From the NCBI GenBank assembly GCA_030141605.1, contig JAQGDQ010000239.1, positions 278,758 through 342,757 on the forward strand: a stretch of DNA of 64,000 bases, given 5' to 3'. This DNA is from Tubiluchus corallicola. Its lineage: Eukaryota; Priapulida; Priapulimorpha; Priapulimorphida; Tubiluchidae. Made by a program: the position numbers and the translations under genes. Of this stretch, positions 1 to 64,000 are shown one piece after another. Positions within the stretch are counted from its first letter, which is position 1. Each line of letters begins with the position of its first letter. The notes beneath the pieces were generated by a model. That model was given only the letters and a program-made list of their open reading frames with translations. It made no database searches and was not told the DNA's origin.

Positions 1-71
1 CACACATATATCAAAGCCACTGGAGCATAGGTCTTGAGAGAAGCCTAGTACTGCAGCCAATAATATTTTTA

Positions 72-252
72 CAGTCAAACCTACTTATAACGCATCTATC
101 CCCTTTATAATGTCAACTTAGCTTAGCTCACATATTTTTTGACACAATACTATGTCTATATTTGCATAGTATGTACCTCCTTATAATACCATGCTTGCTT
201 AACACCAACTTTTTCGCAGTTCCAAAGTGGGCAGTATAAAGAGGTTTGATTG
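72..252. mobile_element. Small MITE with TA target duplication
   Basis: A 181-bp element with terminal inverted repeats: the left end reads CAGTCAAACCTACTTATA, and the reverse complement of the right end reads CAATCAAACCTCTTTATA. Both ends are flanked by TA (70-71 and 253-254). TA duplication and CAG-type ends fit a non-autonomous Tc1/mariner-pogo (Tigger-like) element. No coding potential. A diverged relative without clear ends lies at 39290-39424. Confidence 0.75.
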
Positions 253-1498
253 TATTCTTTGCCTTCTAGACTGTACACGATACAAAAAACGTCATACTAA
301 TGCCTACAAGAACATGATGCCCAAATGACAGTTGTGAAACACTACTCACTTTAGTTTACAAAAATAATTACAAGTTTAATTTTCATCAAATTTGTGAAAA
401 ATGTTACTAGTTAGGCAAGTACAGGTTAGGTTAAATTCCACACAAGGGTCTATGTGATACTCATTTAAATTATGTTAAATTTAGGTCCATTTACTTCTCA
501 AATTTGAAAATTAAAGGCGAAATTGGAAGTACAATGTCACTGTACAGCATTCATTGTGGTATACAAAAACCGGCAAATTTTCAGTTTAAAATTATAATTT
601 CAATTTTACCACCATGCCGCGCATGACCTGTCGAACGTGGGCATCAATCATAACTGAACAATATCTGAACTGAGAGGGACAGTACTTGTTTTTGTGCAAC
701 GCATTTCCCGGATGCCGGCGATAGAGCCCATCTAACTAGCAAATGGTGGATATGTAATGGCGGCATGGAACAGTGAACTAGCCGCGTGATTAACTTTAAA
801 TAAGGACAAAACAAAATGTTTCTTTTTCTGGCCAGTTTTTATAAACCCCAATGAGATCTTCACATTCAAACTTAATTCAAATGTGGTCAAAACTTATATT
901 ATACATCAATGTAATATTAGCTAATTGTACGCTTTTTTCCAGTTATAATCAAGATTAAAAGATACCATTGGGATTTATGTGACTCGGGCATTCAATATAA
1001 GGGTCGTCTATGGAATGGAACAGTCAAATTTATTCCATTTTCGTAGCCAGACAAACGGAAAAACACAAAAACTTAATAAAACTTGCAGACTAGCACATGG
1101 TCAATTAATATAGAAAAATGGCAGGCTTGATGTTCGTATGTTTAAATTCAAGAAAGACTAAATATTTTTGTTGCTCGTTTATTTACTGGCTTAGTTTCTT
1201 TATTATGTTTATGTCGCTGTATTTTGTACTGCTTTGAAATTTCATCTCTACATTCTGTTTAAACTGAAAAGTCATTTTTTGGCTACTTGAAGTGTTAATT
1301 TCATGTTAAAATAGCTGCTGCTTCGCAAATTTGTGTTTATGAAAAACAGCAACCAGTTTATCTGCTGATTAGACATTAGTTGTGACTGTCATGTTGTTTA
1401 GTTTAGCGTAGACAGTTGTTGTCCTGCGTGAGCTGTTGTCCCGAATGCTGCTGAGCGTGCTTACGTGCAGAAGGAACGGAGCGATAGACCAATATGTT

Positions 1499-1506
1499 TG
1501 ACGTCA
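1499..1506. promoter_or_regulatory. CRE-like octamer TGACGTCA
   Basis: A perfect palindromic TGACGTCA, the consensus CREB/ATF site, in a locally less AT-rich patch (1400-1510). No neighbouring transcription start or first exon is recognisable, so function is only possible. One such octamer in 64 kb may well be chance. Confidence 0.25.
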
Positions 1507-1823
1507 ATCGTTTCTGTTGAATAGATTCTTTGACTTGTTGTAATGATTCTTGAAAAAACAGTACATATATATATATATATGTCCCCTTTCAATATCTTAC
1601 AAGGCACGTTGTTCTGAGCTATAGTTTAAGATGGACTCTGGCTTTCCTTTATACGTATATCATATTTATTTTGATTCATATCCATATAGCTATAAAGCTG
1701 TTGGGTGCTGTTTACCGCACTAGCCCCTCGGATGGATCAAATAGCGCACACGATATTCGGGTTTCCCAACAGCAGAAATTGACCAAGTGTACTTAGTGGC
1801 AATGCCCGTTCTCCTTATGTATT

Positions 1824-1842
1824 TAATAATAATAATAATAAT
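1824..1842. repeat. TAA trinucleotide microsatellite
   Basis: About six TAA units in a row, after a block that is not obviously simple sequence. Such tails often mark the 3' end of a non-LTR element, but no coding remnant is seen upstream. Confidence 0.7.
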
Positions 1843-4170
1843 TTAAAATATCAATATAAATTAAATAATTAATTAAATACAAATTAAACATTTTATAAAA
1901 TAAAATATCAAATAATTCTGAGCCAACTCTAGTGCAAAATAGTTGGTTCAATTAGCAATGCACTTTCACGTACATTATGACAAAATAAAAATCAATAACA
2001 ACAAAAAAGTAAATAAAGCACTAAACTACAGTAATATTAGACAACTGAAAAATATACGATATCAAATTTTTGTCATATCACATCATGCATGCACATATGC
2101 CTTTATGGTAAACATTGCTCTGAAAACTCTTATTACTAAGTACTAGTAACACAATAAACCAAAGAGAATGTAAATGGGCTGAACTTGGTGCAAAGCAAAA
2201 CTAGACAAAAGTTCTGAAACACTGGGACTTTCTCACTTGACACTTTTTAAAATAAAATTATGTGCCTCACCAAATTTAGTCATTTTAGTCTACAGTTAAC
2301 TTACATAATGCATAACCAAATTATTACAATTCTATTGTTAGGCAAAACCAATTGAAATTTGATATCAAACTGATGTCGAAGGGGCTACAGGAAGTGTGAA
2401 AAAAAGTGTAAAATTAAGAGTGAGCAAATGAGTGCGGTACTTTGGCTGGCCATAAACCCCGGTAATGGTTCTAAGCAAATTAGCACGTGCTTTAGCACAA
2501 ATGTAAGGCTAGTGTGGCGAAAGCCTAAATTTAATACCATAATCCATTTTATTGTGTGAACAGAAATGTAAAGTGACAATAATAAAAAGCGCACTCAAAA
2601 AATACAATAGGCATGTCACTACAATGATGTTAATTATACAGACATAAAAATAATACTTAATAGATTAAAATGTCTCTGTGTTTCAGGGTCAGTTACCTAA
2701 GTTTTTAATTTCTGATACTAATTTTTGCTATTGCAGACTTACATGTATATAATATTCATAACGCATATCACTGGAATATAAATATTACATATTTTTCTAA
2801 TATTGCCAAATGTTACTGTACAGTACTTGTAATCTAGCTTAAAAGTTTAACCAATAAAAAAATATTAAACACAGAATATTTTATTGGTATGATTATTATA
2901 AGCATTGACTGAAAGTGATGTGTTGTATATGAAAAATGTACATTTATAAAGCACATTTTTTAAATCAGAAACCCATTTACGCCCATTAGGACATTCATTT
3001 ACCCTGTATATCATGACTACTGCAAATTTTACTGGCTATGAAGATGTTAAGATGTTATTTTATTATAACATTTAACCAAACAGTAAAAAGTAGAAGCAAG
3101 ATAAATGCACGCATTTCAAAAACTGTTGAGTGTTATTTTGTCAAGGTATTAGTAGTCAACATAATAAACAAATTTTGATTTAATTACAATAACTAATTTT
3201 TAACTGTACAATTATTAACAATAGGCCAGTGACAATAGTAACAACTCGTGTTTTGGTAAACTACTAGTAAAACTGCCGATTGGAGTAAATCACTATGAAA
3301 CTCAACAGAATGTGTTCTGCAATGACCGTACAATAGCTATCCTACGCACAGTAATAATAAATATACATAAACTAAATATGTACAGCAACAAACCTATTTC
3401 CTGTTATTTACAGATTATATAAATAATCACCAATTAGCATATTTCTTAATTCACATAAATTAATCCACAGAACTGTAATTTACTGATTATGACACATACT
3501 AGTAGTTCCCAATTTAAATTATAATTAGAAGACGACACTTTATGAAGTTGCATCTCAATTAATGATTTTTTTCATTTGTTTACAAGTCATAATGCTGACA
3601 AAACCTGTAACAAAAATATAATTATCATAATTCTAATTCTACAGGATCCAAAGTTAGAAAAAACAGTATATCGTGGATAAACAATCACAATCACGAACTT
3701 CTCTCAAAGTCAAATACAAAAACAAATGAATGTTGTTGCAGTAAAAGCGAAGTATTAGTAAAAGGTAAGTACATGTTAAAACTAATCAACTTATAGTTTG
3801 CCCTATGTGATGATCAATTACAGCAATTCAGGTGAAGCTAAGAAAACTGAAATAAATTTATTTTCTTAAATTTTCTCTACAGTTTGTTTCTACATGGAAT
3901 TACAAGTTAGTCACTTAAAATTTGAATGAGTTAAAGCCATAAGTCAGGAACATTAACAAATACAATAACTTATTACTAATTATATTGTGCTGCAAGCAGA
4001 ATTTCAAAAATGTCAGTTTAAGCAAATAACTATTATTTTTACACAAATTTGTGGATCACACAAATTTGTTATAAGCAAAATTTTCCATATAATCATGGAA
4101 GAACAATGAGTACAACAATAATTTCTGACTAATAAATTTAAGATGTATGCAGAGGTTATGTTTTTAAATA

Positions 4171-5087
4171 CAGTAGGTGCCGCTTAATAGACTCACGGTT
4201 AATAGACTCAATCGCTCAATTGACTCAAAAATGCCTGGAACGGGCTGCTTCAATTGAAATATACATAAAAACTATCGGTAATTGGCTCAAATAACTCCGC
4301 TTAATTGACTCAATATTTTTCCTTCACCTACTTAAAATAAGATATTTGTATGTGCTCAAAGAATCTTTCCTACTTTTATTTCATCTTTGCTTCCCTTTTG
4401 TGCACCATGCATGCAGAAACAATCATGTTAAGTACCGTTTTGTTTGTAAGCAGGTACGTTTATCATATGCTAATACACTAGCTTGGCGGTTTTGCTTTGA
4501 ATCTGTTATCCGCTCGCCCACTGTTGCCCAAAGAATTTCTGGAAGCTAACCATTTAATCACTTGTCAAGCAGTTTCCTTTTGATGCTCTCGTTGCAAATC
4601 ATGCTTTGAGGCTTAATCAGTTAACAGTCAAAGATGCAGGTACAGTAACCAGCTGGTATTCATTGTGACTTACAAGACTAAACATTGTACTGCAAATAAG
4701 AGCAAAGTAAGTGAGTAATTAAGAGAATTTGTGGGCAAAGTTCTTCGCAAGAAAATGAAGCCGCCGACCTTGAAGCAATTTTTGTAATTTTTGCAAATGA
4801 ATAGACTTAGAAAAGTCTGTGATTTAGAAGAGTATACTTTTTAACTTATTGCTAATTCACTAATATAAATTAATATTTTAAAATATTTTTTCTAATTTTT
4901 AACTGCACAAAGGAATTAAGGCATTAGTTCATTTCTAAAGTTCATTAAAAACCTTTGCAGTGCATAGTAAGCTGATGACTCATACTTCTATACCTGTAAT
5001 ACTACACCCATCGTTTAATAGGTTCAGTCGATTAATTGGGTTAAAACACGTCGATCCCAAAGTGAGTCTATTAAGCGGCGCCTACTG
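4171..5087. mobile_element. Tigger-like (pogo) DNA element, copy 1
   Basis: A 917-bp element flanked by TA (4169-4170, 5088-5089). The ends are inverted repeats: left CAGTAGGTGCCGCTTAATAG, right (reverse complement) CAGTAGGCGCCGCTTAATAG, followed by related subterminal motifs (GACTCAC and GGTTAATAGACTCA). The inner part has no intact transposase. The right 350 bp is clearly similar to the 438-bp copy at 62247-62684, which looks like an internal deletion derivative of the same family. TA duplication and end sequence fit the Tc1/mariner superfamily, pogo/Tigger branch. Confidence 0.8.
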
Positions 5088-5922
5088 TACAAACAATCAG
5101 ACTTTGTTTATAAGTACAGCAGCAAAAGTTGACCAGTTGCGATCTTATCGCCAGGGGCATATCAACACTTTAGGATGCTCTAAGCTGGCAGTTCTCTGTC
5201 ATGCCCATCTCTATTATGAATTTATGGTTGCTTATGTAATAAGCAGATTAAACACTTACTTGAGAGTATAAGAAACACTATTAACCTAGTTTCTACTACG
5301 TAGTCATTATTAATTACACGTAATTGCATAGCGCTTATATTCCAGCAGGCCGCGCAACTGCTTGTTGTGTAATACCTTGCACCTGTTCGTTGTGTGGCAC
5401 TTATGTAAAAGCTGAGCTCAGTAACTGCCTGTGGTGTGTTATAAAATGTGCCCTTTACATGAATATGAAAGTACACACATTTTCCAAGGAGAATAAGAAT
5501 TTTTTCTAAAGTGTGACTCAAACTTCAGTGTCTTAGGCTATAGCCTAGTTAGCCTATTGGTTAATAGGCCCCCACTTATCGCTTCAGTTGTTTAGCTGTA
5601 AGATCACTTCTGACACAAAAATATATATTGCACATCATTTTCTGTGTGTAATCTTTAAACAGGATTTTCATAACTTGAAATGAAAATGTGGCAAAAATAA
5701 AAAAATGCTGATCACCAACTGTTTTGTTTTACAATAAAAAAATCTCAAAATCAACATAAGAAACACCAGCTGAATGAATCACTTGTCAAACTTCCATCAC
5801 ACACAGCTAATTAAGAGTATAAAAATGCAGTAAATGAATACTAGCATAAAATTTTGCCTCAAGTCTTCAAGAGGAAGTGTGGTAACTAGAAGCTAGAAAA
5901 GTCTGGTTAGCTGCTACTAATG
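5088..5922. other. Likely 3' flank or 3' UTR of SLC35F5
   Basis: This lies downstream of the SLC35F5 stop codon on the minus strand. Short open frames on both strands have no recognisable similarity. I did not find a convincing minus-strand AATAAA close to the stop, so the 3' end of the transcript is not defined. Confidence 0.4.
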
Positions 5923-8900
5923 TCAAGATTCATGAATGTTGGAGTTGATGAGACTTTCTTTCTGTTCATGATCAATGTCTCTCAATCTATACGAATGACA
6001 AAATAAAAAAAAGATTGCTTTACAAGATAATTTACACCGTAAATATGAAATAATAATACTAAAATGCCATTATCCTTTTGCATATAAAAATATGTGACTA
6101 CCAATAACTGCTCAGATGATTTTCAACTTTTATGATAGATGCAAAAGTTTTAGCTTAGAATAACCTAATTTAGAAGTTCTTTTTAAAGAAAAGTGTAGTA
6201 AATTTCCAATTAACCCACAAAAGTGCATGCTTCAATTTTTCTTGATAGCTATTGTACATTCACCTGCCCTTTTCAAGCATAAACACTGAAGCTTTAATGC
6301 TTTATCTTTCAAATGCCAGTAAACTTCAGTCGGTTCAGGTTTCACCACATTAAAAGTGTCCTGCAGTTGTGCTGGATCCCAGTTTGCAGAGTGACAGACT
6401 GTATGGAAAACTGGGACTATTAAAAATGACTAAATATTCATAGTGTCAAAGAACAAAATTCTTACAAAACCATGAAATAATGTTCTGATCATTTTGTTTT
6501 CATGAGTATTAAGCTTTTGTTTATTTTATATAGAATACGAGTATATACCAGTTACCTTACAATTCATTATCTTTATCTCCTTTACTTTAATTTAATATAT
6601 CAAATTCACTTGGACATCTAACTTTTTTTGAATAAATTTATTACTTTTATTTTTCAAAGCTGTTTAATTTGCATTAAAATTTTTTAGGAAATCTTGTACT
6701 TTTCATCCAATTAATAACTATCAATGTGCTTAGGATGAACTGCTGTTTAATTTACCAAAATGCACCGACCTAATAATTTACCTTTCTTTTATAAAATGTG
6801 GCTAAACTTGGTTCTTACATCTGTTTAATTTGAATTAGAAAATCTAAGAAGTGCTGCAATGGTCATCAAATTAACAGGTAACAAGAACAATGATTTACCT
6901 TGTAGGAATGTGGACATGGCGCTTGCAAATGCAGTGCACAAATTTCTTCAAGTAAATTAATACAGGATCCCATGTTTCATAGCTAGCTAAAATCCCTACA
7001 GCTACAAATGACAAAAACACTGGAATGGCTCCGACAAAAAATTCCCATTGATAGATCACCTGCAACAGAAAGACTCCAATTGTTCTCATCTGGAGTTATG
7101 TAACTAAGATTTGAAAATACAGCTGCTATTCTCAAAAGTAAATCAGGGAACAGTAGAGCTAATTCAATTAAAACTTCCAAATCCTACAATAGTAACTACT
7201 TTGACTTACACTATTAGGTTTGTATTTAACATTTTTTTCTGAGAAAAATTAATGAACTTCTCTAATCCTTGTTGACAAGTTAATGCACAACATACCTTGA
7301 TGCACTATGTGCTAAAATTTTTTATGCTGTACTTAAATAAAGTCATAAGTTTATGTTTTAGTTCAGCAGCCTTGCATTCATTTTCAATTTTTATTTTGGT
7401 CACAACCATTGTTAGCAGACAAGCAAAATATTGTTTCTCACTGTACATTGATCAATAGAGCTTCTCCATTAATGCAGTGCAAAACAATCAAAATCACACA
7501 AAAATTTCCCATCTTAAGCGATTCTGGCTGCTACATTTCATGTATGGAGAATCCAAACAATACAGGGAGTAGTTAATATATAGAAAAAGTAAGGTAAACA
7601 CCAAGTGGAAGCTGCTTCTCTTCAATAAATTTTACTATACGCCATTCAACAATGACATAATGAACCAGCACTGCAACTAAATCATTCAATCATCTGAAGG
7701 ACAAAATTTGAGACTAAAATTAAATTTAAGCTAATGTCACTTTATATACTTTGTGATTTTAGTGGCTTTTTTGCATTATTCTTCGTTCTGAAGATAATTA
7801 AACAAAACACATTAAACGTCAAAAACATTAAATTTTTATTGCTGCTTTACAGCTTAATGATTGGAAGAAAAGTATCTTTAAATCTACAAAGAGAAAACCT
7901 ATTCAAAAACTGGCTCTACTTTTCTACAGACATTATACAATTTGTGGTCACATCTGGTATATTTTCAGCACATATGACTGCTTTCCTGATTTGTGGGAGT
8001 AAAGTCGAGAATTTTTTTTCTAAAAGTTGAAACCAAATCAGGGTGTTAGAATTGTTAGCCATTGTGTGCTTTAATAGAGGTAGTCAACCTGATTGTAGAT
8101 ACACTATTATCACATTAATTAGCTTTCAAATTGTAAAATAATATTTGTTGAAGTTATGCAATAATATATAAAATTCAAAAACAGTTTCTTACGTGTTTCA
8201 TCAACACGTCAGCCAGAATTGTAGCAGGAATTGTCAGGCTCAATGCCAATGTAGCAAGCAGAGAAGTAGTCAGAAAACAACCCCTAGAAAAATACGTCAG
8301 TTTATAATACTGGCATCAATGCAAGTAGTTAAAGGTAAATAATTTTACTGCTAGGTTTACATGATGTATGCTCATCATAAAGCAATAACTTTGTCCATAG
8401 TTCAATTGCTAGCGGTGAGCGTTCCAGGTGTAATTCCATGTACTGCAAGATAAAGTAGGTCAGCTAGCTATCCTCTATCCACTTCACTTACATTAGTAGT
8501 ATATAGTATTAGTAGTATAGTAGCCTCATTTATCTGTATATACCATTGTACTCTTATGATAGACTGGATGTAGTTAATGTATATTTTGTAATCTGATGGA
8601 GAAAGTAAATTTTAATTCCATTCAATAATTCATTTCAGTTCTATATGCTGATGTCTAACACTTGATAACATTAAATCTGATAAATCAAACACAGAACAAC
8701 CTAATTTGCTTATCCTGTGAACATGTGCTGAAACATGGCTCCCAAAAACACTATTTCAGGGGGTAATACCGAATAATCCAAAAGATGTATATTAATCTAT
8801 AACACTAAAACTTTGTTAGGAGTTTGAAAAAATATTGAATATAAAAGTTTCACAGAAAATGTTAAATACAAAGAAGTTTAAAACATACAGATAAAATTTA

Positions 8901-11900
8901 ATTTTAAGCATTATACATACCAAAGCCACAAGAATTCCGATAATACTGTCCCAATAATTCCATTTACACATAGAAACACCCACTGTTCTCGATTAGGCCA
9001 TTCAAATGGTTCTTTTCCTGTATAATGCAGAATGAGAAATCCTGGCCACAATAACAGAAAGTTGAACAGCCCAACAAATCCTAAATACAAAGCCATCAAA
9101 TACTACATATGACACGACATATAATTTCATTAACAGTTTTAAGAACTAGCTATTAAAGGCAGGAAAAGCTATACTCTTTGGTGTCTGCCTAAACACATCA
9201 AAAATGTTTTTGGGGACAATTTTTCACAAAATTTGTAATTTAGCAAAATTGAAATCACACGCAACTCAACTTACAACTGAGTAAATGTGAATTTTTTTAA
9301 AGGTCAGAGCAGCTCAATGACATCTATAAATGGGATACTTTTGGCAGACAACAAGAGCACAATCGTACGTGACAATATAAGAAACTGACCAAAGAACATT
9401 GCAATATCAAGTCGATCTTCATTTTCAGCCTTCTTTTTCAGTAACACGAGATAAATTGCGTAGAAGATGGCACTGCACAATGCCCAAATGGCACCACTAG
9501 GGACAGCTCCTTCAACATGGATGTCAGCAAAGCAAACCAGGATAACACCACTGATACTGCAAAACAAAGATTTAGCTTGCTGTATAGTCAGATTGCAAAG
9601 TGGTGATGGAAATGCAACATTGTGAACCAACAGAAACAATTTCCAAACTTAAGGTATGTGAAAAAATGGTCTTTCTTTTATTTGCCAAAGGTTTTGTGAG
9701 AGATTTGTTTTCACATCCAAAACCAAATTCTAGTAACATCGGTGTTAGTTTACTTTACGCTAGCTTTAAAGGCAGCACAATGCATAATCTGGGACAAATT
9801 TTTACAGAGAAAAAGGTTTAAATTATTACCAAACTTAATCCAAACAATCACAAAAAACTTAACATGATGTTAAGAAAAATTAATAATCCCATAAGCTTTC
9901 TGCAGGCAAAATGTAAGAATTCTGTTTCAAACTGAAACTTAAATACAACCCATCGCTCAAGCTCACCAGAATATTCTTTGCTTAACAATGTACCAAAAAG
10001 TAAATTATGATGCTATTAATTATGTCAAGACAATATTACACCAACAATTATTAATTTAGTCTGAAAACACTTTTTCACGATTGTTGTTATTTCAAAAAAC
10101 CAATTTAACTAGTGTATGTTCTACCTTACAAGCACAGCCAAGAGCTTGGATATAGAAAATCTGTCTGCTGGTGTACTTGGAAACATTGCTGCAAGTACTA
10201 AAGTAAAGAATGCAGATAGACTTGACAGCAAATTCACAACACCTGCTTGAGTATATGCTATTGCTTCCTGGTATGACATATTAGCTAGAAACCACTGAAA
10301 GAAGGCAAATAAGAACAAAATAAATAAAAAAGCAACTCATGTCCTTGTAAACTGTAAACATATACTACTGTCTATTGTCAATTATGTAAAGATGTTTGGC
10401 AAACATTACATCAGAATTTAGAAGCAACTATGAAAAAGAAACAAATTTTACAAACAGCACATTTTGTGCAAAACAGTGATGAACAGTGATCAACATAAAT
10501 AGCAGCAGTAACAGTAACAGTAACACAGATAACTAATATATTATAGTCAACAGTATCTTAAAGTTATGGAAAAGATGTTTGTAGCTAACACAAGAAATGT
10601 GACCCAACCATGAATTACTCAGCCAAAAAAGCTGTGCTATACATATGTTTTTCTTCATTAATTAGCTGTTAATTGTTGCAAAGATTGACGTTTTTCCTAA
10701 TATATTCAGAATATCAATTTTTTATATTTAAATCTGAATACCAATATGATACGATACGGCTTTTATTAATTCACTGGGAATATTGTTACATATCCTTTAA
10801 TCACGAATTTTATTGAAGACTTTCTAATGTTACTATTGCAGTTGACTTAGATCAGGTCAGCATGTTGGACTTACCAAGATGCAAAAGAAAAAGGCTAACT
10901 TTGCCACCTGTGTTATAGATAATTTTCCGTTGACGCGTTTCATAACTTCCTCAGCACGTACGGAAGCTGTATAAGACAAACGAGCTAAATTGGCTTCTTC
11001 TGCTTGGGACTCTGACAACTGCCGTACTTCAATTACCTTGCTGAATCGAACTGATCGAGCATTTGCACCAACTGGTAAAAGGTAACAGTTTATTAGATGC
11101 ACACTTTTTACAGTTATGTAAGATTTTATAACATATTTTCATTTAGCGTTTCGCAACGAATGTAGCATTTAATTCAGCAAAATGTCAGAACTTTTGATAT
11201 CCAATTAGCAATACAAAATCAACATACGGGAATCATCTGATTCGGTACCACTGTTTCTTTCTGAATCGCTATACTCAACAGGTATGTAACGAGGTTCACT
11301 CTGCAAGAAAATTATTAAGCCTAATTATCTATAATATTAACTGCAAGGTTAAAGTTGTTACTAAAGTTGTAATGAATCAAAAAAATTATTTATCATAATT
11401 TTGGCATCTAATTCAACAAAAAAGAAGAAAATGTGAAAAAGCTAAGACACACATTTCCTTCCTACTGTAGTTTCACAAATTTCAGTTCCACTGTAATCCA
11501 AGCTTCAGTCCCGACTTTTTCACATTTCTTTGGCCTCAGAAATAAAAAACGTTCAACAAGAAAATATTAATTTCCTTAATATTTATTTTTTCAATAACCT
11601 TGTCTGTTCATCTTAATACTTTCTCTACCCCGAAAGAGTGCCTAAAATTATGCTGGCTACCACACTAAGGTGCACTGCTCATGACTAAACACATTTATGA
11701 GGTCTGGCATTGCTCATCCCAGGTGCCTTTTTCTCCACCAAAACAATGAAAATGAAAAAGTCACTTGCTCGAGGGCAAGGACTCCAAAGCAGAACAACAG
11801 TATGATTAAGGCTGTCATTAATTCCAAAATTTGGCATTTTCATGCTAAATTTTGTGGTCCAATGCCAAATTAAAACATATAATTTGGGTATAAAACTGTA

Positions 11901-14900
11901 AACTTCAAAAGACAAAAATAAATTCGGTTGCATCATGATGGTACCAATATTCTAGCTTTATGCATCAGGAAAATACATCAAATTATGTTCCATTGAACAC
12001 TGCACTCAAATTTTTACTTAAAGTTTCAACGCAACAACTATTCGTCTCATTTATTACTGTTTTTCAGTGTGTTTTCAGCATTTGTTGTCAATAAAGGAGA
12101 AAACAAAAAACTCACTGAGTTACTAAATGAAAATTGGGTTTGTGTGCAGTAAACAACAATATTTATAACAACAAATTTTTCTACTTTGCTGCCACAGAAT
12201 AGTTAGAAGTGAATGTTTTTTGTAGATTTTGCACTTCCCGTTTGCAATGATAAAAAGTGTGAAAACTGTGTAATTTTCAATATTTCAAATTGTGTACACC
12301 ACTTGGTGCTCTAGTTACGGCTGCAAATATTACCTATGAGGTGAAAAGAAGGAATTAACCCTCGAACAAAATTCTTTCTATTTCAATACACATCTAAAAA
12401 TGTTGAAATTATTGTACATAATACATGTATAAAACGCCTTGCTTAAAAATGCAAAAGAAATTTAAATATTTCTTATTTCCCATCACCGGAGAACCTCGCT
12501 GCGGGTGGATTGGAAAAAAAATGATGAGAGCTGGAGGACAGTGTGAAACCAAACCTATGAAGGTACAAGTAGCGAAACTACTACAGTTTACTCAGAAGTT
12601 CCAGTATTCTAGCAATGTATTTAACTACGTTTATGTAAAAATTAGTCATCGGATGAATTAGCAACAACTTTAAAGTGCTTAGATAACTTTAATCCACAGG
12701 ATTAATCCTTAAAATATGTTTACTTTTATATTATTATCAAATTTTTGTCAACTTTCGGATAACATACGACTGCAAGTAGTGCAATTACAAACTTGCATTG
12801 TTTCTTTAACTAGCCCCTACATGGCAAACAAAAAATTGCTCAGTAACCATAGCAATGCCAACTTTGGCAATGCCCATTCTGGCAGTGTTGTTATAAGCTA
12901 CAGCAGGATAATGAACATAGCCGCTGCATATCACAAACACAATGGCAACCTATTGTTCCAGCTAAGCTGTGGCTTGCTGCTGCATGAAATTTTGCACATT
13001 TTTTTTTTACAAATATCATTAAGGCACAAAAAGTTTATGTCCAGCATTTGCATAAATAACATATTCCAGTTGAATATTTCATTAGCTATTTGAAGAAGCT
13101 GGCTGTTTTTGTTTTAAGTAGGCAAATAATTTTACTTGAGAAAAATCGGCTGGTAACCCATGAAAAACACTTCATTTACTGAACAAAACAGCTAAAACAC
13201 TTAATAATTTTACTAAAAGTGCACACAACCCAAAAATGATCTTGACACAAAAATGTGAGCATTTTAAAGTTTAAGAACTCTTCCTAATAGACCCATTGGC
13301 TGTTTTTGCCTGCAAATGCTCATTGTAACAAAATTAACGAATATTGGGTAAAAAGTGAAATTTCTTAAAGACCAACAAGTTGATCAGGTACAGCAATTGT
13401 CCTATTTGCAGTCGCATGAACATGTAATTCCTCAAGCATATGCAGGCAGTTTACAGAGTTCAGTCTTAGCATGTTAAAATAATTACTCTCTTACAGTGGG
13501 GTTGATTCCACATTACTATGCTACCATCAGTAACTGTTTTTGATTGAATGGTCTGCAGCAAGATTCAACAAAAGCAAAAAATAGTATTAATAATCTCTAG
13601 TTTAACGTTTTGGATTGCTTATAGCTGATAATTGTAACTGCACCTGAAAAAAACGATTGCTCAAACAACTGGCGGGATAAGTGTTTATACTGCACGGTAA
13701 CTGGATGACGCCATTTGACCCCGTGTGAAATGATCGCAAATTTAAATTGATTTTACTAATTACGCAAGGTGCATATCACAACTTTATTGTTGAAACTTTC
13801 TTCTCAAATATTATATTTGAGAAACATTTTTCTCAAATATTAAAATAAGCTCCCGAGAGAGGTGGCTTTTCCTTTAAATGAGTTTTGCTGGCTTCAATAC
13901 AAATATCGTTAAAAACAAAACCAAATGTTTGTGTTGAAAAAAATCTAAATCAATTTTTAAGCTTGCATAAAATGATGTCAATTTTAAAGCAGCATTGCAT
14001 TCTAAGATGCCAAAAACATTAACGACAGCCTTAGCTATAAGACTTAAACAAATAAACCCAGGATTATGATTGAAGAAACTAGCTGGCTGAGCTCAGGCCT
14101 AGGCAGCGCATCGGGTCTGTTAGGGTCACAAACCCGGAACCCGAAATTACAGACCCCTCGCACCTAAAGAAAAACAGTGTCTCGCTGTATTGCACTTTTA
14201 GTTTTCTCATCATTTAGTTAGCTATAAGGCTTCCATTATACATGTTAGTAACACAATTTCTGTCTTTCAGTTAGCAAAATTGAACAGTACACGAGTTGCT
14301 GCTACCCCTTCGTGATAATAATGCTGCAACAGATTTTTATTGCAACATTTCAGGAAAAAAGAAAAATGTTCTTTGAGAAGTTTTGTACAGGGATAATGAG
14401 TTAGCTCATTTTATCGCGTATTAACTTATTTTGCTTTAGACTTGAAAAATTAGGTGCAAGAAATGTGCACTATGATGCAACAAAATTTAGCTGTAATCAG
14501 TTGACGTGGATGTCTTTGGCAGAAGTATGTCAATATATAAACTGAAGCTAGTGCACCTTGCTGTACTTCGTTTGCACAGTGATTCCTCATGGCTGAACAA
14601 TTTTAATAGGCCAAGACTTATATTGGGTAATGTATAAAAGCTAGCTCATGAAAACTAGTTAATCCACTGATTAAAAAGCAATTGCTGTTCTTGAATTAAA
14701 ACCTAAATTTGTATCCTTGATCGCAAAAAAACAGCTGAAAAACTGTTTACTGAATAGATTTTTTCGACCATTATAGACAAAAAACACCTAAAATCAAGGA
14801 AAATGCATTGGTTTTTGTCCAATATAAGCCATGAGCTCTACTGAGGGAGCGCTGTAAACTCCACCAGACGTTCTAGTTTGTTTTTTGCTCTGTTTGTCAT

Positions 14901-17660
14901 GAGACCCCTTACTCAATTAATTGCACTTTAAGCACTTTAGGCCTTAAACTCTCAAGCTCTCGGTTGCATACAGATGCATTCAGTTAATATGCTAAATCCA
15001 ATAATAAAATAAGTAAATTATGTACTATAAGCTGTTCAGTATCAGCAGTAGTTCGTTCACTCTCAGTAATCGTCTGTGAAGAGTATCCACACTGCTGTCG
15101 CCATGGTTTCCAGAATATGAAGCCAGTCAAATACAGCATAAACAATGATGTTTTAAAGTAAGTCGTAAAAAATGGTTTGTTGAAATTCAAGCCAGCATCC
15201 TCACTGAAGATGTACTGCAACATATATATATTAAATGCATACAAAATATCAATTAACTAATTTGTAAGAAAACAATTCAAGCTGGAAGCATTTAGCTGGA
15301 GGTAGATTTCAATGCATATAATACAATGCACGATACAGAATTGCAATTAACAGATTTAACAAAACAATACAAGCTAGTTCCAGTGATGCACCAGGTATTC
15401 GAATTTCACATTACAAGAGCCAGATGCAGGCTGAACAATTGGCTTGACTCAAAGTGTTACTCTTAAGTGCACACCCAGCTAGGTTTAACCAGAGGCAGAA
15501 AATCTTAAAAATGTTCTTGGGACTGAAAGCTGGTGTCCTGGTGACAGTCCAAGCCCAGAGACTTTTATAAAGTATCTAGGATCAACTTAGTTTTGTGTGG
15601 AGGGGGAGGGGGTTACAGCAAAGGCCTCCATGAAGATTTGAAAAGCTGGACTTACAAAAAGCCAATTTTATTAGAATTTGCACCACTTACATGTATCCTC
15701 ATTGATAATACAGTTGCCATCTTCAAACATTATTTCAGTTATTGTCACACACTGACTTATAGTATTAATTAGTAGTTTATATACAGACCAGACCACGTGC
15801 AGTTAAATGATTTAAAACTCCGATGCTTAGCAAGATAATTTTGCCTTATCTTAAATACTGTTGCATAGAGTTTCATAGAACTGTATACTAAGAAAGAAGA
15901 CCTTTATTTTGTTTGGCTCACAATTTTTATCACTTCGCTAGGACTCAACTTCAAACAATAATTTTGAAAAATATCTCACCAATCACGCACTTGTTATGTC
16001 AGATGTTGCTTAATTACTGAAGGAAGTTTTTTGACTGTGAAAAAGTAACTAACCGTGAGGTTTTTAAGATATTAGCACATAACATGACTAGGTGGCAAAA
16101 TGAGTTGGTATGGTGACTATAATAGTATAATTTGAAGCTAATTACAATTCAGTGAGTCAGTGAGACAACGCTTATTATGAAGTGAATTTTAATACAGCTG
16201 ACTCGTGAGGCTTGGAAGTTTAATTGGGTTGCTGCAAAAATCAATAAATCTGATCTTTATAGCAGCAAGCCTATTTATAAAACGAGATCACTATTATAAT
16301 AGTTCAGTTAGAGTTAATGCATAATTACTATGCACATACATTATGCTTGCACATTTTGTAATTGTCAAGCTTTTGAGGAGTGTGATATAAATCATGCAGT
16401 ACGCAAGGACAAATTGCAGCGTATGCAGATGCACAGAAAAAATATTACCCCAAGTAATAATTACGTTGTAATTTTGGTAATTATTAGAATGTGGAACAGT
16501 TTAGTTGTTTCTACTAATAACGAGTGGAAAACAGGAAAACATCGAAACTTTTTTCTATTAAAATTGTAAGAAAAAAATTTAAGAAAAAATTTGTGTCCCT
16601 CTGCCAGAAGAAGTGTCCCACGAACTACATTCTTCAGTCCGGTAAGATTTTCCTGGCCTGGATCTAATTCAGTAAATTGGCGAAAAATTGAATTAGTGTC
16701 TGATCTAGTCTAGCAAAGTGATGCATAGAAATAATCACTTAAAAAAGAAATTCCTTTTCTTTAAGATTTCATTAACTTCTTACTATACATGTATAATAAT
16801 ATAACAATGCCAAATGCTGGTACATAAGACTGATCAAAACAAATACCGTACTAAACGTGTAAAAAACTTCTTAGCTTTGTATAATGCACACATACAGTTA
16901 AAGTAAAGTAAGCCTTGCATTTCTGGCAACAGCTATAACCATAATATTGTAGCGTATTAATCTATTTTCATTACTGCAGGAATAACTGAAAATTATTACA
17001 CTTGCTGTCTATGAAACTCAGTAAATTCTTCAGTGACAGATTCACAATTACAAAAAGGACTTAAAATGAATTTTTGATGAAACACATGTTGAAAATGGAC
17101 ACAAAATGGATAGCAAAAGTTATTATTATGTAGCCAGTAACGTGTGTATAGTCTGTTATTCTACATTGGTAATACAAACACTTTTCTTAAGCTCACATTA
17201 CTGGCATCAAAGCCAACTTACATGAAAGCAGTTGCAGCCATTTGAGAGTTAACATTTCATGGAAAATTTATTACCTATAAACAATGATAATCATAATTTA
17301 TATACCATGCAACAACTTCACTGTTTTGGTAATGTTGAAAGTGTCAGCTCAAGCATTATTGGGAGATCCTGTATTCTGTTAACTATTAATAAGCATGTTG
17401 ATTGTTAATCCAGCCTTGTAAACAAAAGAATACATTCTATCGATCAAACCAGGTCCAGTAAAAAAATCCTGACCTGCCTGGGGTCTGGTGCACCACTAGT
17501 GAGCTTAACTGAGTAGCAAATGTTTTTCAGAACAAAGTTTCATGCTTACACGTGTCAATTCTGAAGAAGCAACCCATATTAACACAACAAGAAGCAACAC
17601 AAAGACACCAAGCAGCAAACGCTGTGTTTTGCTCAAGTTTAACACAACTCCAAATACCAT
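5923..17660 (-). CDS. SLC35F5: Solute carrier family 35 member F5 (SLC35F5), complete
   Basis: A ten-exon gene on the minus strand. Coding exons in reading order: 17660-17550, 15214-15026, 11300-11228, 11071-10875, 10294-10125, 9556-9390, 9080-8921, 8283-8193, 7059-6899, 5986-5923 (with TGA). All phases fit and give 460 codons; human SLC35F5 is about 523, the difference being a shorter N-terminus and linker. The start ATG has an in-frame TGA nine bases upstream. Recognisable family blocks are [13 protein letters not shown] and [11 protein letters not shown] (exon 2), [11 protein letters not shown] (exon 5), GFVGLFN and [15 protein letters not shown] (exon 7), and EQKESLIN near the C-terminus. 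It is a multi-pass member of the drug/metabolite transporter superfamily, about ten membrane helices, expected in intracellular membranes; its substrate is not settled in the family. Borders are consensus-like except exon 2, whose donor reads ATA|GTACAT. The exon 2 end is therefore the least certain border. Confidence 0.93.
11301..15025. other. Large intron 2 of SLC35F5
   Basis: A 3.7-kb intron between the exon ending in the linker and the exon that starts with [10 protein letters not shown]. No further exon is needed, because the phases match directly. It contains a small AT-rich inverted repeat at about 13806-13845 (TCTCAAATATT motifs) and no recognisable transposon protein. Confidence 0.6.
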
Positions 17661-18270
17661 CACTGGTCAGTACATAATGTAGTTACATTCTCAAATGTTT
17701 TCAATACCTATAATTAAAGAATCGATTATTACAGCAAAATACAAATATGATGTTTTGCTTTGAAGTATTAGTATTTAACGGTAGTCCGATTTATTGCTGA
17801 TGATAATGAACAAGTTTATAAAGTCAATAGTGAACATTCAGGAGTCTTGCAATATCTTAGTTAGTGTAGCAAAAGTGACAAATCAATTTTTCAGCTTGTT
17901 TTCCATAGCAAATAGAATAAATCAAACTTTTATTCAGTTTGGTATGGAAAAGCTAGAAGTTAAAGACAAAAGCTAAAATCCAGCATCACTGCTGTGTAAC
18001 TAATTATCTTTCTTTGGTTATATAAGCATGTTTCTCAGATTGCAGTTACTCAACATGAGTTTGCATTGGCTTAGTATAAAAGTTCTGAATTCAGAGTGCA
18101 GATGTCACATGTAATGCACTAAACACACTCAATGCTGCCAATTGTTGATTGGGGATCATTACATAGCAAATATCTGTCATCATTATAGTACCATTAATGC
18201 ATTTGTAGTGCCACATTACCAGGCTGTTTGTGTGCTGGTGGAAGCTCTTTTATATAGTCTAGTTAGCAAT

Positions 18271-18365
18271 TTGCAAGATTTTATTGCTGGCTGGTCAGAG
18301 AATGAATATCGCATAGCAATTTTTTGCAAGATTTTATAGCTGGCTTGTCGGAGAATGAATATCGC
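18271..18365. repeat. Two-unit tandem duplication, period about 53 bp
   Basis: The motif TTGCAAGATTTTAT, followed by GCTGGCTGGTC and GAATGAATATCGCAT, occurs at 18271 and again at 18324 with a few substitutions. This is a local tandem duplication in non-coding DNA. Confidence 0.75.
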
Positions 18366-19756
18366 ATTGAAGAATTTTTTATTATGCAACGGTAATCCTA
18401 TATTATTGAATTATTACTGAAAGTAAAAAAGGTGGATAATGCATTCTGTTAGTATGCTTTTCATGTATGTTTTGGATGTTACCATAAATTTTTTGCTCCA
18501 AATTTTTTCACAAATAACATTGAGAATGTTAACTAAATGTCAATTTCCTATTTTATATTCATTCATAAAATCAAATGTTATTGACTCCTCGCCAATAATC
18601 TAACCTAAAATGACAGAAACTCAGAGCTCCCGTTATCCATAGTTTTTCGTCAATATCTTTCACGGTATGACGATCCGTATTTTCTAGTGAATGCTTTCGA
18701 GACATGGACCGGTATTTTTAGTTGCTGCAGATCCGGATATGGATCTGTACCTTTAGTCACTGCCTTTTTTTATGATAAAACAATTATTATTTTTATTGCT
18801 TAATATCTCTTAAAATTATCTCTGACTAGAGTAACTTCTTCATTGAATTAAGGTTTGTGAGTGATATAATCTATAAATGGCAGCACTGATGAACATGACT
18901 TTATGAGCAAAAAATTCAGTATTATACTATTAACTATTAAGCATTTAGAGGTGCTTTACTTAGATTAAACAATGACTGGTGACTAGTGGGTTAAGCGCTT
19001 ATGCACTACTGCTACCGTAAGTACGAATTCGTCTCCCTGGTAGCAATAAGGTGTTGTATATTGCGATACAGATGCGTATTTGTTAAAGTTACGGATGCCG
19101 TAAGGCCACAGGTCAGCTACTGACTTTCATCGTTCAGGAAGATTCGCACTCCTGGTCAGAGAAACAACTAGTTTCAATTGGGATAGTAACAACAGTAAAT
19201 ATATGGTTTTCAGTTATATAACACTAAAAAAATTTCATAAGTAATAATAAAGTCTTATTTTACTAATGCATTAACGTTAAAAAAGAGAGATAAAAGACGT
19301 CACCGGAAAAAGGTAACAAACTATGCAGGAAACCTTTGAAAAGGAAAGGCTTCTTGTAATCGTAAATATGTGATTTTCCAGCGCTGTCACCTTGTGACTT
19401 TTGCAAAAAATATAATAGAAACCTTTTGATTTCAAGTGAATACTTTATGCCTTAGTAAAATTACAACATCGTCTCCTGTTGTATCGTAATTAAATTTTAC
19501 GTTTAAAAATTACGTTTCCTATCATCAAATGTGCCAATGGTCCAGAAAGTAGTCCCACTAAATGAAAATGGGATGGTGATGTTATTGTAAACGTTTTCCT
19601 TTGTTTTTTCTTCATTAAAGCAGGCAAGACAGTGAATTATTAGATCCCCTTATGTAGATGTGATAACTTGCCAGACGTGCTGTCACAATACACAGATCAT
19701 AGCAGTATTGCTCATGTTAGGAAAAGCAATCAGCATTTGGTAAATTTTTAGATGTT

Positions 19757-19976
19757 CGAAAAAACTTTGTATTGATTATATGTAATGAAAGGTATTATGG
19801 AAGAGCACATACTCGGCCTTTTGTGTTTTAGTGTTGCAGAAACGACCTCTTTTCAGCCAAATTTTCAGAAAAAACTTTGTATTGGTTATATGTAATGAAA
19901 GGTATTATGCAAGAGCACATACTCGGGCCTTTTGTGTTTTAATGTTGCAGAAACTACCTCTTTTCAGCCAAATTAG
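19757..19976. repeat. Two-unit tandem duplication, period 110 bp
   Basis: Two head-to-tail copies of a 110-bp unit: AAAACTTTGTATTGATTATA at 19761 and AAAACTTTGTATTGGTTATA at 19871, continuing through AGAGCACATACTCGG and CCTCTTTTCAGCCAAAT. Differences are few, so the duplication is fairly recent. Non-coding. Confidence 0.85.
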
Positions 19977-21743
19977 CCAATTAGATTCTATAATTATGCT
20001 GATGATAATACGTAGTGCCTTAGTACTGGACGAAGTGCTTAGTACTTAATCATCACTTGGCAAAGTTAAGAAAGCACTAACAAAACCATTTAAAACGTAA
20101 CCTGGTTCGAAAATAATTTTGGCGACAGCAAACCCTGACAAATTTCAAAGTGTTTTTACCTAAGCAAAACGTACATTTCCAGTGACGGAAAATTTTTTCA
20201 TCTAAATAATACCACAATAAAGTGTTCGAGCTATAGTGCAATCAAACTCCTTGGGAGTCTACATAGATGTAAAATTGGACTTTCTTAACGTGTCTCCTTC
20301 ATATGTAAAGCAGTTGCAAACAGGACAATATACTATTTCGGTTAGGAAAGCTGCTAGATACAAAAGTAAATTTAAAACCTCAATGCTTTCATAAAATCCC
20401 AGTTTATTTATTTCTCATTAATTTTTCATAGTTGTAGTATTACAAATACTAAGAAAATGGAGAGGAAACAGTGGTCCTTCCACATGCAACTTATTCAATG
20501 ATCTGGCAGTCTGCATACAAACCTTAATAATTAGTGAACAATGCTTGCAGCTGAAGTACTTAAACACTTAAATGAAATCGACATTGTAGTCTGGAAAACA
20601 GTTTCAATATAAAAATCAGTAATATAACTGAGATGAGTACATATCCTAGAAATTCCTAGAGATTTATCAACGAAATTTGGGTTATTATTCTGTGTCAAAC
20701 TTGGATTAAGTTACATAACGAATGTGCAGAGTGTGTAGCAATTTAAGCAAATTCAGCATAATTATATTGACATTAACTCTTGAAATTCTCAGCATTGTAA
20801 AAATTCTGTAAACAACAATCTAAATTGCTTGAAAAACCTTGTGTCGTAATATACTTTGTATACGTCCTTGAAACGCCAAGTAAAACAGTTTGAGATGCAG
20901 CTGTGTAGTGTGTGCATGCCCACACAATATTCAGCTTGCATTTCTGACAATGTGTGTGTTTCAGATGTCAGCCTAGATGCATAAACCGTAAAAATGTGTT
21001 TCAACTTACATTGTGTGAATTGCTTGAGAATTTTTTATTTTGTTTCATTCTCTTTAAACTGTCGGAAAGCAAACAGCTGCTAATATTGTTTTTTGTAAAA
21101 TTTCGACAGTAAATAATTTTTTTACTATTGGTACTGTAGAAGTCATGAACGTTTTTCTGCGTGTACGACACTAACTTCGAGTAGCAACACGACCAAGGTT
21201 GACGAATGTTTTATGACGCAAAAGATATACCCTCTTTGACGTTGCACAGTTGAAGCTGTGGTTTTAGGTGGGTTTTATATTTTTGCTTAAATTTTCTTAT
21301 TCTTTGTTTTTGAAATGTAATTTTTATTGCTGTCATAAAGTTGGGAATTGGGTTATTTTAGGGTAGATTGCAGTTTAAGTGGTTCTTTTTTTAGGCACTC
21401 TCACATCGCCTAAATCGGAAATGTCGCTGAAGGTAGGGCTACAATCGAAAGATGCATTCTTTATCTGTACACTAATGTAAAGAAAAGTTGAAACATATCT
21501 TCTTTTTATAAAAAATAATTTTAAAAAACTTACTGTTAGCGTCGCGAGAACAGACTAAGATTGAGCGATTTTATAAAACATTTTCATTTGGGTGTTAGCA
21601 GAGAGCGATATTTTTTATCTATTACTGTGCACCACAGCCTCTAGGAAATCTCTTCACAACGCTTCACAAAAAAAGAACCAAAGTGTGAACTTACTGAAAG
21701 GTTAAAAAGAGCTTCGGGCAAATTTTCTCAGCGAGCGTCATTA

Positions 21744-22320
21744 CAGGGCCGTAGTCGGCTTTTGAAAAGTGGTCCGGCCACAGATACGGAACAGGTAGAA
21801 AAAGAATACAGCAGCAACATATAGAAGAGTATATTATAATTTATAATACAGAGTTATAATATAATAGAGCACTACACATACTCAATGATGACATGATTGA
21901 TTAAAACTTCCCAAACAAACATGTGCGCCGCTCATTTCTAGCAGTAAACTCGTTCGCAATTACCTTCAGGTCGAGAGCGTCTGTTCTATCCATATGTACA
22001 TGCAAAGTCATGAGATTGTTCAGTCTAATTTGAGTCATCGTACTCCGCAAATAAGTTTTTACTCTACGCAGGGCTGAGAATGTCCTTTCACTTGTAGAAT
22101 TTGTAGCCAGAATCACTAGTAGTATCCTGACAAGAATCACAATTTTGGAATAGATTGATCGCATCGCAGGTTTAAGTTCACGGAAATAGCCGAATATATC
22201 CGAGAGACTGACTGATTATGTGCTTTATCGTTGTCATTATAAATAATGAAGGAGAGATGTCTAGGCACGTACGGCAGAAAAAGTGGTCCGGCCATGGCCG
22301 GACCGCCGACTACGGCCTTG
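21744..22320 (-). mobile_element. hAT deletion derivative (ZMYM1-like family)
   Basis: A 577-bp element. The ends are inverted repeats, CAGGGCCGTAGTCGGC on the left and CAAGGCCGTAGTCGGC as the reverse complement of the right, with shared subterminal AGTGGTCCGGCC. CATTA occurs directly outside both ends (21739-21743 and 22321-22325), a 5-bp target duplication. Inside, on the minus strand, is the C-terminal hAT dimerisation segment (21901-22164). Most of the transposase is gone, so the copy cannot move by itself. The usual hAT duplication is 8 bp; a 5-bp one would mark a distinct branch or imperfect preservation. Confidence 0.85.
21901..22164 (-). pseudogene. hAT transposase C-terminal dimerisation fragment
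   Basis: An open stretch of 87 codons ending in a stop. It carries the hAT dimerisation signature: ATNSTSERTFSALRRVKTYL, then RLNNLMTLHVH and a final FGKF, as in the C-terminus of zinc-finger MYM-type protein 1-like transposases. The N-terminal zinc finger and the catalytic domain are absent. It lies within the terminal inverted repeats of the 577-bp element and is a relic, not a host gene. Confidence 0.85.
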
Positions 22321-22429
22321 CATTATGCAGCGACTGTGTGTACCAGTAAGTTGTGCTTGCTGGTACTCAGGACCATATATTCCTTGCTATTGAACGGGCC
22401 TGCACAAATGTGCCTGTGAAGTCACACTT

Positions 22430-24410
22430 CACAGATTTTTTCCTATTTCGGTTTGCACTTCAGATTCGCTGCTATTCTTATACATCCAAACATTATACTC
22501 TCATATCATTTCAGTATTCCATTGCTGCCTTGATGTACTGGCTTACTTTTTTTAGTACTTCACTATTCAAGCTGGATACATTCCTGCTTGTTACATTCCA
22601 CTTTCTTATTTTAGTTAATTTGACACACTCAAACAAAGGCTCTGTTGTATCTTGTGCACTACAGTACATAATGGGAATTCTAAGTTATTAATATACTTAT
22701 TCTTATAATTTGCTTTTACTTCTACCACATTTAATTGCACTTTCATTATAGCACTAAAATCCCGTAAGTTGCAGTTGGATATGTAGTTTCCTCTTTCAGG
22801 GCTAATTAATGATAAGAACCTTAATTTTGTTTTATTTGTTACTGCTTGCTGGTATTGCTCCTTTATCTTTATTTGTATAGCTTTCTTTACCTGTTTTTTC
22901 CATGTTGACTGTTTCAACATTATTACTTTGTTTTATCTATATCAACTTCATTTTCATCCTCTATTTTCATTAAATATTCATACCAACATTTTGGATATTC
23001 TCTTATAATTTGCTCCTTCAGTATTCATTTTGCTAGACAGTTATCATCGGAGTGCTGCAAATTAAAGTACCACATTAATTTTTTGCTCTGTATTTGTTTC
23101 TCGATTGGCCATTTCGTGTTTCTATTAATAAACCCTAGTAGGGTGTACTTCGGCTTTGACCTAATATTTTCTTTAGTGATTATGCTTGTATTGTCTCCAA
23201 TTGTTGTATTTCTATCTTTGCCATATTAGTCCATGTTTCAGCGTTACTAATTATGTTCGATACTATAACAGTCTCATATTATTTTAGTCTAGTTTAGTCA
23301 TGATTGCCAACTGCCCTACTTTGTTTTCTGTACAAAAGTGTATAACTTAAGCCAACATAAACTTTGTTTTATTATTCCTATGCTCTAACATATCTAAATA
23401 GTTTATTAAGATTTTGCTATGGCAAAATCTTACTGTTTGTCATTGAGTTATTACTTAATTATACTCCGTCACCTTAACACGTAAGCCTTATAAGCTAGGG
23501 TCACCAAACTCACAGGGTTGTTAGCCCTGGGTGGGGGACATACAACAGTGTGGGATCAGTGACCACTGGTCAAGGGGGGAAGGGCAGTGGGTATCAGTCA
23601 GTTTTTCTGACTCTTCTCCTGTTCTCTGATATTAGTTGTTGCAGTGCATCCTTCAGATTCTCTAAAGTTCTCTACTATGTGTTCTTCAATAATACTGTAT
23701 GGGCAAATGCATTTCTTATCAGTTGGGAAATATCAGTCTCATAAGAAGACCAATGGAAAATATTGACCTTGGGATGGTAGAAAATTCATCCTTTCCAGTT
23801 GTTTCGCTTAAACTTAATGAGTGGCTCATAGTTCGACGGGGTTGTTGAATGGCAAGCAGTCTTGCAAATAATTAACAATCTTCTCTCCATTTTATCAGTT
23901 TCATTGTCAACCATGCACCTTAATTTTTCGTGACATGTGCTGAATGTCTTCAACCTTGTTTTCTTCATGGGATCCCATATTGTTTTGTGACGATGCATTC
24001 GATGAAACCAGGTGCTGTGATACAAACTTCTTCAAACTTATTTGTACCTTTGTCATCTCTGAAAAGAATATCTTTCTTGACAGTTTCCTGTACTTCTATA
24101 TTAGATACTATATTCACAAGCTTTGTTGCTTTGCAGAAGAAAATGTTACTATCAGCATTGTTTTAGGATGCTGTCTTTAATTCCATCTGAATTGTGGAAT
24201 CTGCATATTGCTGTGGAATGACTTAACTGATAGTGCTCTTTGGTTGACAAGTTTGTTTTGCAGGCAAACAATTGTCATAAAAATCTTGTATTGGATTGAT
24301 CAGATTAAGGGCAATCAAGAAAAACCTATAAAGTGCATTTTCATTTTGTGTGATTCCCGTCACAATACACTGATTCAATACACAGTTGTTCCATTGATTG
24401 ATCTACAAAG
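22430..24410 (-). pseudogene. Decayed LINE, reverse-transcriptase C-terminal part
   Basis: On the minus strand, 22615-22920 reads WKKQVKKAIQIKIKEQYQ, then NKTKLRFLSLI, MKVQLNVVEVKANYKNKY and LEFPLC, matching the thumb and zinc-knuckle end of non-LTR reverse transcriptases in many invertebrates. Continuation is visible upstream (about 23170-22930: RNGQSRNK, YPKCWYE) and downstream to about 22430, broken by stops and frameshifts. The part from 23500 to 24410 is less clear and is included only because no other content is seen. No catalytic YxDD box was found. Confidence 0.65.
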
Positions 24411-24751
24411 AGGTTGGTAAGTGGAACACCAGATTTATTTACCATTAATTCATCACACTTTATTCCAAATGCACGACACTGTCACTCACACTAAATGTCA
24501 AAAGAGCTCTGAGTTTTGTCCTGGTAAGCAGAAAGATAACTGAAGATTCTAAAATATGACTTAACCTGCAATGTAATGCAACTAGAACAGTAACAGGAGT
24601 ACGTGGTTGCTGTAATTTTTACATTATTATGCTAAGACCTGAAAAATGTCTGCTGATCATGATCCTTTTATCGAAGGTCAACAAAGTTTGCACCACTATA
24701 GGTGTATATCCTCTAAATTGCATGATTTTTGAAGCTGTAATTTGTGAGTTA

Positions 24752-25360
24752 CAGTAAGTGTTTGCTTAACGACTTGTTTTAACGACGCTGATCATTTGAC
24801 ACCTTTTTTTTACTTAATGACGCACTGTTTCCTTTTAATGACGATTTGTTTACTTTGCTCGAAACCTAATATGATGCATTAAAACAGTACATATTGCGTT
24901 ATTCTGTTCTAAAAATGCACTGGTAACGTAAACAATGCAATCATTATACAAGTTGTTGCTTCCCGACAGACCACTAAATGCTAGCCATTTATAGCAAGTG
25001 AGACCTGGGAGCAAAAAATTTTGCCTGCAACCTGTTACTATAGTAATCAGGCTTAGACGAAATTCCCAAGATCACCTAGCAATTGGCATTAACTCTGCTG
25101 CAGTGTTTATTGTTTAACTGTTGCCTACACTTAAATATTAACGAAAAAGAAACCGCTAGCTAGATTAGTAAGATATATATAGGTGGTTTCAAGCAAGAAC
25201 AAGGAGTAAAACCCATAAAACATTTAATTTATGTGATTTAAGCAGCACTGATTTTTGGCTCTGGAACGTGTCTTTTTTTACAATATTTTTTATTGAAGTT
25301 TTAGCTTCGTTTAACGCCTCATTTTGCTGGAACGCATTAGCATCGTTAAAGGGCTTGCTG
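24752..25360. mobile_element. Tigger-like MITE, second family
   Basis: A 609-bp element flanked by TA (24750-24751 and 25361-25362). Left end CAGTAAGTGTTTGCTTAACG; reverse complement of right end CAGCAAGCCCTTTAACGATG. Subterminal TTAACGAC motifs repeat inside the left end. CAG ends with TTAACG and TA duplication are typical of pogo/Tigger elements. No transposase remnant seen. Confidence 0.75.
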
Positions 25361-25362
25361 TA

Positions 25363-26163
25363 TTAGACATTATAGCAAAAACTGCATAATATCCACTGAC
25401 CTTGACCTATTTTGTTTAAGATCAATGCACATCAGTCTGGGTTATTCCAAGTCTTGCAATATAAGTTTCCAAGATTCGAGCTGCTATACATTCTCAGTTA
25501 CTGTCATGGAAATATATTTTAGACGATCGCCTGTGTCGTATGACCTGGCCCTACCCACTTCTTACTTCTACCTAGCTGTGCAGATACACAATTTCTAGCA
25601 CAGTTCTATAAGAGGAGTTGACAGTTGCCCTAATTTTGACATTTTGACCCCAGTCAAAGCTATTTTAAGCTATGCCCACTTTTTGAAAAATAATTGATGC
25701 CTGTCTACCACCACCATACCGCCAGACTCACAAAAAAAATTGGACATACGTCAAACCCTAGGAAACGTTGAGCAACAAGCTTATTTTTAAGTGTTACTGG
25801 CAGTCATTTTTAAATCTGAGATGGAAGCCAAAGCTTTGCATGAAAAAAATGGCATCTACCTATCAGTTTTGAATTCAGCACCTCCAAGTTGATTTAATCA
25901 ATAGACCATAGAAATCAATTTTGGCAAAAAATTGAGCTAATCCCAAATGTTTGAAATAGCACACTGTACTAAAAGTTAAAAGTAAAATAAAAATTATCTG
26001 TAACTTGTTCTACTTTGTTGTGCAATGGCAAGTCAGGAAAAGTTTACTTGACTTGGAATGTGCATTAAACAAGTTTGTAACCAACAAATGATTTTTATTT
26101 TAAGGCACACAAGTCACCATGGTAATTACTTGCTAGTCTTGGCATTACACAGAGAAAACAGTC
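25363..26163. other. Upstream flank of the winged-helix/PNP gene
   Basis: No exon or repeat is recognised. The promoter and 5' UTR of the gene starting at 26164 should lie here. There is no obvious TATA box or CpG-rich patch. Confidence 0.4.
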
Positions 26164-27900
26164 ATGGCAGAATCTGCAGAAGAAAAAATTGTACTTACTC
26201 CTAAGAAAAAGAGTAAGCTTTCTACTACTCTTCTCATGCAAAGGGTGAAGAAACAAACTGATGAAAGTAAAGTGCTTCATGTTGCTGGTGGTGCTCATAA
26301 AGGCATTGTAATTAACAAGGATGTGAACCAAGATGCACTGCTGGAAGCTGATCCACCTCACCTTGTTCTGCAGTTCAAAGTGTATTTGCAAGATGCAGCT
26401 AGATCAGATACATTGCTTACCAAAGAAAGCAGAATACTTCGGTTTTGGTATAAAGATGGTGTCAGTCAGGATGAAAGGATGAAAGATGCTCATGAATTTT
26501 TTAAGGAACTTGTTAGGCCAAATGACTTTCCTAGAGATTATGTGGGTTTCATCAAGAAAATAATGAAGATGATGCAGTTGAAATTTATGGATCCCTACAA
26601 AATTGAAGTAGAAATGACACAACAAGAAGAATTGGTAGAAGCCCCTGTAAGCCCTAGAGAAGAGAAGGATGATTTCAATTTCATGCAAATTGCTTCTGAG
26701 GACAGATTACTTGAGCTAATTGAACTTGCTTATCCAAATGCATTGTCAATTGCAGATCTTCAGCAGAATGTCACTGGATCTGAGGATGAAATTACGGAAA
26801 TGTTGCAGAATTTGGAAAGAAAGAATCTCATTAAACAGATGGATAATTTGACATGGATGCGTGTGGTAAAATTTGATGCTGATGTGAAAATGGTCAAACA
26901 AATGCCTAAAGTGGCCCAGATAGAACAACCTACCATAGCTATCATAACTGCTTTATATCCAGAAAAGGTAGCTGTTGATGCAATGATTGAAAATCAACAA
27001 ACTTTTGTACGCTATAAAACCGAAGGAGAAGCAAACGTTTACACCTTGGGTGACATTGGTTCTCATAGAGTTGTCTGCACAAAGTTACCTTCAGTAGGTC
27101 ATACACGGTCAGCCATGATAGCTGCAGGCAATACTACTACAAGGCTTCTGGGAACATTCCAAAAAATAGAATACGTGTTCCTGGTAGGAGTAGGCGGTGG
27201 TGTGCCACATTACACTGACTATAAAAAACATATTAGACTGGGTGATGTTGTTGTTTCTGCTCCAGAATTTGCCAACAGCCCAATGTATATTTATTGCGAA
27301 GAGCGAAGAGAAAATGAACATACAGGAAACATTGAATGGGATACAAAAACTTGGTGTCCTGCTGATTTATGCATTCAGACTATTGCAGCAAACCTTGTGC
27401 GGGATTATGAGAGCAATCCTGCTGATGCTCCTTGGAATGCTTACCTATGCGATGGTATCAATAAGTTGAAGTCGGAAGAAGCTAGCTTTGACAGGCCCAG
27501 TGTAGATCTTGATCGGCTTTTTATGAATGTAGGCAGCAATAACCTGATCGAGGTTTCACATCCAGAAGCTCCTGATGATGTGTATGATGCACGCAAGGCA
27601 GGCATTCCTGTCATTCACTTTGGTCGTGTCGTCTCTGGTAATGCTGTTGTCAAAGAGGAACGAATGAGGCAGGCATTTGCTGTTACAGCCGGTGTAGCAG
27701 CATATGATCAAGATTTTGATGCTGTTACTGAGTCTGTCTATGGCAGCAGAATCGACTGTTATGCATTTATAAGAGGAATAGCTGATTATGTTAATGGTAC
27801 AAAGGGAAAAGAGTGGCAGCCATATGCAGCATTGGCTGCCGCTGCATTTATGAAAGAGATCATTTTGCGACTTCCGCGACCTTCTCTCAGTGAAGATTAA
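26164..27900 (+). CDS. Winged-helix plus nucleoside phosphorylase-domain protein, intronless
   Basis: An uninterrupted 578-codon frame, ATG to TAA. Residues 1-50 are basic and low in complexity. Residues 55-145 form an unrecognised helical segment. Residues 172-235 (RLLELIELAYPNALSIADLQ onward) look like a winged helix. Residues 256-572 are a PNP/UDP-phosphorylase (MTA/SAH nucleosidase) fold: IAIITALYPEKVAV strand (258-271), glycine loop VGVGGGVP (341-348), RLGDVVVS (358-365), IPVIHFGRVVSGNAV (481-495), and FIRGIADYVNGTKGKEWQPY (535-554). E523 aligns with the substrate-binding Glu and D541 with the catalytic Asp of the family. So the enzyme is probably active in cleaving an N-glycosidic bond; the substrate is unknown. 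A soluble protein is expected, with no signal peptide or membrane segment. Lack of introns is unusual beside its neighbours and suggests an old retrogene or a naturally single-exon gene. Confidence 0.9.
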   Translation: MAESAEEKIVLTPKKKSKLSTTLLMQRVKKQTDESKVLHVAGGAHKGIVINKDVNQDALLEADPPHLVLQFKVYLQDAARSDTLLTKESRILRFWYKDGVSQDERMKDAHEFFKELVRPNDFPRDYVGFIKKIMKMMQLKFMDPYKIEVEMTQQEELVEAPVSPREEKDDFNFMQIASEDRLLELIELAYPNALSIADLQQNVTGSEDEITEMLQNLERKNLIKQMDNLTWMRVVKFDADVKMVKQMPKVAQIEQPTIAIITALYPEKVAVDAMIENQQTFVRYKTEGEANVYTLGDIGSHRVVCTKLPSVGHTRSAMIAAGNTTTRLLGTFQKIEYVFLVGVGGGVPHYTDYKKHIRLGDVVVSAPEFANSPMYIYCEERRENEHTGNIEWDTKTWCPADLCIQTIAANLVRDYESNPADAPWNAYLCDGINKLKSEEASFDRPSVDLDRLFMNVGSNNLIEVSHPEAPDDVYDARKAGIPVIHFGRVVSGNAVVKEERMRQAFAVTAGVAAYDQDFDAVTESVYGSRIDCYAFIRGIADYVNGTKGKEWQPYAALAAAAFMKEIILRLPRPSLSED

Positions 27901-30900
27901 TTAGATCTGATTTTAATTTCTTAATCTTTGATTATACGTGAACTCATGAATTATTTTCAATGGTAATTAAGTTTTTTGTTTTTTTAGTCAACTTCAACAC
28001 TATTCCCAATCTCAAACAAAGTATATTAGGCATTGCAGCATTGTGGACTTGTACCAATCTGCTTTTCTACCCATCTTCTGTCTTTCTGTGTTCATTGCTT
28101 GTGACATTCTAGGCACTACGGCACCTAGAACATCAAAAATGAAAATATTGTTATAATTCTATGAGAGCAAGCACTAACTGCTACATTTGTTAGATTACGG
28201 CAGCTACTATGTTAATGTTCAAGAACAGCCAGCTGTGGGAAGAGGAGGGAAGGGAGGTACGTCTCGGGTTGCATTTTTCATCGGCTGCACATTGATCAAG
28301 TGCACTGAAAAAGTTGATTTTGTCGGAGCGGTAGAAAGGCAAAACACCCAAGAAATTTAATTTCCATGACATTGACAACACAATGCTTCCTGTCGAGTGC
28401 AACAAAGCAACAGTGCATCAACAAAGATGATAATTAGTGATTTAGTATATTGTAATATTTGTAACATAGTTTGTTGTTGCTTTCAAAGTTTGTGTGCAGT
28501 ACACGTTTTGAGAACTACGAAAAACATTAAATTTTATAATCAGGCTCTTTCCTTCATTAACATTTGAAGAAGCCTTTGAGCATTGTAACTTTTGAAGCAT
28601 ATAGGGTGAATTTATTTTTTCACAAACAGATTTTTTTAGCACAGTATGACCTATTAATTATCAAAATTATCCGGACCAACATATCTGGACTAGATAACAA
28701 AAATTGAAATTTGTAGCTTTTATCTATGTTAACCGTTAACCTTATTACTAACAAACTTTAATACTGATGCAAAGTGTCTTGAGGTGTTCTTATGCTCACC
28801 TTTCTGTTGCTTTGTTGAAGAAAATTAACTTTTCTGAAGAAAAATTAATTAAAAGGCGCCCTAATTATGGTATGTGCATCAATTGTAACGTGAACTACAC
28901 TAGCGTGAATAACGGCAGGCAGAGATCCGCAGACTTTATACAGTAACTGGGTCTGCAACACAGTGGGGATCTATAACGAAGTAGTTTCCGAAACTGAAAT
29001 GCTGAGTTCATTTAATGAGATCATTTAGTACAGTGAGGGTTTCTTGGGCATGGAGCTAGACATTCCAATTTGTTGGGGGACTCCCGATTTTAATGGTAAC
29101 CACGTTTTCACCCAATTTTGAAATATTTTACCTGATTTTCCACCAATTGTTAATTTAATCTTAACATCTCACAAAAATACGATTGCAGTGGGATAGAAGA
29201 CACCTTTGCCTGAAATAAAATCGCTCATTTTGCCTGCTAAACAATGCAAAAAAATCGCTTGGGAATGCAATTCGTAGAATAGGGGTGTGGGCTGCACTTA
29301 GCTGCCTTGATGATACTAACAATGCAGATTAAAAACTTAATAAATAGCCTTTAGCTAATAAGGCCATTAAAGTGGAAACTTTCAATAGTTTGAGATTCAA
29401 TATTAATTTGTAATATGCCAAAGCCTTTGATAAATTAATATTGGAGGACCTTGATTAAACAAAGCCATCTAACATGATCTGATTATCTGGACTTTCTCAA
29501 TTATTCATATTTTTTCGATCTCAGAACCGTACTGTAAGATAAACGAGTCCTACTTGTACTTTTTTACTTTATCAATTTATTTCCATAACTTATTGCAATT
29601 GCCAAATCTAAAGTTTTCCTACATGATGATTTTCATTATCAAACTTAAATGCCACTCTGGGCATCACAAGCTCTTGCTGCATGTACCACTGACTAGTTGT
29701 TAACTCATCATTCTCTGAAATTTTACTGTAGATTTGCATACATTATGCAAGAAAGTTTATTGAACCAGTTTAATGAGATTAAAAACATCAGCAACACATA
29801 AGTTTCAACTTGGGACACCACTTAGGAACTTTATGATATTTGTTTTCATGAGACTGTGTAAATTGCATGTCTAGTTATAATTCCACTAGTTAATAAATAG
29901 TAGATAAGTGATTGTAGTTTTCTTTAGAAATAATTTTATTTATTTGGCATACATTTACATATAGAATAGAACTATATTGTACAATGTGATACCAGATAAT
30001 TTAAAGATTATCTTTGCAGTTGTGTTACATGTACATATATTTTCGTTTATAATTTGCATAGAGCTGGTTATTAGATCTACACATACTTTGTAATTGACTC
30101 TTCAGGTGACTGCTCTAGTAATATATGCAGATCGATGTCTTATATTTTAGAATTATAGACCATTTTATTTAAATAATTTTAGCCTCACTTTGTAGAAAAT
30201 CTGTAGTGGTGCACATTTCTTAATTGTCATAACAATAATAATTATTATTATGTTTTTTTCACGGTGTCTGTCTTGTCCTGTAGCAATACATATGTAACGT
30301 CACACTTGATATTTCTAGATCACTTGTTATAGACCTTTTCATTCCAGGACCGCCGTGAATGCTGCTGTTTTCAAGTCTTTCCACAAAACATAAATTATAA
30401 TGCCCGGTACGAATCTACTGAGATTATAGACAGAGCTCGCAAACATTAATATTTGTGTGTGTTAAGATTTTTGCATGTTATTTTAGTGACTACTATATTT
30501 TGGTTGTGTGGTATAAAAATACTACTTAGTTAATGTTGATATTTTAATGGGCTTCCATATTATTTGTCTTTAACATAATTTCTTTTTCTGTAAAAGCATG
30601 ATATAATAGGTACTCAGTTTTATGTTTTAATCTTTGTCAGCAAAGTACATGTACCAATTTATGGATGCTGCATGTTAGCTAGCTATTTGAATTAGCATGA
30701 TTGATTGCACTATTTCACTATAAGTTTTAGTCATTTTTAAAAACAAGAACATAATACTCCAACAGTGTGAGTTTTTGGAAAGAGTTCTTTGTCTATTAAA
30801 CTTTGATAATAATTATACAGCATTTTGCAGTTTAGCACAGTAGTACCATTAGGCTAGCACAAGTTTGCAGGTTCTGTAAAGTGTGTACAAGTGCTACATC

Positions 30901-33900
30901 GCTTTTTAATTCATAAATTGCCATTGTTTGTTTACATGTACTTTTGAAATTGTTAGTCTAGCTATACATATGTAATTACTTTAGTTTGTGCCATTGTGGT
31001 TGTGTAGTTTACAATATTTAGTATGTTTGTACCAGAAATGTTTGAGAAGCAGGCTTCATGCTTCATTTTGTGACCACTTGGTTGTTAAAATGCTGGGATG
31101 TGACTTGTATTTCACCTCGATTGTTTCATTGTCTTTAAATTATCTTTTTTTGCGATATTGGACAGCCACTAAATTAAATGTGTACATAGTACAAATCTTT
31201 TACGGTATATTGTGTACTGCACACGTATAGTAATACAATTATACGATTATTATTTTACTTTAGTATGTAACTTGTTGAGTTATTTAGCAGTTGTTTAGTT
31301 TAACTTCCTTATCCCTGAGAGTGAGAGTAAACTAGTTTAATAAACTGATGTAGGCTGACAAAATCCAGATTTTATTTCATCCTTTTCGTAATTTCAGACA
31401 GCCATTATTGCCAGAGTTTGTGAATGTTTAGTATGTGTTTATGTTACTAGATTGGAGTATAGAGTAATGTGGGACCAGGTTGTTTTTTGTAACGAGACTA
31501 TGTTTCAAATCTGGTCTTAATATTATGGAATGTAAATGCTTTGAAGAGCACATGTTGATAGACAGTTTATAAGCATCAGCCACATTATCTGTTTGACTTG
31601 TAGTTTAGAGAAATGCTTAGAGTGATTACTGATAAGAATTTGTCACATAATTATAAAAAAAGTATATTTGGCAAGCTGGAAGTTAGCAGCTTATAGCTTT
31701 GGTGAGGCTAGCTAGGAAATTTATAGTATCTGGTTTAAGAAATCAACAAGAATACAGAATGTTTTGCTTTTTTTATTTTAAAAAAATGTGATACTGACGT
31801 GATAATGGTATTTTAATGTCACCAAGAATTTTTAAATTGAATAAAGTTCTTTTCATTTGTAGAGTGGCTTCTCTTGCTACAGCTCAAATGGAATGGTGCT
31901 ATTGAGTTTGGTTATTGTGTATGCATTTTTTTAATGTTGTAATGTTACTTTTCGTAGAAAAAAACGGCCTATCTATTAGTCCATTTTCTATGTGTACATT
32001 GGTAATATGTGAGATACCACGCTACAGTAAGGAAAGAATACTGCTTTCAATTTGTTTTGCGGGTATATTTTTCAAAATTTAAATCCACCTTAGATTGTAA
32101 AACTGCTTTACCTGTCTTCTGGACGGGAGCATTAACGTTATTTTGTGTAATGGTAGCAGAGGGAGAGAGAAAAGGAGAGATGTAACGGGTATTGATTGGG
32201 CATTAATTTTTATTATCAGCGTATCAATATTAAATTATGTAGTACCTGTGCTGCTTTGCTTTACAGTTTACTCAAGGTCGCTCACAACTGTCCCTAGGCA
32301 TTTATGTTAATGTTTGCTGATAACATTAGTTAATTGCTGGATTATTGCTCACTTGTGTATTATAATATATGATCGTAGCAATTAAATATTTTATTCCTTA
32401 TTAAACAAATAATTATTGATTTACCGTATTACTTATGTAGTATTACCCTCTATAAAACCTAGGTTTTCCTTGCTAATTTTAAAACTGAAGCTAGTATTAA
32501 ATATATATATATATATACTATGCTTGATTATTTATTTTACATTTTAGATTATGGAATTAGTTAGAATGTATGAAGTAAGAGTATGTGCATTTGGGGACAT
32601 TAGACATAACTAAATTATTGTTTTTAAAATTTTTGAGTATAGACTTATCTAAAAACAAAAAGGACAAAAAGCTTGTGTGTCTTGAGCTTTACGTACAAAT
32701 ATTTACGAGTATATGTATAATTTACTAAACTGCAGTGCTGTTGTAATTAAAAGCTGCATACACCCTTTTTGCTACAAAGTGGCGTGCAGGTAGACGCTCA
32801 GTATGAAAGTTAGTACTGAATAGGTGTATAATCCACTATTAACGTGTGTAGCAAAATAAAAATTTTATCGGCGTAACTGAAATATATTGAGCTGGTTTCA
32901 GTAAGTGTTATTAAACTTGACTTATTGAAAGTTTAAAAGTTAACTGGTATTTTTGAAACTTAACTGTGGTGCCGCCAACAAACATTTGTCTTTGTATATG
33001 AGACTGCTTGTAAGAGAATTTTACTTAAGATAATCCTTTTTTGCATGCCGAGGATCTTTATTAATTCTAACAAATTTTTTATTTACCTATAGTTATCACT
33101 TTTTCTGATCGCTGTGTTATTTTGTTAAATGTGCTCTGCGTCTGACTTTACAGTTTTTGACTCCTGTCGTGCATATAAGCATTGTTTTAATTTTCCTGCA
33201 TATGTAGCAATAAACGCACGTTTTTAATGATAATTATCTTTTAGTTATAAAGGTGCATTTTTTCATATTACTCACGTTCATCTTACTTCCAAAGACGATT
33301 TAATAACAACTTTAACTATGCGTAGCACAACGCACAAAATTAATAATGTAATTTTGGGTATGAAAAATCGGGGTTAGAAATATCAGCTGTTGTAATTGAT
33401 GATTATTATTTTACGTTAAGCAAATAATTGAAACAATATTACATAACAATATAACAATGTTGATTAATTTACGTGATATGAATTCAATGATGTTATTCTC
33501 GATTAATTTTGTTTCAAAGACAAGCAATTATTGATCATTGTCATATAAGTTCATTCGTCTAAATTTAATAAAGAATTCAATATACAAATAAAAAAAATAA
33601 ATAGTACTGTAGTAAAACAAACAAATGTGCGCATGACAAACTGCACAAAAACGAACTTATGCAGCATTTTCCAATGGATTAGCCCAGTTATCAATGACAT
33701 TGTTAAAGACCAAAGATGGCAAAAATTATTAAAGTTTACTAAAGTTTTACCAATTTATTAATAAATTTAGCAAAATTTAATATATAAGCCTTGAAACCAC
33801 ATATTGTAAGTACACTGTGCCAAAGCACCTCATCGACTGGCAAGAAAAAAACGTATGTTGCTACAAAATTCGTGCTTCTTTTAAAATAGTGAAAACTAAA

Positions 33901-34880
33901 TCAGCACACGTGCTATGTCACTGTCATTGCCTAATTAAAATTTTATAGTAGTGTCTGGATCATTTAATTCTATACAGGGCAGGCCAACAAATTTTTTTGA
34001 AGCTGCTTGCGAATAGAACGCATCTAAAATTCTGTGATCTCACCACTGTCGTTAGATGATACACTATATCTATGATGAAGCCCGCATCCATGGCAGATTT
34101 ACGTAATGAATATAAAAGAAAAAAATTTCGCTACAGATGGCAGCATCATCACTATTTTAATGCCGTTATCCTGTTATGGTAAATTTAGTTGTTTTTCATT
34201 TTTCTGCTGTAGTGCTATTTTGCATTTAATTACTTAGCGATATCTATGTTAGCTGAGTTTATACTAACACTATTGTCCCGGCGTTTCTATATACGAAATC
34301 GTTTAGTTTTAAGCTTTATCTTACGAACCCGACTTTTGGAGTAAAAAATTGATGATCATGCTTACACTTATTTTTAATAACAACAGTTCAACACATTCTT
34401 CTGATTTAGAACCAAATGATCTGCTACAAAGTATTAGTACAAACCATCCATAAACACAAGTTAAGTTGGTCATTTCATCAAGTATTGTGCCAAAGTCCAA
34501 AGATTCCACAAACATCTCAAGTAATTTTTTTCAATTCAATTTCAATTTATTTTATCTCTTTATAGTGTTACAATAAAACATGATTAATAAAAGAATCTCT
34601 AATAAGTTTTGAAGAATGGTTAAAATGTATAGATAGATCTAGAACTAGAGAAAGTAGCTGATAGTGGAACAAGGCAGGCTTTAGCCAACAGCACATCAAG
34701 TGCCAGGAGAGTTGCAAGGGCCTGGAATGGAGTAACCACTGCAAAATACAATATCTTCATCATCAAGTTCAAAATAGTAATGTAAATATTGTAAAAAGAG
34801 TTGACTCATCTATTAACCACAGTTTTGAAATTTCATGCCATAATATTAATACTTCCAATTTAACTGGACCAACGTGTGAC
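27901..34880. other. 7-kb AT-rich region without genes
   Basis: The beginning is presumably the 3' UTR of the upstream gene, but no AATAAA is seen close to the stop. The rest has only short chance frames. Simple-sequence patches occur (ATAATAATTATTATTAT near 30231; an AT run at about 32500-32517). Motifs like ATTATCCGGA (28669) and GATTATCTGGAC (29480) hint at old DNA transposons, but no complete ends could be paired. Confidence 0.5.
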
Positions 34881-36303
34881 TGCACAATTCATTAAGTAAC
34901 GAGTAGCTTTGAAAACACCAAATGTAACCTGCATAGTAGAAGTTAAACTAAAAAATTCTTCATTTCATATAACACCTGAGTATTTCAACCTTCCTAGTTA
35001 TTACATGCCATTTGTTGACACAGATCACTGGAATGCAGGACATGGTGTAATAATTTTTGTCAGGGATACAGTGAGTGATGCAGATCTTTTCAATAATTAT
35101 AATTTCAATGAAAGTGTTTCGATTCAACTAACGACTTTTAGATCTAATAAATATTACAGGATGCATTTATAGGAGTGTGTCTTCGACTGCAGACAACAAT
35201 CAATTAGTTCTAAACGTGTTTGATGACATGTCGTACTGTAAGAATACCAAAATAATTATTGTAGCAGGCTTCAATATGACACAACTCACTGCTACCCACT
35301 GGAGCAACATAGCTAAGCGCGACCTGAGTTACACACTTTTAGAAGCTCAATTCATGGATACTGTATGCAAAAATCTACTATACCAACATGTTACTGTTAA
35401 CACTCGTTACGGTCATGGGCAAAATCCCAGCTGCTTGGATTTAAGTTTTACAAATTAATGTAATGTAATTTGTGATGTAAACATTAAGGAACCACTTGGA
35501 AAAATTGACCATAACTTCTCTTAAATTTGACATATTTGCCGATTTTTTTGCCAAAACAAAAGCTCATTTTTCTTGAAAGAATTTTTTTAAAGCAAACTAC
35601 AACCAATTGAATAACACATTCCTACAGTCAAATTGGCAGGAAGCATTAACATATAAGCCTACCCAACAAGCCTGGTACTACTTCTTTTTCAAATTTACGG
35701 AAACACTGAACCAGTTTACACCTGTTACTATGTTGAGTAAAACTGTTAAACTTAAACCAGCCTGGATGACAAAAGAAGCTCTTCAAGCTATAAAATCCAA
35801 ATGTGCTAGATTGAGATTATACTGTGTTAGGCAAGATCTTATTAGTTTCAACTTATACGCTTGACAAAGAAATTCTACCACTCGAACTGTAAGGAAAGCA
35901 AAGAAAAATTATGAAAAACGACTAGTAATGTTAATAAAATGCCATTCCAAATGCTTTTGGGTGTATGTCAACGACAATTTAAAGAAACACGATAAGGTCC
36001 CTCCATTAAAGGAAAATGGAAAGGAAGTTGCTGATGATGCATGTAAGGCTGAACTACTTAACGAATATTTCGTTAGTGTTTTCCAGGAGAAGATGATCGA
36101 CCTGTACGAACTCGTACGAACGCAGATCAACACTTTGCATTACTGAAGAGAATGTATCCAAAGCCCTAACTGTGATCGCAAACCTGATTCATCCATGGGA
36201 CCAGATGGTATTCACCCATTTGCCATAAAACAATTAGTAGCAAGTTTAAAAGCACCATTAGTATGTATTTTTAAAAAATCAATTAATGAGGGCAAATTAC
36301 CAC

Positions 36304-37085
36304 ACATTGGCGCTGGCAGGCAGATGCACTGAGGCAGGTGCATCCTCAGAATTTCTTAAGAAACATTTTTATGGCTAAATAAAGTTTTTTACCAGTAAAC
36401 TAAGAAACATACCAACCACTTGTTTGTTTGTGCAGTCCCCGAGCAGTAAGCTCATTTACATGGTGAAGTTATGTTTATGTATATTACATAACGTCGATTC
36501 TCTTATTGATTTCCGTTGTCTGGACAGTTTTTAGCTAACTGCAACTGTATTTTTGCATTTAGGGGGTTGGCCCCCTTTCACGGCAGTAGTGAAATTATGA
36601 GTCACGAGTCTGAGGTGAACTAACCTGAGGAAATAGCTTCTAGCAACTGCAAAATGGTCTATAATGCAGTAAAATTGCATTTAGCTGTGACCAGTGGGAA
36701 AAATGAGCACATAAGCAAACATATTAAATTTTGCATGAACAGTGTTTGCATTACTGGTTGGGCTGGGCTGTAAACTGGGTTTAGTGGGTGGGCTGTAAAC
36801 TTAACAGTCTCAAATTAGTTGTGCTTGACTATCAACATTTTGCTGGATAGATAATCTTGACACTACAATAGAATACAGGGAATATTACCTAGATAAATGT
36901 AGGTAAAATACATTTATTAAAGCAGAATTGTTCACGTTTGAGGAAGTCTATGTACCAGAATTTAGATCTCATTTGAGGCCTCCAAAATGTGCTTAAATAT
37001 AGGAAAAAGCTTACAGCGCTCCCCCAGAACCCCCCCCCCCCCAGCTGCTTGTGCATAAAATTTTTTAACCTTTGGCGGCGCCCAT
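36304..37085. mobile_element. Non-autonomous hAT-like insertion inside the LINE
   Basis: The LINE reading breaks after codons for GKLP and resumes with PQAW at 37086. The flanking 8-mers are ATTACCAC (36296-36303) and ATTACCGC (37086-37093), a 7/8 target duplication. The ends are imperfect inverted repeats: ATTGGCGCTGGC on the left, ATGGGCGCCGCC as reverse complement of the right. A poly-C tract (37029-37042) lies near the right end. No transposase remains. An 8-bp duplication and GGCGCC-type ends fit the hAT superfamily. It is younger than the LINE copy it interrupts. Confidence 0.7.
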
Positions 37086-38110
37086 ATTACCGCAAGCATG
37101 GAAGAATTCAATTGTGTCTCCGATTTTTTGTTCAAGAAAGGGGAACGTGAACTAAAAACCGAATACAGACCGATAAGCTTGACATCAATTATATGTAAGC
37201 TTCTTGAGAAAGTAATAAGAAATGCTATTTACGACCTTCTCATTGTCAATAGGCTTATTACTGTCTCTCAATATGGATTCATAAAAGGAAGTTCAGGACT
37301 GCATTTTGAACCTACTTGAGTCTTTAAATGACTGGCAAGAAGTCTAGATGAAGGGTCTTCTGTTGACAATATTTTACAATTTGCAGAAGGCTTTCCATAA
37401 AGTTCCACATAGAAAACTCATGTTAAAACTTGCCGCACATGGGATCTCTGGCAACTTCTACCACTGGATAGAAGACTTTCTTAAAGACCGCTGTCAATGC
37501 GTTCAATTCTGAGAAATCTTCATGGAGCTGAGTGCCACAGGGAAATGTATTAGAGCCTATACTATTCCTTATGTTCATCAACGACCTACCAGACAACTTA
37601 AATTCATCAGTGAAAATATTTGCCGATGATACAAAAATCTACAGGATATTGAAGTCAAATATTGACTACCATAGACTGCAAAATGATATTAACTTATTAG
37701 ACTCGTGGTCACAAACGTGGCAAATGCCTTTCAACATGGAGAGTGTAAGGTTCTACATCTAGGGAAAGACAATGTAACTCATGGCTACTATATGCGCAGC
37801 GATACAAATCAGTCTATTCCAATAATAGTAGTAACAAAACTGAAATACTTGGGTGTTTTAATTGACCAGTCTCTCACGTTTGATGAACACATTGACGAAA
37901 TATCCATAAGAGCTGGGAAACGATTATGGATGATAAGACGCTCTTTCACCTATGTGGACACTGACATGATGGCTATTTTATACAAAACATTCATAAGACC
38001 AATATCAGACTACAGTATGATATACGTACACATAAAGACAGTGTCTGGAATTGTCTAGGGCAAGTCTATGAGTATGACTATAAATTACCGTAGATTACCA
38101 TAGATCGACA

Positions 38111-38138
38111 GGGCGAAGCCTGAGTAGGCTTTTCGCCC
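38111..38138 (+). repeat. Stem-loop at the 3' end of the LINE
   Basis: GGGCGAAGCCT pairs with AGGCTTTTCGCCC around a short loop, just after the reverse-transcriptase remnant. A terminal hairpin is a usual recognition signal for reverse transcriptases of this class. The role is inferred from position. Confidence 0.6.
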
Positions 38139-38140
38139 AT

Positions 38141-40674
38141 TGTTGTCTCTCTTGTTAAATCTCTGTTAATTGTTTTATCGCACATTTTCTCTCTCGCATC
38201 ATACATTTATGTTATCTCTGTAAAGTTGTCTCAAAGTGCCGCCTAGCGGCAGTTGTCATGGTATGGTGAGGAAGGAAGGTCAGTGGTGGTATGGCAAACG
38301 GCTCATATGTGTTGGTTTATGATAAACTGAAATGGTGTTGCAGAGGGGTTGTATTTTAAAAAAACATTTAGAGTCCACTCAGGCTGGAACGGATCATGGA
38401 ACTTCATTGGATGGTTGTCGCAATTTGTCTAGTTTCTTCTTTAATTGACCTGCTGATGTGGTGCTCCATATCGATGTGGTGAGGGAATTCCAATCATTTA
38501 CCACTCTAAGAAATAAAACTCCAAGCACAGTGGTAATGTACTGTATAAAAACGACTGATAATGCGGCATTATATCCTAGGTTATTTTTTTCATCACCGCT
38601 TCAAGCCTTTTGTCTGTGACTGCTTTCGTAATTTGCTAGAGTTTTACCAAAATTTCAAAGGATAATTCTTATGATTTTAGCAGAAGACAGTAGACAATCT
38701 CCAACTCCAAACCAACTACACCCCAGACTAGTGGTCAAAACTAGTGGTAAAGCGAAATGTTACGTTGAGAAGCAAAGTAAAAATATCTGCAAAAGCCTTT
38801 TGGGACATCTTGAAAAGAGCAGAACAATGAAAAGTAAGTACCTTTACTCAGATAAGTTTGTGGAGTTATAGTTCTAGATAATAAAACTAAATAAACCTGA
38901 AATGCGATATTTAACTTATAGATAAGAAAGGCATATGTAACCCTATCCCTATGTAGGAGTGAGAAGAGCGTGATGCTCAAGTATTTAGGGCCATCTTTGT
39001 GAAAATCTTCGGAACGACACCTTAAGTCAGGCTTAGGTCAACCCTGCAACGTGGCGTAACTGATGACATGGGAAACGTGCTACGTTGCCAATTCTGGGTG
39101 TCCATTCGTATTTAAATGAAAATCTATTTCAGTTAAAGAAGTGATAGGTTCTTTTTTTCACCACAAAAGTTTTAAAGGCTACAAACACATAACAAAGTTC
39201 TCTGTACAAATTTTCCCACCCTAGCAGTTAAATATATTGATTTTTTTGTTTCACATATAAAATCATTCAGGTGTTGTTGGTACGTGATTATGACTCTGTA
39301 CTGGCAAAACAAAATGTCTGTATTTGCATAGCCATGCATGTATTAATGTAACTCACTAATGCCAAACTTTTTACCCTAGCTTTTTTAGAATCACAAAGTG
39401 GGCATATAAAGCGATTTGACTACAGATGATCTTAATAAATTTTTGCACATGCATCAGCATTATTTTTGTGTGCTAATTTTTCTTGCTGTACTGAAGTTTG
39501 CAGGCTTCACTAGAACATGAAATTGGGGACCTTATTATCAGTATGAATTAGCAATATAAAACCAATAATAAAAAAATCTGGTACCAGGAACACTTTTGGT
39601 GATTTTTATCCTTGCCCATTTTGCCCACAGCTCCCAAATTGGGAACTCCACTTTTAATTACAATAATAATTATTATTATTTTATAAGTGAGCATTGATTG
39701 TTATAATTTGACTGCTGATGCTTAACATCCTTATATTGAAACTGCTGATTTATATCTCTGATTTTTTGACAAACAACCAAAATTAATAAGAAAAAACAGT
39801 GAGGTCTTTGCGTGCCTTAGCACACTAAGTTGAAACATTGAAGTCTGAGTGCTCATTGTCTATATCAGTGGTTCCCATTTAGTGGCCATGAACCAAATCC
39901 TGAAGAACTTCAGGTTGCCTGTGTGAATATTTCACTCACTTTGCTTATTTTGAATCGTAGATGAACTTCCTACAACTTACCGTTGCTATTACATTTTAAA
40001 ATTTATGTTTAAATAATCCATTTCTTCTATCTGTACCAATAGTTTGCTGGTCACTCTGCTGCAGATGAAATAATAAATACATGGTTTTCTATTCTAACTC
40101 ACTGCAATGAGCACTCAGCAACAGCTTCTGCAATTGTAAAACAATAGTACAAGCAGGATCATCACTATCATCATCATTTCCACTGCAGCCATTGCCAACA
40201 TTAACTCACTGTCATCACACTGTAGCCACCTTTGTCATCAAGCCGACAATGTCGTAATAGTGCATGGGTAATGACGATCATAACAGCAGCAGAAAATTTT
40301 GCCTAAGAACACCCATTGTTAGCATTCATAAAATGTAAGTCATCAGACTCAGGGGGGCCTGAATTAACGATGGGATGATTAATAATTAATGATCCCATAT
40401 TAATGATGGGATGAACACACATTTACTGGATTTTGAAAGAAAGGTCCAAAAGAATAGACTCGGCCAAAAAGTCTAGCATATTCTGACTTTTTCACTTTTC
40501 CTTTCTTTCAGACAATGTTGGTTTCAAAATTCAACAATTGTGGTTTCATTTCACAGGTGATTAGCTGATTAACTGTCTAAAAACTAAAGGCATATACCAG
40601 TGAACTAGTATATGAAATTAGTTTGGATGCCTGGCTGTAACAGCATGTGTTAATGTATTTCACGTTTTTTATAG
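38141..40674. other. Intergenic and likely first intron of SUPT7L
   Basis: No exon was found. It contains a MITE remnant (39290-39424), an AATAATTATTATTATTT palindromic patch (about 39664-39680) and a three-fold repeat of GATGGGATGA-like words at 40363-40412. The missing first SUPT7L exon should lie somewhere upstream of 40675. Confidence 0.4.
39290..39424. mobile_element. Remnant related to the MITE at 72-252
   Basis: It shares the blocks TGTCTGTATTTGCATAG, ACTAATGCCAAACTTTTT and CACAAAGTGGGCATATAAAG with the small MITE at the left end of the window, in the same order and spacing. The left terminal repeat is not recognisable, so the copy is old or truncated. Confidence 0.6.
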
Positions 40675-41906
40675 GCATTGCTGCAATTGAGAGGGAACAG
40701 ATAATAAAATGCCGGCCAATGGACATTGAAGGTGCTCGCCTGCATCAGCCATCGTCAAGCAAAAGTACACAGTCTCCAGGTTTGCTTCCTCCCGAGTGCA
40801 CTGCCATTGATCCTCTTGTAGAGCATACTATCAAACTAATCAAGTATAATAACCAAATGAGAAGTCTGATCACAAATATGGAATCACAACTGGCTGGTAT
40901 TAAGAAGGAAGATGAAGAGACTTTGAAAGAACCTTTCTATTCTACCAATATTCCACAGTACGAGGGTAAAATACCGGGCAGGTCGACAGAATTGTTTTGT
41001 CACGTTAAAACAAACATAGATAGTGCATTTTGCCAAGGGAAAGGTGTTGCTTTTCCTGAATTAAATTACGAAATTGTCAAAAAGATATTGACACGATCAG
41101 TTGCTGCTATAACGGCACATATTGGTTTTGATGATACATCTGATGTCATAGTGAGAATATTGACAGATATTTGCCATCAGTATCTTTCAAATATGTGTAA
41201 TTTGTTGAGGGCAGCTGTCGACAGAGAAAAACAGACAGGTATAACTAGTTTTGATGATGTGCTTGAACAGGTTTTTCATGAAATTGGTATTGGAAGCATA
41301 GTTTACATGCATGATTTTTACATAGAAAGAATTATTGGACATTATGAAAATGTGCTGTGCACTTCTCAGCAATTGCTAGCAGAGTATGAACATCTGAAAA
41401 ACTCACCACTAGATTCGCATCAATCTGATTCGTTATCTTTGGTAAAGGTGAAAGATGAGCCATTGTCTGACATTCACTTTCCTTTTAATGAGGACAGTGA
41501 GGAGAATGTGGATGGCAGCACAGATCATATACAACTTCCTCTAGATGGACTTGCTAACATTGAAACAAGTATAGAACATGAGGAACCATCTGCTATTCGT
41601 CAAGAATCTGTGACAACCATTAACGCTATAGATGATGACAGCATGGGTAAAATTAATAATATCATCAGCATAAAACAAGAACTATCTGACTGTAAACCGC
41701 TAGATGTTGATGAGGATTTATTGAGTATTGCTGATTCTGTTGGTGTACATTTGGCCGATTCTGATAACTATTCTGTCCCATCAGTTAGTGGACATTTAAA
41801 GGAAGACAGTTGTGTAACTAATCAGGTTCAACTGTTAGTGTCTCCTCAATCCAATTTAAATGTGCGACTGGCACCACCAATGCCTAAAAAACGAAGAAAA
41901 ACTTAA
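40675..41906 (+). CDS. SUPT7L: SUPT7L, STAGA/SAGA complex 65 subunit gamma, last coding exon
   Basis: A large terminal exon, acceptor TTTTTTATAG at 40665-40674, entered in phase 1, stop TAA at 41904-41906; about 410 codons are visible. Family matches with human SUPT7L include LHQPSSSKS, a histone-fold segment at about 125-210 of the visible part (SVAAITAHIGFDDTSDVIVR, then LLRAAVDREKQTG and VLEQVFHEIGIGSI), and VKVKDEPLSDIHFPF. The histone fold is the bromodomain-associated type that pairs with a TAF-like partner in the SAGA core. Two ΨKxE sumoylation-like motifs (VKDE, IKQE) are present. The C-terminus PKKRRKT is a basic nuclear signal. The preceding exon, which should encode about 20 residues, was not found; an internal ATG at 40719 is an alternative start. 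Nuclear chromatin co-activator. Confidence 0.92.
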
Positions 41907-42022
41907 ATTTATTGATTTGCTGGTTCAGTTTGTTTGTACTTTACTCATCGCTTGTACGTTATTAAAATAGTAAAGTTGTACTACAGTATAATGAACTGCC
42001 ATATCTTGTGTGTCAGGATTTC

Positions 42023-42028
42023 AATAAA
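42023..42028 (+). terminator. Poly(A) signal of SUPT7L
   Basis: AATAAA 117 bases after the SUPT7L stop, within an AT-rich tail. It is the first consensus hexamer downstream and ends the gene about 370 bp before the next start codon. Confidence 0.65.
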
Positions 42029-42394
42029 TTTATAAATATATTTGCAAAATTATTTTGAAGAAATATTCTGTGTTTTAGATTTTTGCTTATATAATTCTAT
42101 ATTTGCTCAACGATAACATGATAGCTCGTACTGCAAGTAGCACTATTTAAATACTGCATTTTGCCCTTGTCATTTGTAGAATGTGCGATTTATTAGGCTT
42201 GTATCAAAGTCTATAAAATGCAATATCAGTGAGTTAGTATAATTGTGTTAAAGTTATGGCCAGTCCAAGCTGCAGTGTTTAGAATATATTTTATGATACG
42301 TGTAGCATGTGAATGCCACTGCTAACAAGAATAATTTATATTTTATATTTGCTGTTTTTGCTGTTAAACTTGTGCAAGAATACATAGCATAATA

Positions 42395-45300
42395 ATGGAA
42401 AATATTTTGTTAGAGCCATGGGATTTTGTAACATTAGTAATATATTTCATAGCTGTTATTCTGGTGGGACTTTACGTAAGTACTCTTTTACTTGTTTTTT
42501 GCTTTAGTATAATAACAAATTGGTGTTTTTCATTTTCAATGGATGTTGCTGTGCATGTATTTCGATTTTCACTGCATACAGGTATCATAATTTTGTAATA
42601 TTAATAAGTCCTGGTTTCCAGGTATAGTTACTACAGGTACACTAATATGAGGTGTACAATTGAAGAGTACTGACTTGTGTAATATTCACCAAAGATGTTA
42701 GTATTTTCTTGTACACCTTATGCTAGTATACGTGCAATGGAATGCCTGCAACCTAGAAACAAAATTCTGCTCACTCTCATATTATAGGCTATGTAAATTT
42801 GGTTACTCATTTCTTTATAAGTTTTGCCTTTTGTCACAATTGTTTTTTGTCGTAATTCCCAAGTAGACTTTGCTGAAGGCAAAGATATTGAAAGCTGAGC
42901 TAGAATATTTCAAAAGTACCCTTTCAATTCAATTTCAGGCTATGTGGAAGGCAAACCGCACAAGTGTTGCTGGCTATTTTCTAGCAGATAATTCAATTAG
43001 GTGGTGGCCTGTAAGTAGCATTTCAAATTTTTCTGCATCAACAAATAAAACCGTGAATATTTTGCAGATTGATATTGGTAGGAAGCATGCATGACAGAAA
43101 ATATCTCTGTTTAATGTACAGTGTTGTACATACACATATACTGTTAATTGTTAATGCTGTGTCGTGACATCATAATGGGCACATTTATGCTTTTTTGTAG
43201 GCAGGTTTGTCAATGTTTGCCAGTAACATTGGCAGCGAACACTTCATTGGTCTAGCAGGAAAAGGAGCTGCGGCAGGTATTGCTGCTTATCTGTATGAAA
43301 TCAATGTGAGTATAAATTAACTAGTTTGGTATTTCCAGCACTGAGTTACTCGTTTACTGCATGCCGATTGCCAGCGTACTTGCGTTTTGTTTCCACATAT
43401 TTGTAAACTGGTTATTGTGCAATCCTTAATCACGTGCTATGTTTTGGATGATGCCTTCCCATTTGTTCTTGAAGTCATCCAACAATTTCTCTGTGATAGT
43501 GCTTTATTGTGATGTCACAATATTAAAAAAACACACATGATCCACACATTCCACAAAACAACCACAATGATATTTTGCACAATGCTGAAACTACACGCTG
43601 CTAATGAAAAATGCTAATAAATCCATCCACTAATAATCATTAATGTACCAACTTTCTACGTAGCCTTTACTTTGTGCTCCCGAAATGATGATAATAGGCT
43701 AACTGTTTACAGATGGCACGCTTACGTTTCATTTGTCATTGTGTCCAAATTTTGTGAAAATTTAGAATACGTTTTGTTTGCCTTTTACAATGAGCAAATA
43801 GCTGAGTTTTGTATTACACGTACAACGAGAACGAGACTGACTTCACAGTGGAAAAGATTTGTTTACAGATTTGTTTGCAAGTGAGTAAGCCAAAAATGCA
43901 GTTTAAATAATTATTGTATATTAGCCAGCTGGACAGATATGTACAGATTTTAAATCATTTAGATTTATGTGTAATTGTTTATAATAAAACTACGTCTGTA
44001 ATTATATTACTAAATTTATTATTTAAACGTTATAGCTTTGCGAAATTGCTTTTCCAGGCCATTTTTTGTCTGTTGGCATTAGGGTGGATTTTTCTTCCTA
44101 CGTATTTGTCGGCACAAGTGAGTGATGTTTTTAATGTATTATTCATTAATTATTAATTTCTTCATTTGAGACAACTTGGAAGATCCATTAACTGGAATGC
44201 ATAGTCAAAGCCTGTACTGTAACCTACAACCCATGGCCCCTACTGTGCACTTGCAATAGAGGTGTGCTTATTGCAGTTTTTGTGAATTTTGCAAAAAAAT
44301 GTGCAGATTTTGCAGATCGTAGGTCGGTAATTCCCACAAATTTGATCGTTTTGCACATTTAAACAGTTAAAATTGCAGAATTTTTTCTCAGTTTGAAGTT
44401 TCCTGTAGTATAGTATAAGTCATTACTTGTAGGTCAAATTTCATATTCTTCTTTTATTGTTTTAATTTTTTTGACCTTTAGGTATTATAATAATAATAAT
44501 GTTGCAGATCAGCAGTAAGTCTGTTTGTAACTAATTTGTCTTGTTTTGTGCTGCAACCTGTTTTTTCTGCCATTGAAATTATAAAGCACCAGCCTGCGTT
44601 TAACCTATACACAGTGGCCTTTTGTTTAGTTAACAAAACCATTTTTTCTGTTTCAGTAGATTTAGATTTGAAAAAGCTAGTAATTAATTATTTAGCTTCA
44701 CCTAATATTTTAGCCAAAACCATGAGTTAATTTACTTTTTGTCCAATTTACCATAACACTTTCTTGATTCAAGAAGTTTAGTGTGGTTGTTATTATTTGT
44801 TTAGCAATTAGAACAATACTTTGCTCATTTATTTTTAGGTTTGAGTGATTGTAATATTAACTGATTGTAGTTTTACATTTTTGTATTTCAGATTAGCACG
44901 ATACCTGAATATCTGAACAAAAGGTTTGGAAGAGAGAGACTGAGACTGTGCATGTCCTTCATTGCTTTGTTACTTTATATTTTTGTGAAAGTATCGGTAA
45001 GAATAAATTTTCATCTTACACGGTTATTGTTAGTGCCTACCCTTTTTTACTTACTACTTATTTACAAAACCTGCTATGTAGAGCAATAAAACTTTATTTT
45101 AAACACTAGTTCTATGCAGGAATTTTGTAATTCAGTGATTTATTATTATCAAAGCTCACAGTGTTACAGACTAAACAGCTCTTGTAGTATAGCAAACAGC
45201 TTTTATCTTAAAACTCTGATCTTGTTCTAGAAAGTTTGGTTTTATTGTACTAATGTTACGTTAAGATTCTTAAAGTATATAACTCATCTCAAGTGTTGTG

Positions 45301-48300
45301 TGTCAGATTTGGTAACATAATCCTTTCTAAGTTACGTAAAACAAACTGCAATTTGTAATATGGTGTCTTGCATTGTAGATTTCCATTTTTATTAAAAGCT
45401 GAACTTTTTGTAATATATTTGTAGTTTTTAATGCTTTGGTCTACTATATTTTAGGTCGATTTATATGCTGGCGCATTGTTTATCCAGCAAGCTTTAGCCT
45501 GGAATATCTATTGGTCTATAGCTGGTATATTAGCAATAACAGCTTTATATACCGTTGCAGGTACTATTTAGCAAAATTAAGTTTTTCTGTTAAGTAAGTT
45601 TTTAAATACAATTAAAAATGTGCACATGATGTTTCTCTGAATAATGTGTCTGTTATAGGTGATACTACTATCTCTCCAGTCAATCATATTTTATGTATTT
45701 CTGATGTATATTTCATTTTTATTTAGTTTTTGTAGCTACTAAAGTTGCTTTGTTTTTTTTTGTAGCTAATTAAAGTGTTTTCTATTATTAGATGCAAATA
45801 TATCTATTGTAATCCACTGATGTAGTACAAGTTTTGTTTGACACAAAACTGTTGTTATATTACTGATATGAGATTCTAATTTTTTGTTTCAATGCAGAGA
45901 ACCTAGAATATCTGTCAATATTTGCAGGTGGTTTGAAAGCAGTGATCTACACAGATAGTTTGCAAACACTGATAATGATTGTGGGAGCTACAATTCTTAC
46001 AACACTTAGTATGTTTCTTTATTGTATGCTTTAGATCGAACAATTACAGTATAATTGCATATATTAGTTAAGTGTCAAGTCAATATAATAAAACATAGTA
46101 GTTTATTTTTAGTCTAAGAACCAATAAGCCCTAAACTTGTATATATGTGTATATACACAGTATATACACATATATGCAAGTTTAGGACTCATTGGTTCTC
46201 AGACTCAAAAATCAACTATAAATATAATATGTAAGGTAAAGTAAATAGTATGGCATTGGCATTAATTGGCCACTAGAAAATGTCTAGATATATTTGCATT
46301 TTCTTCAAAAATTGCGTTTTTGTACCGGTATAAGGTGGGCTTTCTGCTCAGGTATGACAACTGCAAATGCTTAAAAAAGTATTCTTATGTTTAGGTTTTA
46401 TTGAAGTGGGTGGTTATGCAGAACTATATCGGAAGTATATGGTGGTAATCTAGCAGCTGCTAACTTTCTAATTTTAATGTTGTAGTAGAAATGTAAAATA
46501 TTTTTGTCTTGATTTACTTGTTAGTAATAGCACTAGTTAGTTACATGCACTATGACTGAGTACTCATTTTTAATTTTGATAGCTTGTTTTGGTTGTTTTT
46601 GTTTTCCTTTTTTTTGTAAACTGATAGCTGAAGATTATTTGTGAAAGCTAGTATTCTTTTCGCCCTCCAGTTATTTATAGGTAGAAGCATTATTTTCTTA
46701 AATGAACTGTATTAATTCCTTTCTCAATTACAGCTACAAAATTTTAGACATCTTCTTTTATTCTGGCTGTTTGTTTGTCAAGAACTTTCAGTGCTTCAAC
46801 TCCTACTGTTTGTTCCAACATCTGGGCAGTTTCAGAAATTCAGTTAACTTTTTTACTTTTTAAGTTTTTATCAATCTTCAAACAAGCTTTAAGTGATTTA
46901 TGTACAGACCTCATGTCTATATTGTATTTTTTGAGGCTCTGAGACTTTTTGTATAGTTTTTTTTATCCTGAATTGATTATTATTTTTATTATTTATTATC
47001 AAAAAGTTTTTCATTTTGATAGCGCTTTGTATAATTCTCTGTTTGATGGCAAGCCTATGGATAATTTTTTGCTGTTTTTTTTTCTTTACTATGTCAATTG
47101 CTTGTGAATTTATATGTACTTAGTTGGCAATAGTCGCATCCTTCTTGATCTCGCAATATTTTTCTCATGTGGATCAGTTATAAAATTTCTCCAGCACTAA
47201 CTGTATCAATTTTCCTCCAGTCTTCTTCGGAACTGCTTGTTTAACTATTGGCATTTATTAAACTACGTTTAATGACGCTGAATCTGTTCTGCATGGCTTT
47301 ACTTATCATTTTTTTCTGTAGTTTCTTATTTTACGTGACATACTGCTTTAAAAAATAGCTTTTTAACATATCTCTGTATTTTCTCACATCTGTTAAACTC
47401 GTAAAATTGCTTATTACTCATAATATTTGTTTATATTCACCTAAAACTTAAAGATTTACATTTGAACTCCTGACAAAGTTCAAAAGCAAGATAATTGTAC
47501 CAAATTTTCTTAACTGTGTTGTAAATGTATTTGCTTATAATTTTCTTATAGTGAGGCATAACAGAGAAGTTCTATTAGCTGAATTGTCTATAATGATTAA
47601 GTGAAAGTAGATTATGAAAGCATAATAATGGGATCTTTTAGATTTTGCAATATACTTGTATATGCTTTGTATTTTACAGGCTATACCTAACAGCACTTTG
47701 GAGAATCCAAACTCTTCTTGTGGATATCCAAGAGACGATGCATTTCATTTGGTTAGGGATTCACGTACTGCAGACTATCCTTTTGTTGGAACCATGTTTA
47801 GGTCAACTATTGGTGCTATTTGGTACTGGTGTTGTGATCAGGTGTGTTTCAATTTGTTGTTTAGCGTCAACCAGTCGAAAAGTAGTTTGATTTCTTCCTG
47901 TTTATTTCCAGTGTTGCGAAAAACGTTCAGTAACATTGTGAAGTGAGGTTTCCTTAGCATGATACTGTTTTCTGCAATTTAAGCTATATCAGTATACTGC
48001 AGTTACATAATCATCATTTTGGTTGCTCAGTAATTATGCACTAGGAGATTGTTGGACAATGGTCGGCAGACTTGGTAATTGAGGTCAATATTATCAGCTT
48101 TGAACTTTCAATAATAAGGGAGTCTCTTGGCTTTGTAGAAAGATTGCTTTTACGATTTCAAAGTAAAGGACACAAGTTTCTGTTGTGTCTTACTCGGTTC
48201 TGTGAATGAGACTAGTGATTTATACATCTGTGTTTTTCCTTTGTGCTTTTTATTTGCTGTACTTTTTGTTTTTCTATGTGATTGTAAGCGTTTTTAAGTG

Positions 48301-51300
48301 GGATATTTTTGTGTCAGTAATATGAAAAGGTTGTGCTACTGCCCAAAAATTGTATTAGTAATTTTATGTCGTCCCTTTTCCATCTTTCTTTCTTATTCTA
48401 TCACCTGAAGGTAAACTACAGCAGTAGTTTGAAACATTGTGTTTTTTCCTCTTTTTAATTGTGGGATGTTTTCATTAATTGTCACAACTATTCTTGTCAT
48501 CATGAATTTATTTGTTTTACAATATAATTTAGTTGAAAGATTTTTGCATACTTCTGGGTAGTGTTTACTCTTTTGCTGTTTGTATCCAGATTCTTGTACA
48601 AAGAGGATTGGCAACAAAAACTCTGCACCATGCTCAAGGTGGGTCAATACTTGCTTGCTATTTAAAAGTCCTTCCACTTTTTCTTCTCATTTTTCCCGGA
48701 ATGATTAGTCGAGCCCTTTATCCAGGTAAGAAACGAAATTACTGCTTCTTTGAACTGGAGCTGAGACTGTAAACAGTCATTTTTAATTTTATGATTAAAT
48801 GAGATTCAATAGTATGTTATCATTTCATATATAATTAAAAAATAATTAACCAATTTTGTCAGAAATAATCTTAAGTGTCTGTACTGCGAGTGCGTGTTTC
48901 CCTAAATGATCCTGTTTAGTCCACAGTTACTCAGTGCTTCCTTCAATTAATTAGACCATAAGTCTAATTGTTCTAAGCTTGATGTCGTTCTTAATGTGTG
49001 GTAATTAAACCAGCTATATTACTGTAGTGAAATTATTCGAAATTCTGCTCTGCAAAGTGCTTCTGAGATTATACATTTTTGAAAATTCTGCCAACTCTTA
49101 TCTTCAATAGTCTTTATTAATTTTAATATGCTTTTAATGCAGCTTGCATTTTTTCAATCCATAATTTTATTTTATGGTTTGAGTGAATTTAATTGTTCAG
49201 TGGACATAATAGAGTGTTATTTTGTAAGTATTAAATAATAAATACTATTCTGAATCGCATTTTTGCAGATGACATAGGTTGTGCTGATCCTGATTTGTGT
49301 ACAGCAATCTGTGACAATAAATACGGTTGTTCAGATATCGCATATCCACTATTAGTTCTTAGAATCATGCCTGCTGGTACGTTGCAGCTTTTGATATTCA
49401 AAATGCAATTTGCCTTGATAATTGTGCAGCAACTTTCTAATGCATGATGGAGTAATTTATTTTTCTCATCTAAGAATCTACAGACTGGATGCAAGCTATT
49501 GAGTTTGCAATATCTAAGTTAAAATGCTTGATTTTCTTGCTGATTGTTTTGCAGGTCTTCGTGGTGTGATGATGGCTGTAATGCTTTCAGCTTTGATGAG
49601 TTCTCTCACAAGCATATTCAATAGTGCAGGCACTATATTTACATTAGACCTTTGGACAAAGCTTCGACCTCAAGCAAGTCAAAGAGAGGAAATATTTGTT
49701 GGAAGGTATTTTCAAAACACTAATTGCTCTTAATATTTCTGAGTGTTATTGTTCATCTGGTTCCAAGTAGAATCAGATTTTCTTTTGCCAAACTCAGCCA
49801 AATTAATTTATTGAATATTTGACACTCCGTAGCTGACAAGATAGTTTTTTACTTGTATGCGAAAATGAAAGCACGAGCATATGCATGGTGACAAAACTCT
49901 GCATTTGTACTACATTAAATAGAACAAAATAGAATGAACAGCTGTATGAATTGTTTAGTGAGGCGCAGATTCTTCAGCTTCAAGCTATCACTGAGGCTGA
50001 CAATTTTTTTACTTTTGAAAAACCATCAACTACAGTTCTTGATGTGGTCGATTATTAGTGAGTATTACAACTCTCTATGGCACTAATGAGCGATCTTTAA
50101 TACAAACTGAATGCAGAGCAATGGTTCATCAATTTACAGGAATTGAAATACAAATAGCTGTAAAGTCACTAAAAAATAACAATAGTCTGGAGATAGGTGA
50201 ATGTAATGCTGAGGTAATAAAGTGTGGAACAAATTTTCTTTGCGATACTATCGCTGGCATATTATATTGAGTAGCACTATCCAAGTCTGATATCAAGGAA
50301 AGATGAGGAAGCTATTCTGTTCTAATGTTGGTGTTCCTCAAGGTTATTTCTGGAACCCTGTCCTTTTCACTATTTATCTTGCTGTGGCTGTGACAGATGA
50401 TGGCTATATACCTTGTGAAGAAATGAATGACCATACCTGTACAGATCTTAATCCAGAAAACTTTATACCAAATATACTGGTTTAACATAATTATGCAACA
50501 TTTGGCAGACATTCATCTTTAATCTCTGCACAGTATGCAGCTGACATAGCTTACGTTACAACTAACATAGAGTAATTGGAAGAGATAAAACCAAAAATGA
50601 TTAGCCACCATTAATCTTAAGTTCATCAATACGAAGACGGTGCAATATTACATTCAGCGAAGGGGCGACAAGTCATGGAAAAAATGTGAATATCTTGGTA
50701 GCTTATTAGACACAGAAGCTGACACAGGACGAAGAATAATTCTAGCATTCTGCTTATTCAGATCTCACAACGGTTTTTGAAAACAGTAGACTTTCTCTTG
50801 AAACGAAAGTTTAAATCCATTCGGCTTTTAGTTTAACCTGTGTTTTTATGCAATGCTGAGCTATGGACAGTAAAAGTTAAACAACAGAAGGGGGAAGTGA
50901 CATTTTCCAAAGGCATCTGTACAGAAAATTATTAGGAATTAAATGGCTTGACAGAATATCCAGATGATATGTATAATGTGTATAATGTATGATGTGGTGG
51001 AGAAGAACCAATGGAGTAAACAAATCCAAGTAAGAAGATTGTATTGGATTGGATATGTACTGAGACTACCTAAAGACTCTCCTCTTCATATAGCATTTCG
51101 CTAAACTCTTGAAATGACAAAAAAGCCTAGAGGGAGTCAGCTACTGATGTATATAGATATATTGCAAAAATATTTAGGCAAATATCAACTCTAGATTTGA
51201 GGGATGATGCATTGTGGGCATTGTAGGCAGTAGTGGCAAATAGGAGTGCCTGTCATCAATAGGTGGAGTGTACCATATTTTAGAATGTACAAGCACACGA

Positions 51301-53407
51301 AGAACGATTATTGATAATTGATAAATAAAACCAATGTCATCATTAGAATTTTTGATTGTCTTTTTTTTACCTAACTGCTTTAGGGTAGGTAGTGAAACTA
51401 TTTGCAGTTATTTAGCTGATCTGTCCTTTTTTCTTTTTAGTTCTGCTGTACTATAGAGATATTGTAAATACTAATAAGTTTTCAGCACTGTGCTGTGAAG
51501 TGTGAAGTTAATTAACAAGCATTTGTGGATTTTTAGAATATTTGTTGTATTCCTTGCTGCATTTGGTTTTGCTTGGGTCCCTGTAATGCAGAAAACAGCA
51601 GGTGGAGAATTAATGGATTACATTTTCTCAGTCACTACTTATCTTTCAACGCCTGTTAGTACTTTGTTTATCACTGCAGTTTTGTGGCCAAGATTAAATG
51701 AAAAAGTAAGTTTCATTTTGTAATTGATATTGTTCTGGCTTTACGAATGTTTTTATCAAATATTGTTAGTTTGTACACAATAAATGAAAGGTCGTTTTTG
51801 CTGTAAAAATGATTTCAGTTTAGCATGATTTTGCTATAACGTTTTACCTTGTTTCTTATTTCCATTGCAAATTCTAAGTTTACACAGCAGTTAGGTTTAT
51901 TTTTCCGTTTATTAGAAATTTCCTGACTCAACACATTGTGTCGATAATTTGGATAAACGTTAAAAGCTAAATACCTCTTAATAAGTCTTGTATTATAACA
52001 ACGACAGTCATTGGCTCATTGTGTATTTAAAAAATTGGGTAATGGGTATTTAAAAAATTCTAAAATGCATAAACAAGCTGTAGTGAGAAGCTTTGCACTA
52101 TAAATAGATAGCAATTGTACTTTCCCAACAAGATACAGCCAAACTGGTTTCTAGCATCTATTGTTTAGATCTTTTAATTTAAATTACACGTTCAGTTGTT
52201 AGTTATTTTTGTTTGTAGATAACTCGTACAATGATACTATTTCTGATATAGGCAGCATTTGGAGGATTTGTAGTTGGACTTGTATTTGGTTTTGCTCGAA
52301 TGCTAATTGACGTGATATTTCCCGCACCTCACTGTGGAGATGTGGATTTCAGGCCAGTTGGGATAGTGAAATTTTTGTCGGTGTTCCATTTTACTTACTA
52401 TTCTATGCTTATATTTGGTGTGGAGCTCGTAACTATGGTGGTCATTAGCATTTTAACTAAGCCAATGACTGTGAAAGAGGTAATGTATCAGCAATTAATG
52501 TGCACACCGAGAAGATCAAAGAAATATTAAAAAAAGATCGCAGTAGTTTGAGTTTATTTATTTGACTAATTTGTTAGTAGTAAGGTTTGGATTAAAATTT
52601 GTAGAACTTTGAATGTATTATAGAAAATTTCTAACCATCACAAGCAGCTGCAAGTACACATACTTTGAAATTCATTTTTTTAATTGATGCAGTTATAGTA
52701 ATACCAGAGTAAACTGGCTGAAGAGCCTGATTGCATTAAAGGCATACATAACATTAACACAAATATTTCAATAATAAAAAAAGGATATTTAGTCTTTGTC
52801 TAATTTCAACTTTAAGTGTAATTTGGTTGACTCTTTTTCAATTCTTCTTTGTCTGAACAAATTGCTTTAGTTTATTTTAAGAAAAAATTGTAGTGGAATC
52901 ATTTGCTTACTGCATTTGTTATCAAAAACTAACTTTTAATTACATAAATGTAAATAAAATTAAGCAAGTGACAGGGTAAATAGGTCTCCTTTGATGTCTC
53001 TTGCTTTAATTAAGCAGTTTTATTTTGCATTTCTTGCAAGTTTGTGGACTTGACCCAGCTGATATCAATGTATAACGTATGTTTCTCTTGTTACAGTTAG
53101 AAGGTGTAACATTTTTTACACGAAGAAAATCGACTGCAAAACTTGCTGTAATTACAGATTTGGCAACTGAAAAATTGCCCAACATTGATAAAGGTGAGGT
53201 AAACAAAGTTTTTTTGCATTGGTAGTTTGTATTGTTTATGCATTTTGTCTTGATAGTTAGTTTAGCAGTTTAGTACTAATACAGGAGCTTTTTACAGGTT
53301 CATTTTCCACATCGGAGCATGCAAGTTTATGGACAGGCACAGTTCTCAACATAAATGCTGCATTGACTTTTACTTTTGCTGTAGTTGTTATTTGTATTTT
53401 TGCATAA
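42395..53407 (+). CDS. Sodium/glucose cotransporter family protein (SLC5, SGLT-like), complete
   Basis: Sixteen exons: 42395-42475, 42939-43010, 43201-43305, 44058-44117, 44892-44996, 45455-45560, 45928-46008, 46395-46444, 47680-47841, 48590-48725, 49269-49376, 49555-49705, 51537-51705, 52252-52479, 53097-53193, 53298-53407 (with TAA). All have GT/AG borders and matching phases, giving 606 codons, slightly shorter than human SGLT1 (664). Family signatures: [78 protein letters not shown] (sodium site), [16 protein letters not shown]. The C-terminal helix follows a short cytoplasmic loop. It should be a plasma-membrane Na+-coupled symporter of the LeuT fold. The Asn and His of ASNIGSEH and the Glu after AAYLY are kept, but a Lys and a Gln of the sugar pocket are Gln and Phe here (see findings), so the substrate may not be glucose. 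The SGLT/SMIT subgroup is not resolved. Confidence 0.95.
46095..46222. mobile_element. Palindromic hairpin MITE in SLC5 intron 7
   Basis: Two arms of about 60 bp face each other around a 4-base centre (ACAG). Left arm includes GTCTAAGAACCAATAAGCCC and TAAACTTGTATATATGTG; the right arm is its reverse complement with about eight differences. Such near-complete palindromes are typical of foldback MITEs. No coding potential; transcribed as part of the intron it would form a long hairpin. Confidence 0.8.
46600..47500 (-). other. Possible decayed protein-coding repeat in SLC5 intron 8
   Basis: Read on the minus strand, the stretch gives short coding-like runs separated by stops (for example [13 protein letters not shown] and SEEDWRKID around 47200-47290). 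Composition is T-rich on the plus strand. No domain could be named, so an old transposon is only a guess. Confidence 0.25.
50040..51310 (+). pseudogene. Decayed RTE/jockey-like LINE in SLC5 intron 12
   Basis: The remnant lies in sense orientation between exons 12 and 13. Pieces in order: [19 protein letters not shown] (50146), [20 protein letters not shown] (50324), [15 protein letters not shown] (50533), [11 protein letters not shown]-like remains at 50690-50720, CNAELWTVK (50851), [18 protein letters not shown] (51030), and a C-terminal LDILQ-like tail. The catalytic YADD box reads YAAD and stops are frequent, so it is dead. The order of motifs is that of non-LTR reverse transcriptases with the typical RRLRWxGHVLR C-terminal block. 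Confidence 0.8.
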
Positions 53408-53422
53408 TTGTGTACATAGTGC

Positions 53423-53428
53423 AATAAA
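53423..53428 (+). terminator. Poly(A) signal of the SLC5 gene
   Basis: AATAAA 15 bases after the TAA stop. This is close; another AATAAA lies at about 53518-53523 and may be the one used. Confidence 0.45.
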
Positions 53429-53429
53429 T

Positions 53430-56053
53430 TATTTTTTCAATCATTTGGCTAATTCATTTGTAATTCTGCCTTGCCTTATTTTAATTGTATTCCTAAGACT
53501 GTTCTGTGGAAGACATTTAATAAACCAAATGCATAACTTACTATTAAAAGTTTTCTCTTCATTAATCTACCGAGTAGTGTACTAAGTTCCAAAAAGTCCC
53601 GACTGCAAAAACTGCAGATCAAATTTTTTGCCAAATCAGAATTACAGCATGTAGTTCACTTCAGTTCTACAGTACTCAATCATTAATATCACGTTCTTTG
53701 CTTATAAACATTGCTTATCTGTGCTATATGTACATCCGGAAAAAGATTTTTGAAAAACACCCGCAATGGGTCGTAATACTTAAGAAAATACGTAAAACGT
53801 TTACAAACAATATAGGTAAGACATACTAATACTACGTTAGTTTCCAAACAACCTGTGTTCCAAGTTAACAACATAATTCTGCAGTGCTGTCAATCCAGTG
53901 CAAGTCCAAATATTATTTTAGTTTATTAACAAATGAACCTGAATGTCTGCAACACAGTCTCTGCAAGTGCAGTTTCATTTGTGCTAAAACTTGCACTCCC
54001 TCAAGGTAATTACATGATAAACATAAACTACCCCATTTGCCAATATAGTCCACACACCGAGAAAGGCATTTGATGTAAGCACTTTGAAATTATATGACAG
54101 AATGTAAACTAATTATCAATATTGTAACCACCTGGGGCATGTAAGAACTTTCCTATTGGTTAACTTTTATAAATTATACAAGGCAACACAAGACTTTCAA
54201 CAGTTGAACAGATTTTAATAGTAATAAAATGTACACAGTATAACACAGCTATAGTTAAAATAAGGTTCTAGTTTACCGGCAGCTTTGTTTAATTTAAACT
54301 CTGAATTAAATAACAAAGACATTCTCAACTATTAAAGTATTAGACATTGTTATCAGCAATGTGTTTGATAAAATTGACATAAATTCACAGCAGTGCAAGT
54401 AGCTTCAATTCACATGAGAGCCGTAATCTGAAATTTGACAATGTTCACTGTAAATAATTGCAGCTGATAATAAAATATGGTTAAGTGAAGAATACAGTAT
54501 TAACCTAGGAAGCACCATGGTAATTGTTTTCTCAAAAAATAACTTTTAGGCATCAATTTCAGCTCCAACTTGAATTTGATAAAACTTGTAATAGCTTTCA
54601 TTAAAAACGATAGCTGTAGACGAATACATTCAAAGCAAATGCTGATTTTTTTTACAACCCGTATTAAATTTCAGGTCCTGAAAAACTTCACTACAAGGCA
54701 ATCCATATTTGATAAGTGATAATGATTTCTTCGGCTTAAATAGAGTCAGTATATATTAATAATGAACAGTTCAAAGTGTTTGGAAGTAAAGGTTTGCTCA
54801 AGAAAAACAGTAATTAATGGAAACAGGATTTCGTCCAAATGAGTAAACAGGGATAATCAATTCCAACACAGTTACATTTTTAACACATTAAAATTAAATA
54901 AATGATAAGACGGCAAAAACTACACCTGACTCTCATAATCTAATAGGATTACACTGTTATTGCTATCAAGTTACATATACCTGCATATTTTCTCACAGAA
55001 ATTCCAATAGGAATTTGCTAATCACTATTATACTAACTGATATTTTGCAAACAGTCAAGACAAAGCACCCTAGAGAGAAATCTTAAAAACTGAAAAATCT
55101 AAAATAATCACTGTTTACTAACATATTTTCTTCCTAACTTTAAAACTGAGAAAAAACACTTGGTGAATTTTAAAGGAAAGAAGCAAGATAGGACACTCTA
55201 CAATCACACAATAGTTAACAATTCAATGATATCACACTCTTATGAGATCTACCATACACGTGCAGCAAATCGTAAAAAAGAAAAATCCATTACTGTACAA
55301 AGCCTAGTTTATATGAGGAAGGGACTAGGTTCTGCATTCAGAGCACGAGGAAATCTTGTAGTAGGAACACTGATCATTTCTAATGACTGAGATCAACAGT
55401 ATTTAAGCTGCAACCAATTAAATATGTCCACCATAAATATACAATCAGTCCTCATTGTTTTTCTAATTGTTTAAATTTAAATGCCCTAGAGTGAGATGCA
55501 ATTCATAATTGCTTTGCAGGTGCTACTTAGCTATGCAGAAGAATCGGTACTTTGTTGCTGTTACATGTCCATGATAGTAGCTTAAGAAACAAATAACAAC
55601 TTAATTAAATACTAATAGAAGTGACATAAATGTACGATTTACGCCAAAAGCACCAAAATTTTAAAACTAGACTAAATGCTGCAGATGTAATATTGCAGTT
55701 AAGTGAGGCAAATATAAAATGCAAATTAAAGCTGCTAAATGCTCTTAGTCTCCTGTACAGACTCACTAAGAGGGTAAGCTCACAAGCAATGATTTGAACT
55801 TTTTTATAAAAATAAACTTAAATTACTGATATACACAGCAAAAAATATGACAAATATTGAATTAGACAATACCAAATACCAGATAAAAGTCATCAGCAAA
55901 TAAAGCTGGCTTATTAGCCAAAATATGTACACAACAATGATTAAAGTTTTAATAACTTACCTCACATAATTGATTGTTACATTCGAACATACATGGCCTA
56001 AAATAGTTGCAGAGGCAACACCTTTGCAGTCACTCATTAGGGCTGGTTATTGA
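53430..56053. other. Convergent intergenic region
   Basis: The region lies between the 3' ends of the SLC5 gene (plus) and hyccin (minus). It has only short chance frames and no named repeat. It probably includes the hyccin 3' UTR, whose length cannot be fixed because no clear minus-strand poly(A) hexamer is seen near the stop. Confidence 0.5.
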
Positions 56054-59000
56054 TTATGCAGTTGTTTGTCTACGCGGGCTATCAGCTGACCAGCTAATTG
56101 TGATCCTACCATCTTCATTATGACTAGATGACATACTGGAAGTTTCACTTTTATCTGTAGCAGTCCATGTTTTGAGATCGTTACTGGTCAGGTTATTGTC
56201 TTCTGATAAGCTACGATTGTGTTTCATAAGATCTAATGATCGCCGTTTTTCTTCTTCGCTGTGACTACGTTCAACTTTAATACTTGTATTTGCAATTTTT
56301 CCTTCTTCTGCACTGGATGCCCGACCGATATGCGGCCTCTTCATGTCTTCATCAGGAAAACTTTCTGATTTCCTAACCGATTTATCACTAATTCGCTTGT
56401 CTTTAGATGTCATTTCTAACGATTCAGCTAAAGACACACTACCACGACAAACAGTAGTAATGTCAGCTTTATTCACTTCTCCGTTCTGCGCAGGTGTTGG
56501 CGTTTCAGGTTCAGTGCCAACCTCTTTGCGCGAACGTGATTTTTCTACCCGTTTGGCTATGTTTCCAATTTTTAAGCCAATCCCTTTGCCCTTCTCTCTG
56601 AATGATTTTTCCAGTTTTTCAGTAACATCAGGGGTATGTTCTTCTGAAATTGATGCCAGTAAAGTCTGCTTACTGCTTGAAGCTGTATCATCACTGACAA
56701 TTGGTGTTATATCATCTGAAATGGAAGCAAAAAATTTTGATTGCACAGTTCTCCATCACTTTTATTCTCTTTTGAGAGACTACAATGGCAAAATGGTTGT
56801 TTCTTAATTATCTGGTTATTACAGCCCAGATGCAAGTGCCATATAATAACTGTTGTACCATACCACTGAATAAATTTCAAATTAGGGCCTATGCCACTAG
56901 TTGAGAACAGTACATTATCATAAACATGTGTACAGATTTATATGCATGCCTAAAATTAGGGATATAATTCTATGAAAAACATATATTACAAGGAGATTGT
57001 TTTGATGGATAACTCTAACTTTGATTCTAGCATGTGTCATTAACGGACAGATACTTCCATTTTTTTCACAAACTGGCAAAGAAATGAATCATTTAAGTTA
57101 ATTTTTGTCTTTTTACATAACTGCTATGGTACTTTAAACATATTTATTTTACAACCGTTGGACACTACAGTAAAATTGACACAAAAAGTTCTCTGTTACA
57201 AAGATAACACAAATGCAGTACTCGAAAGACAAAGTGTATAGTTACTATCTACGTAACAATTAGAGAAGCGTATCATTGTGCATGACAGAAAAAGACAGTC
57301 ACTTTCTAATAAGTATGAGGTAAACAAATGAACAGTAATATAACATTATCAACTGAACATATTGAATTTAGTTTAAGTTAAAACACTTAGTTTCTCTAAT
57401 ATAATTATGCACAATTTTGCAAAATCCAAACTGCGTCCTGATGTGATGGATTGGTTAAGAGCTTTTACCAAACGAATAAAACTTAGGAGTTTTAACAAAA
57501 TTTAAGTATGATTTAATCTAACACTAGAATAGATTTACGGAAGATGAATTTTTAATGCAATCTCTCAATCCCAAATGCACAGCAGAAGGGAAGAAACTAT
57601 TTTTAGATGCTTCTGCCGCAACAATAAACAACTAAACATGATCAGAATTTCGAAGGCTATAATTAGTAATATCACAAATGTGCTGGGGTAAAATAATACT
57701 GAGATAGTTCGGACTATAATATTGTTGATAATTTTATGCAATAGACATTATGCAGTAATAATTGGTGATGTCTGCACCAGTAAAACTTTTATTTAAGTTT
57801 TTTTTAAATAGTAATGAACTTCTAGTTTGCAGTGCAGTTATCAGTGATTCGATTACTGTTCTTCATACAGACCCACACTGCAAATGGGGATATAATACTC
57901 AATGGCAGGACCTATTTAAAGTAGATTGTAGTGAGGTTTAAAGTTAGCCTATTATCAAGGATATCTTAGGCACATTCAGGATGTCAGAGGCATTGCCAAG
58001 GCACTGTCTTTACTAAGAAAGCCACTGTCATGCAGTAGTGTTTAGTACTTATTTTCTGAATATTCTTGGGGCAAAAACTACAAACTAAACTAAATGCTCT
58101 GAGGACACATATAACTTCAAAAGTTTTCTTGAGAGGGATACCATAAAACGTAAAAAAATATAGTAAAATGATATCATAGATGGGATTTTTAATTTAACTC
58201 AATGTAAAAACCTTAAATATGACCTTTAAAAAGTGCTGCCTTCAGATACTACATACATACTAGCAAAAAACCTTGTTATTAAGTATATTTTTGTTACAAC
58301 ATCTTAGAACAATTGTAATCATCTGATAACCTGAGTTTCAACAGCGAAATTCAAATACAGAGCAACACTGACAAAAAGTAAAGCTCATACCTGGTAGTTT
58401 CTTAGCCCTAAAAGAAGCATTTGTTAGTAAAGTTAGTGACCCTCTGCGACTTGCAGCTGTTGATACAGTTGAAGTTCCCATGGGACCATCTTTTACTGCC
58501 TCAGTTGTCTTTAGTTTGTAAGAGTTTGTCATTGCATTTGTAACCTAAAAATATTACTGTTTTTATTATGCCTTTATGGATTATTTTCACTTCACACAAA
58601 AAATACATGTGCCGGCACTTACGTTATTAGCAGGTATTACATTTAATTTATGTTTACATGATACCTTGCCCTTTAAGTTAGTATCACAATGTTAATATTT
58701 GAAAATTAAAGTAACATTTTACCATCAAAACATCTGCTAAAAGTTCTAGACTTGCTCGTGCATGTATTAACTTCACAGCGTTTAATACTTCAAGTGATAA
58801 ACCATTATACCTACAAATAATTAAATGTAAAAGAGCTCAAAATATCAAAATCACAAAAGTGAATAAAACAAAATTTGATTACAAAATGAAATGGTGACTG
58901 TCAATTAAATGGGCATATTTTTGAAATGGAAATAACTACTGTAAATTGCACTCTGTACAGGACTTCATAGTAGAGTGTTAACAAAACTGTGCATTAAACC

Positions 59001-61124
59001 ACTAACATTGCATACTAACTATCTTTCTAAAAACTCTTTGAAGTTTCATTTTGGAAAGACAACAGATTAAAAACAAACTAAGGTACAAAGTTTTTCTCAG
59101 TAGACCTTTTTCAAAACCTCCATGCCTGTCAGTGGCATCTCGAAAAAAGCACTTTCGAGGCAACCCAACTCATTTACCTGTGATTGCCATATTGTTCATT
59201 GAACTTTGCCAGCAATTTTTAGCTGTAATAATGACTACAAAGATTATCAGTGGTGATAATAAAGATAAGAACTTTTATGCTATTATATTGTTATATACGT
59301 TAGAATACAGTATAGTTGAAAAAGATTTGTGTAAAAAATGAAAAATTCAGTAGATTGTGCTGCAACTATTAACAAGCCATTATAAAAAAGATGGCATCAA
59401 TTTTACTAAAAGTGAGTTATCCACCATTTACCTTATTTTTATTCAATAAGTGTATAATTTATAGCTGAACAATGTATTTTTCTGAATCACTGTAAATTTT
59501 TTGATACTTGAGACATGTTCTTTTACGTGAAAAATTCCGAAACCAACCTTCTTCCTATATTATTAGTGGCCATTTGAAAGACTTTTCAAAACTCACTGTC
59601 GCTGTGTTTATGATCCTATCCCAATGTTGATCAATTTCATAAAACAGCAGCAAGTATCATTTCCTCATGTCTGTTCGGAAACTAGTTTCACAAAATGAAA
59701 TTATTCAAAGTTCGATTTACAACAGAACATAAACCAATTTCACCGACAGGTTGATGTGACCATAACAACTTTCATAGAGTGCGTGAAACCTTCAAATAGT
59801 TTGCATGCCCTCAGACAATTTAAAGCAGAATCAAATCTGGTTTTTGCTGACATTATGAGTTTCCTAAGATTATAAAAAAATGTAAATCAAGAAGTTCGTT
59901 TGTGTAAGTTCTGTGGCAACTTGAACTGCATGCCTACAGATACAATCAATACAAAATCATTGGTCAGGCTACCAGAGAATGAGCCAGTGCTGCATTTGCT
60001 GTAGTTGTGCGCAATCTCATGAAAAAGGTTTATTCGAGGCTTTAGTCATAAGACATTAATTAATAAAAAACTTTGACTTAGTCAATTCATGCACAATTCA
60101 TTCTAGTATATTCCAGTAAAACCTCATGATGAACTATTGTGCATTTTCAGTCTTACACTTTTCACTTTTTCCAAAATGTACTCACTTGTTATCACTGCCA
60201 CCTTGAATTCAGTGACCAAGCCTGTCGATAAAGAATTCATTCTAGTATATCTGTGCAAAGTTACATGATGATCCGTTGCAAGTTGACAGACAGAGTCTTA
60301 CGCATTTACAAAAATGATGTCATCGCTGTCAACTTGAATTCGAAATGGCAGATCGAAAGTCCTATTCTATCAATTGATGTGGATTTTGTTTCAGTATATT
60401 TTTATAAAGTTATATGATGATCCATTTAGGATTAACATAGCTTTATGCTTTTTTCGAAAATAATATTATTGCTGCCATCTTGAACTCAAAAAGGCCGATC
60501 GAAAATCAGACTTTGTCACTCAATGCGTAATTAGTGCTAGTATATTCCTATAAAGTTCTATCCAAATGCAACTTGACCAAGCCTTAGGTCTTTTTTGAAA
60601 ATGATGTTACAGCCGTTATCTTGAATTCAAAATGTCGAACTGAAAATTCGACTCCATCAGGCCAAAATTAATTTTAGTATATTCATGTGAAGTTTCACGA
60701 TGACACATCGCAAATTCAAAGAACTTTAGATTTCGTTGGAAAGGTCAATTCCAAACAATAATAATAAGAAGAACAACAACAAGAACACCATCTAGATGGG
60801 TCAAGGCTCGACCAAAATTTTAGTTATCCTCATATTTGTCTAGAGAATAAAGCAGTCAAGGAACAGTGTGTTAAAATAGCATTTTAAATTTTTAGAACCA
60901 CTGCATGCTTGGTCTAATTCTAGATTCTAAATGCATTTTAATACACTTACATAACATAATATAAGCACTGCAATAAAGAAAGAAGAAATCTAGAATCAAC
61001 AACAATGCGATAGTGCCTTGTCACTGGGGTGTGTTGATTATCACAAGATTGCAATGAAGACGACTTAGAAGACAGCTTACTATTTGACAGGCTTGCACCG
61101 GCATTTCCCCCTGGCAATGACACT
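56054..61124 (-). CDS. HYCC1: Hyccin (HYCC1/FAM126 family), 3' exons
   Basis: Four coding exons on the minus strand: 61124-60951, 58810-58723, 58544-58391 and 56715-56054 (with TAA). The first ends in VVDSRFLLSLLQCLYYV, matching the helical core of hyccin. The second reads YNGLSLEVLNAVKLIHARAS and the third starts VTNAMTNSYK, matching the human blocks FYNGEWDLAQKALDDII and LVANAIK. The last exon is a Ser/Glu/Lys-rich tail of 219 codons with many RRSL- and SRSR-like phosphosites, as expected for the disordered C-terminus. Hyccin stabilises the PI4KA-TTC7-EFR3 complex that makes PI4P at the plasma membrane. Exons two to four join in phase. Between exons one and two a block of roughly 45 codons (human SLQSLCQICS to GIYFAF) is not found. 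The two exons that should precede 61124 are on the opposite strand at 61715-63060. Confidence 0.85.
60101..60790. repeat. Diverged tandem repeat, about 145-bp units
   Basis: Five diverged units begin with a TAGTATAT-like motif at about 60101, 60241, 60391, 60537 and 60672. Each goes on with AAAGTTACATGATGATCC-like and CTTGAATTCAAAATGGC-like blocks. It lies in the hyccin intron where one exon is missing. No protein similarity recognised. Confidence 0.7.
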
Positions 61125-61147
61125 CTGCAAAAAACAGATGTTTAACA

Positions 61148-61572
61148 ATGGCTCTAAAGTTCAATAAAAACCACAAGTTCTATTTACAAAAAGAAATGAA
61201 ACCGCTAGGATACAAATGTCTATAATAAAGTCTTATATGGAAGTATGTAAGTGTGAAAATGTATGAGGTTCGTCTTTGCAAAAAATCAGAGCTGTTCAGC
61301 TCACGTGCATTACACATTTTCAGTTCTGTTGTTTACATCTATATTTACTTATCTACTCAAATAAGAGTCTCAAATATATCTCAACCTCAAAAAATAGTCG
61401 GTAAAATTAAGCTTGCATACCTTGTAGCCATGTGGCACAAAGAATGAAAGGAATCTGATGTCATATTACTGATGTCAGAATAATAACAGTCTAACAGCTT
61501 GGATAAAATTAAGAACCTAAACAAATATAGACATATCATTCTCAAGTAGCATCACTAAGAAAAGTGAAAAGA
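61148..61572 (+). repeat. Left copy of a long inverted repeat
   Basis: 425 bp that reappear as the reverse complement at 63577-64000 with one substitution (T/C at about 61275) and one base missing in an A-run near 61560. The inner border is sharp (the sequences differ from 61573 and 63576 inward). The outer border is not seen because the other copy runs into the end of the window. It starts 24 bp from the acceptor of a hyccin exon. Its 64-codon open frame is not a recognisable gene. Confidence 0.95.
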
Positions 61573-61714
61573 GCCCTTCAAACAATTTATACTAATAGAA
61601 ACTTGTTTATTCAATTTTTAAAATAAGTGATTCAGTTATATTTACCAGTTGATGTTAAGCTGTTAATGATTATAGTCTGTGTATACATGACTCGTTGACT
61701 AATTATCATTGTAG

Positions 61715-63060
61715 GTGGTCAGTAAAAATGGGTCATCAACCAAATCAACATTCCGGATACCAGTTCTTTCACAACCTTCAGTTTATCATGAAGTAAGTTT
61801 TAGGGTATTACCATGTTGTAGTGGATAAGCATTTTCATATTTCAAATATAATTTCTTTGTTTTTCCAACTATGTCTTGACATTAAGCATATAACTAATTA
61901 GAACAAAGTGTAATCAGTTGTTATCGAGTGTTTTCTGTAGTTATGTTATGTTCATTTATTATTTGTGTCTAGTTAGTATTAAGAACTAATCTCAAACGTA
62001 CCATTATTGTTATTTATGAAATCTCAAAATTGTGCTATCAAGTGGACATTGCGGATGACAGTATGCTGTTAAATTATTAAGAGCACATTTTTCTTGCCAT
62101 CAATTTAGTTAAATTCTTCTGCTAGAAAATATAACGTTTCTCATTTGATTATGGCACTTATGATGGCATAATAAATTTTTAACTCGATGCGTGCTGGAGC
62201 AGTTTTTATGAGTTACATGACTTTGTTAAGGAGGAATTACTTAATACAGTAGGTGCCGCTTAATATACTCACGGTTAATAGACTAAATCACTTAACTGAC
62301 TCAAACGCCTGGAACAGACCGCTTCTATTCAAATATACAACCTCTGAGCGAGAAAATTAGGCAGCCGACTTTGAAGGAATTTTTGTAATTTTTCCAAATA
62401 AACAGACTTAGAAAAGTCAGTGATTTAGAAAAGTATACTTTTTAATTTATTGCTTATTCACTTATATAAATTAATATTGTAAAATATTGTTTCTAATTTT
62501 TAAGCGCACAAAGGAATTTAGGCATTACTTCGTTTCTAAAATTCATTAAAACCTTTGCAGTGCATCATAAGCTAATGATGACTCATACTTCTGTAATACG
62601 ACACCCATCGGTTAATAGGTTCAGTCGGTTATCTGAGTCAAAGCACGTCGGTCCCAAAGTGAGTCTATTAAGCGGTGTCTACTGTAGTAGGAATTAAAGT
62701 GGTTCTACATCTACTTATATGAATAATAGATAAAACAAAAAATAAATAAATAAAAATAGACGAATTCGTTTCTTGTATTTATGAGTCAATTTAAAACAGT
62801 GATTGCTTAATTTTTCTGCTTAATAACGAAACTCTCGTAAAAACTGGTTTGGTTAGCTTAAAATTTCCAAATGAATTTTGCATTGTGTCACATGAACTTA
62901 TCACAGACTTGCATTTAGAATTTTTTCAAATCTTACAGAAAATAGCAGCTGAGCCTGGTACTCTCACAGAACATGCTTTATCTAGATACGAACAAAAGGA
63001 GCCACGAATAGTGACTCTTAAATCATTTCCTGTGATTGAAAATATTACTGCTAGCAGCAG
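61715..63060 (+). CDS. HYCC1: Hyccin (HYCC1/FAM126 family), two middle exons, opposite strand
   Basis: Exon 61715-61792 (26 codons, phase 0 to 0) reads VVSKNGSSTKSTFRIPVLSQ and then PSVYHE, matching human hyccin [20 protein letters not shown] and SVYHE. Exon 62939-63060 (phase 0 to 2) contains GTLTEHALSRYEQ, matching ALTESALSQHG. Acceptors (CATTGTAG, AATCTTACAG) and donors (GAA|GTAAGT, CAG|GTAAGT) are strong. The last exon ends AG, which joins in frame with the A that starts the minus-strand exon at 61124. So these exons belong directly before it, yet they face the other way. N-terminal exons are not in the window. The intron between them holds a Tigger-like MITE (62247-62684). Confidence 0.88.
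62247..62684. mobile_element. Tigger-like DNA element, copy 2
   Basis: A 438-bp element flanked by TA (62245-62246, 62685-62686). Left end CAGTAGGTGCCGCTTAATAT; right end, reverse-complemented, CAGTAGACACCGCTTAATAG. It matches the left 100 and right 350 bp of the element at 4171-5087 with scattered differences, so it is an internally deleted member of the same family. It is inserted in a hyccin intron. Confidence 0.8.
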
Positions 63061-63576
63061 GTAAGTGCTTAGGTGTAAAAACCAGTTCTGTTATCTTGAT
63101 ACCTTTTCATTTAATCTAAAAACAAGTTTCAGTACATCAACATGCTAAAGTGTTTTAACAAATATTAACCCAAAAATAAACAGTTTGTCTACCAATCATC
63201 AGAATACTCTTTAACTATTAATTGCTAGGGTATTACAAATATTTGTGGTCTTGATTTTTGAGAATAATAGTTAATAATGGAATAAACGACAGTTATGGAA
63301 ATTTTTGATACCAATTTAACTGAAAGAAAAGAAATGTGAAACCTCAGTACTAAATTTGGATTTACCAGCCTTTTCAAGTGTTAGTTTGCTCATGCTAAAG
63401 CCATAGCTAATTAGATTATTTTTTGTTATCAATTTAGACTCTGGAATGATCCATCAGTAATTAAATAATTATTTTTGAAATATTTTAAGCCATTCACTTT
63501 TGCAATAAATTGGGTATACTTTCAATCTGGAAAATTGTTCAACTACATTTATTTACACTTGGTGAAGAATTGCGGC

Positions 63577-64000
63577 CTTTTCACTTTTCTTAGTGATGCT
63601 ACTTGAGAATGATATGTCTATATTTGTTTAGGTTCTTAATTTTATCCAAGCTGTTAGACTGTTATTATTCTGACATCAGTAATATGACATCAGATTCCTT
63701 TCATTCTTTGTGCCACATGGCTACAAGGTATGCAAGCTTAATTTTACCGACTATTTTTTGAGGTTGAGATATATTTGAGACTCTTATTTGAGTAGATAAG
63801 TAAATATAGATGTAAACAACAGAACTGAAAATGTGTAATGCACGTGAGCTGAACAGCTCTGATTTTTTGCGAAGACGAACCTCATACATTTTCACACTTA
63901 CATACTTCCATATAAGACTTTATTATAGACATTTGTATCCTAGCGGTTTCATTTCTTTTTGTAAATAGAACTTGTGGTTTTTATTGAACTTTAGAGCCAT
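63577..64000 (-). repeat. Right copy of the long inverted repeat (runs off the window)
   Basis: Reverse complement of 61148-61572, about 99.5% identical. It is cut by the window edge, so its true length is unknown. It lies in the intron that follows the plus-strand hyccin exon 62939-63060. Confidence 0.95.

Follow-up and report, generated by a model that had tools for sequence, protein, structure and literature searches.

Hyccin exons on opposite strands at the end of a Tubiluchus corallicola contig, very probably the product of a foldback chimera

Chimeric joints in which the sequence turns back on itself have been described from more than one kind of library. In the inverted chimeras from multiple displacement amplification (MDA) described by Lasken and Stockwell (2007; PMC1855051), 3′ ends were primed at 2–21 complementary bases in over 70% of the junctions described there, and the number of such chimeras is given as falling with distance. 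Foldback or inverted-repeat artefacts are also reported for nanopore libraries in the accounts given in PMC12870357 and PMC13141652. Here we describe an arrangement at the end of contig C1095 of the priapulid Tubiluchus corallicola, in which exons of hyccin lie on opposite strands. We hold with considerable confidence that the flipped exons are an artefact, namely a foldback chimera at the end of this contig. We infer that library preparation or assembly, and not the organism, gave rise to the chimera; naming amplification or a long-read foldback as its source is a guess.

The hyccin locus on two contigs

The genome assembly amounts to 343.5 Mb in 2,344 contigs, and the stretch of DNA analyzed here, called the window throughout, covers 64,000 nucleotides of C1095 (C1095:278758-342757). 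Scanned with Rfam, the window yielded 0 matches. The original prediction had placed hyccin exons on the plus strand at 61715-63060 and the next exons on the minus strand from 61124 downward, and this is borne out (Table 1). The piece of about 2 kb that carries the plus-strand exons is bounded by two arms which, compared base by base, are inverted copies identical at 423 of 424 positions, the sole difference lying at 61277/63871. The inverted repeat of 425 bp with two differences that was reported before agrees with this count once the pair 61572/63576 is added. Chance is excluded as the origin of an inverted repeat of such length and identity. C1095 ends exactly at window base 64000 (342757 of 342757, the final base of the contig), so that the right arm terminates at the contig end. 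An inverted duplication with a right arm continuing past 64000, one of three explanations offered originally, describes the sequence as it is written, and C1095 ends inside that arm; the bases after 64000, proposed for inspection, do not exist on C1095.

Table 1. Features of the hyccin locus and of the end of C1095. Positions refer to the window unless L006 (C1350) is named; exon numbers count from the first hyccin exon found in C1350.
Feature	Position	Strand	Remark
Hyccin exons before exon 3 (N-terminal)	L006:2565-2666 and L006:3051-3230		on C1350
Hyccin exon 8	58391..58544	−	extends to the end of the Pfam domain
Hyccin exon 7	58723..58810	−	
Hyccin exon 6	60951..61124	−	
Stretch collinear with C1350	61063..61575	−	L006:5706-6217; 513 columns, 99.6%, 1 mismatch and 1 gap
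Left arm	61148..61571	+	collinear copy; bears hyccin exon 5 on the minus strand; 423/424 against the right arm
Hyccin exon 5, collinear copy	61421..61516	−	in the left arm; overlooked in the original prediction
Junction word GTGAAAAG	61564..61571	+	8 bp; lies at the arm's inner end and, in C1350, at the far end of the piece
2-kb loop (the piece)	61572..63576	+	inverted relative to the remainder of C1095
Hyccin exon 3	61715..61792	+	on the inverted loop
Hyccin exon 4	62939..63060	+	on the inverted loop
Right arm	63577..64000	−	left arm copied by the foldback; cut off by the contig end
Hyccin exon 5, second copy	63632..63727	+	inside the foldback (right) arm

Used as a query against the genome, the arm returned three matches, two in C1095 and one in C1350. 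Among the best 40 of 1902 candidates for the piece there are two full copies, at window 61573-63576 and at C1350:87704-89707, and the other matches listed cover only a repeat-like internal stretch. On C1350 the N-terminal hyccin exons, the piece, the arm and the start of exon 6 follow each other on one strand. The N-terminal exons, which had been expected past 64000, thus exist, but on another contig. C1350 is 99.92% identical to window 61560-64000 (2 differences in 2,441, at 61563, on the edge of the junction word, and at 61627) and matches window 61575-61063 in reverse at 99.6%. A self-search of the last 6.6 kb of C1350 for inverted matches revealed no second arm upstream of the piece. The same genome therefore holds, away from C1095, a collinear copy that has one arm only.

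This copy bears directly on an inversion by recombination between pre-existing inverted repeats, which the original prediction had also considered. Near-identical inverted arms do flank the piece in C1095, but such recombination needs both repeats in the uninverted order, and C1350, which has that order, carries none upstream of the piece. Its flank there agrees with the window over no more than GTGAAAAGAGCCC and then diverges, so that, provided C1350 is correctly assembled on this side of the piece, no long repeats were available to recombine, and we give this explanation practically no credence.

The N-terminal stretch L006:2400-3703 has 1 match in the genome, C1350 itself. For window 58300-61147, the best 40 of 279 candidates include one full-length match, C1095 itself, alongside diverged repeats and the 85 bp by which C1350 overlaps this stretch. 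Because the tested stretches outside the overlap each show a single full copy among the matches listed, C1350 and C1095 look like two parts of one locus. The two contigs are complementary, with an overlap of about half a kilobase that would join them, and C1350 behaves as the continuation of C1095, without the behavior of an alternative allele. Two separate hyccin genes were also considered and are rejected, as the N-terminal stretch has one copy. A genome search with the Pfam Hyccin profile gave 1 match from 10 candidates; it proceeds exon by exon, missed other hyccin exons and alone proves little.

Our gene model follows C1350 through the arm and then the minus strand of the window, with exon edges placed by hand. 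All eight of its exons have GT-AG boundaries, and joined together they stay open over 331 aa. The model matches Pfam Hyccin (FAM126A; PF09790) with 287.7 bits, against a curated cut-off of 25 bits, from profile position 2 to 319 of 321. The gene itself showed nothing unusual over this span; the model begins at the second position of the profile. The partial models reach 81.6 bits for exons 3–5 (profile 93-190) and 90.7 bits for exons 6–8 (205-319). A phmmer search of PDB with the collinear protein matched hyccin chains (best E 2.9e-42), to which the residues of exon 5 align without a gap after those of exon 4.

Exon 5 (96 bp; SSR/FLILSK...HMATR/VSLPGG in its splice context, slashes marking the exon edges) is contained in the arm and is thus present twice in the window. 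The original prediction had found that the splice phases join exactly, as AG + A, when the piece is flipped. The phase does fit, but this join omits exon 5, and it looked exact because the length of the skipped exon is a multiple of 3, so that its omission keeps the phase. A direct splice from exon 4 to exon 6 is rejected, since exon 5 sits between them, inside the arm.

One could also read C1095 as right and C1350 as wrong, in which case hyccin would be rearranged, with the plus-strand exons as part of it, and the artefact would be the collinear order. The right end of C1350 does appear to be chimeric (see below), but the order on C1350 yields a hyccin domain that is complete and exon phases that fit, and a conserved gene is hardly likely to be put back together by an artefact; we regard this reading as extremely improbable. 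Most likely, hyccin is an ordinary gene with all its exons on one strand, cut by chimeric contig ends.

The turn and its junction word

Where the left arm ends on its inner side, a collinear continuation would read GTGAAAAGGCCGC. The window instead reads GTGAAAAGAGCCC, the sequence that C1350 has at the far end of the piece. The word common to both sides of the turn is GTGAAAAG, giving a short complementary word of 8 bp at the point where the strands change; at least 8 shared bases are expected at about 0.0003 of random position pairs.

One jump at GTGAAAAG onto the opposite strand is the simplest account of the arrangement. The hyccin locus would have been divided in the assembly, with the N-terminal exons, the piece and the arm on C1350, and the arm and the C-terminal exons on C1095, whose final 2.4 kb would be the product of a foldback (inverted) chimera. 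On leaving the arm, the sequence would have switched at GTGAAAAG to the opposite strand, landing on the corresponding word at the piece's other end, and the reading would then have run back through the 2-kb piece and into the arm. A single jump of this type would have produced both the apparent inversion and, with it, the near-perfect inverted repeat; the repeat would be the result of the jump and therefore could not have caused it. A misorientation of the piece by the assembly, the remaining explanation offered originally, was right in substance, but the mechanism is likely a chimeric contig end in which 424 bp are duplicated as well, not a flip between genuine repeats.

At 61277/63871 the right (outer) arm matches C1350 and the left (inner) arm does not. 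Because the arms differ here, with the right arm agreeing with C1350, the fold does not copy a single molecule without error, and two molecules or haplotypes may have been involved in it. As a counterpoint to an artefact, the tip of C1095 differs from C1350 at 61627.

The same features could come from a real heterozygous inverted duplication, formed in one haplotype by a replication template switch at GTGAAAAG, with C1350 as the normal order. The structure and the 8-bp word suit a microhomology-driven template switch equally well, and with a difference at one site the arms need not share one molecule. However, C1095 stops inside the arm, as a tip with poor support would be expected to do, C1350 ends in a second chimera, which is of a different kind, and the tested stretches outside the overlap are without a second haplotype-like copy in the assembly. 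We consider a heterozygous duplication unlikely, and the chance is equally slim that a recent foldback duplication, having arisen by template switching at the 8-bp word, segregates in the species and splits hyccin in one haplotype. The artefact is favored because C1095 stops within the arm, the end of C1350 is chimeric too, and the start of a further contig, C2321, is a similar foldback.

Other contig ends

From L006:6212 onward, the final 390 bases of C1350 are 100% identical to C70:133987-134376, and CTAAGT is shared at the switch from one to the other. A phosphofructokinase exon and the intron sequence on either side of it make up this stretch, and C70 keeps the neighboring phosphofructokinase exons in profile order (48-102, 104-147, 149-200). 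These matches indicate that the right end of C1350 is chimeric, independently of the tip of C1095. The left tip of C1350 gave no sign of chimerism, having only diverged matches (the best-ranked at 78%, the highest at 92% over 78 bases).

The foldback at the start of C2321 pairs bases 1-161 with 374-534. Its loop and inner arm are collinear in C1846, which lacks the outer arm, and the junction word is again 8 bp; C1846 is only about 92% identical to C2321 there and may be an allele or a paralogue. The left tip of C1095 likewise folds back (1-685 against 791-1475, 98.8%), as does the tip of C254 (1-593/956-1529, 95.4%). Both of these tips consist of or contain repeats, and no unique collinear copy was found for either among the matches listed (the best 40 of 430 and the best 40 of 3748, respectively).

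We surveyed 60 contig starts of 4 kb, 58 of them spaced evenly by contig number and two chosen deliberately (C1095 and C1350). Three starts were all N and were excluded; another contained 2,500 N, so that 57 could be used wholly or partly. With a minimum of 100 bp and 95% identity, and with the outer arm beginning at base 1, inverted repeats were present in 3 of the 57 (2 of 55 without the two chosen contigs). At an identity of at least 85% and with both arms in the first 2 kb, 5/57 starts had one (4/55 without the chosen tips), as against 0/57 for the inner 2 kb (counts made by eye); an inverted repeat of 89.5% in C566 reaches beyond 2 kb. One-sided Fisher tests gave 0.029 for 5/57 against 0/57, chosen tips included, and 0.12 for the count of 3 of 57. 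As an interior control, 15 pieces of the window, 4 kb each, contained one inverted repeat at limits of 60 bp and 85%, a palindrome without spacer at 46099-46218 (87.6%), and 0/15 at 95%. In so small a survey, the excess of foldbacks at contig starts is suggestive only, and real inverted repeats may likewise break assemblies. The real evidence is the comparison with the collinear copies, more than the survey.

What follows is mainly a warning. The right ends of both C1095 and C1350 appear chimeric and the left end of C2321 looks so; gene models and inversion calls near the contig ends of this assembly need checking, and an annotation of hyccin from C1095 or C1350 as they stand would be broken.

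Comparison with described chimeras

The turn in C1095 resembles the MDA chimeras described in PMC1855051 in that nearby segments, less than 10 kb apart, are linked by an inverted joint at a short word, which is 8 bp here and 2–21 bases in that description. It differs from the chimeras as set out there in that the read-back repeats the first segment, resulting in a loop with two arms. With the long-read foldback artefacts described in PMC12870357 and PMC13141652, it shares the turn onto the opposite strand and the inverted repeat that results. The default setting of the tool described in PMC12870357 requires the turn to fall within 200 bases, whereas here a loop of about 2 kb separates the arms and the turn takes place at an 8-bp word.

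Right end of contig C1350

The final 390 bases of C1350, the contig carrying the N-terminal hyccin exons (C1350:90211-90600; positions 6212-6601 of L006, its right-end region), are identical by sequence match to C70:133987-134376 of the same assembly, and this shared tip consists of a phosphofructokinase exon with flanking intron sequence. Judged from sequence, the right contig end of C1350 is chimeric.

Around C70:133987-134376, a by-eye reading gave a tandem pair of similar phosphofructokinase exons, which may be alternative exons.

Foldbacks at contig starts

The left end of C1095 (positions 1-1475), like its right end, is a foldback, in which arm 1-685 is paired with arm 791-1475 at 98.8% identity; among the matches listed, it has relatives at many places, at approximately 70-76%. 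The start of C2321 (positions 1-534) is also a foldback, with arms at 1-161 and 374-534, and a one-arm, collinear version of it was found at C1846:211250-212050.

Intronic repeat-like stretch and open frames

Features of the window (C1095:278758-342757)
Feature	Position	Strand	Description
Repeat-like stretch	62244-62695		within hyccin intron; many related places, main matches 82-89%
Longest open frame	26137-27897	+	587 aa, stop to stop
Open frame	56057-56755	-	233 aa; serine-rich by eye; same strand as hyccin exon 8, downstream
Open frame	37693-38055	+	121 aa; inspected by eye

The repeat-like stretch has relatives in at least 38 further places, one of them near 4747-5089 of the same window, and we take it to be, perhaps, a short DNA transposon. 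Inspection by eye suggests inverted termini, CAGTAG.../...CTACTG, bordered by TA.

The 233-aa frame is perhaps the C-terminal tail of hyccin. To the eye, the 121-aa frame looks like the C-terminal part of a reverse transcriptase from a retrotransposon.
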